64,000 nt of DNA, taken from positions 3,596,001 to 3,660,000 of the forward strand of contig NZ_LT593974.1 in NCBI RefSeq assembly GCF_900086985.1, written 5' to 3'. The translations under genes and the position numbers were made by a program. The notes beneath the pieces are model-generated. The model had not been told where the DNA came from, searched no databases, and worked only from the letters and a program-made list of their open reading frames with translations. Shown here piece after piece: positions 1-64,000 of this stretch; the stretch's first letter is position 1; every line of letters starts with the position of its first letter. The DNA is from Halomonas sp. HL-93 (GTDB lineage Bacteria > Pseudomonadota > Gammaproteobacteria > Pseudomonadales > Halomonadaceae).

Positions 1-1
1 C

Positions 2-886
2 TTTCTGCGCCACTTGATTCTGGCTGCTGTTGAAGAGTTTCCGCATATCCCTGTGGTCATGCACCAAGATCACGGTACCAGCCCGGCCGTGTGCCAGCGC
101 TCCATCCAACTCGGCTTCTCCTCGGTGATGATGGACGGCTCTCTTGGAGAAGATGGCAAAACGCCGGCGGATTATGCCTACAACGTTGATGTTACCCGTC
201 GCGCGGTGGAAATGGCCCACGCCTGTGGCGTTTCTGTTGAAGGCGAGCTCGGTTGCCTCGGCAGCCTGGAAACGGGCATGGCCGGTGAGGAAGACGGCAT
301 CGGTGCGGAGGGCAAACTTGGCATGGAGCAACTGCTTACCGACCCTGAAGAAGCGGCTGAGTTTGTCAAAGCCACCCACGTGGATGCGCTCGCCATCGCC
401 ATTGGCACCAGCCACGGGGCGTATAAATTCAGCAAGCCGCCCACTGGCGATACACTTTCAATCCAACGGATTAAAGAAATTCACGCACGCATCCCCGACA
501 CTCATTTGGTGATGCATGGCTCCTCTTCCGTGCCCCAGGAATGGCTGGATGTCATTAACCAATACGGCGGACAGATTCCCGAAACCTACGGGGTACCTGT
601 CGAAGAGATCGTGGAAGGTATTAAGCATGGCGTTCGCAAGGTCAATGTTGATACTGACTTGCGCTTAGCCTCTACAGGGGCAGTACGCCGCTTTTTGGCT
701 GAGAATCCGTCTGAATTCGACCCACGTAAATTCCTCAAAGAGACGGTATCTGCCATGCGTGATTTGTGTATTGCGCGTTATGAGGCCTTTGGCACGGCAG
801 GTAATGCCAGCAAGATCAAACCGATCAGCCTAGAAGCCATGTTCCAGCGCTACGAACGTGGCGAGCTTGCGCCTAAAGTGAAATAA
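2..886 (+). CDS. fba: Fructose-bisphosphate aldolase class II (5' end outside window)
   Basis: Zn-dependent aldolase that interconverts fructose 1,6-bisphosphate with glyceraldehyde 3-phosphate and dihydroxyacetone phosphate in central carbon metabolism. About 294 residues are visible and the frame is open to the left edge, so roughly the first 60 residues of a family that usually has about 350 are missing. Visible signatures are the metal/substrate motif MHQDHGTS, the segment HGSSSVPQ and the phosphate-binding stretch NVDTDLR. The long insert-containing form resembles the Calvin-cycle subtype (cbbA/fba) found in Pseudomonas. A strong terminator follows, so this is the last gene of its operon. 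Confidence 0.95.
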
Positions 887-923
887 ACCTCAAACAAATA
901 TCGATATTAGATATATAAATCGC

Positions 924-953
924 AAAAAAGACGGCCACTCGGCCGTCTTTTTT
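924..953 (+). terminator. Rho-independent terminator after fba
   Basis: GACGGCC / GGCCGTC stem with an ACTC loop, flanked by six A on the left and a T6 run on the right. It is nearly symmetric, so it probably also terminates the convergent gene ending at 959. Confidence 0.9.
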
Positions 954-958
954 ATTGC

Positions 959-1276
959 TTAATCTTCATCATCGGTACTTTTTTCGCTTTCGCCTTCTTC
1001 AATTGCATCTTCTGCACTGCCTGTACCACCCGTACCACCCTCAGTGTCTTCCTCCTCCTCTTCTTCCTCTTGCTTTTCCTCACCATTGCTGTCGGATTCA
1101 GAGGTGTCGCTGCTGCGGTTTTCCTCATCCCGCTTCACTGAACCTGCTTTAATACCATACTCTTCCTCAAGCGCTTCATCGTCGAGAGGCTCGTGCTCAT
1201 CAGCACTTGCCACTCCTGCGGCTGACAGCAGCGCCATAGCAAATACGAATGGCATGATCCAAGGGGTTAATCGCAT
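959..1276 (-). CDS. Acidic exported low-complexity protein (hypothetical)
   Basis: No family recognised. The start at 1276 is chosen because AAGGAG lies about 8 nt upstream; a longer reading from 1315 has no such site. The 105-residue product opens with a clear Sec signal peptide (positive MRL, then a hydrophobic run, cleavage probably after VASA near residue 25). The mature part is dominated by Glu, Asp, Ser and Gly, including a run of seven or more Glu and a GGTGGTG stretch. Such an acidic, probably disordered periplasmic or secreted protein fits a halophile; any specific function would be a guess. It converges on fba with a shared terminator. Confidence 0.7.
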   Translation of the reverse strand: MRLTPWIMPFVFAMALLSAAGVASADEHEPLDDEALEEEYGIKAGSVKRDEENRSSDTSESDSNGEEKQEEEEEEEDTEGGTGGTGSAEDAIEEGESEKSTDDED

Positions 1277-1534
1277 CGTCAGGGTCTCCTTATTATGGTA
1301 GTTACAGCTTAGCACGTCATCGCAAATCTAATTGAAGAGGCAATCAACGAAGCTCAATCAACGGCCCAAACCGTCATAGGGGTTATGTGTTTTGATCAAT
1401 CTGAAGCTGCCCAACGTAGCAGGCAAGCAAAAAATTACAGAACACTGTTCACAAAAGCGCTACAATCTCTTTCAATAGCCTGATGATTTGTTCGTTCTGT
1501 TATTGCAGTTGCTAAGTCACTGCTAGGAAATTCC

Positions 1535-2233
1535 ATGCCGCTCCCTCTGTTATTATTTGATTGCGATGGCACTTTGGTCGATAGCGAACCCCTACTTGCC
1601 GAAGAAATGTCGACGGGACTTAATAGCGTAGGGCTACCCTTCGTGCCATCTGATTATTTGGGTGAATTTCGGGGCTCACGCTTTCGCAATATCGTGGCTC
1701 AGCTACAGGCGCGCCATGGCGACGTCAGCAACGAGCAATTGAACAGCATGGAAACCACCATGCGCGCTAACCTTGCTAAGCGATTAGCACAGGAACTCAC
1801 TACCATTCCCGGTGCCAAAGAAGCCCTTCAGCAACTATCCGCTTACCCCAGTGCTGTGGTGTCCAACGGTCCTGAAGAGAAAATTCGTACCGCACTTAAG
1901 GCAACGGGGCTCGACAGCTATTTCGCAGAGCGACTTTTTAGTGGCTATACCGCTCATTGTTGGAAACCGGAGCCCTGTTTGCACCTCCATGCTGCGAGTA
2001 TCATGGGATATAGTGCTGCCCACTGTATTGCTATCGATGATGCGCTGGTAGGCGTACGCGCTGCCCTTGAAGCGGGAATGAAGGTGATTCATTTAAATCG
2101 TTTTCCAGATGCGGAGACCACGCCGGAGAACGCCATTATGATTAGCAATATGTTCCAGCTACCTGCCGTAATCAGGCAGTTAAGCCAGGAAGTGAGTCCG
2201 GCGGCCGAGCCTTATTACTCTGAAGGGAAATAA
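1535..2233 (+). CDS. HAD-family phosphatase (YieH-like)
   Basis: Predicted cytoplasmic phosphatase of the haloacid dehalogenase superfamily, 232 residues. Motif I is FDCDGTLVDSE with the nucleophile Asp9 and acid/base Asp11. Motif II is the SNGP segment near residue 110, motif III the Lys of WKPEP near 144, and motif IV the acidic pair IDDA near 169. The helical cap between motifs I and II and the SNGP...LFSGY...WKP order resemble E. coli YieH (6-phosphogluconate phosphatase) more than phosphoglycolate phosphatase. The substrate remains inferred. The next gene starts 4 bases after its stop, suggesting an operon with yciH. Confidence 0.85.
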   Translation: MPLPLLLFDCDGTLVDSEPLLAEEMSTGLNSVGLPFVPSDYLGEFRGSRFRNIVAQLQARHGDVSNEQLNSMETTMRANLAKRLAQELTTIPGAKEALQQLSAYPSAVVSNGPEEKIRTALKATGLDSYFAERLFSGYTAHCWKPEPCLHLHAASIMGYSAAHCIAIDDALVGVRAALEAGMKVIHLNRFPDAETTPENAIMISNMFQLPAVIRQLSQEVSPAAEPYYSEGK

Positions 2234-2237
2234 TGCG

Positions 2238-2612
2238 ATGTCTTCATTACGCGACCAGCTTGGTGGACTGGTATATTCCACCGAAAAGGGCAATACCTGC
2301 CCAGCTTGCCGTGAACCTTTGGAATTTTGCCGCTGTGACGCCGATAGTGAACAAGCGCGTATTGCCGCGCTGGACGGCGTCGTCCGTATTCGACGTGAAA
2401 CCAGTGGTCGTAAAGGGAAAGGTGTAACCACGGTCAGCGGCATTCCCCTGGCAACAGCGGACCTTAAAACTCTCGCCAAAGATCTAAAAAAACGCTGCGG
2501 CACAGGTGGCGCAGTTAAAGACGGCATCATTGAAATTCAAGGTGATCACCGTGATAGCCTAAAACAGGAATTAACCGCACGCGGCTATCAAGTCAAATTG
2601 GCTGGTGGCTAA
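2238..2612 (+). CDS. yciH: SUI1/YciH-family translation initiation-like factor
   Basis: Bacterial homologue of eukaryotic eIF1 (SUI1), 124 residues. The N-terminal part holds CPAC...CRC cysteine pairs near residues 22-36 that may bind metal. The SUI1 fold follows, with the conserved KGKGVTTVSGI segment and a C-terminal LKKRCGTGGAVKDGIIEIQGDH block. YciH is thought to influence initiation fidelity at the ribosome, but its cellular role is poorly established. It lies 4 nt after the HAD phosphatase and is followed about 50 nt later by the NERD-like gene. Confidence 0.9.
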   Translation: MSSLRDQLGGLVYSTEKGNTCPACREPLEFCRCDADSEQARIAALDGVVRIRRETSGRKGKGVTTVSGIPLATADLKTLAKDLKKRCGTGGAVKDGIIEIQGDHRDSLKQELTARGYQVKLAGG

Positions 2613-2665
2613 TCCATACGTCTCAGGACCGTTATTGTGCAGTCACGCCGCACTAGGGCATTGAA

Positions 2666-3574
2666 ATGATCTGGCTAGAATATTTGCTCCCGCTGATTTT
2701 TCTCTTTCCCATGGCGGCAATGGGCGGCATCGTTCTAGCACTACGTAGCCTTCACGATGCCCGCGTTCAATCCCCCTTCGATACGCCGCTGCGCGAGCCA
2801 GGACGGGCATTGCGCCATCGACTGGATCAAGCATTCTCAAGCTTATTTCTGAATGGCGCATTAGGCCCATTGATTAGCCTCGCTCCACTCGTCTATGGCA
2901 TGGGACGAATGCTGTTTGTTGATAAGCAAGACTGGGTTGAATGGGCTCTATATGGTTTGCTTAGCACGCTGTTAGTATTAGCTTTTTCGCTACTGTTGGT
3001 GCGTGACTACCAACGCATTCGGCGATTGAAGCTGGGCTTAGCCTGCGAGCTCGCCGTTGGCCAAGAGCTTGAACGGCTTATCCGTCCCGATGCCCATCCT
3101 TATTATGTGTTTCACGACGTGCCAACGGATAGTTTTACAATTGACCATGTAGTAGTCACACCTCATGGTGTTTTCGTGGTCGAAACTCGTGCACGCACCG
3201 TTCCCATCAGCAGTGATGGACGTGAACTTAATACCGTTGCAGTCGAACGTGAGCGGCTTCGCTTCCCCTATTGGCAAGAGCGCCGTCCACTGCATAAAAC
3301 GCGGCAAGGGGTTAATTGGCTTAGTCAATGGCTAGAACAGCGCTGTGGAGTCCCGGTGCCTGTTCAAGGTGTGTTGGTGTTACCTGGCTGGGATATCAAC
3401 AACGATGAAGCAGCGCCTGACATCCTGGTAGCGAGGGGGGATGTATTGTCGAAGCAGCTAACCGAACTGACACCTGGCAAGCTCAGCGACCCCATTCACG
3501 ATAAAATCATCAACACTTTGTTAGAACGCGCCAAGCTCATGGAATTAAAGCACCTTCGTCAGCCGTCTGTTTAA
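2666..3574 (+). CDS. Membrane protein with nuclease-related (NERD) domain
   Basis: 302 residues. Three hydrophobic segments lie in the N-terminal half (about residues 4-26, 60-80 and 92-113). A cytoplasmic NERD-like domain follows from about 125 to 235, including CELAVGQELERL, a short FHDVPTD strand, then IDHVVVTPHGVFVVET. NERD proteins belong to the PD-(D/E)XK nuclease fold and normally read E-x-K at the last motif. Here the codons give E-T-R, so catalysis is uncertain. The gene ends 6 bases before the convergent dgt stop. Function is not known. Confidence 0.75.
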   Translation: MIWLEYLLPLIFLFPMAAMGGIVLALRSLHDARVQSPFDTPLREPGRALRHRLDQAFSSLFLNGALGPLISLAPLVYGMGRMLFVDKQDWVEWALYGLLSTLLVLAFSLLLVRDYQRIRRLKLGLACELAVGQELERLIRPDAHPYYVFHDVPTDSFTIDHVVVTPHGVFVVETRARTVPISSDGRELNTVAVERERLRFPYWQERRPLHKTRQGVNWLSQWLEQRCGVPVPVQGVLVLPGWDINNDEAAPDILVARGDVLSKQLTELTPGKLSDPIHDKIINTLLERAKLMELKHLRQPSV

Positions 3575-3580
3575 CAATGC

Positions 3581-4912
3581 CTAATCGCCTCGCAAACGTC
3601 CCCCCATTTCTTGGGCGAGATCAACGGCGTAATGGTCAGTCATACCGCCGATAAAGTCGAGCATGCGACGGTAGCTCTCGTAAAGCGGCCAAGAGGCCAG
3701 CGGTGTATTCTCACCGATGAGGGCAAGTACCCGCTGATGTTTGAAAGAGCTATGGCCAGTATGATGCAGCTCATGCGCCGCGCCAATAAAAGCTTCAAGC
3801 AAAATACCTAACGTCGTATAAGCTCCGATTTCCAGCTTGGCTTTACGTTCATTTTGAAAAATCCGCTCGCGGGCTAACTGTTTTGCGGCTCTCACTCCCC
3901 AGCCTAAATCCGGGTGGCATAGCTCGAGTAAATCATCGCTGAGCGTTCCATTTAGCAGTGCCTCTTCATGCTGCACAAACACTGCCCCTACATCGTTGAC
4001 CGCACGCTCCATCGCCGCGCCGCGCAACAATGCAATTCGACGACGCTGTGACACGTTACGGGCTTGCATATCAGCGTACTCAGGCGGAAATTCACCGGCG
4101 ATCTGGCGTAGCACCTCAACCACTTCTTCATAGCGAAGAATCCCCATCTCCAAACCATCTTCCAGGTCCAGCAATGCGTAACAAATATCATCTGCTGCTT
4201 CGACGAGCCAAGCTAACGGATGACGACACCAGCGCTGCTCGCCCTGGGGTAGCAGGCCCACTGCTTCAGCTACCTCTTTCAACAGCACCTGTTCGGACTG
4301 ATAAGCCCCAAACTTACCTGCCCGACCGCTATAGCGTACTGTCCAGGGGTATTTTAGCAGCGTGCCCAGCGTGGCCGCAGAGAGCCTCATACCACCATTG
4401 AATTGGTTATATTCAATTTGGGTAATCACTCGAAAGCCCTGAGCATTACCTTCGTAGGTCAGTAGATCTTCACGTTCAGCGTCGGATAGACCATCTAATA
4501 GCCCGCTTCCTTGTGCTCGATGGAACCAGTCACGAATGGCGTACTCACCGGCATGTCCAAAAGGCGGGTTACCGATATCATGCCCCAAGCATGCCGTTTG
4601 AACGATCACCCCTAGGTCAGCCGGTGTGATCCACTGTGGCAATCGGTCACGCAATAACTCGCCTACAATCATGCCTAACGAGCGCCCCACACAGCCGACT
4701 TCCAGCGAGTGGGTTAATCGCGTATGAATATGGTCGTTTTCGGTCAGCGGGTGTACTTGAGTCTTGCGACCGAGACGTCTGAAAGAGCCTGAAAAAACGA
4801 TGCGATCGTGATCTTTGTGAAAAGGGCTACGCCCTATCTCGCGAGTGCTTGACGAGCGTTGATCGTGGAGACGTTTAGGGGAAAGTAACTGTTCCCAGCG
4901 CATATGAGTCAT
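3581..4912 (-). CDS. dgt: Deoxyguanosinetriphosphate triphosphohydrolase-like protein
   Basis: HD-domain dNTP triphosphohydrolase, 443 residues, expected to hydrolyse dGTP (or other dNTPs) to the deoxynucleoside and triphosphate. The HD motif is read in HTRLTHSLEV and GHDIGNPPFGHAGE, which carry the metal-binding His/Asp residues. The N-terminal arginine-rich FSGSFRRLGRKTQV block is typical of the family. The ATG at 4912 is preferred over upstream starts because AAGGAGGAA lies 7 nt before it. It resembles the shorter dGTPase-like type, so substrate range is inferred. The gene sits downstream of the rrn terminator on the same strand. Confidence 0.9.
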   Translation of the reverse strand: MTHMRWEQLLSPKRLHDQRSSSTREIGRSPFHKDHDRIVFSGSFRRLGRKTQVHPLTENDHIHTRLTHSLEVGCVGRSLGMIVGELLRDRLPQWITPADLGVIVQTACLGHDIGNPPFGHAGEYAIRDWFHRAQGSGLLDGLSDAEREDLLTYEGNAQGFRVITQIEYNQFNGGMRLSAATLGTLLKYPWTVRYSGRAGKFGAYQSEQVLLKEVAEAVGLLPQGEQRWCRHPLAWLVEAADDICYALLDLEDGLEMGILRYEEVVEVLRQIAGEFPPEYADMQARNVSQRRRIALLRGAAMERAVNDVGAVFVQHEEALLNGTLSDDLLELCHPDLGWGVRAAKQLARERIFQNERKAKLEIGAYTTLGILLEAFIGAAHELHHTGHSSFKHQRVLALIGENTPLASWPLYESYRRMLDFIGGMTDHYAVDLAQEMGGRLRGD

Positions 4913-5001
4913 GACGTTCCTCCTTGAGAGCCGCATTTTGACACAAAAGTCAGCCAGATAGACAAACAAAACTCCGCCGAGCTGGGCTTAAAACAAAGCA
5001 T

Positions 5002-5040
5002 AAAAAAATCCCCCAAGGCATTAGCCCTGGGGGATTTTTG
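5002..5040 (-). terminator. Terminator of the rrn operon
   Basis: Strong hairpin with arms AATCCCCCAGGGC / GCCTTGGGGGATT, read on the minus strand just after 5S, followed by a T7 run. It separates the rrn operon from dgt. Confidence 0.9.
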
Positions 5041-5048
5041 GTATAGGT

Positions 5049-5165
5049 GCCTGACAATGACCTACTCTCGCATGGGGAGACCCCACACTACCATCGGCGC
5101 GAAGCGGTTTCACTGCTGAGTTCGGCATGGGATCAGGTGGTTCACGCTTGCTATGGTCGTCAGGC
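5049..5165 (-). rRNA. rrf: 5S ribosomal RNA
   Basis: 117 nt. The ends pair as GCCTGAC with GTCAGGC (helix I). The internal CCATGCCGAACTCAG and GATGGTAGTGTGGGG segments are standard gammaproteobacterial 5S. Last gene of the rrn operon, about 130 nt after 23S. Confidence 0.95.
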
Positions 5166-5245
5166 GTAACTTTAAATGTCTATCATGCTGTGTCTTGTGG
5201 CGTCTCTCTTACCAAGCCCTGTGTCTTAAACACTTGGCTCAGTGT

Positions 5246-5283
5246 GCGTATCCGGTTTTCTCGTTATCATCACGACCAGACCC
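5246..5283 (-). other. Pre-23S processing stem, 3' arm
   Basis: Largely complementary to 8396-8435 across the whole 23S gene (shared blocks GCGTATCCGG, TCGTTATC and ACCAGAC). This is the expected RNase III processing stem that closes pre-23S RNA. Confidence 0.65.
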
Positions 5284-5430
5284 CTTGGGTGTTATAGGGT
5301 CAAGCCTCACGGGCCATTAGTACACGTTAGCTCAACACCTTGCAGCGCTTCCACACCGTGCCTATCAACCAGCTGGTCTCGCTGGGCCCTTCAGGAGGCT
5401 CTAGGCCTCAGGGATGTCTCATCTTGAAGG

Positions 5431-5466
<36 letters not shown>

Positions 5467-5632
5467 TCCGCACATAGCTACCCGGCAATGCCACTGGCGT
5501 GACAACCGGAACACCAGAGGTGCGTCCACTCCGGTCCTCTCGTACTAGGAGCAGCCCTTCTCAAACATCCAACGCCCACGGCAGATAGGGACCGAACTGT
5601 CTCACGACGTTCTAAACCCAGCTCGCGTACCA

Positions 5633-5665
<33 letters not shown>

Positions 5666-5667
5666 GA

Positions 5668-5710
<43 letters not shown>

Positions 5711-5739
5711 ACCGCCGTCGATGTGAACTCTTGGGCGGT

Positions 5740-5813
<74 letters not shown>

Positions 5814-6217
5814 GAACCTGCTTTCGCACCTGCTCGACGTGTCTGTCTCGCAGTCAAGCACCCTTATGCTCTTGCACTCATTGCACGATGTCCGACCGTG
5901 CTGAGGGTACCTTCGTGCTCCTCCGTTACGCTTTGGGAGGAGACCGCCCCAGTCAAACTACCCACCACACACTGTCCTCGATCCGGATAACGGACCTGAG
6001 TGAGAACGCCAATGATGCCAGGCTGGTATTTCAAGGTTGGCTCCCTTCGAACTGGCGTCCAAAGTTCAAAGCCTCCCAGCTATCCTACACAGGCAACATC
6101 AGCGTCCAGTGTGAAGCTATAGTAAAGGTTCACGGGGTCTTTCCGTCTAGCCGCGGGTACACCGCATCTTCACGGCGATTTCAATTTCACTGAGTCTCGG
6201 GTGGAGACAGCGTGGCC

Positions 6218-6312
<95 letters not shown>

Positions 6313-6350
6313 AATCAAGAGCTTCGGACGAATCCTAACACCATCATTTA

Positions 6351-6385
<35 letters not shown>

Positions 6386-7017
6386 GTCCGCTTGCGCGTT
6401 AGCAGAGTGCTGTGTTTTTAATAAACAGTTGCAGCCACCTGGTATCTTCGACCGGTTCTCGCTTAAGCCGCGAGGGCTCTCACAATACGCCGGCGTGCCT
6501 TCTCCCGAAGTTACGGCACCATTTTGCCTAGTTCCTTCACCCGAGTTCTCTCAAGCGCCTTGGGATTCTCACCCTGACCACCTGTGTCGGTTTGGGGTAC
6601 GGTCGCACATGATCTGAAGCTTAGAGGCTTTTCCTGGAAGCGTGGCATCGATGACTTCAACACCGTGGTGTCTTCGTCTCGTCTCTCGGCCTTAAGGGTC
6701 CGGATTTACCTAAACCCTCAGCCTACGGACTTTCACCAGGACTACCAACGCCTGGCTCATCTAGCCTTCTTCGTCCCCCCATCGCAACCATGTCCGGTAC
6801 GGGAATATTGACCCGTTTCCCATCGACTACGCCTTTCGGCCTCGCCTTAGGGGCCGACTCACTCTGCTCCGATTAGCGTCGAACAGAAACCCTTGGTCTT
6901 CCGGCGAGGGAGTTTTTCACTCCCTTTATCGTTACTCATGTCAGCATTCGCACTCGTGATACCTCCAGCGAACTTCTCAATTCACCTTCATTGGCTTACA
7001 CGACGCTCCTCTACCGC

Positions 7018-7128
7018 GTGCCTGCATCCTTAAGCCTACTCTACTCATCCCCACCGAACTCGACGTTCGGGGAGCGCTTGAACGTCGCTTCGCGACGTTA
7101 AGCGAATAGTCTTAAGTGATGCAGGCAC
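7018..7128 (-). other. 23S rRNA intervening sequence in helix 45
   Basis: Between AAGCTACGG and GGTAGAGGAGCG, where E. coli has about 22 nt, there are about 115 nt. The ends pair perfectly over 11 bp (7018-7028 with 7118-7128), continued by CTTAAG/CTTAAG (7029-7034 with 7111-7116). Inside are two further hairpins: AACGTCGC / GCGACGTT at 7081-7099, and CCGAAC / GTTCGG around 7053-7069. Confidence 0.85.
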
Positions 7129-7740
7129 ACCCGTAGCTTCGGTACCTGGTTTAGCCCCGTTACATCTTCCGCGCAGGCCGACTCGACTAGTGAGCTATTA
7201 CGCTTTCTTTAAAGGATGGCTGCTTCTAAGCCAACCTCCTAGCTGTCTGAGCCTTCCCACATCGTTTCCCACTTAACCAGGATTTCGGGACCTTAGCTGA
7301 CGGTCTGGGTTGTTTCCCTTTTCACAACGGACGTTAGCACCCGCTGTGTGTCTCCCACGCTCGCACTCACCGGTATTCGGAGTTTGCCTCGGGTTGGTAA
7401 GTCGGGATGACCCCCTAGCCGAAACAGTGCTCTACCCCCGGCGGTGATACGTGAGGCGCTACCTAAATAGCTTTCGAGGAGAACCAGCTATCTCCGAGCT
7501 TGATTAGCCTTTCACTCCGATCCACAAGTCATCCAAATCTTTTTCAACAGATCCTGGTTCGGGCCTCCAATTGATGTTACTCAATCTTCACCCTGCTCAT
7601 GGATAGATCGCTCGGTTTCGGGTCTATATCCAGCGACTGTGTCGCCCAGTTAAGACTCGGTTTCCCTACGGCTCCCCTATACGGTTAACCTCGCCACTGA
7701 ATATAAGTCGCTGACCCATTATACAAAAGGTACGCAGTCA

Positions 7741-7853
7741 CCCCATCACTAAGCCACCTCTGCTTGTTTGGGTGGGTTGAACGTTGCAAGCAACGTTAAC
7801 CGTCAAGCGGGGGCTGATGGTGTTCCACATCACGAAGAAGCTTAGTGATGGGG
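7741..7853 (-). other. 23S rRNA intervening sequence in helix 25
   Basis: Between GTAGGAGC and TGACTGCGTACC, where E. coli has 13 nt, there are about 113 nt. The first and last 14 bases (7741-7754 and 7840-7853) are perfectly complementary. Inside is a perfect 8-bp hairpin AACGTTGC / GCAACGTT (about 7780-7797) with a CUUG-type loop on the RNA strand. Confidence 0.85.
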
Positions 7854-8395
7854 CTCCTACTGCTTGTACGCACACGGTTTCAGGATCTATTTCACTCCCC
7901 TCTCCGGGGTTCTTTTCGCCTTTCCCTCACGGTACTGGTTCACTATCGGTCAGCCAGGAGTATTTAGCCTTGGAGGATGGTCCCCCCGTCTTCAGTCAAG
8001 GTTTCTCGTGCCCCGACCTACTCGATTTCACATGATCAGACTTTCGACTACGGGGCTATCACCCGCTACGGCCGCGCTTCCCAACGCATTCGCCTAATCA
8101 GTCACATGCTTAAGGGCTGGTCCCCGTTCGCTCGCCGCTACTGGGGGAATCTCGGTTGATTTCTTTTCCTCAGGGTACTTAGATGTTTCAGTTCCCCTGG
8201 TTCGCCTCCTGGCCCTATAGATTCAGGACAGGATACCGATCTTGTGATCGGTGGGTTTCCCCATTCAGAGATGCCCGGGTCACAGGTTGTTTGCCACCTC
8301 GCCGAGCCTTATCGCAGGCTTCCACGTCTTTCATCGCCTCTGGCTGCCTAGGCATCCACCGTGTGCGCTTCATTGCTTGACCCTATAACCCGAAG

Positions 8396-8435
8396 GAGTC
8401 TGGTATCTCGCAATGATAACGATTGCCGGATACGC
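8396..8435 (-). other. Pre-23S processing stem, 5' arm
   Basis: Partner of 5246-5283. It lies just upstream of the mature 23S 5' end on the minus strand. Confidence 0.65.
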
Positions 8436-8462
8436 TTGAGACGTATCACAAAACAATTACGT

Positions 8463-8487
8463 AGGAACGTGTTCAAAACACGTTCCT
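8463..8487. repeat. Perfect spacer hairpin in the rrn ITS
   Basis: AGGAACGTGT and ACACGTTCCT form a 10-bp stem with a 5-nt loop, between the 23S processing arm and the spacer boxA. No T run follows on the minus strand, so it is not a terminator. Confidence 0.6.
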
Positions 8488-8502
8488 GTCAGCATGATAT
8501 AC

Positions 8503-8516
8503 ATTGTTAAAGAGCG
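8503..8516 (-). promoter_or_regulatory. Spacer boxA antitermination element
   Basis: Reads CGCTCTTTAACAAT on the minus strand, matching the boxA consensus (TGCTCTTTAACA). It lies between tRNA-Ala and 23S, where rrn operons carry a second Nus antitermination site. Confidence 0.85.
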
Positions 8517-8521
8517 GTTAG

Positions 8522-8549
8522 AGCTAGAAGCCCTAAGCTGGAAGCTTGA
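8522..8549. repeat. Heptad repeats in the rrn spacer
   Basis: Four consecutive 7-mers start with AGC: AGCTAGA, AGCCCTA, AGCTGGA, AGCTTGA. About 80 bases on, the inverse unit TCAAGCT recurs twice at 14-base spacing (8628-8634 and 8642-8648). GAAGCTTGAAG (8541-8551) is the perfect inverse of 8626-8636. The element fills much of the spacer between boxA and tRNA-Ala. Confidence 0.55.
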
Positions 8550-8652
8550 AGAGAAAACTTTCTCCCAAGCACCTAGCTTAAAACTTCGTCAAGACGGTTT
8601 TGATGTCGTTCAAGTTGGGCTTTTTCTTCAAGCTTCTAACGTCAAGCTTGAG

Positions 8653-8728
8653 TGGTGGAGCCAAGCGGGATCGAACCGCTGACCTCCTGCGTGCAAGGCA
8701 GGCGCTCTCCCAGCTGAGCTATGGCCCC
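8653..8728 (-). tRNA. tRNA-Ala (anticodon TGC)
   Basis: 76 nt including encoded CCA. Acceptor stem GGGGCCA / TGGCTCC, anticodon loop CTTGCAC. Spacer tRNA of the rrn operon. Confidence 0.97.
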
Positions 8729-8833
8729 ATTAACACACAATTTTTCCGGGAAATTTTATTCAGAACAAGGCATTTTATGGCGACGCATAGCCTCCTATGT
8801 GAGTCATAAAATAACGCAGTGCTGGATAAAATT

Positions 8834-8910
<77 letters not shown>

Positions 8911-8978
8911 GGCTATTCAGCCATTACAGATATTGGGAACCTGTAGCAGCTAAATTAACTACCGTTTGCTCTATCACT

Positions 8979-9005
8979 TGATCAGGTAATTCATTGTGAG
9001 CGCTT
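8979..9005 (-). other. Pre-16S processing stem, 3' arm
   Basis: Pairs with 10717-10742 over about 26 positions with only a few mismatches (core TGATCAGGTAATTCAT). This is the expected RNase III stem that loops out the 16S precursor. Confidence 0.8.
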
Positions 9006-9027
9006 ACCGCGAGCATGATGCATCGTT

Positions 9028-10560
<1,533 letters not shown>

Positions 10561-10716
10561 AAGATCTATGCGGTTCTTACTCACTACCCCGAAGGGCAGC
10601 AAAAGCGAACCAAACTTGGCTCAAGGGTCAAACGAATTCATTCAATATCGGCTTCGAAAAGCCGTAGTGCTTGAGTCGCTTGCCTTGATATTTGGTGATT
10701 TATCACCCTCATCGGC

Positions 10717-10742
10717 AAGCGCCCACATGAATTACCTGATCA
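10717..10742 (-). other. Pre-16S processing stem, 5' arm
   Basis: Complementary partner of 8979-9005 on the far side of 16S. Confidence 0.8.
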
Positions 10743-10744
10743 AA

Positions 10745-10757
10745 TTATTAAAGAGCG
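10745..10757 (-). promoter_or_regulatory. Leader boxA antitermination element
   Basis: Reads CGCTCTTTAATAA on the minus strand, close to the boxA consensus and to the spacer copy at 8503-8516. Confidence 0.8.
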
Positions 10758-10814
10758 TTTCGCTTTACAAAACCGGCCCACCGGTGAACGGTTTGGCCTC
10801 AGCGAGGAAGACGT

Positions 10815-10842
10815 ATTCTACGCACTTCCGGGTGGTTGTCAA
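10815..10842 (-). promoter_or_regulatory. rrn operon promoter (sigma-70 type)
   Basis: TTGACA (10842-10837), 16-bp spacer, TAGAAT (10820-10815) on the minus strand. This is near consensus and about 255 nt upstream of 16S. No A-tract UP element is obvious. Start of transcription is expected near 10808. Confidence 0.8.
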
Positions 10843-11014
10843 TGACTAATTGGCGCGAGGTGATGCAAACCCACTGTCACCATCAGCACCCTAACTCACT
10901 GACAAACCGAGGGTTTTTAACCCCTCCCACCGCCAGCAACGCTTGGCGTCCCCGGCAGCGGATGCGTACTTTACGGTGTCACCGCCGGGCTGGCAAGAGG
11001 TAGGGCGAAAAAAA
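10843..11014. other. Spacer between tyrS and the rrn promoter
   Basis: Region upstream of the rrn -35 box and downstream of tyrS. I see no gene and no convincing terminator for tyrS here. Confidence 0.5.
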
Positions 11015-12214
11015 TTAGCGCAGTGTCACACGGGCATAACGTTTCTTGCCTGCCTGGATAACGTAAGCCTTACCGGTGGGGAGCATGGTGTCTTGGGCCA
11101 CCACCTCGCCATCCACTTTGACGCTGCCATTTTTCAGCATGTCTTTGGCCTGAGCACTGTTCTTGGTTAACCCCGAACGGTTTAGCACCGCGGCAATCGG
11201 CGCATCGGCACTGCCTTCAAAATCAACCTCGACCTCGGGCAGGTCGTCGGGCAGCTCACCATCCGCCAACTGGTTGCCGGCGGATTTATGCGCGTTGGCC
11301 GCCGCTTCGTCGCCGTGATAGCGAGCAATCAGCTCGCGCGCCAGCTCCATTTTTACATCGCGCGGATTGGCTCCCTGCTCAACGCTCTGCTTAAGCGCCT
11401 CAATCTCTTCGTTGGATTTCAACGACAGCAGCTCGAAGTAACGCCATATCAAGCTGTCCGGCATGGATACCAGCTTGTTGAACATGGCGCCGGGGCTTTC
11501 ATCGACGCCGACATAGTTGCCAAGCGACTTGGACATCTTCTGCACGCCGTCCAACCCTTCAAGCAGGGGCATGGTGATCACCACCTGCGGCTCCTGGCCG
11601 AAATGCTTCTGGATCTCACGGCCCATCAGCAGGTTGAACTTTTGGTCGGTGCCACCCAGCTCGACATCCGCGTCTAACGCGACGGAGTCATACCCCTGAA
11701 CGAGCGGGTAGAGAAATTCGTGGATGGCAATCGACTGATTGGCCTTGTAGCGTTTTTCAAAGTCGTCCCGCTCAAGCATTCGCGCGACGGTACTCTGCGC
11801 TGCCAGCTCGATCATCTTGGCCGCGGAGAGTTCGCCAAACCACTCGGCATTGAAGCGCACTTCCGTTTTTTCAGGGTCGAGGATTTTAAACACCTGCTCC
11901 CTGTAGGTATCGGCATTAGCTTTAACATCGGCCTCGGTGAGCGGTTTGCGGGTCACGTTTTTACCGGTGGGGTCGCCGATGCGGCCGGTGAAATCACCAA
12001 TCAGGAAAATAACGGTGTGACCCAGATCCTGAAACTGGCGCATTTTGGTCAGCAAAACGCTATGCCCTAAGTGAAGATCAGGGGCGGTGGGATCAAAACC
12101 CGCTTTGATACGCAGCTTGCGTCCGGAAGCCAACTTTTGGCGCAGCTCGCCCTCAACCAAAATTTCATGCGTTCCGCGCGATAACAACGCTAGCGCCTGA
12201 TCCACCTCACTCAT
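11015..12214 (-). CDS. tyrS: Tyrosine-tRNA ligase
   Basis: Class I aminoacyl-tRNA synthetase charging tRNA-Tyr, 399 residues, cytoplasmic. Signature 1 is HLGH at residues 48-51, and signature 2 is KMSKS near residue 230. An S4 RNA-binding domain forms the C-terminus (about 335-399). The length and order fit the TyrZ-like short group. The ATG at 12214 has GGAG 8 nt upstream; in-frame codons further upstream lack a ribosome site. It is divergent from anmK, with 114 nt between the two starts. Confidence 0.95.
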
Positions 12215-12328
12215 TGCTTTTCTCCACGTAAGCATCGCCTTGCGGGCGTTGTAATGATAAATACTGGGCGATGTTATCATGCCCGCTCGCCTTGGTTGAG
12301 CCTTCGTCTTATTTTGGATACCTCTGCA

Positions 12329-13471
12329 ATGACAACTTCAACGACTGACACGCCTGTTTACTACATCGGCTTGATGTCGGGGACCAGTCTGGACGGGATT
12401 GACGCAGCACTGGTGGCTATTGCCCCCAACACCTCGCCAACGCTGGTGGGCAGCCACGCAACTGCCATGCCGCAGGCGCTCCACGATGAACTATTGCATT
12501 TATGCCACGCTGAGTGGGTCAGCTTTGCCGCCTTGGCCAGGGCGGAGGCGGCGTTTTGCCTGTTACAGGCGGACGCTATTAAGGCCTTATTACGTCAGCA
12601 GGGGATATCAATCGACCAGGTGGCCGCCATTGGCAGCCATGGACAGACCATTGAGCACGCACCGGACGGCCATGCTGGCGGACCGGCTTACACCCTGCAG
12701 CTCGACAACCCGAGCCTGCTCGCCGAACTGACCGGCGCCACCGTGGTCGGCGACTTCCGCCGCCGAGACCTGGCGGCTGGCGGTCAGGCGGCTCCACTAG
12801 CACCGGCGTTCCATCAGGCACTTTTCGGGCGCCGGGAAGGCGAACAGCTCATCTTGAACCTGGGCGGTTTTGCCAACCTGACTTGGTTACCCAGCGATCC
12901 TGACGCCCCGGTAACCGGCTTTGATACAGGGCCTGCAAATGTGTTGCTAGATGCGTGGTTTTCAAAGCATCAGCGGGGGCGTTTTGACCAAGATGGGGCT
13001 TGGGCCGCCAGCGGAAACATTGACTCCTTGCTACTGGAACGCCTACTGGAGGCCCCTTTCTTTCAACAGCCTCCGCCGCGCAGTACGGGCCGTGAGCTGT
13101 TTAACCTGCCGTGGCTGGAAAGCTACTTAACTGGTAACGAGACACCCCGTGATGTCCAGGCAACGCTTGCCGAGCTTACCGCGGTTACCGTCGCCCAGGG
13201 GGTTAAGCAACTCCCCCTCTCCCACCAGGACGTTACGTTAATCACTTGCGGGGGAGGTGCGCATAACGCCTATCTGATGGCTAGGCTCGCCGATCACTTG
13301 CCCCACGCAGTGCTTGAGTCCCCGTCCGCTTACGGCTGGCCAGAGGATTGGATCGAAGCCGGAGCGTTTGCATGGCTAGCCCATCAGCGTCTGCACAACC
13401 TCCCCGGCAACCTGCCTTCGGTCACAGGCGCTAGCGGGATACGCGTGTTAGGCGGCATTTACGCCCGCTAG
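12329..13471 (+). CDS. anmK: Anhydro-N-acetylmuramic acid kinase
   Basis: Phosphorylates and hydrolyses 1,6-anhydro-MurNAc to MurNAc-6-phosphate in peptidoglycan recycling, in the cytoplasm. 380 residues, usual for the family. Signatures are [19 protein letters not shown] near the N-terminus, [12 protein letters not shown], the proton-abstracting Asp region [30 protein letters not shown], and the C-terminal CGGGAHN. The start at 12329 is preferred because it gives the canonical N-terminus; the ribosome site is weak. It converges with pilT, leaving 24 nt. Confidence 0.95.
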
Positions 13472-13495
13472 TTAAATGGGCCACAACCGCTTGGG

Positions 13496-14539
13496 CTATT
13501 CGTCTTTTAGCGCGAGCGTTCCTTTAGCCCTTGCCTGAGCGTCGTCCATACTCACCACGCCGTCTTTCACCAGCTGGGCAAGCGATGCATCCAGCGTTTG
13601 CATCCCCAAGCTGCCTCCGGTTTGAATCGCGGAGTAGATCTGCGCGACTTTATCTTCGCGGATCAAGTTACGCACTGCCGATGTAGCGAGCAGAATTTCG
13701 TGGGCCGCAACGCGGCCACCTTCCTGTCGTTTTAGCAGTGTTTGGGACACAACCGCCTGCAGCGACTCTGAGAGCATTGAACGCACCATCGCTTTCTCTT
13801 CGCCAGGGAAGACGTCGATAATTCGGTCAATGGTTTTGGCTGCGGAAGTCGTGTGCAACGTGCCCAGCACTAAATGGCCGGTTTCAGCCGCTGTTAACGC
13901 CAAGCGTATGGTTTCCAAGTCGCGCAACTCACCGACCAAAATCACATCGGGATCTTCGCGTAATGCGCTGCGCAAGGCGTCGGCAAAGCTATGCGTGTCG
14001 CGATGGACCTCCCGCTGATTAATCAGGCAGCGCTTACTGGTATGCACAAACTCAACAGGGTCTTCAATGGTTAAAATATGCTCAAAACGATGATCGTTGA
14101 TGTAATCGATCATCGCGGCAAGCGTCGTGCTTTTGCCCGAGCCGGTTGGCCCCGTTACCAGCACTAGGCCGCGCGGCAGCATCGAAAGACGTTCGAACAC
14201 CTCGCCAAGGCCAAGCGCCTGCATCGATAGCACCTGATTAGGAATGGTGCGGAACACGGCTCCAGCTCCCCGCGCTTGGTTAAAGGCGTTAACACGAAAA
14301 CGCGCCGCACCTGGGACCTCAACAGAGAAATCGACTTCAAGATGTTCTTCGTAGTCGCGGCGCTGACGATCGTTCATGATGTGGTAAATCAATCGACGCA
14401 CGTCGCTGTTATCCATGGCGGGCACATTAAGCCGATGAATATCGCCATCAACCCGTATCATGGGCGGCAGTCCTGCGGACAAATGCAGGTCAGAGGCATT
14501 CTGCTTTGCCGAGAATGCCAGCAGTTCGGTAATATCCAT
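13496..14539 (-). CDS. pilT: Type IV pilus retraction ATPase PilT
   Basis: Hexameric ATPase powering pilus retraction and twitching at the inner-membrane base. 347 residues, the standard length. Walker A GPTGSGKST near residue 130, Asp box and Walker B (DPDVILVGELRDLETI, with Leu where many PilTs have Met), His box LGTLHTTSA, and the retraction-specific VRNLIREDK motif near the C-terminus. GGGGAAGAG precedes the ATG. The start is only 33 nt from the divergent yggS start, so the two promoters must overlap each other's coding regions. No pilU neighbour is present. Confidence 0.95.
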   Translation of the reverse strand: MDITELLAFSAKQNASDLHLSAGLPPMIRVDGDIHRLNVPAMDNSDVRRLIYHIMNDRQRRDYEEHLEVDFSVEVPGAARFRVNAFNQARGAGAVFRTIPNQVLSMQALGLGEVFERLSMLPRGLVLVTGPTGSGKSTTLAAMIDYINDHRFEHILTIEDPVEFVHTSKRCLINQREVHRDTHSFADALRSALREDPDVILVGELRDLETIRLALTAAETGHLVLGTLHTTSAAKTIDRIIDVFPGEEKAMVRSMLSESLQAVVSQTLLKRQEGGRVAAHEILLATSAVRNLIREDKVAQIYSAIQTGGSLGMQTLDASLAQLVKDGVVSMDDAQARAKGTLALKDE

Positions 14540-14572
14540 CTCTCTTCCCCAGCTGCGGTAAGGTGCTTGAGT

Positions 14573-15277
14573 ATGACAGATAACACGCTTTCAGCGTCAC
14601 TTGCCCACGCGCGTGAACGCCTAGAACGTGCCCTCATTGACGCCAAGCGCCCGAGTAATGATGCCTCGCTGCTGGCCGTGAGCAAGACCAAACCGGCCGC
14701 GATGATTCGTCAAGCCTGGGCACTCGGCCAACGCGAATTTGGTGAAAACTATCTGCAAGAGGCGTTGGACAAACAGGCAGAGCTGGCCGATTTAGACGAT
14801 ATTGTGTGGCATTTCATTGGCCCACTTCAGTCGAATAAAACCCGTGCCGTTGCCGAGCATTTCGGCTGGCTGCACACCGTTGACCGCCTGAAAATCGCCA
14901 AACGACTCAGCGAACAGCGGCCAAGCCATCTACCTCCGCTCAACGTTTGCTTACAGGTTAACATCAGTCGTGAGCCCTCTAAGTCAGGCGTTATGCCAGA
15001 AGACGTAGTCACTCTTGCCGAGGAGGTTGCAACACTGCCACATCTTCAGTTGCGCGGCTTGATGGCAATTCCCGCCCCCGTAGAAGGGTTAGCGGCGCAA
15101 CGTAAACCCTTGGCCGCGCTGCGTGAGCTACTGGTAGCAGTGCAAAAAGCCCTTCCCGATGCGCCACTGGATACGCTTTCCATGGGTATGAGCGACGATT
15201 TGGAAGCGGCGGTGCTGGAAGGTGCCACGCTGGTACGTTTAGGCACAGCTATCTTTGGCGTGCGTGATAAAGCCTGA
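14573..15277 (+). CDS. yggS: PLP homeostasis protein YggS/ProY
   Basis: Pyridoxal-phosphate-binding alanine-racemase-fold protein without known catalysis, 234 residues, involved in vitamin B6 and amino-acid homeostasis. The PLP lysine is in LAVSKTKPA near residue 36. FGENYLQE, WHFIGPLQSNK and MGMSDDLEAAV with VRLGTAIFG (phosphate-binding end) follow. The reading frame stays open upstream, antisense to pilT, but the ATG at 14573 with AAGG before it gives the family N-terminus. It heads the yggS-proC-yggT cluster common in gammaproteobacteria. Confidence 0.93.
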   Translation: MTDNTLSASLAHARERLERALIDAKRPSNDASLLAVSKTKPAAMIRQAWALGQREFGENYLQEALDKQAELADLDDIVWHFIGPLQSNKTRAVAEHFGWLHTVDRLKIAKRLSEQRPSHLPPLNVCLQVNISREPSKSGVMPEDVVTLAEEVATLPHLQLRGLMAIPAPVEGLAAQRKPLAALRELLVAVQKALPDAPLDTLSMGMSDDLEAAVLEGATLVRLGTAIFGVRDKA

Positions 15278-15366
15278 CCATACAGTCAGACTAATGGCAA
15301 CGCATCGTCACTACACAATGCAATGACTCGGCTCAGCGCAGCCCTTTTCCAACAGAGGATCCCCAC

Positions 15367-16191
15367 ATGGCGAACAACATCACCTTCATTGGCGCGGGTA
15401 ATATGGCAAGCGCCATTATTGGCGGCCTGATCAACAGCGGCGTCAATTCTGGCAACATTACCGCTACCGCGCCGCAAGAAAGCGAACTTTCCGCGTTGCG
15501 AGCGCGTTTAAACATCCAAACGCAGACAGATAATAACGCCGCGGTTAGTCAAGCGGATGTTGTGGTACTGGCGGTTAAGCCACAGATTATGCGCAACGTA
15601 TGCGAAGCGCTTAGCGACAGTATTCAGCAGCAACAACCCCTGGTGATTTCTATTGCCGCAGGTCTAGACGCTGCCACTATTGACCAATGGCTCGGCGGTA
15701 ATAATGCGATGGTTCGCTGCATGCCCAATACACCATCTTTGGTAGGCCGCGGTGCCAGCGGCCTGTATGCTAATGCGCGAGTTAGCGATACTCAGCGCAA
15801 GGTCGCGACTCAGCTAATGGAAGCAGTGGGTATCGTCGAGTGGGTCGAGGAAGAGGGTTTGCTGGACGCGGTGACGGCAGTATCTGGCAGCGCACCCGCC
15901 TATTTTTTCCTCATGCTGGAAGCCATGGAAGACGCCGCCGTCAAACTTGGCCTTCCCGCCGATACCGCACGCCGCCTGGCGATTCAAACCGCGCTAGGTG
16001 CCGCCACCATGGCGCAGCAAAGCGATAAGGACCCAGCGACACTAAAACAGAATGTCATGTCGCCCGGCGGGACTACCGAACGGGCGATTCAACACATGGA
16101 AGATGCCCAGCTTAGGACGACAATCGCCGATGCGATGCAGGCCTGCGCCGAGCGCGCCCAAGCAATGTCCAAGGAACTGAGCGGTCACTAA
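15367..16191 (+). CDS. proC: Pyrroline-5-carboxylate reductase
   Basis: Last step of proline synthesis: reduces 1-pyrroline-5-carboxylate with NAD(P)H. 274 residues. The Rossmann motif ITFIGAGNMASAIIGG lies at residues 4-19. AVKPQ, CMPNTPSLVGRG and the C-terminal dimer/active-site block AVSGSAPAYFF...VMSPGGTTERAI follow. AGAGGA lies upstream of the ATG. Proline is also a compatible solute in halophiles, but nothing here shows osmotic control. Confidence 0.95.
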   Translation: MANNITFIGAGNMASAIIGGLINSGVNSGNITATAPQESELSALRARLNIQTQTDNNAAVSQADVVVLAVKPQIMRNVCEALSDSIQQQQPLVISIAAGLDAATIDQWLGGNNAMVRCMPNTPSLVGRGASGLYANARVSDTQRKVATQLMEAVGIVEWVEEEGLLDAVTAVSGSAPAYFFLMLEAMEDAAVKLGLPADTARRLAIQTALGAATMAQQSDKDPATLKQNVMSPGGTTERAIQHMEDAQLRTTIADAMQACAERAQAMSKELSGH

Positions 16192-16220
16192 TCAATGCGG
16201 ATTTTATAGGAGAAACAGCA

Positions 16221-16814
16221 ATGGGTAACGAATTGGGCAGCGCCGGGTTAATGCTTGTTAACTCGCTGATTAACATTTATTTGTTTTTACTCATGCTGCG
16301 GTTTTTATTGCAGGCCTCGCGGGCCGATTATTACAACCCGCTGAGCCAGTCGGTGGTCAAGATCACCCAGCCGGTCGTAGGTCTCTTCCAGGGCTTTTTG
16401 GGGCCTGTCGCCGGTCGCTTTGACCTCGCGACCCTGGCCGCAGGGTTCGTCCTCAAAGTCGCTAGCATCATCGCCATTTTTATGGTCGTCGGCGTAGGCA
16501 TGCCGCCCGTTGTTGGGCTATTAATTGCGGGTGTCGCGGCGCTGGCCAACGCCATCTTAAAGATTTACTTCTTCGCCATGATCGTGATGATCATCTTGAG
16601 CTGGGTCGCGCCCAATGCAAGTCATCCTGGCGCACTACTCATCATGCAGTTGGTTGAGCCCATCATGGCGCCGGTTCGTAAGGTAATACCGCCGCTGGGT
16701 ATGATTGATTTATCACCCATTGTGGTATTTATCGCCATCAATTTGATTGATGGCTTGCTAGTCGGCTCACTGATTCGCGCGGCTGGCATTTCCGGCGCGC
16801 TTGTTGGACTTTAG
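16221..16814 (+). CDS. yggT: YggT family integral membrane protein
   Basis: 197 residues with two YggT repeats, each with paired hydrophobic segments and a conserved LRFLLQASRADYYNPLSQ / PVRKVIPPLGMIDLSPIVVF-type stretch. Inner-membrane protein; the family has been linked to ion or osmotic stress and cell-shape genes, but its biochemical role is unsettled. AGGAGAAA precedes the ATG. It lies 30 nt after proC, so the two are likely co-transcribed. Confidence 0.9.
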   Translation: MGNELGSAGLMLVNSLINIYLFLLMLRFLLQASRADYYNPLSQSVVKITQPVVGLFQGFLGPVAGRFDLATLAAGFVLKVASIIAIFMVVGVGMPPVVGLLIAGVAALANAILKIYFFAMIVMIILSWVAPNASHPGALLIMQLVEPIMAPVRKVIPPLGMIDLSPIVVFIAINLIDGLLVGSLIRAAGISGALVGL

Positions 16815-16883
16815 CCTCGGCAGATAACAATCTGATTTCATACGTTTTACTCAGCAGAACCATTTGTAGGACATACGCTTTCG

Positions 16884-18080
16884 ATGCCCGATTCAGACAC
16901 GCTTGCTTTTGCTGACCGGCCGGCGGACTCCGTTGGCCTTGTCACTCCCCACGTTGCCAAGTTCGACACGCCGCTGTCGCTCGCTTGCGGCAAAACGCTG
17001 CCCGAGTATGAGCTGATTTATGAGACCTATGGCACCCTTAATGCCGAACGTAGCAATGCGGTCTTGATTTGCCATGCCCTCTCCGGCCATCACCATGCTG
17101 CTGGTTACCACAGCGAGGGTGATCGCAAACCCGGCTGGTGGGATGCACATATTGGCCCAGGCAAACCCATCGACACTAACCGCTTTTTTGTTGTGTCGCT
17201 GAACAACTTGGGCGGCTGTCACGGCAGCACCGGCCCGGTGAGCCATAACCCTGAAACGGGTAGGCAGTGGGGGCCCGACTTCCCCATGGTCACCGTAAGT
17301 GACTGGGTGGTAAGTCAGGCTCGCCTGGCCGACCGCTTGGGGATCGAGCGCTGGGCCGCCGCCATAGGGGGTAGTCTTGGCGGCATGCAGGTGCTGCAAT
17401 GGACGATGACCTACCCTGAACGGGTTGCCAATGCCGTCGTCATCGCCGCAACACCCCGCCTTTCGGCACAAAATATTGCCTTTAACGAAGTGGCCCGCCA
17501 GGCGATTCGCTCTGACCCTGAGTTTTTTGGCGGCTGGTACGCCGAGCACGACACGGTGCCTAAACGCGGCCTGAAACTGGCGCGTATGGTTGGCCACATT
17601 ACTTATCTTTCCGAAGACGCCATGGGCAGTAAATTTGGCCGTGATCTGCGTAGCAATGACCTGAATTTCGGCTTCGATGTCGAGTTCCAGGTAGAGTCCT
17701 ACCTGCGCTATCAGGGCGACACCTTTTCCACCGCCTTTGATGCCAATACTTACCTATTGATGACCAAGGCGCTGGATTACTTCGACCCGGCGGCCACACA
17801 GGGGGGTGATCTCGCCAACGCCCTCTCCCCGGCGCAATGTCCCTTCTTGATTGTCAGCTTCACCACCGACTGGCGCTTCCCGCCGCCACGCTCCCGTGAA
17901 CTGGTAGACGCGCTGACGCGAGCAGGCAAATCGGTCAGCTACGCCAACATTGACTCGCCGCACGGCCACGACGCCTTCCTGCTCCCCGAGGCTCGCTACG
18001 ACGCGGTGTTTGGCGCCTTCATGAACCGCGCGGCCCGCGATCTCAAGCTGGCCCCGATAGCCGCCGAGGAGACCCCATGA
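16884..18080 (+). CDS. metX: Homoserine O-acyltransferase MetX
   Basis: Alpha/beta-hydrolase-fold transferase that acylates homoserine at the start of methionine synthesis, 398 residues. The nucleophile Ser is in [10 protein letters not shown] near residue 164. The catalytic Asp is in [10 protein letters not shown] and His in [13 protein letters not shown]. The [12 protein letters not shown] oxyanion segment is present. In gammaproteobacteria with a metX-metW pair the donor is often succinyl-CoA (MetXS) rather than acetyl-CoA; sequence reading alone does not decide it. It overlaps metW by 4 nt (ATGA), showing translational coupling. Confidence 0.93.
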
Positions 18081-18673
18081 TGCGTGCTGATCTGGAGCTG
18101 ATTTACGACTGGGTGCCCGAAGGGGCGCACATACTGGACCTCGCCTGCGGCGATGGCGTTCTGCTTGAGACGCTGGCCAAAGATAAAGGCGTGACCGGCT
18201 ACGGGCTGGAAATCGATCCCGACGGCATTACCGGCTGCGTTGCCCGTGGCGTCAATGTGATTGAGCACAACCTCGACGATGGCTTAGGCAGTTTCTGCGA
18301 TAACAGCTACGATCAGGTGATCATGACTCAAGCCCTGCAGGCGCTGCGCCGTCCGGACAAAATGCTTGATGAAATGCTGCGCGTCGCGGAAGAAGGCATT
18401 ATTACCTTTCCGAATTTTGCCTACTGGCGCCACCGTATTCATCTTGGCCTGCGCGGCTACATGCCGGTATCCAAGTCGCTGCCCCACGCCTGGTACGACA
18501 CGCCCAATATCCATCTTTCGACCTTCAACGACTTTGAACACCTATGCCGTGAAAAAGGCCTGATAATTGTTGACCGCGCCGTGGGTGTTGGCGATCACCG
18601 CGGGCACTGGACGTCACGCCTATGGCCCAACCTTTTCGGTGAAATCGCCATTTTCCGCGTGCGCCGCCGCTAG
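18077..18673 (+). CDS. metW: Methionine biosynthesis protein MetW
   Basis: Methyltransferase-fold protein paired with MetX, 198 residues. It carries an SAM-type glycine-rich motif ([15 protein letters not shown]), then [20 protein letters not shown] and [10 protein letters not shown]. MetW is required with MetX for homoserine acylation in some species. It begins inside the metX stop (ATGA). Its last 54 nt overlap the 3' end of the convergent sfsA. Confidence 0.92.
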
Positions 18674-19399
18674 CCGCACTGACAAGGGCCTCGTCAGGCG
18701 TACCGCCGCAGGCCCTGCTGGTGACCACTGCACGTCAATCCCGTAGGCCAACACCTCAACCCCCGCCTGAACAGCCTCGTGCAGTGTAGCCGCATAGATT
18801 GGGTCGATATGCGTAGCGGGGGCCACGTCAGCGATGCCCTCATGCGCCACGCAAAACAATAGCACGGCCCGTTCGCCCTGCTCGGCTAACGCCTGCAGTG
18901 AACGTAAATGCTTGGCACCCCGGACGCTGACCGAATCGGGAAAGTAGCCGTGGCCGTCAGTCTCTTTCAGCGTGACCTGCTTCACTTCGATGTAGACGGC
19001 ACCGCGCTCGGGGTCGTCCAGGCGAAAATCGAGCCGGGCGTCGGCCACTTTCACCTCACGCTTAAGCGCCTGATAGCCTGCCAGCGGCGCAATATCACCT
19101 GCGCCAATGGCCGCCTCAACAATGCGATTCGCCCGTCCTGTATGCACGGATGCCAGCGCAATAGTGCCATCCGGCTGCGGCAGTTCAATCCACTCCCAAG
19201 TCCACGCCAGCTTGCGCTGAGGGTTATCGCTCGGCGAAAGCCATACGCGACAGCCGGGCACATTGACCGCCTTCATTGAGCCGGTATTCGGGCAGTGGGC
19301 GACAACTTCCTGCCCGCTGTCCAGGCGCACATCGGCCAGAAAGCGCTTGTAGCGGCGAAGCAGCGTGCCCGGCACCAACCCGTCATAAGCGAGACTCAT
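18620..19399 (-). CDS. sfsA: Sugar fermentation stimulation protein SfsA
   Basis: SfsA family, 259 residues against about 235 in E. coli. The family core runs from LLRRYKRFLADV to [10 protein letters not shown], including HCPNTGSM, DFRLDD and YIEVKQVTLKE (a PD-(D/E)XK-like fold). About 15 extra C-terminal residues lie in the overlap with metW. A nucleic-acid-binding or maltose-gene regulatory role has been proposed for E. coli SfsA, and function here is uncertain. The ATG overlaps the stop of the upstream aminotransferase gene (ATGA). Confidence 0.9.
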   Translation of the reverse strand: MSLAYDGLVPGTLLRRYKRFLADVRLDSGQEVVAHCPNTGSMKAVNVPGCRVWLSPSDNPQRKLAWTWEWIELPQPDGTIALASVHTGRANRIVEAAIGAGDIAPLAGYQALKREVKVADARLDFRLDDPERGAVYIEVKQVTLKETDGHGYFPDSVSVRGAKHLRSLQALAEQGERAVLLFCVAHEGIADVAPATHIDPIYAATLHEAVQAGVEVLAYGIDVQWSPAGPAAVRLTRPLSVRLAAAHAENGDFTEKVGP

Positions 19400-20556
19400 A
19401 GACGGCTCACGAAGCGGGTGATGCGGACCACGGCTTCTTCCAACCGTTCAACGTCGTTGGTGAAAGCGATACGCACATGGTGCTCGCCGCCCTTTACGGC
19501 AAAATCGATACCTGGGGTAATCGCCACGTTTTCCTCACCCAGTAGCCGTTCGCAAAAAACCTGACTGTCGCGGCTATAGCGGGAAATATCCAGCCACAGA
19601 TAAAACGCGCCCTGGGGTGGGAGGTCTGGCACAAGCCCCAGCTCGGCAAGGCCGTCCAGCAACACTTGGCGGCGCTGTTTTAACGTCGCCCGACGCGTTT
19701 CAAGAATATCGCGGCACTCGGGGGTAAACGCAGCCAGAGCGGCGTGCTGAGACGGCGTCGATGCGGCCAAAAATACATTTTGCGCCAGCCGAGTCAGCGG
19801 CTCCACCGCGTGCTCCGGGGCTACCAGCCAGCCCAAGCGCCAGCCGGTCATGCCAAAGTACTTGGAGAAACTATTGACCACAAAGGCATCGTTGGAAAGC
19901 GAGGTCGCCGACAGCGGCGCATCGTCGTAATTCAGCCCCTGATAAATTTCATCCACCAGCACCTCACCACCCTGCGCTGCCACGGTGCTCAAAACACCGC
20001 TCAACGCGTCACCGTCAAGCGTATGCCCGGTGGGATTGGAGGGTGATGCCAGCATGGCCAGCCGTGTGTTTGCTTGCCAGTGCTGATCAATCAGCGAGGC
20101 GTTTAACTGCCAGCCACTTTGGCGGCTCACGGGGATGGCATCCACCTCAGCACCGGCCAGGGCCATAAAATGTCGATTACACGGGTAGTTGGGGTCGGCC
20201 ATTATCACGCGATCGCCCGCTTCGATCAGTAACTGGCTGGCCAGCAACAGTGCACCCGAGGCCCCAGGCGTGACTAAAATACGTGCAGGATCTACCGAGG
20301 CATTGAAGTGCTCAGCGTAGTGGCCCGCAATTGCTTCACGCAGCGCTGGCAAGCCAGCAGCGGGCGTGTAGCGTGTTTTGCCTGTCGCCAATGCCTGCTG
20401 CCCCGCTGCCACTATCGGCGCGGGTGTAGCGAAATCAGGCTCACCCACTTCCAGATGAATCACATCGTGGCCTTCGGCTTCGCGAGCCTGGGCCATTTCC
20501 AGCAGATGCATCACACGGAAGGGCGCGACACGATTCACTCGCGAATTCCAAGCCAT
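19396..20556 (-). CDS. PLP-dependent aminotransferase, class I/II
   Basis: Fold-type I aminotransferase, 386 residues, aspartate-aminotransferase-like. The pyridoxal lysine is in VVNSFSKYFGMTGWRLGW. HLEVGEPDF, VTPGASGAL, ASPSNPTGH and the C-terminal arginine in HHVRIAFTND are as in the family. The ATG at 20556 gives the usual MAWNSRVNRV start. Amino-acid specificity cannot be read. It is translationally coupled to sfsA and divergent from dksA, with about 186 nt between. Confidence 0.88.
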   Translation of the reverse strand: MAWNSRVNRVAPFRVMHLLEMAQAREAEGHDVIHLEVGEPDFATPAPIVAAGQQALATGKTRYTPAAGLPALREAIAGHYAEHFNASVDPARILVTPGASGALLLASQLLIEAGDRVIMADPNYPCNRHFMALAGAEVDAIPVSRQSGWQLNASLIDQHWQANTRLAMLASPSNPTGHTLDGDALSGVLSTVAAQGGEVLVDEIYQGLNYDDAPLSATSLSNDAFVVNSFSKYFGMTGWRLGWLVAPEHAVEPLTRLAQNVFLAASTPSQHAALAAFTPECRDILETRRATLKQRRQVLLDGLAELGLVPDLPPQGAFYLWLDISRYSRDSQVFCERLLGEENVAITPGIDFAVKGGEHHVRIAFTNDVERLEEAVVRITRFVSRL

Positions 20557-20742
20557 ATCGGTTCTTTTCCCAAGCGGTAGTAAAAACATGATCTTGGTCG
20601 CACAAAAGGCAAAACCAAGCAAGAATCCACACTATTATGCTTGCAACGCGGCTATTTTTCAGCTAAACAAGCATCCCTTTGGCGTGAGATCGTAATACAC
20701 GCTCACGGTTGATCAGCAGTCACATACGTAAGGGGCACTCCC

Positions 20743-21180
20743 ATGCCAGTAGCGGAAAAAAAACCGGAAGCGTCCAAGCCCTTCACCCCATATGAGCCGG
20801 CAGCGGGTGAAGAATATATGAACGATCAACAGCTGGCGCACTTTCGTCAGTTGCTGTTGGATTGGAAACAAGACCTCATGGAAGAGGTGGACCGTACCGT
20901 ACGCCACCTGCAGGAAGATGCTAACAACTACGCTGACCCCGCCGACCGGGCGACCCAGGAAGAAGGCTTTAGCCTTGAACTGCGCACCCGGGACCGCGAG
21001 CGTAAACTGCTTAAGAAAATTAACGAAACCATCGAAAAAATCGACGAAGACGATTATGGCTTCTGCGAAGCCTGCGGCGTTGAGATCGGTATCCGCCGTC
21101 TTGAAGCCCGCCCGACTGCCACGCTATGCGTCGACTGCAAAACGCTGGCCGAGCTCAAGGAAAAGCAACTCGGCGGCTAA
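20743..21180 (+). CDS. dksA: RNA polymerase-binding transcription factor DksA
   Basis: Secondary-channel regulator that works with ppGpp in the stringent response, 145 residues. It has a coiled-coil with the tip motif DPADRAT (the two Asp and Ala needed for activity), then a four-cysteine zinc finger (CEAC...CVDC) and the C-terminal helix. AAGGGG lies upstream of the ATG. It is followed by a terminator and gluQ, the same arrangement as in E. coli and Pseudomonas. Confidence 0.97.
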   Translation: MPVAEKKPEASKPFTPYEPAAGEEYMNDQQLAHFRQLLLDWKQDLMEEVDRTVRHLQEDANNYADPADRATQEEGFSLELRTRDRERKLLKKINETIEKIDEDDYGFCEACGVEIGIRRLEARPTATLCVDCKTLAELKEKQLGG

Positions 21181-21216
21181 AGTAGCGATAACCGAGCTGT
21201 ACGTTATTGCGGAATG

Positions 21217-21243
21217 CGGGCACCCTAAGGTGCCCGTTTTGGT
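21217..21243 (+). terminator. Terminator between dksA and gluQ
   Basis: CGGGCACC / GGTGCCCG stem, CTAA loop, then TTTT. It lies 15 nt before the gluQ start, so gluQ depends on read-through or a promoter of its own. Confidence 0.85.
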
Positions 21244-21258
21244 TTCTGGAAAGCTTAA

Positions 21259-22158
21259 ATGACGCAACCGACTTGCTACCGTGGGCGTTTTGCCCCCACC
21301 CCCTCTGGCCCGCTGCATTTTGGCTCGTTGGTGGCGGCGCTGGGCAGTTATCTCGACGCACGCGCGGTGGGCGGCGAATGGCTGGTGCGAATTGAAGACA
21401 TTGACCCGCCACGTTGCCCACCAGGCGCTGACAGTATGATATTGCGCCAGCTGGAAGCATTTGGGCTCCAATGGGACGGAGCCGTTCGCTGGCAGCATGG
21501 ACGTCATGACGCTTATCAACAGGCGCTTGACGCTCTAGCCCACCAAGGGTTGGCCTATCCATGCAGCTGTTCGCGCAAACAGTGGCAAGCATTCTCGGTA
21601 TATCCAGGCTGGTGCCGCCAGGGCCTAAGTGACGCCACCCAACCGGTTGCTTGGCGGCTGCGCAGCGATTTGGCCCAACGCCCGGTCGAATGGCATGATC
21701 GCCTGTTTGGCTTTCAGCAATTCGACCCTGAAACGCTGGGCGACGTAATACTCAAACGCAAGGATTCACTTTGGGCTTACCAACTGGCAGTGGTGGTGGA
21801 TGATGCTGAGCAAGGCATTACCGATATCGTCAGGGGCTTTGATTTGCTCGACAACACCCCCTGGCAGCGCCAGCTACAAATCGCACTAGCGCTACCCGAG
21901 CCGCGTTATCTACATTTGCCATTAGTCGTGACCCCTGAGGGTCAAAAGCTTTCCAAACAAAATCTTGCGCCAGCACTCGCTGACGATGAGCGCGGCATCC
22001 GCCACCAGTTGTTTCAGGCCCTGCTGGCTCTCGACCAAGCGCTTCCCAGCGAACTTTCTCGTGAGCCAGTGACCACGCAATTACACTGGGCAGTGACCCA
22101 TTGGTCGGTGGCGCGTCTGTCACCGTCAGCGCACCGCGAATTGCCTCAGGAGGTATGA
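21259..22158 (+). CDS. gluQ: Glutamyl-Q tRNA(Asp) synthetase
   Basis: GluRS paralogue lacking the anticodon-binding domain, 299 residues. It activates glutamate and attaches it to queuosine at position 34 of tRNA-Asp. HFGS near residue 20 replaces HIGH, and KLSKQ near residue 232 replaces KMSKS. Zinc ligands appear as CSCS...YPGWC. GGAAAG precedes the ATG, immediately behind the dksA terminator. Confidence 0.93.
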   Translation: MTQPTCYRGRFAPTPSGPLHFGSLVAALGSYLDARAVGGEWLVRIEDIDPPRCPPGADSMILRQLEAFGLQWDGAVRWQHGRHDAYQQALDALAHQGLAYPCSCSRKQWQAFSVYPGWCRQGLSDATQPVAWRLRSDLAQRPVEWHDRLFGFQQFDPETLGDVILKRKDSLWAYQLAVVVDDAEQGITDIVRGFDLLDNTPWQRQLQIALALPEPRYLHLPLVVTPEGQKLSKQNLAPALADDERGIRHQLFQALLALDQALPSELSREPVTTQLHWAVTHWSVARLSPSAHRELPQEV

Positions 22159-22159
22159 C

Positions 22160-22336
22160 ATGTACGTCTACCGCATCATGCTGTTTCTGGTGTTCGGCGG
22201 CTATCTGCTCTCACCCTTGTTGATGGACGGTTGGAGCGACCCGACTGTGGCCTGGTATCGTCCCTTTGTCATTTGGGGCGGGCTAATCGCCCTAACGCTA
22301 TGGCTTGAGCAAAAAAGGAAATTAGATGAGCGTTGA
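22160..22336 (+). CDS. cbrX: Small two-helix membrane protein upstream of cbrA (CbrX-like)
   Basis: 58 residues. AGGAGG lies 6 nt before the ATG, the best ribosome site in this cluster. Two hydrophobic segments, about residues 4-21 and 35-49, are joined by a short loop with DGWSDP, and the tail EQKRKLDER is charged. The stop lies 8 nt inside cbrA, so the two genes overlap by 11 nt and cbrA translation is probably coupled. A small overlapping gene in this position (cbrX) is known in Pseudomonas. The symbol is assigned by position and form; its function is unknown. Confidence 0.8.
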   Translation: MYVYRIMLFLVFGGYLLSPLLMDGWSDPTVAWYRPFVIWGGLIALTLWLEQKRKLDER

Positions 22337-25259
22337 GGTGCTCGGTGCGCTACTTCTGGGCTTGGGCTATCTCGCCCTGCTGCTCGGCTGCGCCATGGCG
22401 GTGGAACGCGGCTGGGTACCGCTGCATATCAGCCGCCACCCCGCCGTCTACACGCTAGCGCTCGGTGTTTATGCAAGCGCCTGGGCCATTTATGGCAGCG
22501 TAGAGTTAGCCGCTAACGTAGGGTTTGGGTATCTTGCCTATTACCTCGGCGCCGCCGGTGCGTTTCTGCTTGCACCCGTCCTGCTAGTCCCTATTCAGCG
22601 TATTACCCGAACGTACCAACTCGCCTCATTGGCGGATCTATTCGCCTTTCGTTTTCGCTCCCGTTGGGCGGGCACGCTGGTGACATTTGTCAGTCTGCTG
22701 GCGGTACTGCCGCTGCTGGGCATTCAAGTCAAAACCATGAGTGAGGCCTTCAATCTCTTTACTCAAAGCCAGGCGGGGCCCACTGTAGCGCTTTCGTTTT
22801 GCACGGCAATTGCCGCTTTAGCGGTGATGCTAGGGGCTCGCCACAGCCATGTTCATAGTCGACATAACAGCTTATTGAGCACCATCGCAATCGAGTCGAT
22901 CGTGAAGTTGCTGGCGATGCTGGGGTTGGGCGCTGTGGCTCTGTGGCTGGTGTTCAGTGGCCCCGGTGATGTGCAGCAGTGGCTCGAAGGACCAGGCTAT
23001 CTTGCCCAGGCGCAAACCGCGCGTTTTGACCCCGCCCAATGGCGCACCCTACTGCTGCTGTTCTTCGCCGCCGCCTTTATGATGCCGCACCTGTTTCATA
23101 TTACCTTTGCAGAAAACCTGTCGCGACATACCCTGCTCCAGGCAAGCTGGACCCTGCCGCTATTTTTATTGCTGATGGCCTTGCCCGTCCCACTGATTTG
23201 GTGGGCCGCACAGTCCGTTAACGATGAGATACCCATGAGCGCCTACGCGGCCTATGCGTTAAGCGAGCACTGGTGGGTCGGGGCCTTGGCGTTTATTGGC
23301 GGTTTAGCCGCCGCCAGTGGCACCATGATGCTAATTGCCCTGGCGCTTTCCGGCATGGTGCTCAATCACATCGTACTCGTAGCGAGGCCACCCGAAGCGC
23401 GTAGCGACCTGTATGGGTGGCTATTGTGGCTACGCCGGGGGCTGGTGGTCGGGGTGATTATAAGCGGCTGGCTGTTTTACCAATGGATTGGCCGTCACCA
23501 TCCGCTAACCAACCTGGGGCTGGCCGCCTTCGTGGGAATGGCGCAGTGTTTGCCAGGCATGCTAGCGCTGCTCTACTGGCCGGGAGCCAATCGCAAAGGC
23601 ATGGTGACCGGTCTGATTGGTGGCATTGCCGTCTGGCTATGGTGGCTATGGCTCCCCCTTGTGGCAGGCTATGCGCCCCCGGCCTTACCCTTAACGCCGC
23701 TAACGCCCGCTGACGCCCCCGCCTGGTATGGTGTCACGCTGCTTTCTTTGTCGCTTAACATCCTATTATTGATTGTCGTGTCGCTGTTTACGCGCACGTC
23801 TGAAGGCGAAAAATCCGCTGCCGAAGCCTGCTCCGTCGATGCGGTAATCCGCTCAAAACGTTTACCGCTGGAAGCCGCCACGGCAGGTGACTTCTCAGCA
23901 CACCTAGCCCAGGCGCTGGGGGATGATGCCGCCCGCCGTGAAGTCGACCGCGCCCTCAAGGCGCTCAACCTGACGCCCCAGGAGCGTCGCCCCTACGCGC
24001 TACGCCGCCTACGCGACCGTATCCAGGCAAATCTTTCGGGGTTAATGGGACCCTCGGTGGCGCGCGACATCGTCGACCGCTACCTGCCCTACCGCCACGA
24101 CGATGCACCGATTACCGACGACATTCATTTTGTGGAAAGCCGCCTGGAAGCCTATCGATCGAGGCTTACGGGGCTTGCGCGAGAGCTTGACGGCCTGCGC
24201 CGTCACCACCGTCAAACGCTTGCCTATCTACCCGTCGGGCTTTGCGTCCTCGGGGACGACGACGAGCTGGTAATGTGGAATCAGGCGCTTTCACAGCTTT
24301 CCGGCATCAGCGGCGAAAGTGTCATTGGCTCGCGGCGGGATAGTCTTCCCGATCCCTGGCCCAAACTGCTGGGGAGCGTACTTAGCGAAGGCTCTTCACC
24401 ACTGTATAAGCAAGCGGTGCAGCTACACGGTAAGGACTACTTTCTAACACTTCACATAGCAGTACTCAGCGGTCATGACAGCCGCGGCGGTAGCGTCATC
24501 CTGGTGGAAGACCATACCGAGATGAAATGGCTGGAAGATGAGCTCGTCCACGCCGCCCGCTTAGCCTCTATTGGCCAACTGGCCGCAGGCGTCGCCCATG
24601 AGATTGGCAACCCGATTACCGGCATTTCATCGCTGGCGCAAAACCTGCGCTATGACACCCAGGACCCTGCCTTACTAGAGACCGCGGACCATATTCAGCA
24701 GTTGACCCAGCGTGTCACCAAAATCGTCAATTCGTTGGTCGGTTTTGCGCATGCGGGAGGCCCCACGCCTGCGCTACCCAGCTCGCCGGTTACCCTTAAA
24801 TCGATCACAGACGATGCCTTACACTTGATCCACCTCGCCCGCTCGGGCGAGGATGTGACATTCACCAATGCCTGCGCAGAAGCGCTTGTGGTGCAAGGTG
24901 ATGCCCAGCGCTTAACCCAGGTGATGGTTAATTTGCTGAGCAATGCGCGAGATGCTTGCGCACCAACAGGCACCGTGTACATATCAGCAGGTGAGCAGGC
25001 GGGCCAAGCGTGGTGGTGCGTTACCGACGACGGCCAAGGCATTGACCCAACGATTCGTGATCACTTATTTGAGCCGTTTACTACCACGAAAGCGGCAGGT
25101 GAAGGCACTGGACTGGGATTATCACTGGCGTATCAAATTATCAATGAGCACCAAGGTAGAATAGAGGTGGCTTCGCCACCGCCCGGAGCGTCTCGCGGCA
25201 CGGCCATTATCCTCTGGCTACCGCTTTACCAACAGGATGATCAGCCGACCCATGTCTAG
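22326..25259 (+). CDS. cbrA: Sensor histidine kinase CbrA with SLC5-like transporter domain
   Basis: 977-residue hybrid of a sodium:solute-symporter-like membrane part (about 13 helices, residues 1-500), a linker/STAC-type region (about 520-600), a PAS-like domain (about 630-730) and a kinase core. The phospho-acceptor is His758 in [13 protein letters not shown] box [10 protein letters not shown] lies near 870 and G box GEGTGLGL near 925. CbrA senses the carbon/nitrogen state and phosphorylates CbrB. In Pseudomonas the transporter part is linked to histidine uptake. It overlaps the small gene before it and cbrB after it (8 nt), indicating one tightly coupled operon. Confidence 0.93.
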
Positions 25260-26640
25260 GATTCTGATTGTTGAAGACGAAGCAATTATTCGCAGCGCAC
25301 TTAAGCGTTTGCTTGAGCGCCACGACTATGAAGTCTGTGAAGCGAGCAGTGCTGAAGAAGCATCTCAGTTCGAACTGCCTGGCTTTGACCTCATCATCAG
25401 CGACCTGCGCCTGCCAGGCGAGCCAGGTACCAGCCTGATCCAAGCGGCTGCCCCGGCCCCCGTTCTGATCATGACGAGCTATGCCAGCATGCGCTCAGCC
25501 GTCGACTCTCTCAAACAGGGCGCCGTGGATTACGTGGCCAAACCCTTTGACCACGCGGAATTATTAGAGACCGTCGCGCGAATTCTGCATCAGCAGTCGA
25601 TGCAGCACAGTGCACCGCCCGACATCACCGATGGAGGGGGCGGGCGCCAAACCATGATTGGCAACTGCACCGCGATGCAACTGGTGTATACGCGTATTCG
25701 TAAAACCGCCCCGGCCGACGTCACGGTGCTGATTCTGGGCGAATCCGGCACCGGCAAAGAACTCGTGGCCCGGGCCATTCACCAACAAAGCAAACGGGCC
25801 AAGGCCCCACTGATTTGCGTCAACTGCGCTGCTATTCCCGAAACGCTGATTGAATCGGAGCTATTTGGTCACGAGAAAGGCGCTTTTACCGGCGCAAGCG
25901 CTGCCCGCACCGGGCTGGTGGAAGCCGCCGATGGCGGCACATTATTTCTGGACGAAATCGGCGAGCTGCCTCTCGACGCTCAAGCGCGACTGCTACGTGT
26001 GTTGCAGGAAGGCGAAATCCGTAAAATCGGCTCAGTGGAAACCCGCCATGTGGATGTCCGCCTGATCGCTGCGACCCACCGCGACTTGCGCGCCCTCTCC
26101 AAAAGCGGTGATTTCCGGCTGGACCTGTATTACCGCCTAAACGTCATGCAAATAGAGCTGCCGCCGCTGCGCGAGCGTGAAGACGACGTGCTGGAAATTG
26201 CCGATATTTTGCTCGACAAAGCCTGCCAGCGCCACGAACGCCCTGGGCTACGTTTATCCCGAGCCGCGCGCCAGGAATTGCGCGACTACCCCTGGCCAGG
26301 CAACGTGCGCGAATTGGAAAATGCCCTTGAACGAGGCGTGATCCTGGCCGAAGGCCATTTGATTCACCCCGATGACCTAGGGCTTGCGCCTGCGCTCAAC
26401 CGTCCGCTAACGCCAGTAAGTGCCGCTCCGACGCTAAGTAACCCAGACGCCACTCAACCCAGCGCCGAGGAGGATGACCTTTCGCTGGAAGACTATTTTC
26501 AACACTTTGTTCTTGAGCACCAGGATCAAATGAGCGAAACCGAGCTGGCGCAAAAACTCGGAATTAGTCGCAAAAATTTATGGGAAAGACGCCAACGGCT
26601 GGGTATACCGCGCAAGAAGACGGCGCGGCGCCCCCACTAG
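25252..26640 (+). CDS. cbrB: Sigma-54-dependent response regulator CbrB
   Basis: NtrC-type activator, 462 residues. The receiver domain (1-120) has phospho-acceptor Asp51 in ISDLRLPG. The AAA+ domain has Walker A GESGTGKE near 163, the sigma-54 contact loop GAFTGA near 210, and the arginine finger region after. A Fis-type helix-turn-helix (about 425-455, [24 protein letters not shown]) closes it. The ATG at 25252 lies inside the cbrA stop region and starts [10 protein letters not shown]. The downstream sigma-54 promoter at 26849-26864 is its obvious target. Confidence 0.95.
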
Positions 26641-26848
26641 CCACGCCCACCACCGGGCCTACAACTAACGTCTAATACACTGATTTATCTAACAAATATC
26701 CACACCCCTCGCTACCCACACATTGTTACCTTCCCACACACCCAGGCGCGCAAGCAGCCAAAAAACAGGTAACACTTTTAGGCTGCAATAGTTCCTCGGC
26801 ATACGCGTAAAATGTTAAGCCACTGAAATTCATAATTTATCAAACGGC
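26641..26848. promoter_or_regulatory. Upstream activating region of the CrcZ-like RNA (candidate CbrB sites)
   Basis: AT-rich, no gene. It carries TGTTAC (26724-26729), the inverse GTAACA (26769-26774) and TGTTAA (26813-26818), at about 45-base spacing, 75-125 bases upstream of the sigma-54 promoter. From memory, the Pseudomonas CbrB site is TGTTAC-N14-GTAACA. Here the half-sites match but the first pair is 39 bases apart, so binding is a hypothesis. Confidence 0.45.
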
Positions 26849-26864
26849 TGGCACGGCGAGTGCA
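26849..26864 (+). promoter_or_regulatory. Sigma-54 promoter of the CrcZ-like RNA
   Basis: TGGCACggcgagTGCA: the invariant GG (26850-26851) and GC (26862-26863) are exactly 10 bases apart, and the -24 element is a full TGGCAC consensus match. It lies 209 bases after cbrB. Transcription should begin near 26875. Confidence 0.85.
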
Positions 26865-26910
26865 GTATATCTGGGTAAGAAAAACAAACTGGGCATCGCG
26901 GTGAGTCGCT

Positions 26911-27119
26911 AACAAAAACAACATGACATCGCCCAAACCTGAGCCACAACAAAAACAACAGGGCCAGGCAGAGATAACGGTACTAACAAAAACAACTGGC
27001 CTGTATCTCGTTACTTGCTTGCGCTAAGCAGAATAAGCGCTTTGAACAATAATAAAATCAGGCAAGTGCCCAAAAAGGACGCGACGTACACCAAGAGATC
27101 TGCGCCCCAACAAAAACAA
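26911..27119 (+). repeat. Four exact AACAAAAACAA motifs
   Basis: Copies at 26911-26921, 26948-26958, 26985-26995 and 27109-27119. The first three are spaced exactly 37 bases apart while the sequence between them differs. Probable Hfq/Crc docking sites within the RNA. Confidence 0.85.
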
Positions 27120-27314
27120 TAGCAGTGAGTGTGTACACCCCGGACCCAACAACAACTCACCGGGGGGAGAAAAGTTCGCGGTTGGATTATTGTTTTGAAT
27201 ACGAGGCGGTCGGAATCCACGTGATTGCCACGCCTACCGACTGCGGTGCGTATTCAGGGCGATGTGCCATCATGAAGAAAAATAGCAGCAACGGAAGCTG
27301 ATTGTCCGCTTTAT

Positions 27315-27341
27315 AGGGGAGGCCCTCTTAGCCTCCCCTTT
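27315..27341 (+). terminator. Terminator of the CrcZ-like RNA
   Basis: AGGGGAGGC / GCCTCCCCT 9-bp GC-rich stem with a 7-nt loop, followed by a short T run (TTTCCGTGTTT). The weak T run may allow some read-through into pcnB, which starts 130 bases on. Confidence 0.7.
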
Positions 27342-27473
27342 CCGTGTTTGGCTACTATGTAAACGACACAATCCACTCGAGACTTTGCAAGCATCAAGGG
27401 GTCGGCTACACTCAGCGACTTATCGCTTACGTCATGGCCAATTTTTCGATATCCTGCGAGTCGATACCGTCGC

Positions 27474-28859
27474 ATGTTCAAAGGATTAACCCGTTTATTA
27501 CACAGCCCGGGAGAGCAATTGAACCCCCTGCTCGAACCCCAACAAAGCGCGTCAAGCGTGCTTAGCCCCCGCGTAATTCCTCGCTCCGAGCACCCTGTTT
27601 CTCGCAAGCAGATCAGTGACTCTGCCTTAAAAGTGCTCTATCGCCTTAACGGCGCGGGGTTTGATGCTTACCTGGTAGGCGGCTGCATTCGTGATGCCTT
27701 GTTGGGCAAAATACCCAAAGATTTTGACGTTGCCACCAATGCAACCCCAGAGCAGGTTCGCGACCTTTTCCGCAATTCACGCATGATTGGTCGGCGTTTT
27801 CGCATCGTCCATGTGCGTTTTGGCCGTGAAGTCATCGAAGTCACCACTTTCCGCGGTAAGCCTCAAGACGAGCATGGCGACCATATCGCCCATCAGTCCG
27901 ACGACGGCCTCCTGCTGCGTGATAACGTATGGGGCAATATCGAAGAAGATGCCCTACGGCGCGACTTCACGGTCAATGCGCTGTATTACAATATCGCCGA
28001 CTTCACCATCCACGACTTCGCCAACGGCGCTCAGGACATTGACTCGCGGACACTGCGTTTGATCGGTGACCCGACCACCCGCTACCGGGAAGACCCGGTG
28101 CGCATGCTGCGTGCCGTGCGTTTCGCCGCCAAGCTTGGCTTCACCATCGAAGCTGAGACCGAAGCGCCCATGTATGACCTGGCGCCGCTGTTGCTTAGTA
28201 TTCCCCCGGCACGACTGTTTGATGAAGCGCTCAAGCTGTTTATGTCTGGCCATGGGCTGGTGACCTTCAGAATGCTGAGCCACTATGGGTTGTTTGGCAT
28301 GCTGTTTCCAGAAGCCGAAGAAGCCATGGCCGATGCCGCCTGGGCGGAAGAGCTCATTGAGCAGGCGCTGGCCAATACCGATAAACGCATTGCTGAAGAG
28401 CGCCCCGTTACCCCAGCTTTCCTGCTGGCGGCATTTTTGTGGGCCCCCGTTGTTCACCGCCAGGCAGAACTCGAGAGCGAAGGCATGCCGGCTATTCCCG
28501 CGCTGCAAGCTGCCGCACAGCAAGTCGTCACACGGCAGCTTCAACACATATCCATTCCTAAACGTTTCGGCATGCCGATGCGCGACATTTGGGAACTGCA
28601 GGGGCGTTTACCCCTTCGCCGTGGCAAAAAAGCGTTCCAAACCCGCGAACACCCACGCTTCCGCGCCGCTTATGATTTGCTGTTGCTGCGCGAGCAGGCA
28701 GGGGAAATTCCGAGCGGCTTGGGCGACTGGTGGGACGCCTTCCAGAAAGGCGACGAACACGATCAACGTCGGTTGTTACAAAAGGTAGGGGGCGATCCCG
28801 CCAGTCAAGGCGACCGTCGCCGTAAGCGGCGTCGCAAACCGCGCAAAAGCGAAGAGTGA
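27474..28859 (+). CDS. pcnB: Poly(A) polymerase I
   Basis: Adds 3' poly(A) tails that mark RNAs for decay, 461 residues. Nucleotidyltransferase motif GG at 69-70 and catalytic DFD at 83-85. RRFRIVHVRFG, the second-half RRDFTVNALYYN and REDPVRMLRAVRFAAKL follow. The basic C-terminal tail (RRRKRRRKPRKSEE) is typical. Starting at 27474 gives an N-terminus like that of Pseudomonas PcnB, although the ribosome site is weak. It overlaps or abuts folK. Confidence 0.93.
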   Translation: MFKGLTRLLHSPGEQLNPLLEPQQSASSVLSPRVIPRSEHPVSRKQISDSALKVLYRLNGAGFDAYLVGGCIRDALLGKIPKDFDVATNATPEQVRDLFRNSRMIGRRFRIVHVRFGREVIEVTTFRGKPQDEHGDHIAHQSDDGLLLRDNVWGNIEEDALRRDFTVNALYYNIADFTIHDFANGAQDIDSRTLRLIGDPTTRYREDPVRMLRAVRFAAKLGFTIEAETEAPMYDLAPLLLSIPPARLFDEALKLFMSGHGLVTFRMLSHYGLFGMLFPEAEEAMADAAWAEELIEQALANTDKRIAEERPVTPAFLLAAFLWAPVVHRQAELESEGMPAIPALQAAAQQVVTRQLQHISIPKRFGMPMRDIWELQGRLPLRRGKKAFQTREHPRFRAAYDLLLLREQAGEIPSGLGDWWDAFQKGDEHDQRRLLQKVGGDPASQGDRRRKRRRKPRKSEE

Positions 28860-28867
28860 AACGTCGC

Positions 28868-29374
28868 ATGTCGCTTGCTTATATCGGCCTGGGGAGCAAT
28901 CTGGATAACCCCGTGGCACAGGTCAGGCAAGCGCTGGACGAACTCGCCCGGCTTCCGCTAAGCCAACGACATGGCACTTCATCACTTTACGCCACCCCTC
29001 CCCTAGGCCCCCAAGACCAACCTGATTTTATTAACGCGGTGGCGGCGCTTGAAACGTCTTTGTCCCCCCTTGCGCTGCTCGATCAACTTCAAGCGCTGGA
29101 ACAGCGTCATCGCCGCCAAAGACGACGCCACTGGGGGCCGCGCACGCTCGACTTGGACTTGCTGCTTTACGATCAGCAAACGCTCGACTTGTCTCGCCTG
29201 CGGTTACCTCATTTGCATATGCACGAACGTGGCTTTGTCCTTGTACCGTTGCACGAGTTGGCCCCACACATAATGCTTCACCAGCGGCCGCTTAACGATT
29301 GGTTAACCGATCTTGACACCTCAGCGATACGACGCCTAGCGGATACCGACGTTACGCCAGTTGCTACCATCTGA
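28868..29374 (+). CDS. folK: 2-amino-4-hydroxy-6-hydroxymethyldihydropteridine pyrophosphokinase
   Basis: HPPK of folate synthesis: transfers pyrophosphate from ATP to 6-hydroxymethyl-dihydropterin. 168 residues. YIGLGSNL at the N-terminus, LYATPPLGPQDQPDFINAV, and RHWGPRTLDLDLLLYD carrying the Mg-binding Asp pair. The ATG at 28868 gives the family N-terminus; a GTG at 28856 overlapping the pcnB stop is an alternative start. Its partner folP is at 46143-47060. Confidence 0.93.
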   Translation: MSLAYIGLGSNLDNPVAQVRQALDELARLPLSQRHGTSSLYATPPLGPQDQPDFINAVAALETSLSPLALLDQLQALEQRHRRQRRRHWGPRTLDLDLLLYDQQTLDLSRLRLPHLHMHERGFVLVPLHELAPHIMLHQRPLNDWLTDLDTSAIRRLADTDVTPVATI

Positions 29375-29507
29375 CACAAATCTCGACACCGAGCCTGCAT
29401 TCAGGTAACAATTACCGGTTACGCCACTCAGCGTCCGCCGCAAGGCGGCGTTATAATGGCCGAACGCCGATGCCGCGTCGGCCTCACGTAAAATATGAGA
29501 GCACGCC

Positions 29508-30299
29508 ATGAAAACCGTCACCCTGAGCACGCTGCAAGCGCACAAGCGCGCTGGCGAAACGTTCAGTTGCCTGACCGCTTACGATGCCTCCTTTGCCCAC
29601 GCCGCCAGCCACGCAGGGATCGATGTGTTGTTGGTAGGCGATTCACTGGGCATGGTCTTGCAGGGGCATAACAGCACCCTACCGGTGACTATTGACGACA
29701 TCTGCTATCACACCCGCTGCACGGTTCGTGGCAAAGGCCATAGCCTGCTGATGGTCGATCTGCCGTTCATGAGCAACGCGACCACCGAGCGCATGCTGGA
29801 TGATGCGGCCGCTTTGATGCGCGCCGGTGCCGAGCTAGTCAAAGTGGAAGGCGAAGCCTGGATGGCCGACGGCATCCGTGAACTGACTCGCCGTGGCGTA
29901 CCGGTATGTGCGCATTTAGGCCTAACCCCCCAAACGGTTTATCAGCTTGGCGGCTACAAGGTGCAGGGCCGGGAAGCCGCCCAGGCCGAGAAGATCATCA
30001 ACGACGCAAAAGTGCTCGTTGAGGCAGGCGCGTCGGTCATTCTGCTGGAATGTGTGCCCGCAAGCCTGGGTAAAGCAGTGACCGAGGCCCTCGACGTGCC
30101 GGTGATCGGCATTGGCGCAGGCCCCGACACCGACGGCCAGATCCTTGTGATGCACGACATACTCGGTGTTACTCATGGCCGCACACCACGCTTTGTGAAA
30201 AACTTCTTGGCCGACGCTGATAGTATCCAGTCAGCGTTTCAGCGCTATCACGAAGCGGTCAAAAACCGGACCTTTCCCGCGCAAGAGCACTGCTTTTAG
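29508..30299 (+). CDS. panB: 3-methyl-2-oxobutanoate hydroxymethyltransferase
   Basis: First committed step of pantothenate synthesis: transfers a hydroxymethyl group from methylene-tetrahydrofolate to alpha-ketoisovalerate. 263 residues, the usual length. CLTAYDASFA, LLVGDSLGMVLQGH (Mg-binding Asp), KVEGE and ECVP carry the active-site residues, and VIGIGAG, HDILG follow. It heads panBCD. The 133-base gap upstream holds a GC hairpin with a GCAA loop and a TATAAT. Confidence 0.95.
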   Translation: MKTVTLSTLQAHKRAGETFSCLTAYDASFAHAASHAGIDVLLVGDSLGMVLQGHNSTLPVTIDDICYHTRCTVRGKGHSLLMVDLPFMSNATTERMLDDAAALMRAGAELVKVEGEAWMADGIRELTRRGVPVCAHLGLTPQTVYQLGGYKVQGREAAQAEKIINDAKVLVEAGASVILLECVPASLGKAVTEALDVPVIGIGAGPDTDGQILVMHDILGVTHGRTPRFVKNFLADADSIQSAFQRYHEAVKNRTFPAQEHCF

Positions 30300-30354
30300 G
30301 CATTGAAACCTAACCGTGCTTTACCGTGACGCCTGTAACGACGACAAACTTCCT

Positions 30355-31221
30355 ATGCGTACTTTGCGAGACATTCACGACCTGCGCCACACCTTGCATG
30401 GGCACCGCCTGCGTGATCAACGGATTGCCCTGGTACCTACCATGGGTAACCTTCATGCCGGCCACCTTGCTCTGGTGGAAAGCGCCCGACAGCAGGCCGA
30501 TGTAGTGGTTGCCAGCCTGTTCGTTAACCCGATGCAATTTGGCCCTGATGAAGACCTGGACGCCTATCCACGCACCTTCGAGGCTGATCAAGCACAGCTA
30601 ACCGAGGCGGGCTGCGATATCCTGTTCGCCCCCACAGTCAGCGCGCTGTATCCCAACGGTTTAACCGCCCAAACCCGTGTGCATGTGCCCGAGATGGGGG
30701 AAGGACTGTGTGGCGGCTCCCGCCCTGGCCACTTTGACGGCGTTTCTACCGTGGTCAGCATGCTTTTCAATCTAGTGCAGCCCGACATCGCGTGTTTTGG
30801 TCAAAAGGACTATCAGCAGCTCGCAGTTATTCGCAAGCTGGTCAGTGACCTGCATATGCCCATCGAAATTATTGGCGTGCCCATTGTGCGCGCCAAGGAT
30901 GGCCTCGCGCTGTCTTCGCGTAACGGCTATTTAAGTCAGCAGGAGCGAGCGATTGCCCCGGCGCTGTACCGTACGCTTTGCGAGTTACGCGATGCATTAG
31001 AGCGCGGCGAATCCATCGAGCGGGTACTACACCAAGGCCAAACGGCCCTGTATGATGCTGGCTTTAAACCCGATTATCTTGAGCTACGTGACACCATGCT
31101 TGGCCCAGTGGCCAACACAACACGCCATGCTGTGCTGCTAGCCGCCGCCAAACTCGGACCTGCTCGGCTTATCGACAACCTCAGCGTGCAGCTGCCAGCT
31201 GTGACTGACACTAGCCACTGA
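30355..31221 (+). CDS. panC: Pantothenate synthetase (pantoate-beta-alanine ligase)
   Basis: ATP-dependent ligation of pantoate and beta-alanine, 288 residues. VPTMGNLHAGHLALV contains the HxGH nucleotide motif. MQFGPDEDLDAYPRT, FGQKDYQQ, and DGLALSSRNGYLS (KMSKS-like) follow. The ATG at 30355 is chosen because it gives the normal N-terminus; it has no clear ribosome site and lies 55 nt after panB. Confidence 0.94.
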   Translation: MRTLRDIHDLRHTLHGHRLRDQRIALVPTMGNLHAGHLALVESARQQADVVVASLFVNPMQFGPDEDLDAYPRTFEADQAQLTEAGCDILFAPTVSALYPNGLTAQTRVHVPEMGEGLCGGSRPGHFDGVSTVVSMLFNLVQPDIACFGQKDYQQLAVIRKLVSDLHMPIEIIGVPIVRAKDGLALSSRNGYLSQQERAIAPALYRTLCELRDALERGESIERVLHQGQTALYDAGFKPDYLELRDTMLGPVANTTRHAVLLAAAKLGPARLIDNLSVQLPAVTDTSH

Positions 31222-31248
31222 GGCTAGTTTTGTTATTTAGGAGTTCCC

Positions 31249-31629
31249 ATGCATACGATTATGCTTAAAGCCAAGCTGCATATGGCTCGCGTGACCCACG
31301 CAGTACTCAACTACGAAGGTTCCTGCGCCATCGACGGCGAGCTGCTGGATATGGCAGGCATCCGTGAGAACGAGCAAATCCAGATTTATAACGTCGAGAA
31401 CGGCGAACGCTTTACCACCTACGCCATTCGCGGTGAAGAAGGCTCCAGGTTGATTTCCATTAACGGCGCTGCTGCGCACCTCGCCGCCCCAGGGCATCGC
31501 ATCATTATTTGCAGCTACGCCCACTATGCCGAAGCTGAACTTGACAACCACCAGCCCGCCCTGGTGTATCTACAGGAAGGCAATCACGTTAGCCACACCA
31601 GCAACGCGATTCCTGTCCAGCTCGCCTAA
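31249..31629 (+). CDS. panD: Aspartate 1-decarboxylase proenzyme
   Basis: Makes beta-alanine for pantothenate, 126 residues. It is a pyruvoyl enzyme: self-cleavage is expected between Gly24 and Ser25 in NYEGSCAID. Lys9, Tyr22 and the [12 protein letters not shown] segment match the family. AGGAG precedes the ATG. All three dedicated pan genes are therefore adjacent, and the unit ends in the terminator at 31657. Confidence 0.96.
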
Positions 31630-31656
31630 GACACGCTAGCAAGAATATGATCAGGA

Positions 31657-31685
31657 ACGGGCCATTAAGTGGCCCGTTTTTATTT
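31657..31685 (+). terminator. Terminator after panD
   Basis: ACGGGCCA / TGGCCCGT stem with a 5-nt loop followed by TTTTTATTT. Confidence 0.9.
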
Positions 31686-31700
31686 GGTTCAAAAAGCGTA

Positions 31701-31730
31701 TTGCCGCCAAGCGCCCCCTTCCCCTATGCT
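31701..31730 (+). promoter_or_regulatory. Candidate sigma-70 promoter of the thiolase gene
   Basis: TTGCCG, 18-base spacer, TATGCT; weak match, placed 80 bases before the ATG. The predicted leader contains ACAACAAC (31746-31753). Confidence 0.35.
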
Positions 31731-31810
31731 GAAAGAATAATGACTACAACAACGCTAAACACAAACGCTGGCATTTCCCCGTCGGCGTTTCCTAGACCAG
31801 GAGTCATGTT

Positions 31811-32989
31811 ATGCAAGAAGTGGTGATTGTTGCGGCTCGCCGCACGGCTGTAGGCGCTTTCGGAGGTTCTCTCGCAGGCATTCCAGCGAGCGACCTAGGC
31901 GCCCTGGTGATCAAGGATATCCTCGCCTCCACCGGCGTATCTCCCGATCAAGTTGACGAAGTACTGCTGGGCCAGGTGCTCACCGCGGGCGTTGGCCAAA
32001 ATCCGGCCCGCCAGGCGTCGATCAAGGCGGGCCTCCCCGAAGCAGTTCCAGCCATGACCATCAACAAAGTTTGCGGCTCGGGTCTGAAAGCACTGCATCT
32101 GGCCACTCAGGCCATTCGCTGTGGCGATGCCGAACTGATTCTGGCCGGCGGCCAGGAAAATATGTCTGCCTCGCCACACGTACTCCCCAACTCCCGCAAC
32201 GGTCAGCGCATGGGCGATTGGAAAGCGATCGACTCCATGGTGCACGACGGCCTTTGGGACGCTTTCAACAACTATCATATGGGCATTACCGCCGAGAACT
32301 TAGCCGAGAAGTACGGCATCACCCGCGAAGCCATGGATGAATTTGCCGCCGCGTCACAGCAAAAAGCCGCAGCGGCCATTAAGGAGGGCAAATTCAAAAG
32401 CCAGATCGTGCCGGTGGAAGTCCCACAGCGTAAAGGTGATCCGCTGGTGTTCGATACCGACGAAAACCCACGCGAAGTCACCGCGGAGAAGCTCGGTGGC
32501 ATGCGCCCCGCCTTTAAGAAAGACGGTACGGTTACCGCCGGTAACGCCTCGGCGCTCAACGACGGCGCAGCGGTGGTGATGATCTGCTCGGCAGAAAAGG
32601 CCAAGCAGCTTGGCCTTGAACCACTGGCGCGCATTGCCGCCTACGCCAACGCTGGCGTTGACCCGGCGATCATGGGTATCGGCCCAGCACCGGCCACTCG
32701 TCGGTGTCTGGAAAAAGCCGGCTGGAGCCTGGACGATCTTGACCTCGTCGAAGCCAACGAAGCGTTTGCCGCCCAGGCACTCTCGGTCAATAAAGAGCTC
32801 GGCTGGGATGTCAGCAAGGTCAACGTAAACGGCGGCGCCATTGCCCTTGGCCACCCAATTGGCGCATCAGGTTGCCGTGTGTTCGTGACGCTACTGCACG
32901 AAATGATCGCCCGCGATTCGAAGAAAGGCTTAGCCACACTGTGTATCGGCGGCGGCCAGGGCGTTGCACTGGCCATTGAGCGCCCTTAA
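31811..32989 (+). CDS. phaA: Acetyl-CoA acetyltransferase (thiolase)
   Basis: Condenses two acetyl-CoA to acetoacetyl-CoA, or the reverse; 392 residues. Active-site Cys88 in NKVCGSGLK, His near 348 in [15 protein letters not shown], and Cys near 378 in CIGGGQG. It is of the biosynthetic PhaA/AtoB group, which feeds polyhydroxybutyrate in Halomonas, but no phaB or phaC lies nearby, so the pathway is inferred. AGGAG lies upstream. It stands alone between two terminators. Confidence 0.9.
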
Positions 32990-33028
32990 CGGCAGCAAGT
33001 AGTTCGCTACATCGTCTTGTCCAAAAAC

Positions 33029-33057
33029 ATGCCCCCGCCATTGGCGGGGCATTTTTC
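33029..33057. terminator. Bidirectional terminator between phaA and the MFS gene
   Basis: ATGCCCC...GGGGCAT stem with inner GCC/GGC pairs, flanked by AAAAA on the left and TTTTT on the right. It serves two convergent genes. Confidence 0.85.
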
Positions 33058-33062
33058 ACCGC

Positions 33063-34232
33063 TTAGCGGTGCTTCTCTCCCACAATCCGCGACGGCGTTC
33101 GCCACACTAACAGCGTACCCAGTAAAAACAGCCCTGAAGCAGCCCACATGGTAATGGGCAGGCTCGTGCCATCGACAATGCGGCCGCCCACCATGGCGCC
33201 AAAGCCAATCGACAAATTGAACATAAACGCCATCAGTGCAGTAGCCGCTTCGGTATTGGGCGCTGTGCGCAATATCCAGGTTTGGATACTTACCGAGACG
33301 CTGCCGAAAACGGCTCCCCACACCATGAGCAGCATCACACCACTGCTTGGTTGAACCCCCAACAGCGGGAAGGCGGCCACAACGATAAACAGCAGGCTAG
33401 GAATGGCCAACACCGCACGATAGGGGTGACGCCCAGCGAACATCCCCGCTGCGATGTTGCCCAAGATGCCCGCCGCTCCATAAAGCAGCAGCAAGCTGCC
33501 CACATGGCGCTGAGCAATACCGCTGATGTCCTGCAACACAGGGCTGATAAAGGTATAGGCCGCGAAGTGCCCCACCACCACGAAGCCGGTGGTCATCACC
33601 GCGACCCGGACGCCACGATTGCTGAACTGCTGTGCTAGTACTCGTAGGCGCACGGGTTCCCTGGGCGGCAAGGGGGGCAGCCAATACCAAAGCGCGATAG
33701 CCGTTAACAGGCTTAATCCACCCAATGCCCCAAAGGCGACCCGCCAGCTGCTAAATTCACCCAGCAGCGTGCCTAATGGCACCCCGAGCACCGACGCGGC
33801 GGCGACACCGCCAAAGATCACGGTCATCGCTTTGGATACTTGAGCCTCTGGCACCAAGCGCGGCGCAATACTGCCTGCAACCGCCCAGAAGCCCCCGATG
33901 CTGATACCTATCAGCACCCGCGACGCCAGCAGCAACATAAAGTTGCTCGCCAACGCCGATAGCACGCTGCCGACTACCATCAGGACCATCAATAGCGCCA
34001 ACATCACGCGCCTATCCAGGCGCCCCACCGCGACAGGTAACAGCGGGGCTGAAAAGGCCGCGACCACGCCCGGCACGGTGACCATTAAACCAGCCATGCC
34101 TGGCGTAACGCCCATGGAGGTTGCTACCTGAGACAGCAGACCAATCGGTAACTGCTCGGCCGTCACCAGCAAAAAAATACCCATCATCACCGCAATCACT
34201 GCCCACCAGCGCGGCGTTTGCTTTTGCTGCAT
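33063..34232 (-). CDS. MFS transporter, DHA1 family (NepI-like)
   Basis: Inner-membrane exporter with 12 predicted helices, 389 residues. The loop RLDRR after helix 2, ASRVLIGISIGGFWAVAGSIAPRLVP and KAMTVIFGGVAAASVLGVPLG closely follow the pattern of E. coli NepI (purine ribonucleoside efflux) and AraJ-like exporters. The substrate is not determinable. GGGAGG lies 6 nt upstream of the ATG. It sits between the thiolase and pnp on the minus strand. Confidence 0.85.
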   Translation of the reverse strand: MQQKQTPRWWAVIAVMMGIFLLVTAEQLPIGLLSQVATSMGVTPGMAGLMVTVPGVVAAFSAPLLPVAVGRLDRRVMLALLMVLMVVGSVLSALASNFMLLLASRVLIGISIGGFWAVAGSIAPRLVPEAQVSKAMTVIFGGVAAASVLGVPLGTLLGEFSSWRVAFGALGGLSLLTAIALWYWLPPLPPREPVRLRVLAQQFSNRGVRVAVMTTGFVVVGHFAAYTFISPVLQDISGIAQRHVGSLLLLYGAAGILGNIAAGMFAGRHPYRAVLAIPSLLFIVVAAFPLLGVQPSSGVMLLMVWGAVFGSVSVSIQTWILRTAPNTEAATALMAFMFNLSIGFGAMVGGRIVDGTSLPITMWAASGLFLLGTLLVWRTPSRIVGEKHR

Positions 34233-34257
34233 AGAGCCTCCCTGCTACCCAAACAAC

Positions 34258-34290
34258 ACCGCCCTCGCAGCCAGAAGCAACGAGGGCGGT
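34258..34290 (-). terminator. Probable terminator after pnp
   Basis: Perfect 10-bp stem ACCGCCCTCG / CGAGGGCGGT with a 13-nt loop, 22 bases past the pnp stop. The T run on the minus strand is poor. Confidence 0.5.
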
Positions 34291-34311
34291 ACCAGAAACC
34301 GAGGTGGCGAT

Positions 34312-36462
34312 TTAGATCGTCGTGTCGGTTTCCGCTTCTTGCGCTGCAAAAGCGGCTTTCTCTTCTTCGGTGATTTCTTTCATCGACAGCTTCACGCGGT
34401 TGCGGTTGTCAATGTCGAGCACCTTCACAATCACATCATCGCCTTCGTTCAAGAAGTCACGGACGTTGTTAACGCGCTCCTGAATAATCTGCGAGATATG
34501 CACCAGACCATCGGTGCCGGGCATGATATTGACGAAGGCGCCAAAGTCAGCAATGCGTACCACTTTACCCATGTATAGCTTGCCAATTTCCGCTTCGGCG
34601 GTAATTGCCAGAACGGTATCGATGGCTTTTTTAGCGGCGGCTTTATCTTCTGCGTAGATACGCACGGTACCGTCATCATCCAGATCGATAGACGCGCCGG
34701 TGTCTTCGCAGATTTTGCGAATGGTGGCACCGCCTTTACCGATCACGTCGCGAATCTTGTCCGGATCGATTTTGATGGTTGCCATGGACGGCGCGTTTTC
34801 AGAGACTTCGGTACGACTTTGGGCAATCACGGCATTCATCTGCTCAAGGATGCCCAAGCGTGCTGCGTGGGCCTGCTGTAGCGCCGTTTCCATGATTTCT
34901 TCGTTGATGCCTTCGATCTTGATGTCCATCTGCAGGGCAGTCACACCCTCGCCAGAGCCGGCAACTTTGAAGTCCATATCACCCAAGTGGTCTTCATCAC
35001 CCAGGATATCGGTCAATACGGCGTAACCGTCTTCATCTTTGACCAACCCCATGGCAATACCTGCCACTGGGGCTTTCAGCGGTACACCGGCGTCCATTAA
35101 CGCAAGCGACGAGCCACACACCGAGGCCATCGAGCTTGAGCCGTTCGACTCGGTAATTTCCGACACCACGCGGATGGTATAGGGGAATACATCTTCAGAA
35201 GGCAGCATGGCCTGAACACCACGACGCGCTAAACGACCGTGGCCGATTTCACGGCGCTTTGGACCGCCCATAAAGCCCGCTTCGCCCACGCTGTACGGAG
35301 GGAAGTTGTAGTGCAGCATAAAGCGGTCTTTACGCTCGCCTTCCAGCGACTCAATCAGCTGCGAATCGCGTAGCGTACCCAAGGTGGCGATGGCGATGGC
35401 CTGAGTCTCGCCGCGAGTAAAAACCGCGGAGCCGTGGGTTTTGGGCAGGCTACCTACCTCAATGTCCAGCGGACGCACCGTGGTATTGTCGCGGCCATCA
35501 ATACGCGGCTCACCTTTGACTACGCGAGAACGGACCACACGCTTTTCAAGACCCGCAAACGCGCCTTTTACGTCATCTTTGCTGAACTTGCCTTCAGCCT
35601 CTTCGCCCTCGGCTGCCGCTAGCTGAGCGACGGCCTCGTCTTTCAGGACTGACAGCGCGTCCTGACGCACCATTTTATCGGTAATGCGGTAGGCATCGCC
35701 GACTTTCGCTTCAAAGGCATCCGCCATGGCCGCTTTCAGCGCCACGTTTTCTTCCGGCGGCTGCCAATCCCAGCGCGGTTTGCCGGCTTCAGCCACTAAT
35801 TCGTTGATCGCGCTGATTGCCACCTGCATTTCTTGGTGGCCAAACAGTACGGCGCCCAGCATTTCGTCTTCGAGTAGCTCTTGCGCTTCTGACTCCACCA
35901 TCAACACGGCTTTTTCCGTGCCGGCGACCACCATATCCAGTTCAGAGGTGGTCAACTCTTCAACAGTGGGGTTCAAGAAGTAGCCTTGCTCTTCGTTAAA
36001 GCCAACCCGGGCACAACCAATCGGGCCGCTAAACGGTACGCCAGAAATCGATAGCGCCGCTGAGGTACCCAGCATCGCTGCGATATCCGGATCGTGATTG
36101 CGATCGGTTGAGAGAACGGTACAGATCACCTGCACTTCGTTCATAAAGCCCTTAGGAAACAGCGGGCGGATCGGGCGGTCGATCAAACGCGAGGTTAGCG
36201 TTTCTTTCTCGGTCGGGCGGCCTTCACGTTTGAAGAAACCGCCAGGAATCTTACCGACCGCGTAGGTCTTCTCTTGGTAATGAACCGAGAGCGGGAAAAA
36301 GGGTTGATTGGGGTTCGCTTCTTTCTTTGCCACTACCGTACATAGGACCACGGTGTCATCCATGGTCACCATTACGGCACCGGTGGCCTGGCGAGCGATG
36401 CGCCCAGTTTCTAGCGTGACGGTGCTGCGACCGTATTGGAACGTTTTTTTTACCGGATTCAC
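34312..36462 (-). CDS. pnp: Polynucleotide phosphorylase
   Basis: 3'-5' phosphorolytic exoribonuclease of the degradosome, 716 residues. Two RNase PH domains ([12 protein letters not shown] and [15 protein letters not shown] are phosphate/RNA contacts), then KH ([15 protein letters not shown]) and S1 ([19 protein letters not shown]) at the C-terminus. I place the start at GTG 36462: AAAGGAAG lies 7 nt before it and the N-terminus then aligns with E. coli ([11 protein letters not shown]). An ATG 18 nt upstream would leave that ribosome site inside the gene. Confidence 0.95.
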
Positions 36463-36561
36463 GGCGACTTCCTTTAACATTAATAGCTACTTGTCTTTTC
36501 GTATGGGTCGTTTGGACTCGCCCCCATTCTAGGCGTTGCCGGGCGATAGGGCTACCAGAAA

Positions 36562-36598
36562 CAAAAAAACGGGCAGCTCGCAAGGAGCTGCCCGTTTC
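36562..36598 (-). terminator. Terminator between rpsO and pnp
   Basis: ACGGGCAGCTC / GAGCTGCCCGT stem, 5-nt loop, then T7 on the minus strand. As in E. coli, it separates rpsO from pnp and may be partly read through. Confidence 0.9.
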
Positions 36599-36620
36599 AT
36601 CAATCTTCGCCAACAATAAC

Positions 36621-36890
36621 TTAGCGGCGTAGACCTAGACGCTGAATCAGGGACTGATAGCGTTCGAAATCTTTACGCTTCAGGTAATCCAGCAGCTTAC
36701 GACGCTGGTTTACCATACGGATCAGACCACGACGCGAGTGGTGATCCTGCTTGTTGGTCTTGAAGTGGTCCTGCAGGCCGTTGATATTGGCGCTCAGCAG
36801 GGCGACCTGCACTTCAGGTGATCCGGTGTCGCTCTCGCCGCGGCCGTATTCGTTGACGATTTCGGCCTTCTTTTCAGCGGTTAATGCCAT
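36621..36890 (-). CDS. rpsO: 30S ribosomal protein S15
   Basis: 89 residues, standard length. Binds 16S rRNA in the platform. [50 protein letters not shown] are diagnostic. In E. coli, S15 represses its own translation through a leader pseudoknot. The leader here (36891-37012) has an inverted repeat GAGAC...GTCTC, but I could not establish a pseudoknot. Confidence 0.98.
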
Positions 36891-37012
36891 CTGTCTCTCC
36901 AGTAAGCAATATGCCTAACAATGAATGGGTGAGACCACGCATATTTGCAGTCTCAAGTTGCTATATTTCACGTACAATTTTCGCGCAGATCGCTGCATCC
37001 TTGCAACATTTC

Positions 37013-37936
37013 TCACGAGATAGCGACGGTACTTAACAGCCGCTTAGGTGCCACTTCCTGGCTACCTTTCACTACGCCAAGGCCGACAAACGACTCGGCG
37101 TAATAAAGTCTTGCCAATGCATCGGGAGGAATCGATTCCCCCATTGCCACATTGGCCGATTGGCCATGAGCAAGACGCCCATAAGCCGATTCATCTAACG
37201 AAAGCGATGGCAAATGATCCACCAGTACATCAACCGGCATTAGCTCGGCTTCCCGAGCGGCCTGATCAGCTAATGCTTCAAGCGCCTCTAGCGTCCACAT
37301 CGCGTCACTATCAAAAGGCCCTGTCTTCAGCCTTCTCAGTTGGCTAATGTGACCACCACAGCCCAGCGCGTTGCCAATGTCTTCGGCTAAGGTGCGGATA
37401 TAGGTGCCTTTGCTGCAGCTGACTTCCAACTCAAACGCGGAGCCTTCAAATGACAGCAGGCGCGCATCATACACGCTTACCCGCCGTGCTGCACGTTCAA
37501 CCTGTTTACCCTCGCGGGCGAGTTCGTAGAGTTTTTTGCCCTGATGCTTCAACGCCGAGTACATCGGCGGCACCTGGTCGATCTCGCCGCGAAAGCCGGA
37601 TAACACAGTTTCAACATCATCAGCCGTTAGGCTCGGCACATCGCGTTGTTCAATGACCGCGCCTTCCGCATCGCCGGTGTCGGTGATCACACCCAACTCA
37701 ACTCGGGTGCGATACACTTTGTCAGCTTCCAGCAGGTGCGATGAAAACTTGGTAGCCTCCCCCAGGCAAATAGGCAGTAGGCCCGTCGCCATAGGGTCCA
37801 GGGTACCGGTGTGACCCGCTTTTTGCGCCTCGAAAAGACGCCGCACCCGTTGCAAGGCATGGTTGCTGGAAAGACCTTTCGGCTTGTCCAGCAAGACAAT
37901 ACCATTTACCGGCAAGCCGCGACGGCGACGGGCCAT
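37013..37936 (-). CDS. truB: tRNA pseudouridine(55) synthase
   Basis: Makes pseudouridine 55 in the T-loop of tRNAs, 307 residues. LLDKPKGLSSNHALQRVRR and GHTGTLDPMATGLLPICLG with the catalytic Asp. YSALKHQGKKLYELAR and VSCSKGTYIRTLAEDIG follow, with a C-terminal PUA-like part. The ATG overlaps the rbfA stop by one base (TAATG), so translation is coupled. Confidence 0.96.
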   Translation of the reverse strand: MARRRRGLPVNGIVLLDKPKGLSSNHALQRVRRLFEAQKAGHTGTLDPMATGLLPICLGEATKFSSHLLEADKVYRTRVELGVITDTGDAEGAVIEQRDVPSLTADDVETVLSGFRGEIDQVPPMYSALKHQGKKLYELAREGKQVERAARRVSVYDARLLSFEGSAFELEVSCSKGTYIRTLAEDIGNALGCGGHISQLRRLKTGPFDSDAMWTLEALEALADQAAREAELMPVDVLVDHLPSLSLDESAYGRLAHGQSANVAMGESIPPDALARLYYAESFVGLGVVKGSQEVAPKRLLSTVAIS

Positions 37937-38352
37937 TAGCGGGTCTCCTCACCTGGCTCATCAGTGCCTTCGTCGTCGTCCTGCTCCTGACGGGCTCGAT
38001 CGGTTGACACCGCTTCTTCAATCAACGATGAAAGGTGTTGGCCGCGCACCACGCTCTCATCGAAGTGAAAGCGAAGTTCGGGCACGTGGCGCAGTTTAAT
38101 ACGCTTGGCAATTTGGCTTCTCAAGAAACCGGCGGCCCGTTTCAGCACCTGCAGATTTTCCTTGATACGCTCGGGATCCTGCTCACCCAGTAAGGTGACA
38201 TAGATATCGGCGTAGCCAAGATCACGACTTACGGTAGCACCGCTAACCGTCACCATGCCCAAACGCGGGTCTTTCACTTCGCGCTGGATCAGTACCGCCA
38301 GCTCCTTCTGGAGCTGGTCTGCCACTCGGTCGGTACGCTTAAATTCACGCAT
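37936..38352 (-). CDS. rbfA: Ribosome-binding factor A
   Basis: 30S maturation factor acting on the 16S 5' region, 138 residues. KH-like fold with RVADQLQKELAVLIQREVKDPRLGMVTVSG and KRIKLRHVPELRFHFDES. The C-terminal tail is acidic (QEQDDDEGTDEPGEE). It follows infB by 17 nt, in the nusA-infB-rbfA-truB order. Confidence 0.96.
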   Translation of the reverse strand: MREFKRTDRVADQLQKELAVLIQREVKDPRLGMVTVSGATVSRDLGYADIYVTLLGEQDPERIKENLQVLKRAAGFLRSQIAKRIKLRHVPELRFHFDESVVRGQHLSSLIEEAVSTDRARQEQDDDEGTDEPGEETR

Positions 38353-38369
38353 GGTTGCTCCTCGCAGCC

Positions 38370-40925
38370 TTAGAGGCTGCGCTCGACCTTCATCTGGTCA
38401 AAGACTTCGATCTTGTCGCCGACCTGAACATCGTTGTAGTTCTTCACGCCAATGCCGCACTCAACGCCGTTACGCACTTCCTGAACGTCATCCTTGAAGC
38501 GGCGCAGCGATTCGAGCTCACCTTCGTAAATCACCACGTCATCGCGTAATACACGAATCTTTTTATTACGATGCACGTTGCCTTCAATCACCATACAACC
38601 GGCGATCGCACCAATCTTCGGCGCACGGAAGACGTCGCGTACTTCGGCCACGCCCACGATCTCTTCTTTCCACTCAGGCGCAAGCATACCGCTCATTGCC
38701 TGCTTGACCTCGTCGATCAACTGGTAGATGACGCTGTAGTAGCGCAGATCCAGCCCTTCGCGCTCGATGATCTCGCGAGCGGCGGCATCGGCACGTACGT
38801 TAAAGCCGACCACGATGGCTTCAGACGCCAGCGCCAAGTTTGCGTCGGTACCGGTGATGCCGCCAACGCCGGAAGAAACAACGGCTACTTTCACTTCTTC
38901 AGTGGAAAGCTCTTCCAAGGCGCCTCTGATCGCTTCCAGCGAGCCTTGTACGTCGGCTTTCAGCACGATGTTGACCTTGGCGACTTCGTCTTGGCCCATC
39001 TGGCTGAACATGTTCTCCAGTTTGGCCTTCTGCTGACGCGCCAGGCGCACTTCGCGGTACTTGCCCTGACGGAAGTTGGCCACTTCGCGGGCTTTCTTCT
39101 CGTCGGCAACGACCATAAAGTCGTCACCGGCATCCGGCGTACCGTCAAGGCCCTGGATTTCAACCGGCATGGCTGGCCCAACCTCATCGACCTGTTGGGC
39201 CAACTCGTTGGTCAGCGCACGTACGCGGCCATAGTGCAGACCGGCCAGGACGATATCACCTTTCTTAAGCGTGCCGTTCTGGACCAATACGGTGGCCACC
39301 GGGCCACGACCTTTATCGAGCCGCGACTCCACCACCACGCCTTTACCTGGCGCAGACGGGACCGCTTTAAGCTCAAGTACTTCAGAGACTAATTGGATTG
39401 CTTCCAACAGCTCTTCAATACCGTCGCCGGTTTTGGCAGAAACATGAACAAACTGGGTGTCGCCGCCCCATTCTTCTGAAATCACGCCATGCTGCGAGAG
39501 TTCATTGCGAATGCGGTCAAAGTCGGCACCATCCTTATCGATCTTGTTAACCGCCACCACCATGGGTACTTCGGCGGCCTTGGAGTGCTCGATCGCCTCG
39601 ATGGTTTGCGGCATCACGCCGTCATCCGCGGCAACCACCAGGATAACCACGTCGGTCGCTTTGGCACCGCGGGCACGCATGGCGGTAAACGCCGCGTGGC
39701 CCGGGGTGTCGAGGAAGGTGACGCCACCGTGGTTATCTTCAACGTGGTAAGCACCGATGTGCTGGGTAATACCACCCGCTTCGCCCGTCGCCACTTTGGC
39801 GCGACGAATATAGTCCAGTAGTGACGTTTTACCGTGGTCAACGTGACCCATGACGGTCACTACCGGTGAACGGGTGATTTCTTCGCCTTCGTAGGAGATG
39901 CCTTCGAGCATTTCCGTTTCCAGCGCATCATCTTTCACCAGTTTGACCTTGTGGCCCATCTCTTCCACTACAATCGCCGCAGTATCCTGGTCGATCGTTT
40001 GGTTGATGGTCACAGCGGCGCCCATGTTAAACATGGCCTTGATCACTTCGTTGGCCTTGATCGACATCTTGTCGGCCAACTCCGCCACGCTGATCGACTC
40101 GGGGATCGAGACTTCACGCACAATAGGCTGCGTCGGTTTCTGGAAAGCATGCTTGCCGTTACCGCTTTGGTTGCCTCCACGGCGACCACCACGACGCTGT
40201 TCAGCACGCTTGACCTTCTTACCGCCACCGCCTCGCTTACGCTCTTCGCGATCGCCACGATCTTCATCGTCACGGCGGCCTTTGTTCTTAGCCGCTGTTT
40301 TCTTAGGCGGCGCCGTACGACGGTCTGTGCGGCCCTCTTTCGGCGGCGCAGGCGGCATATCATCGGCAGTCGGTGTGTCGTCGATTTGAAGCTCTGGCAC
40401 TTCAACATCGGCAACATCAGGTGCCTTAGGTGGCGCTGTTTTTTCAGCTTGCTCGGCTTCTTTACGAGCGGCTTCTTCAGCGGCTTTGGCTTTCTCGGCA
40501 GCCTCGGCAGCCGCTTTTTCTTCCGCTTCGCGTGCCTTGCTTTGGGCTTCGGCTTGAGCCATGTCGCCCACTAGCTGACGCGGGCCAGCGTGCTTGGGCT
40601 CCGGGGCTTTTGGCTTGTCTTCCTCTTCAGCGCGCTTGACGTATGTTTTCTTCTTGCGCACCTGAACTTCGATGGTTTTGCCACGCTCACCGGTTTTAAT
40701 ACGGCTACGGGTTTTGCGCGTCAGGGTAATGCGACTTTTGCCTGCTTCGCTTTCATCGCCACCGTGACTTTTCTTCAGGAAGTTAAGCAAGGTACGCTTA
40801 TCTTCTTCCGATACCGCATCGTTTTCCGAGGCGTGCTGCAAACCCGCTTCTTTCATCTGCTCTAGTAGGCGGGGCACATCACGGCCCACCTTTACTGCGA
40901 AATCTTTAACTGTCATATCTGACAT
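38370..40925 (-). CDS. infB: Translation initiation factor IF-2
   Basis: GTPase placing fMet-tRNA on the ribosome, 851 residues. N-terminal IF2 motif ([20 protein letters not shown]), then a long charged Ala/Glu/Lys-rich linker (about 90-250) with a [20 protein letters not shown] basic stretch. G1 [11 protein letters not shown] lies near residue 359, DTPGHAAF and NKID follow, then beta-barrel domains. GAGGAGG precedes the ATG. Only one start is obvious, although E. coli uses internal starts. Confidence 0.97.
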
Positions 40926-40952
40926 ATTGACCCTCCTCAGCCCGTGACCTGT

Positions 40953-42467
40953 TTACTGTGTGTTCGAATCCGACGCGTCATCGTCTTCAAACCAGGGCGC
41001 ACGGGCAGTCATGATCAGTGCCGCTGCGCGCGCTTCGTCCAACTCCTCGATATCGACCAGATCGTCGACAGACTGCTCGGCGAGATCTTCCATGGTGACA
41101 ATGCCGCGGCTGGCGAGAATGAAGGCCAAGTGGCGCTCCATACCATCCATCTCCAGCAGATCTGCTGCTGGTTGGGCACCGTCTAGCGCTTCTTCCGAGG
41201 CAATCGCCATCGTCAGTAGCTCGTCTTTCGCACGTGCACGCAGTTCCTCCACTAGATCTTCATCGAACTCTTCGATTTCGAGCATTTCTTCTAGCGGCAC
41301 GTAGGCAACTTCTTCTAGGGTGGTAAAGCCCTCATCCACCAACAGCCGAGCAACATCGTCGTCGACCTGTAAGTGGTGTACGAAGGAGTCGACCAAACTA
41401 TCAATTTCTTGGTCGCGCTTGGCTTCCGCTTCGTCTTCGGTCATGACGTTGATACGCCAGCCGGTGAGATCAGAGGCCAAGCGCACGTTCTGACCACTAC
41501 GGCCGATTGCCTGGGCCAGATTATCCTGGGCAACGGCAACGTCCATGGCATGGGCATCTTCGTCGACAAGGATAGACGCCACATCCGCTGGCGCCATGGC
41601 ATTAATCACCAACTGGGCTGGATTGTCGTCCCACAGCACGATATCGACACGCTCATTTTGCAGCTCTGTCGACACTGCCTGAACCCTTGAGCCACGCATG
41701 CCTACGCAGGCACCTACCGGGTCAATGCGACGGTCGTTAGTTTTCACGGCAATTTTAGCTCGTGAGCCGGGGTCCCGTGCGGCCCCTTTTATTTCAATCA
41801 ACTGCTCGGCGATTTCCGGCACTTCAATTTTGAAGAGTTCGATAATCAGTTCGGGACAAGTACGTGACAGCTGAAGTTGAGCACCGCGGGCGTCTGGATC
41901 AACCTTGACCAGCAGCGCGCGAACGCGCTCGTTCATACGATAGCGCTCGCCATGGATCATTTCGTTGCGGGGCAGAAACGCTTCTGCGTTATCGCCTAAA
42001 TCAATGATCAAACCGTCCCGCGTGGTCTTCTTCACAATGCCAGCGACCAGTTCGCCTTCACGGTCGGCATATTGACGCACGACTTCAGCTCGCTCAGCCT
42101 CGCGAACTTTTTGCACGATGACTTGCTTGGCTGTTTGCGCTGCAATACGGCCAAACACGGCGTTTTCAATTTTCTGCTCGACCACGTCACCCAGCTTGAG
42201 CGGCGGATCGCGCTGTTCAGCGATCGTTTCTTTAATTTCGTAATCCGGCGTTTCGAACTCGTCGTCCTCTACCACTGTCCAGTAGCGGAACGTCTCGTAG
42301 TCACCGGTGCGACGGTCGATATGTACCCGCACGCTGGCTTCTTGATTATCAAAACGCTTGCGTGACGCGCTCGCAAGAGCGGCTTCAACCGCTTCGAAAA
42401 TAACGTCGCGGGGAACACCTTTTTCATTAGAGATCGCGTCAACGACCATTAAAATTTCTTTACTCAT
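40953..42467 (-). CDS. nusA: Transcription termination/antitermination protein NusA
   Basis: RNA polymerase-associated factor for pausing, termination and rrn antitermination, 504 residues. The N-terminal domain ([21 protein letters not shown]) is followed by S1 (about 135-200) and two KH domains ([32 protein letters not shown]). Two acidic repeats occur at the C-terminus (near 365-430 and 440-500), as in E. coli. It acts with the boxA sites in this window's rrn operon. It lies 28 nt upstream of infB. Confidence 0.97.
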
Positions 42468-42539
42468 GCGTTTGCCTCGCCAGAAAACCTGTCCTTATGT
42501 GCATCGCGCCAGCTACCTGCCGACCGCCACGCCACCCGG

Positions 42540-43001
42540 TTAATCGTCGAACTGCGGTACGATCTGCGCAGAATCAATGCCCTCAATGGGAAAACAGTAT
42601 TCCTCACCATCCATCTGTAGCAGGATTTCGTCGCCTTCGACACCGGCCAGCAGCCCTTGAAACTTACGCCGCCCGTCGAATGGGGCGCGCAGTTTGAGCG
42701 CAACATGGTGCCCTTGAAAACGAGTAAAATGATCCAGGGTATACAGTGGACGCGCCATACCCGGCGAAGACACTTCTAATCGATACTCACCTGGGATGGG
42801 ATCTTCGACATCCAGTATCGCGCTGACTTGGCGGCTAATGTCGGCGCAGTCTTCAACACTTACGCCGCTGTCACGCTCGATATAAATCACTAATCGCGAG
42901 TGCTTACCCTGAGAGAGATGGTCGACCCCCCACAGCTCAAAGCCCATGGCAGCGACGACAGGTTCGATCAGCGCGTGCAGCGCCGCATGTTTTGTGGCCA
43001 C
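42540..43001 (-). CDS. rimP: Ribosome maturation factor RimP
   Basis: 30S assembly factor, 153 residues. GFELWGVDHL, LVIYIERDSGVSVEDCADISRQVSAILDVEDPIPGEYRLEVSSPG are diagnostic. The start is a GTG at 43001: TAGGAG lies 8 nt upstream and the N-terminus then matches the family. A longer reading from 43166 would begin in a terminator hairpin. It heads rimP-nusA-infB-rbfA-truB. Confidence 0.93.
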   Translation of the reverse strand: MATKHAALHALIEPVVAAMGFELWGVDHLSQGKHSRLVIYIERDSGVSVEDCADISRQVSAILDVEDPIPGEYRLEVSSPGMARPLYTLDHFTRFQGHHVALKLRAPFDGRRKFQGLLAGVEGDEILLQMDGEEYCFPIEGIDSAQIVPQFDD

Positions 43002-43151
43002 AGACAATGCTCCTATAGCCGTTGCATCAGGCACCTGGCCAGGAGACATATAAAAAGCTAGGTGGCTGATTGGCGTTACCCGGAAATGTGCCTCCGGCAA
43101 GCCGATGGGCATCCGCCCTTGAGACACGCTTGTTAACGAAAAGCTGCTAAC

Positions 43152-43180
43152 AAAAAGCCCCTTCACAGGAAGGGGCTTTT
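43152..43180 (-). terminator. Terminator between tRNA-fMet and rimP
   Basis: AAAAGCCCCTTC / GAAGGGGCTTTTT hairpin with T5 on the minus strand, about 100 nt past tRNA-fMet. It ends the glmM-secG-tRNA unit before rimP. Confidence 0.85.
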
Positions 43181-43283
43181 CGAAAGAAACCTGTTACACG
43201 ATCATGGCGCTAAGCAATGGGAAAGCCCCTTAACGACACCTCTTACTGCATGAAGCGCTCGCATCTTGCTTATCACCAGAAAG

Positions 43284-43360
<77 letters not shown>

Positions 43361-43481
43361 TCAATCTAGGTCGCAGATAATAGACGCTTAAGCTTATTTC
43401 GTCAAGCTGTCTTTTATCTTTGCACGCTTCAAACATGAAGCGCTTATTACGTCTGGGGAACTGGCGAACCAGCACAACAGA

Positions 43482-43568
43482 TGGTGCCGAAGGCGGGACT
43501 TGAACCCGCACGACCGTAAGGTCACTACCCCCTCAAGATAGCGTGTCTACCAATTCCACCACTTCGGC
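43482..43568 (-). tRNA. leuU: tRNA-Leu (anticodon GAG)
   Basis: 87 nt including CCA. Acceptor GCCGAAG / CTTCGGC, long variable arm, anticodon loop CTTGAGG. It lies 34 nt after secG, as leuU does in E. coli. Confidence 0.96.
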
Positions 43569-43602
43569 ATCGGGGGAGGCTCGAGAAAGCAAGATCAATC
43601 AG

Positions 43603-43962
43603 TTACTCGCTGCTTTCCTCTAGCACTGGCGCGGTATTATCCCCACTTTCCTCGCTTTCGTCAAGCGCTGGCGCACTTTGCTGCTGCTCAATAAGGTTTG
43701 CATCGGGAATACCCTCTTCCGGTGCTTGCCCCGCCTGAGTGGCAAAATATGCCAGCGCCATAGAGGTAACAAAAAAGCCAGCGGCGAGAATGGCCGTGAA
43801 GCGCGACAGAAAGTTACCGCTACCGCGCGAGCCAAATACCGTTTGCGACGCGCCGCCGCCAAAGGCGGCCCCTGCATCGGCACCTTTACCCTGCTGAAGC
43901 AGGATGAGCACTACCAGGGCGATCGCAATCACCACATGGACCATAAGAATTGCAACTTGCAT
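43603..43962 (-). CDS. secG: Preprotein translocase subunit SecG
   Basis: Inner-membrane subunit of SecYEG, 119 residues. Two transmembrane helices (about 2-23 and 52-72) flank the conserved LLQQGKGADAGAAFGGGASQTVFGSRG loop. The C-terminal tail is acidic and longer than average. The start at 43962 (MQVAILMVHVV) gives the family N-terminus, with AGGA upstream, 4 nt after the tpiA stop. Followed by tRNA-Leu and tRNA-fMet. Confidence 0.94.
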   Translation of the reverse strand: MQVAILMVHVVIAIALVVLILLQQGKGADAGAAFGGGASQTVFGSRGSGNFLSRFTAILAAGFFVTSMALAYFATQAGQAPEEGIPDANLIEQQQSAPALDESEESGDNTAPVLEESSE

Positions 43963-43966
43963 GGCG

Positions 43967-44716
43967 TTATCCTGCTGACTGACAAATGGCGTAAAAATCG
44001 TCGGTTTTGAGCGAAGCACCGCCCACTAAACCGCCGTCGATGTCCGGCTGCGCGAGAAGCTCAGCCGCGTTGTTTGCATTCATGCTGCCGCCGTAAAGCA
44101 GTTTGAGCTGCTCGGCAAGCGAGGTATCAAACGAAGCCTGGTAAGCACGAATGCCTGCCATGACTTCCTGGGCCTGTTCGGGCGTGGCGGTACGTCCCGT
44201 CCCGATGGCCCATACCGGCTCATAGGCGATGACCACTTCGCTGCGCTGCGCTGTCTCCAGGCGCGCCATGACATGGCCCACCTGGCGCAGCACCACGTCC
44301 ATGGTATGACCCGCATCGCGCTCTTCCAGGGTCTCCCCCACGCACAGGATCGGTGTAAGCCCCACTTCAAGTGCGGCCATCAGCCGTTCAAAAACCTGCT
44401 CATCGGTTTCCCGATAAAGCTGACGACGCTCTGAGTGGCCGACAAGTACGTACGCCACTTCAAACTCTTTGAGCATGCGACCGCTTACCTCGCCGGTGTG
44501 CGCCCCTGAGTGCAGCGGATTGAGCGTCTGCGCACCGAGCCGTAGCGGGGTATTCTTGAAGGCATGGCGCGCCGCATCCAGATAGGGAAACGGCGGGATC
44601 ACGACCATATCGATGTTAGTCGGCAGCTTCGCTGCTGCAAATGCCTTGCCGAACGCTTCAACCAGTGCCGCCGAACCGTTCATCTTCCAGTTACCGGCGA
44701 TTAAGGGCCTACGCAT
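43967..44716 (-). CDS. tpiA: Triosephosphate isomerase
   Basis: Interconverts dihydroxyacetone phosphate and glyceraldehyde 3-phosphate, 249 residues. LIAGNWKMNGS with the catalytic Lys, VGHSERR with the electrophilic His, AYEPVWAIGTG with the catalytic Glu, and LYGGSM near the end. GGAGAG lies upstream. Its place between glmM and secG is the Pseudomonas arrangement. Confidence 0.97.
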   Translation of the reverse strand: MRRPLIAGNWKMNGSAALVEAFGKAFAAAKLPTNIDMVVIPPFPYLDAARHAFKNTPLRLGAQTLNPLHSGAHTGEVSGRMLKEFEVAYVLVGHSERRQLYRETDEQVFERLMAALEVGLTPILCVGETLEERDAGHTMDVVLRQVGHVMARLETAQRSEVVIAYEPVWAIGTGRTATPEQAQEVMAGIRAYQASFDTSLAEQLKLLYGGSMNANNAAELLAQPDIDGGLVGGASLKTDDFYAICQSAG

Positions 44717-44796
44717 GGACTCTCCTCACTCAAGGTGGAGCGAAATGGTATAGGAGCGGACTTGTCAAGACAACCGCTGTTGTCAGCACGATCTTA

Positions 44797-46146
44797 CTAT
44801 TCGAGCAACGCTTTCACTTGCTCGGCCAACCGATTTGCCAACTGATCCACATCAAGATGCGCGCGCCCTTCCACCATAACGCGAATCAATGGCTCGGTGC
44901 CCGACGGTCTGAGCAGCACGCGCCCTTCGTCACCAAGCTCGCCTTCTAGCGCTTTCACCGCCTGCTGAAGCGGTTCAGATGCCATTACTTCCCTGGCATT
45001 AGCGCCTGCAGGCAATCTGACATTGACCAGCGACTGAGGGACTTTCTCCAACCCTCTTAGCAACATAGGCAACGGCTGCTGCTCACGCATCATCAAGGCG
45101 AGCACCTGCAGCGCTGAGACGATACCATCACCGGTGGTTTGCACGTGGCTACACACAATATGGCCCGATGATTCACCACCCAGTTCCCACTGATTAGCCG
45201 CCATGCGCTCCATCACAAAGCGATCGCCCACCTTGGCGCGCTCAAACGGAATACCCATCTTTTCCAGCGCCATCGCCAGGCCAAAGTTACTCATGAGCGT
45301 ACCCACTACGCCCCCACCCAGCAGACCACGTGCGTGACGGTCCCGCGCGATCAGGTAAAGAATATCGTCACCGTCGACCTCACGACCTTCGGAGTCGACT
45401 AGTAATACGCGATCACCATCGCCGTCAAACGCAATCCCCAGGTCGGCGCCCTGCTGAATCACCGCCGCGCGCAATGCCGCCGGGTGAGTCGACCCCACCT
45501 GTTGATTAATATTCAGACCATCGGGCGAGCCGCCGATAACGCTGACCTCGGCGCCCAGCTCACGAAACACACTCGGCGCTATATGGTAGGTGGCGCCATG
45601 GGCGCAGTCGAGCACGATGGTCAAGCCATGCAGGCTCAGGCGATCGGGCAACGTCGATTTACAAAACTCAATATAACGGCCAGCTGCGTCATCAATGCGC
45701 ATGGCTTTACCCAATTGGGCGGCATCCGCGGTCGTCAACGGCGCTTCCAGCATGGTCTCGATGCGGTCTTCAACTTCATCCGGTAGCTTTTTACCCTCTG
45801 CCGAAAAAAACTTGATGCCGTTGTCCTCAAAGGGATTATGCGAGGCCGAAATCACAATGCCGGCGTCAGCCCGAAAGGTGCGCGTCAAATAGGCGATCCC
45901 TGGAGTAGGCATCGGACCCAATAGCGCCACATCGGCTCCCGCCGCCGATAGCCCCGCTTCCAATGCTGACTCGAACATATAACCTGAGATACGCGTATCT
46001 TTACCAATCAACACCCGGGTACGGCCTTTTTCACGGCGTAACACCTGACCCGCTGCCCACCCCAACTTGAGCATAAAATCGGCGGTGATCGGCGACTGGC
46101 CGACCGTTCCGCGAATACCATCGGTGCCAAAATAGCGTCTTGTCAT
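44797..46146 (-). CDS. glmM: Phosphoglucosamine mutase
   Basis: Converts glucosamine-6-phosphate to glucosamine-1-phosphate for cell-wall precursors, 449 residues. [10 protein letters not shown] at the N-terminus, the phosphoserine in [13 protein letters not shown] near residue 102, Mg loop DGDGDR, GGESSGH sugar loop and [12 protein letters not shown] phosphate loop. The ATG overlaps the folP stop (ATGA), the same pairing as in E. coli. Confidence 0.97.
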
Positions 46147-47060
46147 ACGTTATTCTCCTTGTTGGTAGAGGCCTCACAGCCTTCCTGCCGTACAGCCCAC
46201 GCCATATTGACAGCGTCAACCGTTGGCCCCACATCATGGACGCGCACGATGCTCGCCCCGCGCTCAACCGCCATGGCAGCCAGCGCAAGTCCTCCCGGCA
46301 GCCGCTCCTCAACAGAGCGGCCTAACACCTTACCAATCATGCTTTTTCGCGACATACCCACCAGCACTGGCAACGTCAACGACTGAAGGGCGTCCATACG
46401 ATTAAGCAAGCGCAAATTATGCTCGACCGTTTTACCAAAGCCAAACCCTGGATCCACGAGCAAACGATGGCGGCGCAAGCCTGCGGCTTCGCACTCGGCA
46501 ACTCGGGCCGCCAGGTAGTCGACCACCACCTCTTCAATAGGTTTATCGTAGGCAGGCGCCTGCTGCATATGCTGAGGCTCGCCCTGGCGATGCATCAAAC
46601 ATACCGGCAGGCCGCTTGCCGTGGCGGCGGCCAGCGCCCCTTCACGCTCGAGCGAACGCACGTCATTGATCATGCCCGCCCCCAGACTGCTTGCTTCACG
46701 CATCACCGCCGGGCAACTGGTATCCACCGAGACCAGTGCGTCGAGTTCGCGCACCAGGACTTCAATCACCGGGGCGACGCGGTCAAGCTCCTGCTGCTCG
46801 GCGACCGGCGACGCCCCGGGGCGCGTCGACTCACCGCCCACATCGATGATGGAAGCGCCTTCCGCGATCATCTGCTCCGCACGCCGAAGCGCATCGTCGA
46901 CGGCCACGTGCTGGCCGCCGTCCGAAAAGGAGTCAGGGGTTACGTTCAAAACGCCCATAACCCGGGGAAAGGATAGATCGAGCAAGTGGCGCCCGCAGCG
47001 AAGCTGCGCAGAGGTCGGGGTCACCGGAGCCGAAGGGGTAGGACGTGCGGTAAAAGTCAT
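46143..47060 (-). CDS. folP: Dihydropteroate synthase
   Basis: Joins p-aminobenzoate to hydroxymethyl-dihydropterin pyrophosphate; the sulfonamide target. 305 residues. [45 protein letters not shown] and a C-terminal RVHDV. The start at 47060 gives about 25 residues before the core; sequence upstream of it is the ftsH terminator. Probably transcribed from its own promoter together with glmM. Confidence 0.95.
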
Positions 47061-47110
47061 GCTGTCGCCTGGTCGAAAAAACGTATTGTATTGTCGCCGC
47101 ACAGCATAAC

Positions 47111-47138
47111 AAAAAGGCGTCCCTTTTGGGGACGCCTT
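47111..47138 (-). terminator. Terminator between ftsH and folP
   Basis: AAGGCGTCCC / GGGACGCCTT stem with T5 on the minus strand, 27 bases past the ftsH stop. Confidence 0.85.
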
Positions 47139-47164
47139 AACGTTACCGGACGAGCAAGATCGCA

Positions 47165-49165
47165 TTAAGAGCCCGCGGGGCCTCCTAGTGGATCAGAAGG
47201 CCGGCGGCGCGGCTCTTCGTCATCCGCATCACCGTCATCGCCCGAGGCGTCACTATCACGTGAGTCAGTCGGCGATGCCGCTGGCTGGTCATCTGTTGCG
47301 GGCGTTCCACCGCCTGGTGAATCACCATCATTCCAGCCTTCCGGCGGACGAGGCTCGCGGCCATCCATAATATCTTTCAGCTGGTCGGCGTCGATGGTTT
47401 CGTATTTCATCAGCGCCTCCGCCATCGCGTCGAGCTTATCGCGGTTGTCAGTCAGAATTTGGCGGGCCTGCTCATAGCAATCATCGATAATCTTGCGAAC
47501 TTCTTTATCGAGGCGAGTCGTGGTTTCGCCAGACTTCATCTTGGAGCCACCCTGACCAGGGCCGCCGAGGAACTGATGGGACTCATCCTCGTCGTACATG
47601 ATCGGGCCCATTTCATCCGAGAGTCCCCACTTCGCGACCATGTTATGGGCAAGCTCAGTGGCACGCTTGATATCGTTGGACGCACCGGTGGTCACACCGT
47701 TTGGTCCAAGCGTCATCTCTTCAGCAATACGCCCCCCAAACAGCGAGCATATCTGGCTGAGAATCTGCTGGCGTGACAGGCTATAGCGGTCTTCTTCGGG
47801 CAAGAACATGGTGACACCCAGCGCGCGGCCGCGGGGAATAATCGTCACTTTGTAGACCGGATCATGATCGGGCGCGACCAAGCCGATAATGGCGTGACCC
47901 GACTCATGGTAAGCCGTATTGAGCTTTTCTTTATCGGTCATGACCATGGATTTGCGCTCAGCGCCCATCATGATCTTGTCCTTGGCTAAATCAAGCTCCT
48001 CCATACCCACGAGGCGTTTGTTGCGACGGGCGGCAAACAAGGCGGCCTCATTGACCAAATTGGCCAAATCGGCACCCGAGAAGCCAGGCGTACCACGGGC
48101 AATCAACTGCGGCTTAACGTCATCTCCTAGCGGCACTTTGCGCAAGTGCACACCCAGGATGTGCTCGCGGCCCCGGATATCCGGTAAGCCAACGGTGACC
48201 TGGCGGTCAAAGCGCCCAGGGCGCAATAACGCAGGGTCGAGCACATCCGGGCGGTTGGTCGCGGCAATCACGATGACGCCTTCATTGGCTTCAAAACCGT
48301 CCATTTCGACCAGCAACTGGTTGAGCGTCTGCTCGCGCTCGTCGTTACCGCCACCCATGCCAGCACCGCGTGAGCGACCTACCGCATCGATTTCGTCGAT
48401 AAAGATAATGCACGGCGCCTGTTTCTTGGCCTGCTCGAACATGTCGCGAACACGTGACGCGCCGACACCCACAAACATTTCCACGAAGTCGGAGCCGGAG
48501 ATAGAGAAAAACGGCACTTTCGCTTCGCCCGAAATAGACTTGGCAAGCAGCGTTTTACCGGTACCCGGAGGCCCCACCATCAGTACGCCACGCGGAATCG
48601 TACCGCCCAGACGCTGGAACTTGGTGGGGTCGCGCAGGAAGTCGACCAGCTCTTCTACCTCTTCTTTGGCTTCGTCACAGCCAGCAACATCAGCAAAGGT
48701 GGTTTTGATCTGATCTTGAGAGAGCAATTTGGCTTTGGACTTACCAAAGCTCATCGGGCCGCCTTTACCACCGCCGGCGCCACCCTGCATTTGACGCATG
48801 AAAAACATGAAGATCGCCAAAATAAGCAGGATCGGGAAGCTGGCAATCAGCAGACGCGTCCAGATGCTTTGCTGCTCGGGCTCTTTACCGATTACCGTCA
48901 CGTCATTGCTCAGCAGATCATCCATTAGCTTGGGATCTTCTGCCGCCGGACGAATGGTCTGGAACTGTGAACCATCGTTACGCTCGCCCAAGATGGTGTA
49001 ACCATCAATGGTGACGTTGCGCACACGATTATCTTGCACTTGCTCGACAAACTGCGTGTAGTTCATCGACTCGGGCGCACTTTCGGTACTGAAATTGTTG
49101 AACACTGTCAGCAGGACGGCCGCGATGACCAACCATAAGATCAGGTTCTTTGCCATATCGTTCAA
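47165..49165 (-). CDS. ftsH: ATP-dependent zinc metalloprotease FtsH
   Basis: Membrane-bound AAA+ protease degrading membrane and short-lived regulatory proteins, 666 residues. Two N-terminal helices (about 6-24 and 106-127) flank a periplasmic domain. Walker A GPPGTGKT lies at 198-205, SRH region after, and HESGH zinc site near 420. The C-terminal tail is rich in Asp/Gly/Pro. I use the TTG start at 49165: GAGGG lies about 7 nt upstream and the resulting MNDMAKNL resembles the Pseudomonas and E. coli N-termini. ATG at 49156 is the alternative. Confidence 0.95.
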
Positions 49166-49370
49166 GGGGCTACCCTCATTACAAGAATCCGTCAGTTAAA
49201 CCTAATGGTGAGACCTTACACCAGCACCAAGCGTTCAACCATTGCCAAGGCGTATAATGCCTTGGGCCATCTATGCCACGCTCGCCTTTACGGCGCAATG
49301 TGACACACTTTGCAACTGTCTGTCTGGCTATTGCGGTGATAAATCTTGGCGATAGACCGTTCGACGCTGA

Positions 49371-50018
49371 TTAACCACGAAACCCCTCCGCTAACAGATA
49401 GACCTCTCGAGAACGCGCTCGAGATGCACTGGGTTTACGTGTAACGACACGCTTAAAATCGTTACGCAACTCTTTTAAATAGCTGTCGAAGCCTTCGCCT
49501 TGGAACACCTTTACGAGTAACTGCCCGCCAGGCGAGAGCGTTTCCCGAGCCAGTTCAAGGGCCAACTCCACCAGGTACATGGCTTGCGGCTGATCGATCG
49601 CCGCCATACCACTCATATTGGGGGCCATGTCCGACATAACAAGGTCTACCGGGCGATTATCCAAGTGCTTAAGGATCGCATTAAGTACCGTCTCTTCGGT
49701 GAAGTCACCCTGGATAAACGCCACATCCGCCAAGCTATCCATCTCGAGAATATCGGAAGCGATCAACATACCGTGCTCGCCGACTTTTTCAGCGGCAATT
49801 TGACTCCACCCGCCTGGCGCCGCGCCAAGGTCAATGACCGTCATGCCTGGGCGAAGCAGCTTATCTTTGTCATCGATTTCAAGCAGCTTATAGCTTGCCC
49901 GTGAGCGATAACCATCCTGCCAGCTCTGTTTGACATAGGGATCGTCAAAATGCTCTTTCATCCAGCTCGCGCTGGTTTTGCTTGATGACCGTTTGCGGCC
50001 AGGAGGCGTTTGCTGCAT
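49371..50018 (-). CDS. rlmE: 23S rRNA (uridine-2'-O)-methyltransferase RlmE
   Basis: Methylates U2552 in the A-loop of 23S rRNA, 215 residues. [20 protein letters not shown] with the catalytic Lys, SAM motif [23 protein letters not shown] with the catalytic Asp, and [11 protein letters not shown] with the second Lys. The start at 50018 ([10 protein letters not shown]) is favoured over a GTG 15 nt upstream. It precedes ftsH as in E. coli. Confidence 0.95.
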
Positions 50019-50132
50019 GAAAAATTCTAACACTGGAAGATGCGATGGGCGCTTTCACACGATGCCTTTCACTCGGTGGCGTTTCACCGTAAGATGGAAC
50101 GTTAAGCGCAAACTGGGATACCGCAAGATACC

Positions 50133-50459
50133 ATGAGCTTGTCACAGGCACAAAAGAAAGCATTTCGCAGCATTGGTCACCACCTAAATCCGGTCGTCAC
50201 CGTTTCCGAAAACGGCGTCTCCGATAATTTACTTGCTGAACTTGACCGTGCGCTCAGAGACCATGAGCTCATCAAGGTAAAGCTGGCAATGCCGGAGCGC
50301 GACGAGCGGGCCGCCATGCTGGATGAGCTTATCAACGATAGCCAATCAGAACTGGTGCAAACCATCGGCAAAATGGCGCTGCTTTACCGCCATAACCCTC
50401 AAGTGAACCCTAAGCTTTCGAATATTAAACGCTTCGAGAACCACCACGGCCGCCACTAA
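50133..50459 (+). CDS. yhbY: CRS1/YhbY (KH-like) RNA-binding protein
   Basis: Small ribosome-assembly-associated RNA-binding protein, 108 residues. LSQAQKKAFRSIGHHLNPVVTVSENGVSDNLLAELDRAL and a GxxG-like loop, with IGKMALLYRH near the end. It is divergent from rlmE, with 114 nt between starts, as in E. coli, and converges on greA. Confidence 0.93.
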   Translation: MSLSQAQKKAFRSIGHHLNPVVTVSENGVSDNLLAELDRALRDHELIKVKLAMPERDERAAMLDELINDSQSELVQTIGKMALLYRHNPQVNPKLSNIKRFENHHGRH

Positions 50460-50493
50460 ACGTTACGCAACTAAGTCGCCGCCCTGATGATTA

Positions 50494-50523
50494 AAGCCCG
50501 CGACATCGTGTCGCGGGCTTTTT
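50494..50523. terminator. Terminator between yhbY and greA
   Basis: AAGCCCGCGAC / GTCGCGGGCTT 11-bp stem, 5-nt loop, then TTTTT on the plus strand. The A run on the left is short, so it is weaker for greA. Confidence 0.85.
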
Positions 50524-50567
50524 GCGCTTGGCCATACCCTAAAGAGCGACTCCAGGGCCACATAGCC

Positions 50568-51040
50568 CTAGAGGTGCTCGACACTACCGATTTCGTACTC
50601 GACATCACCGCCAGGTGTTTTGACCACCACCACGTCACCTTCCTCTTTACCGATGAGCGCGCGCGCAATCGGTGAGGTCACGGAAATACGCCCCGACTTA
50701 ATGTCAGCCTCGTCTTCACCAACGATACGGTAAGAGACCTGAGCGTCCGTATCTAAGTTAAGCAGCGACACGGTCACGCCAAAAATTACTTTCCCGGTCT
50801 TGGGTAGCTTGGTGACATCAATCACCTGGGCACCCGAGAGCTTGCTTTCAATCTCTTGGATACGCCCTTCGATAAACCCTTGCTGTTCACGCGCAGCATG
50901 ATACTCGGCATTTTCTTTAAGGTCGCCGTGCTCACGTGCCTCAGCAATCGCCGCAATCACCTGCGGGCGCGCTTCGCCCTTAAGATGACTCAGTTCATCA
51001 CGAAGACTTTTTTCGCCCGCTACCGTCATCGGGACCTTAT

Positions 51041-51044
<4 letters not shown>
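50568..51044 (-). CDS. greA: Transcription elongation factor GreA
   Basis: Stimulates transcript cleavage in backtracked RNA polymerase, 158 residues. N-terminal coiled-coil with the acidic tip region [19 protein letters not shown], then the FKBP-like C-terminal domain ending [22 protein letters not shown]. The start at 51044 ([14 protein letters not shown]) overlaps the carB stop by 4 nt (ATGA), so it is coupled to carAB. The same carB-greA order occurs in Pseudomonas. Confidence 0.96.
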
Positions 51045-54271
<3,227 letters not shown>

Positions 54272-54331
54272 AACGGTTCCCGCAAAAAATGGGTGACGAA
54301 GAGCGACAAAAGACGGCGATGTGCGGCTAGG

Positions 54332-55492
54332 TTAACGTCGCGCCTGCATCATGGTGATAAAGCGATCAAACAACGGCGCCACATCACGCGGTCCGGGGCT
54401 GGCTTCCGGGTGGCCCTGAAAGCTAAACGCCGGTCGGTCGGTGCGCTCAATCCCCTGCAAGGTGCCGTCAAACAGCGAACGGTGCGTTGCGCGCACGTTA
54501 GCAGGCAAGGTCGCTTCATCCGCTGCGAACCCATGGTTTTGGCTGGTGATCATCACCGTCCCAGTATCCAGGTCCTGCACGGGATGATTGGCACCGTGGT
54601 GACCATGGCTCATCTTGACGGTTTTTGCCCCCGAGGCCAGCGCCAGAAGTTGATGCCCCAAGCAAATACCAAACACCGGAATATCGGTTTCCAGCACGTC
54701 CTGGATGGCCGTGATCGCGTAATCACATGGCTCGGGATCACCGGGGCCGTTGGCCAGGAAGACGCCATCAGGGTTCATCGCCAGCACCTCAGCGGCGGGC
54801 GTTTGCGCGGGCACAACCGTCAGGCGGCAGCCGCGAGCGGCCAGCATGCGCAGAATGTTGAATTTCACCCCGTAATCGAACGCCACCACATGATAGGGCC
54901 GCTCGGTCTGTGCGGCATCTGCATAACCTTCACCCAGCGCCCACTCACCCTCAGACCACTCATAGGCTTCTTTACACGACACTTCTTTGGCCAGATCCAT
55001 GCCCTTCAGCCCAGGAAACGCCTTAGCCGCTGCCAATGCCTGCTCTACCGCGCCGTCGCCTTCAGCGTCAGCGCCCGCCAAAATCGCGCCGTTCTGCGCG
55101 CCCTTATCGCGCAAGATGCGCGTTAAGCGGCGGGTGTCGATATCGGCAATGCCCAGCACGTTTTGGCTTTTCAGGTAGTCCGACAACGACTGCTCAGAGC
55201 GGAAGCTGCTGGCCATGAGTGGCAAATCACGAATCACCAAGCCCGCTGCGGCAATCGAGGCGGATTCAACGTCTTCGCTGTTAACGCCGGTGTTGCCAAT
55301 ATGGGGGTAAGTAAGCGTGACAATTTGACGAGTATAGGAGGGGTCGGTGAGGATTTCTTGATAGCCGGTCATGGCCGTATTGAACACCACCTCACCGCTT
55401 GTGACCCCCTCCGCACCAATGGCGGTTCCGTGAAACACGCTGCCATCTTCCAGGGCCAATATCGCGGGTTTGCTCAATGCGGGGTTATTCAA
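54332..55492 (-). CDS. carA: Carbamoyl-phosphate synthase small subunit
   Basis: Glutaminase subunit, 386 residues. N-terminal CPSase domain [13 protein letters not shown], then class I amidotransferase with nucleophile Cys in FGICLGHQ and the GHPEASPGP His/Glu. The start codon is TTG at 55492 with GGAGG 8 nt upstream; no ATG fits. From memory, E. coli carA also starts with TTG. A leader with a hairpin and small ORF precedes it. Confidence 0.96.
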
Positions 55493-55574
55493 AACAAGGT
55501 CCTCCCATGCTGGTGGGAGCCTGTGGGCGCAGGCTCGGCAATTTCTTCATTATCCACGACGCGGTTAGTAAAAC

Positions 55575-55646
55575 TCAGGTCGTAAAAAAGCGGGACGAAG
55601 CCGACAGTAAAAAATCGGTTTCATCCCGCTTGTTGTTCTCTTCCAT
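55575..55646 (-). CDS. Possible carA leader peptide (23 codons)
   Basis: ATG at 55646 to TGA at 55577-55575, read on the minus strand. The peptide begins MEENNKRD and ends SSRFFTT. The ORF runs through the whole hairpin and its T tract at 55584-55631. A U-rich stretch (TTTTTT) also lies in the loop. This is the layout expected for translation-coupled attenuation. The ribosome site is weak, so translation is unproven. Confidence 0.35.
   Translation of the reverse strand: MEENNKRDETDFLLSASSRFFTT
55584..55631 (-). terminator. Terminator/attenuator hairpin upstream of carA
   Basis: 17-bp stem (55615-55631 with 55588-55604) with one G-U pair and one mismatch, followed by six T on the minus strand. 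It lies 92 nt before carA and about 220 nt after dapB. It could end dapB transcripts or attenuate carAB. Confidence 0.75.
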
Positions 55647-55850
55647 GACTGACCGCCATGGCGCAGTAACTAGCTGCCTATTTCGCTAACCTAAGACCAG
55701 TGCAACAAGCGCGGTGCTTTCTCCACAGACATTCGCTGCAGATATTTTGCTACGTAGCGGCAGCCACTCGGCCAAAATTTTTGGAATGTTACAGGAATTT
55801 TAGACCTAAGACTACCCCTTAATGATGGGCTGCTTGAGCATTGCCACCGC
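55632..55850 (-). promoter_or_regulatory. dapB-carA intergenic region
   Basis: No gene apart from the possible leader ORF. AT-rich around 55770-55805. AACAACAA (inverse at 55632-55640) lies at the start of the leader ORF. No clean sigma-70 pair was found by eye. Confidence 0.4.
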
Positions 55851-56714
<864 letters not shown>

Positions 56715-56756
56715 TTATAGCAGACCCGCGGCGGGAATCCGCGCCGTCGGGGTCGA

Positions 56757-57038
56757 CTAGTTTTCCCAGACGATAACCAGCGCTTCATCACCGGCCATCC
56801 GCACCAGATGGCGCTCCACCACGCCTTCCAATTCATCCAGATGGCCTTCTTCAAGCGTCTCGATCGCCACCGTTAATGTTTCGTCACCGGCTCGCATCAG
56901 GCAAGTGCCCGAACTAAATGTAATTTTGGCTTCTTGTTCAGATTGCTCGACCTCAAGCTTATGCGACCAGTGCTTGCACAAGCGATTAATTAAGCGTTCG
57001 CCAGAAGGCGTTGCGATTTCAGCACGGGATAGAGGCAT
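56757..57038 (-). CDS. DUF2218 family protein
   Basis: 93 residues, small soluble protein. RAEIATPSGERLINRLCKHWSHKLEV, TFSSGTCLMRAG and the closing HLVRMAGDEALVIVW match the DUF2218 pattern as I know it. Members often sit beside iron-siderophore genes. Here the siderophore ABC operon starts 288 nt away on the other strand, so a link to iron is possible but not shown. Function unknown. Confidence 0.75.
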   Translation of the reverse strand: MPLSRAEIATPSGERLINRLCKHWSHKLEVEQSEQEAKITFSSGTCLMRAGDETLTVAIETLEEGHLDELEGVVERHLVRMAGDEALVIVWEN

Positions 57039-57220
57039 GCCGCTTTCTCCATAGAAGTAGCGAGTGAGTACCTACCAGCCTAATGCGCACTGGGATAAGA
57101 GCCAAGCAACGAATGGGCTTTCAGTGCAACAGCGTGTTCACGGGCATGCTTATACACAACGAGCCCCACCTTGAGAGACATATCGACAGACCCAGGCGTT
57201 TAAGCAATAATGGCGCCCTT

Positions 57221-57239
57221 GAGAATGCGAATTATACGC
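57221..57239 (+). promoter_or_regulatory. Candidate Fur box before the siderophore ABC operon
   Basis: GAGAATGCGAATTATACGC matches the 19-base Fur consensus at 12 positions by my count, 88 bases before the ATG and between the divergent DUF2218 and ABC genes. Weak; suggestive because of its position. Confidence 0.3.
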
Positions 57240-57326
57240 ACAACGTGGTTTATTACTGGCCATCCGCCAGGCTGGCGCTTTTACCCACTCCACTCACTTG
57301 TTACTTATCCGGTTATGAAGGTAATT

Positions 57327-58454
57327 ATGGCTGCCCACTTTTCCAAACTGTTGCTGGGCGCGGTCTCCGTTTTGAGCTGCGCCGCCGCTGTCGCCGACGA
57401 CATCACCGTGACCGACGTCGCTGGCCGCGACGTTACCCTGGACGCCCCAGCGGAACGGGTCATTTTAGGCGAGGGCAGGCAGATTTATCTGCTGGGGTTA
57501 TTAGAGCCGGAAGATCCCTTTGCCCATGTAGTGGGCTGGCGGGAGGACTTTTCCCAGGCGGACCCCGATAACTATGCGCGCTACGCCGAACGCTTTCCGG
57601 AAATCGACGACCTGCCCACCTTCGGCGGGTTCAAGGACGGCACCTTCGATGTCGAGCAGGCGGCTTCTCTCACGCCCGATGTCGTGCTGATGAATATCGA
57701 GGCCAAAGCCGCCACCGAAGACGCCGGCTACGACGACAAGCTGGCCGAGTTGGACATTCCCATTGTCTACGTGGATTTTCGTGAGGATCCCATCGAAAAC
57801 ACCATTCCCTCGATGCGCATCATTGGCGAGCTGATGGGCGATGAAGCCGCCGCCGAGGACTTTATCGCGTTTGCGGAAGAGCAGATGGCACGGGTAACCG
57901 ATGTTATTGCTAAAGCCGACCCCGAGCGCCCCAGTGTGTTTATCGACCGGGCGGGCGGCTACTCCGACGAGTGCTGCATGAGCTTCGGCCCGGCCAATTT
58001 CGGCGAATATGTCACCCTGGCGGGCGGCAGCAACATTGCCGCGGACATTATCCCCGACAGTTTTGGCAACCTGAATCCTGAACAGATCATTGCCGCTGAT
58101 CCGGAGCACATGGTGGTAACCGGCGGCAACTGGGATGCCTACGTGCCAGGCGGCGACTGGGTGGGCATGGGCCCAGGGGCAGACATGGATAAAGCCCGTG
58201 AAAAGCTCGACGCCCTCACTGAACGCACGGCCATGACCGGCATACACGCGGTCGAGGTGGATAATGTCCACGCTATCTGGCACCAGTTCTACAATAGTCC
58301 CTATTACTTCGTGGCGGTTCAGCAGTTAGCCAAATGGCTACATCCGCAGTTGTTTGAAGACCTGGAACCGGAAGCCACTATGCGTGAGCTGCACGACCGC
58401 TTTTTACCCATCGACTACGAACCCGGTTACTGGGTGTCATTAAATGACGAGTGA
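57327..58454 (+). CDS. ABC transporter substrate-binding protein, Fe3+-siderophore type
   Basis: Periplasmic binding protein of the FecB/TroA-like group, 375 residues. The start at 57327 has AAGGT nearby and yields a signal peptide (KLLLGAVSVLSCAAAVADD, cut near residue 21-22). The mature part has ITVTDVAGRDVTL, the two-lobe helix backbone and HQFYNSPYYFVAVQQLAKWLHP near the end. An ECC pair lies near residue 215. Ligand is probably a ferric siderophore. It overlaps the permease gene by 11 nt. Confidence 0.85.
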   Translation: MAAHFSKLLLGAVSVLSCAAAVADDITVTDVAGRDVTLDAPAERVILGEGRQIYLLGLLEPEDPFAHVVGWREDFSQADPDNYARYAERFPEIDDLPTFGGFKDGTFDVEQAASLTPDVVLMNIEAKAATEDAGYDDKLAELDIPIVYVDFREDPIENTIPSMRIIGELMGDEAAAEDFIAFAEEQMARVTDVIAKADPERPSVFIDRAGGYSDECCMSFGPANFGEYVTLAGGSNIAADIIPDSFGNLNPEQIIAADPEHMVVTGGNWDAYVPGGDWVGMGPGADMDKAREKLDALTERTAMTGIHAVEVDNVHAIWHQFYNSPYYFVAVQQLAKWLHPQLFEDLEPEATMRELHDRFLPIDYEPGYWVSLNDE

Positions 58455-59514
58455 AACCATGACGGCAGCGCCCGCCCCACAGGGGCGCGCTTTCTATCGT
58501 AGCCAAGTGTTTCGTCGCCAGATGATTCTGGCAGCGCTGGTGGTCGCACTATTTTTCAGTCTATGCGTTGACCTAGCCCTTGGCCCGGCACGCTACAGCC
58601 TGGGCGAAGTCGTTACCGCCTTGTTCACCCCAGATAACGTCAGCCAGCAGGCACGCGTCATTCTCTGGGAGATACGCATGCCGGTGGCCCTGATGGCACT
58701 GGTTGTGGGCGCCAGTCTCTCGGTGGCCGGAGCTCAGATGCAAACCATCCTGAGCAACCCGCTGGCCAGCCCGTTTACCCTGGGAATTTCGGCTGGAGCA
58801 AGTTTTGGTGCAGCGTTAGGGCTCGCTTTTGGTGTCGCGCTGGTGCCTGCCGCCATTGAGTTTGTGGTGCCCATCAACGCCTTCATAATGGCCATGTTCA
58901 CAGCGTTCTTAATTCATGCCTTAAGCCTTAAGCGCGGTGTGACGGTAGAAACCATTGTGCTACTGGGCATCGCCATGGTGTTCATCTTCAACTCGCTGAT
59001 GTCGCTGATTCAGTTCTTTGCCAGCCAAGAGGCCGTGTCCGCGGTAGTGTTTTGGACCATGGGCAGCCTGACCAAAGCGACCTGGCCGAAATTCTGGATC
59101 GCGCTGAGCGTATTGGCCATGGTGATACCACTGCTTGCGCGTCACGGCTGGGCGCTCACCGCCATGCGACTGGGCGACGCCAAAGCCGAAAGCATGGGCG
59201 TGAATCCGCGCTCGCTGCGCCTGGAAGTGCTGGTACTGGTATCGTTGCTTGCGGCTATTGCCGTCGCGTTTGTCGGCACCATCGGGTTTATTGGCTTGGT
59301 GGGGCCGCATATTGCGCGCCTTATGCTCGGCGAGGACCAGCGCTTCTTCTTGCCAGGCTCAGCGCTGTGTGGCGCACTGATTCTGTCGGTTGGCTCGGTG
59401 ATTTCCAAAATCATTATTCCGGGCACCATTATTCCCATTGGCATCATTACGTCTCTCGTTGGGATTCCCTTCTTTCTGTTTCTCGTGCTTAACCACAAGA
59501 AGGCATCATGGTAA
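58444..59514 (+). CDS. FecCD-family ABC transporter permease
   Basis: Iron-siderophore type importer permease, 356 residues, about 10 transmembrane helices. SLSVAGAQMQTILSNPLASPFTLGISAGASFGAAL, MGSL, and GFIGLVGPHIARLMLGEDQRFFLPGSALCGAL (ATPase-coupling loop) are diagnostic. Only one permease gene is present, so it presumably acts as a homodimer. It overlaps the binding-protein gene by 11 nt and the ATPase gene by 7 nt, making a tight three-gene operon. Confidence 0.9.
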   Translation: MTSETMTAAPAPQGRAFYRSQVFRRQMILAALVVALFFSLCVDLALGPARYSLGEVVTALFTPDNVSQQARVILWEIRMPVALMALVVGASLSVAGAQMQTILSNPLASPFTLGISAGASFGAALGLAFGVALVPAAIEFVVPINAFIMAMFTAFLIHALSLKRGVTVETIVLLGIAMVFIFNSLMSLIQFFASQEAVSAVVFWTMGSLTKATWPKFWIALSVLAMVIPLLARHGWALTAMRLGDAKAESMGVNPRSLRLEVLVLVSLLAAIAVAFVGTIGFIGLVGPHIARLMLGEDQRFFLPGSALCGALILSVGSVISKIIIPGTIIPIGIITSLVGIPFFLFLVLNHKKASW

Positions 59515-60257
59515 CCCTACAGCTGAATCGCGTTTCCGCCCGCTACGGGCGGCGTTCCATTATCCAAGACATCACCACCCCGCGCTTTCAGGGTGGGCAA
59601 GTGGTGGCCCTGCTTGGCCCTAATGCCGCAGGCAAATCCACCTTATTTCGCCGCATCCTGGGTCTATTAAAAGGTGAAGGCGAGGTGGTCATCAGCGGTA
59701 CAAGCGCCGAGCGCCCCGTGGCCTACATGCCCCAAGACACAGGGGCGAAAGCAGTGCTAACGGTATATGAATCAGTGCTGTTGGCGCGCATGCAAGGGCG
59801 CAGCCTAAAAGTCCAGGGCGAAGATTTAGCACAGGTTGACCGTGCATTAGATGAGCTGAATATCGCCACATTGGGCGAACGCGATATTGGCGACCTTAGC
59901 GGCGGGCAGCGCCAACTGGTCAGCGCCGCCCAAGCGTTGGTGCAGGAGCCCGAGATTCTGATGCTGGACGAGCCCACCTCAGCGCTCGACCTGAATCGCC
60001 AAATTAGCCTGCTGAGCGTACTGCGGCGGCTAGCCGACGAGCGGCAAATGCTCATCCTGGTAGCACTGCATGACCTGGGGCATGCGCTGCGCTTTACCGA
60101 TGCATCCATGGTGCTTGAACACGGTCGTCTAATTGCCTGCGGTCCCACGGCGGACGTGATTACGCCTGCACTGCTGCAGTCCGTTTACCGAGTAAACGCG
60201 CGCATTGAGCCCTGCTCAAAAGGCAGCCCGCAGCTTATCGTCGAAGAAGCCATCTAA
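59508..60257 (+). CDS. ABC transporter ATP-binding protein, Fe3+-siderophore type
   Basis: Cytoplasmic ATPase of the FepC/FecE group, 249 residues. Walker A GPNAAGKST near 39-47, Q loop MPQDTG, signature LSGGQRQ, Walker B ILMLDEPTSALD and switch His in ALHDLGHAL. The last 23 bases overlap the end of the convergent EamA gene. Confidence 0.93.
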   Translation: MVTLQLNRVSARYGRRSIIQDITTPRFQGGQVVALLGPNAAGKSTLFRRILGLLKGEGEVVISGTSAERPVAYMPQDTGAKAVLTVYESVLLARMQGRSLKVQGEDLAQVDRALDELNIATLGERDIGDLSGGQRQLVSAAQALVQEPEILMLDEPTSALDLNRQISLLSVLRRLADERQMLILVALHDLGHALRFTDASMVLEHGRLIACGPTADVITPALLQSVYRVNARIEPCSKGSPQLIVEEAI

Positions 60258-61134
60258 ACCGCCTTCCTTCCATGGCGGCGAGTGCCACGCCGCTTAACAT
60301 CAGCGGCAGTGCAAGTAGGAAACCACTAGAGACAGGTATTCCGAACAACACCCAATCCGCCAATACCGGCCAAACCAATGCTATATACTCAAATGGCGCC
60401 AAGCGCGATGCTTCCGCATTGCGCAACGCCAGCGTCATCGCGATATGCGCCGCGCCGCCAAACAGGCCTGACAACACCAGCAACCCAAACTCTTCTGGGC
60501 TAAGCGCCGCCCAGCCCATCGGTAGCGTTGCCAGGCCTGCCAGCGACGACACCAGTATAAAATAGAAGGCGATAGCACCTGCCGTTTCCGTACGTGAAAT
60601 CCGCCGCACGGTAAGCAGCGCCCCTGCCGTTAACAACGCGCTAAGCGCCCCTAACGCATAGCCCGGCAATTGCCCACCCGCCTCGTCCGCTTCCAACCCA
60701 GGCAGCACTAATACCGCCATACCTAAGAGCGCAAACACAATGGCACCGGCACGATGGAGCGAAAACCGCTCGCCCAATAGCAAAACCCCACCAACGGCCA
60801 TGAACACCGGCGTTAACTGGGCGAGCAACGTAGCCTCGGCAACCGGCAATAGCGCGACCGCCCCAAAGGACGCGAACATCGCCGCCGCCCCCAAGCCAGA
60901 GCGCAACGCATGCCCCAGCGGGCGACGCGTTGCCAGCCCGCGAGGAAACTCCCGGCGCAGGGCAAGAAATACCACTATGGGCAACAGCGCAAACAGCGAG
61001 CGGAAAAATACCGACTGGCCCACCGGCACAACGTCACTGACCGCCTTGATGCTCACCAACATGCCGGTAAATAGCACACCAGAGAGAATCCTAAGCAAAA
61101 TACCTTTAGTGGGCCTCTCCTGGAGGTTATCCAT
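60235..61134 (-). CDS. EamA/DMT-family transporter
   Basis: 299 residues with about 10 transmembrane helices forming two EamA repeats (about 15-145 and 160-290). VGQSVFFRSLFALLPI, EATLLAQLTPVFMAVGGVLLLGERFS and the second-repeat APFEYIALVWPVLADWVLFG follow the RhaT/PecM-like pattern. Substrate unknown. The start at 61134 (MDNLQERP) is favoured, with GGGAG 11 nt upstream. Confidence 0.85.
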   Translation of the reverse strand: MDNLQERPTKGILLRILSGVLFTGMLVSIKAVSDVVPVGQSVFFRSLFALLPIVVFLALRREFPRGLATRRPLGHALRSGLGAAAMFASFGAVALLPVAEATLLAQLTPVFMAVGGVLLLGERFSLHRAGAIVFALLGMAVLVLPGLEADEAGGQLPGYALGALSALLTAGALLTVRRISRTETAGAIAFYFILVSSLAGLATLPMGWAALSPEEFGLLVLSGLFGGAAHIAMTLALRNAEASRLAPFEYIALVWPVLADWVLFGIPVSSGFLLALPLMLSGVALAAMEGRRFRWLLRR

Positions 61135-61158
61135 CGTGTACAGCACTCCCTAAACAGC

Positions 61159-61187
61159 AAAAACCCCCGGGCGAACCGAGGGTTTTT
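61159..61187 (-). terminator. Terminator after dnaJ
   Basis: AAAAACCC...GGGTTTTT arms with a GC-rich, UUCG-containing tip, followed by T5 on the minus strand, 37 bases past dnaJ. Confidence 0.75.
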
Positions 61188-61223
61188 GAACCAAGCACCT
61201 AGCTGATTAGCATCATCTCAAAA

Positions 61224-62375
61224 TTACGGCTTCATCTCTTCAAAAAACTTCTTCACGCTATCGAAAAAGCCGGTTTTCTTCGGCGAATGGCTATGGCTGT
61301 TGGTGCCGTCCAAGCTCTTTTGTAGCTGACGCAGCAGGTCTTGCTGCTCGTCATTGAGATTGACCGGGGTTTCCACCACCACTTTGCATAGCAGATCGCC
61401 AGGAGCACCGCCACGCACGGGCTTCACGCCTTTACCGCGCAGACGGAATAGCTTGCCGGTTTGGGTTTCCGGCGGAATTTTCAGCTTCACGCGCCCGTCG
61501 AGCGTCGGCACTTCCAGCTCCCCGCCAAGGGCGGCATCAACAAAGTTGATCGGCACATCACACTGCAGGTGCTTACCGTCACGCTGGAAGATATGGTGCG
61601 GCTTGATGGCTACCTGGACATACAAATCGCCCGGAGGGCCGCCGTTGACGCCGCTTTCGCCTTCCGCATTCAAACGGATGCGGTCGCCGGTGTCCACGCC
61701 TGGGGGAATCTTCACCGACAGCGTCCGGGTCTCGCGCACGCGACCTTCGCCGTTACATTTATGGCACGGCACTTTGATGTGTTGGCCAGAGCCATGACAG
61801 GTCGGGCAGGTTTGCTGAACGGCGAAGAAACCTTGCTGCATACGCACTTGGCCGTGGCCATGGCACGTTGGACAGGTATCTTTGCTTGAACCTGGTTCAG
61901 CACCGCCGCCATCGCAGCGATCGCATTCAATATGCCGCGGTACGCGGATATCGACCGTGGTACCGGCCACTGCGTTTTCCAGGTCCAGCTCAAGGTTATA
62001 GCGCAGATCAGAGCCCCGTGCAGGCGCATTGGGGCCGCGCCGACGTCCACCGCCGCCACCGAAAATATCGCCAAACACATCGCCAAAGATGTCGCTGAAA
62101 TCGCCAGCGCCACCGCCGCCAAAACCTCCGCCACCAAAGCCGCCTTGGCCGTCAACCCCGGCATGGCCAAACTGATCGTAAGCGGCACGTTTTTCGCTGT
62201 CGGTTAAGACTTCGTAGGCTTCCGATACCTCACGGAATTTCTCCGCAGCGGTGTCATCATCCGGGTTACGGTCGGGGTGATACTTTTGCGCCAGGCGACG
62301 GTAGGCCTTCTTGATCTCTTTCTGATCAGCCCCTTTTTCGACACCCAGGACTTCATAATAATCGCGTTGGGACAT
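61224..62375 (-). CDS. dnaJ: Chaperone protein DnaJ
   Basis: Hsp40 co-chaperone stimulating DnaK ATPase, 383 residues. J domain with HPD in YHPDRNPDD (residues 33-35 region), Gly/Phe-rich segment (about 75-115), four CxxCxGxG zinc repeats (about 145-215; [32 protein letters not shown]) and the C-terminal substrate domains. It lies 125 nt after dnaK. Confidence 0.97.
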
Positions 62376-62500
62376 GGGTCCTACGCCTCCTGGTTAGCTA
62401 CGCATTCAACTGCACATTTAACTTCGAGCGTCTCGGCCGCGGAAACAGCAACGCGGGAGGTTGCCTCCCGCGTCACCGCTTTCCTTGGCAGAAAGAGGGG

Positions 62501-64000
62501 TTACTGTTTCTTTTGCTCGTCGTTGACTTCTTCGTACTCAGCGTCAACCACGTCTTCTTCAGGCTTCGATTTGCCTTGGTCGACGCCCTCTTCACCCGGC
62601 TGCTCAGCGCCTTCTGCCTGCTCGGCGTACATCTTTTGTGCCAGCTTGCCTGACGCCTCGGTGAGCGCGTCGAGTTTTTGCTGAATCAGCTCTTGGTCGT
62701 CGCCTTTAGTGGCTTCTTCCAACTCGGTGATAGCGGTTTCGATGGCTTGTTTCTCGTCATCGGTCGCTTTGTCACCGGCTTCTTCCAGCGTTTTACGCGT
62801 AGCGTGAATCATGCCGTCTGCTTGGTTACGCAATTGCACCAGCGCTTCAAACTTTTTATCTTCGTCCGCGTGGGCTTCGGCATCGCGTACCATTTGATCG
62901 ATTTCTTCATCGGTCAAACCGCTAGACGCCTTGATAACAATCGACTGCTCTTTGCCGGTTGCCTTATCTTTGGCTGATACGTTCAGAATACCGTTGGCAT
63001 CCAGATCGAAAGCCACTTCGATTTGCGGCACACCGCGCGGCGCGGGCGGAATATCGGCAAGATCGAAGCGACCCAGCGACTTGTTCTGCGATACTTGCTT
63101 ACGCTCGCCTTGCACGGCATGGATGGTCACCGCCGTCTGGTTGTCATCCGCCGTGGAGAAGGTTTGCGTCTTCTTGGTCGGAATAGTGGTGTTTTTCTCG
63201 ATCAGCGGTGTCATTACACCCCCCAGGGTTTCGATACCCAAGGTTAACGGGGTAACGTCGAGCAGCAGTACATCTTTAACGTCGCCGCCCAGAACGCCGC
63301 CCTGAATCGCAGCACCCACGGCCACCGCTTCGTCAGGGTTAACGTCTTTACGTGCTTCTTTACCGAAGAACTCAGCGGCTTTCTGCTGGACCAGCGGCAT
63401 GCGCGTCTGGCCACCGACCAGGATCACGTCGTCAATTTCTGATGCCGACAGGCCAGCATCTTTCAGGGCAACCTTGCACGGCTCCATTGAGCGCTGTACC
63501 AGGTCATCTACCAGCGATTCCAGCTTGGCACGGGTCACCTTCACGTTAAGGTGCTTCGGCCCTGTGTTGTCCGCCGTGATGTACGGCAGGTTGACGTCGG
63601 TTTGCTGGGCGCTGGAAAGCTCGATTTTGGCTTTCTCGGCAGCTTCTTTCAGGCGCTGCATGGCCAGATTGTCACCGGATAGGTCAATACCGCTGTCCGA
63701 CTTGAACTGGTCAACCAGATAGTTAATCAACGCCAGGTCAAAGTCTTCGCCGCCCAGGAAAGTGTCGCCATTGGTTGCCAGCACTTCAAACTGGGTTTCG
63801 CCGTCAACATCGGCGACTTCGATGATCGAAATATCGAAGGTACCGCCGCCCAGGTCGTAGACCGCGATGGTTTTATCGCCGCGAGACTTGTCCATACCGT
63901 AGGCGAGCGCTGCTGCGGTCGGCTCGTTGATGATGCGCTTAACATCCAAACCAGCGATGCGACCCGCATCCTTGGTAGCCTGACGCTGGCTGTCGTTGAA
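62501..64000 (-). CDS. dnaK: Chaperone protein DnaK (5' end outside window)
   Basis: Hsp70 chaperone. 499 residues are visible, from [18 protein letters not shown] to the acidic C-terminus [14 protein letters not shown]. About 140 N-terminal residues lie beyond the right edge. [38 protein letters not shown] and [16 protein letters not shown] (interdomain linker) are diagnostic. A hairpin CGCGGGAGG / CCTCCCGCG follows at about 62452-62471, before dnaJ. Confidence 0.98.

Follow-up and report, generated by a model that had tools for sequence, protein, structure and literature searches.

What is encoded in the 833-nt intergenic gap between cbrB, which ends at position 26640, and pcnB, which starts at 27474, in Halomonas sp. 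HL-93? An original prediction placed there a CrcZ-type RNA acting as a sponge for Hfq and Crc. This was followed up in the window (the whole 64-kb stretch of DNA analysed, G000:C1:3596001-3660000 of the complete 4.14-Mb genome) and in related genomes. In our opinion, sequence comparisons point to an RNA whose mode of action resembles that of the CrcZ-type Hfq/Crc decoys, at a probability of about 0.88.

A predicted RNA between cbrB and pcnB

The genes, regulatory sites and predicted RNA of the locus are given below in coordinates of the window.

21259..22158, plus strand: gluQ-like gene, an ORF upstream of cbrA (we take gluQ to be its name)
22326..25259, plus strand: cbrA, histidine kinase (HisKA and HATPase_c) preceded by a long N-terminal region
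25237..26640, plus strand: cbrB, response regulator and sigma-54 activator (Response_reg and Sigma54_activat)
26724..26729, plus strand: CbrB subsite F, TGTTAC, located 125 nt upstream of the promoter below
26769..26774, plus strand: CbrB subsite R, GTAACA, located 80 nt upstream of this promoter
26849..26863, plus strand: -24/-12 sigma-54 promoter, TGGCACGGCGAGTGC
26875..27339, plus strand: predicted CrcZ-like sponge RNA, ~465 nt, both ends placed by promoter and hairpin
27474..28859, plus strand: pcnB, poly(A) polymerase (TIGR01942, 533 bits vs a cut-off of 305.65)

Orthologues of cbrA with 93% and 68% identity were found in the relatives G080 and G020, respectively, and the identity of CbrB is 62–93% within the family and, among the matches listed, at least 60% in the rows of the order. 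The name SLC5 for the N-terminal part of CbrA follows PMC8871633.

Coordinates and shuffles confirmed that the gap contains a sigma-54 promoter, repeated motifs and a closing hairpin, and the RNA, earlier proposed to be about 470 nt long from 26875, is placed by promoter and hairpin at 26875–27339, a predicted length of about 465 nt. Its start fits the start site expected ~12 nt past the -12 element. Bare sigma-54 patterns of the TGGCACGGCGAGTGC type are not rare (3 in the window vs 1.1 expected), so the evidential weight of this site lies in its position and conservation. In PMC6296734, TGTTAC and GTAACA are the subsites F and R of P. putida CbrB; both subsites in the window, missing from the original prediction, match them exactly.

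Eight CA motifs of the AAnAAnAA type, as putative Hfq sites, are distributed along the RNA.

26877..26884, plus strand: CA motif 1, AAnAAnAA
26911..26921, plus strand: CA motif 2, AACAAAAACAA
26948..26958, plus strand: CA motif 3, AACAAAAACAA, site of the best local alignment with Rfam CrcZ (its positions 58-77), 12.4 bits
26985..26995, plus strand: CA motif 4, AACAAAAACAA
27045..27055, plus strand: CA motif 5, AACAATAATAA
27109..27119, plus strand: CA motif 6, AACAAAAACAA
27148..27155, plus strand: CA motif 7
27275..27282, plus strand: CA motif 8, within the conserved 3' part

The gap has AAnAAnAA 8 times in the sense orientation and once in the antisense one, vs 0.98 expected, and a count of 8 was reached by 0 of 1000 dinucleotide shuffles. 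When 833-nt stretches were scanned (step 100, both strands), those that did not cover most of the gap reached a count of 3 at most. The longer AACAAAAACAA is found in 4 copies in the 64-kb window, all of them inside the gap (0.04 expected), and in 6 copies in the whole 4.14-Mb genome; inspection of the remaining two genomic sites outside the gap gave no lead. It might be supposed that such A-rich repeats reflect compositional drift in non-coding DNA or belong to a small coding gene, and there are indeed several short ORFs in the gap, the longest of which on the plus strand within the RNA comprises 58 aa with a GTG start. Drift is refuted by the above shuffles and by the strand asymmetry of 8 to 1, while coding is contradicted by changes in the 3' part that preserve base pairs and by an ATG at 27272 that is not kept in relatives. 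We give this explanation practically no credence.

The single-sequence fold of the predicted RNA is better than those of shuffled sequences (z-score -3.14), and the CA motifs before 27160 appear by eye to be situated mostly in loops of this modelled structure. In an RNAalifold consensus of 68 gaps, motif positions were unpaired in 4116 of 4184 cases, vs 87% of all columns. This exposure is little informative, because the 5' half is mostly unpaired and the covariation term is positive (4.5). Elsewhere in the window, an S15 ribosomal leader (RF00114), an ordinary element, was recognised on the minus strand at 36834–36958.

Occurrence in the family and the order and comparison with CrcZ

CbrB (E ≤1e-120) was found in 114 of the 151 genomes of the family to which the window belongs, and the region downstream of cbrB was examined in all 114. 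In 113 of them, pcnB follows 672–1138 nt past cbrB; the exception is L103, without pcnB within reach downstream of cbrB, a longer stretch of which (L222) contains 3 scattered motifs on the plus strand. The 113 gaps bear 6–11 sense motifs each, on average 8.4, vs 1.1 for the antisense strand and 0.9 for shuffles. The comparison of this gap across Halomonadaceae had been proposed earlier, with poor conservation of the motifs in related genomes named as an argument against the RNA; the motifs are conserved, and thus the prediction withstood this comparison.

Both exact CbrB subsites, F and R, are present in 113/113 CbrB-positive family gaps, mostly ~125 and ~80 nt upstream of the sigma-54 promoter, and they occupy similar positions in many non-halomonad families. 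When up to 3 mismatches were allowed, a sigma-54-like site located 20–90 nt before a CA motif was found in 113/113 CbrB-positive gaps and, by the same rule, in 36/36 CbrB-negative ones; in the control, five single-base shuffles of each gap, such sites appeared in 3–13 of 113 and 1–4 of 36 gaps, respectively.

The proposal of a halomonad version of the RNA is supported by 113/114 family genomes, but the predicted RNA is not limited to halomonads and is spread over the order. CbrB (E ≤1e-130) was detected in 224 of 293 order genomes and 97 of 118 genera. For closer study, 55 order regions were chosen by hand among the matches listed so as to span many families, and pcnB was found downstream of cbrB in 47 of them. 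Six of these 47 gaps belong to family f21, whose three tested members are CrcZ of the known type by Rfam. In 42/47 gaps, three or more CA motifs come after a sigma-54 site; the motif count is above shuffles in 45/47 (it was not significant in L180 and L197), and both exact CbrB subsites are present in 38/47, representing 23 of 26 families. Among the 8 regions without pcnB, 5 keep the motifs, three of these being on cut contigs; L156, L176 and L185 (3 of the 55) have neither pcnB nor motifs.

An independent scan of named species genomes used only the enhancer and promoter, the CA motif being excluded from the pattern. At least 118 stretches matched, 80 of which were examined; they gave 86 matches, 83 of them with 400 nt downstream. 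At least 3 CA motifs were present in 76 of these 83 on the sense strand and in none on the antisense strand. In stretches that were often cut, pcnB was found downstream of 68 and cbrB upstream of 64 of the 86 matches. The genera represented include Vreelandella, Halomonas, Litchfieldella, Chromohalobacter, Oceanospirillum, Marinobacter, Marinobacterium, Neptuniibacter, Nitrincola, Bermanella, Thalassolituus, Endozoicomonas, Motiliproteus, Pseudomonas and Thiopseudomonas. Matches in records of Bacteroidia and Lentisphaerae (L258 and L267) contained only 1 motif each and look like chance or contamination.

The position of pcnB next downstream in 113/114 family and 47/55 order regions, together with a closing hairpin that has a weak U-tract, could also mean a sigma-54-driven leader or read-through transcript controlling mainly pcnB, in which the A-rich motifs act in cis (e.g., in Hfq control of poly(A) polymerase) and not as a decoy in trans. 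We consider this improbable: the conserved hairpin closes the RNA ~134 nt before pcnB, unit copies stand in tandem in 7/47 order gaps, and units occur in L235 and L284, where neither pcnB nor cbrB was found in 8 kb. The decoy reading is preferred here as well.

The tandem arrangements comprise two or three enhancer-promoter-CA units at the cbrB-pcnB locus (L159, L177, L178, L183, L194, L195 and L200), and further ones were met in the scan of named genomes (L252, L254, L255, L270 and L290); on sequence grounds, these are local CrcY/CrcX-like duplications. Enhancer-promoter-CA units lacking both pcnB and cbrB (>300 bits, tblastn, 8 kb examined) are those of L235 and L284, and another, with no cbrB or pcnB found nearby in the 450 nt examined downstream, was observed in L279. 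The sources are Allopseudospirillum, an Oceanospirillaceae MAG and Endozoicomonas, and all three units are candidate dispersed copies.

A search with the Rfam CrcZ model (RF01675), suggested together with the original prediction, turned out negative: the best score was 12.4 bits vs a gathering threshold of 95, so by the covariance model the RNA is not a member of this family. There was no match at the gathering threshold in the whole window, and a relaxed E-value gave short A-rich matches only. The positive controls, Pseudomonadaceae-type L163–L165, scored 309–351 bits, while the other 10 of 13 sources, including the halomonad loci L005, L122 and L143, were unrecognised by the model. Since the Rfam model misses halomonad loci, what the halomonad RNA has in common with CrcZ is the principle of CA repeats and the regulatory region, but not the sequence as a whole. 

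With CrcZ, CrcY and CrcX of Pseudomonas and Azotobacter, the RNA has in common the cbrB-pcnB location (that of CrcZ), CbrB subsites, a sigma-54 promoter, multiple CA motifs, a length of ~400–470 nt and the presence of Crc and Hfq. Unlike CrcZ, it fails the Rfam model, carries an almost invariant hairpin in its 3' part that is absent from Pseudomonadaceae-type loci and has outlived CbrA and CbrB in some halomonad genera. At the sequence level, the earlier assignment to the CrcZ type is upheld with respect to synteny, CbrB subsites, the sigma-54 site, sense CA motifs, Crc and Hfq, and motifs at catabolic start codons, but not with respect to Rfam membership, and the extra 3' domain sets the RNA apart. 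The RsmA/CsrA-type decoy RNAs, such as RsmY and RsmZ, differ in protein, motif and regulation. The principle is the same, a regulatory RNA titrating a translational repressor, as described in PMC8395346.

A 2022 review (PMC8871633) regards CbrAB as restricted to its Pseudomonas family and names Pseudomonas and Azotobacter as the sole hosts; the order-wide occurrence contradicts this exclusivity. In the openly licensed PMC literature, as far as its text was available, no description of a CrcZ-like RNA of Halomonas was found (subscription papers could differ), and nothing was found in it on CrcZ in Marinobacter or Oceanospirillales or on CbrA/CbrB in Halomonadaceae. As a separate observation, the CbrB subsites ahead of crcZ fall within matches to the Rfam family P36 (RF01679, "Pseudomonas sRNA") in L164:177-237 and L165:205-265, with F and R at 182/204 and 210/230; what P36 describes may be a conserved enhancer and not an sRNA.

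The 3' domain and its helices

The most conserved stretch of the RNA is its 3' part, at about 27176–27340, with the following elements.

27189..27203, plus strand: 5' arm of a nearly invariant helix, ATTGTTTTGAATACG
27206..27211, plus strand: 5' arm of the inner helix, GCGGTC, pairing with 27239–27244
27239..27244, plus strand: 3' arm of the inner helix, GACTGC
27249..27263, plus strand: 3' arm of the nearly invariant helix, CGTATTCAGGGCGAT
27315..27339, plus strand: closing hairpin, presumed terminator, followed by TTCCGTGT, a weak U-tract

The pairing was tabulated for 42 rows picked for diversity. In the outer helix, ATTGTTTTGAATACG pairs with CGTATTCARGGCGAT through 15 pairs, 9 of which are invariant and none changed on both sides, and 99.5% of cells are paired over the 42 sequences. 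In the inner helix GCGGTC/GACTGC, both partners vary in 3 of the 6 pairs. Taken together, the two helices pair in 99.1% of 882 cells, vs at most 45% when the arms are slid. In the closing hairpin, changes of GGGG/CCCC to GAGG/CCTC retain pairing; a strict rule recovered this hairpin in 21 of 30 gaps scanned, 458–536 nt from the start, and a simple terminator scan did not report the one at 27315–27339. A small peptide gene in the 3' domain, beginning with the ATG at 27272, was tried as a candidate and rejected: the T of this ATG is C in many relatives.

Of the 149 family gaps (113 CbrB-positive and 36 CbrB-negative), 147 contain the 3' domain; it was detected by pattern in 145 and by model in two more, L037 and L140, and is absent from L214 and L215. 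When the model was applied to 54 of the 55 order loci (L202, with 424 nt, was left out), one weak match of 23.4 bits was obtained in L178 (L178:1509-1601, minus strand of the stored locus), on the sense strand of the last of three units. The outer helix is kept there in a different sequence, and because of this sense-strand match the domain is not strictly family-specific; L178 may contain its distant relative outside the family. The 80 named loci gave 31 clear matches (E <1e-6), their sources being Halomonas-type genera, Chromohalobacter and Oceanospirillum only. No second copy of the domain was found in the HL-93 genome.

Such conservation of the 3' part, with covarying pairs in its inner helix, would also be expected of an Hfq-dependent base-pairing sRNA, in which the 3' hairpin would be the active part and the A-rich stretch would serve only to recruit Hfq. 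By eye, GAUUAUUGUU of the 3' part is complementary to CA sequences of the AACAAUAAU type, as this explanation would have it, but in the predicted structure this stretch is largely inside the 15-bp helix. The families outside keep the CA repeats mostly without the 3' domain (one weak match in 54 loci), and seven to eight Hfq sites exceed the needs of an sRNA. A base-pairing sRNA seems to us unlikely. If the RNA is a decoy, as we prefer to think, the conserved 3' hairpin probably stabilises it or binds a further factor.

Crc, Hfq, putative targets and the loss of CbrA/CbrB

Both proteins needed for a decoy of this type are encoded in HL-93. The Crc homologue is situated at 4017970–4018734 of the contig, and its top PDB matches, above other exonucleases, are 2myi and the P. 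aeruginosa Crc structures 4jg3 and 4f1r; 2myi is labelled exodeoxyribonuclease III, and its aligned sequence is closely like Crc. Hfq has P. aeruginosa Hfq as its best match, with a nearly identical core and with Phe in place of the P. aeruginosa Tyr in SIYLVNG. A Crc homologue was found in 151/151 family genomes, an internal stop within the match being noted in five rows among the matches listed. Loss of Crc together with CbrB was considered and ruled out by this universal presence.

A CA motif combined with GGA and ATG occurs 35 times in the genome, at 30 distinct starts; a scrambled motif of the same composition gave 10 such sites, including one within a real site, and the reversed pattern 1. 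ORFs of at least 40 aa begin at 28 of the 30 starts, and all 28 were scanned with Pfam. Solute-binding proteins account for 9 of them (6 DctP-type and 3 other) and enzymes plausibly of carbon metabolism for 12, both being raw counts. The 12 enzymes are Gfo/Idh, alcohol dehydrogenase, three short-chain dehydrogenases, aldose epimerase, class V aminotransferase, enoyl-CoA hydratase, pyruvate kinase, KDPG aldolase, flavin monooxygenase and a gluconolactonase-like protein. The remaining ORFs correspond to malic enzyme (with an internal site), COX3, one TPR protein and 4 proteins without a family, three of which are 48–55 aa long. According to PMC6292655, one of two eda homologues of A. vinelandii is an Hfq-Crc target, and the KDPG aldolase gene of HL-93 likewise bears a CA motif. 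A-rich leaders can also have other roles. The three ORFs of 48–55 aa, each with a strong CA motif and a Shine-Dalgarno sequence and without Pfam matches, lie within 6 kb in L343:629-6271.

The following mechanism may be proposed. When preferred carbon is exhausted, CbrB would bind TGTTAC and GTAACA and activate the sigma-54 polymerase at 26849–26863, as the conservation of these sites suggests. In the RNA thus formed, most CA motifs would lie in loops of the predicted fold and, judging from the motif, the proteins and the work on Pseudomonas, each could load an Hfq hexamer through its distal face together with Crc. Hfq and Crc would then be drawn off the A-rich leaders of mRNAs for solute-binding proteins and catabolic enzymes, permitting their translation. 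If this reading holds, titration of Hfq/Crc by RNA is an old carbon-preference switch across much of the order, and the RNA locus offers a single place to test for relieving carbon repression. This order includes marine oil degraders and halomonads used for the production of bioplastic and ectoine.

CbrB fell below the threshold of E 1e-120 in 37 of the 151 family genomes, and in none of these 37 was a CbrA orthologue found, the best CbrA matches being paralogues with 31–35% identity in the N-terminal region. In 36 of the 37, pcnB was located, and a gluQ homologue stands directly upstream of the RNA gap in 34 of these 36 loci (tblastn); it was not seen at L136, which is cut, and L214. All 36 gaps retain 5–11 CA motifs and a sigma-54-like site, which has at most 2 mismatches in 29 of them, L214 and L121 being among the weakest. 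Since the RNA persists in these genomes, CbrB is not needed for its retention. Both CbrB subsites together were found in 0 of the 36 gaps, with 2 stray single matches.

The palindrome TGCAC-N7-GTGCA, which we take to be the NtrC-type consensus, occurs upstream of the sigma-54 site with at most 1 mismatch in 8/36 CbrB-less vs 0/113 CbrB-positive gaps, including three exact copies in genus g15. When 2 mismatches are allowed, it is found in 29/36 CbrB-less gaps (3.3 in shuffles) and 25/113 CbrB-positive ones (10.8 in shuffles), the controls being shuffles of single bases; genomes belonging to the same genus are not independent of one another. Within each genus, the palindromes are at similar distances, and NtrC is present in 41/41 genomes tested. 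NrsZ of Pseudomonas, presumably not a CA-repeat RNA at the pcnB locus, deserves mention with regard to the CbrB-less genera. It is a sigma-54 RNA under NtrC, as stated in PMC8395346, but originates in the intergenic region adjoining ntrC.

In genus g2 (L207–L209) and g7 (L220), gluQ adjoins cbrB with no cbrA there, and in G001 of g2, the one g2/g7 genome tested, CbrA is absent genome-wide. This standing of cbrB without an adjacent cbrA suggests that CbrA was lost first. On the PcnB tree (156 rows, with one short row omitted; built by a quick method, many of its forks being weak), the presence and absence of CbrB needs 3 changes by parsimony, and G105, which lacks CbrB, is grouped with a relative that has it at an SH-aLRT of 100. 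A tentative scenario, to which we give slightly less than an even chance, is that in several halomonad genera the carbon-starvation decoy outlived CbrA/CbrB, with CbrA lost first, CbrB lost about three times and NtrC-type sites of the nitrogen-starvation regulator replacing those of CbrB. This handover to NtrC is proposed from the binding-site sequences. The CbrAB-less genera would then offer a natural experiment in the way a regulatory RNA changes its master. As a minor observation, CbrB of g7 aligns to residue 409 at most, its C-terminal part being diverged.
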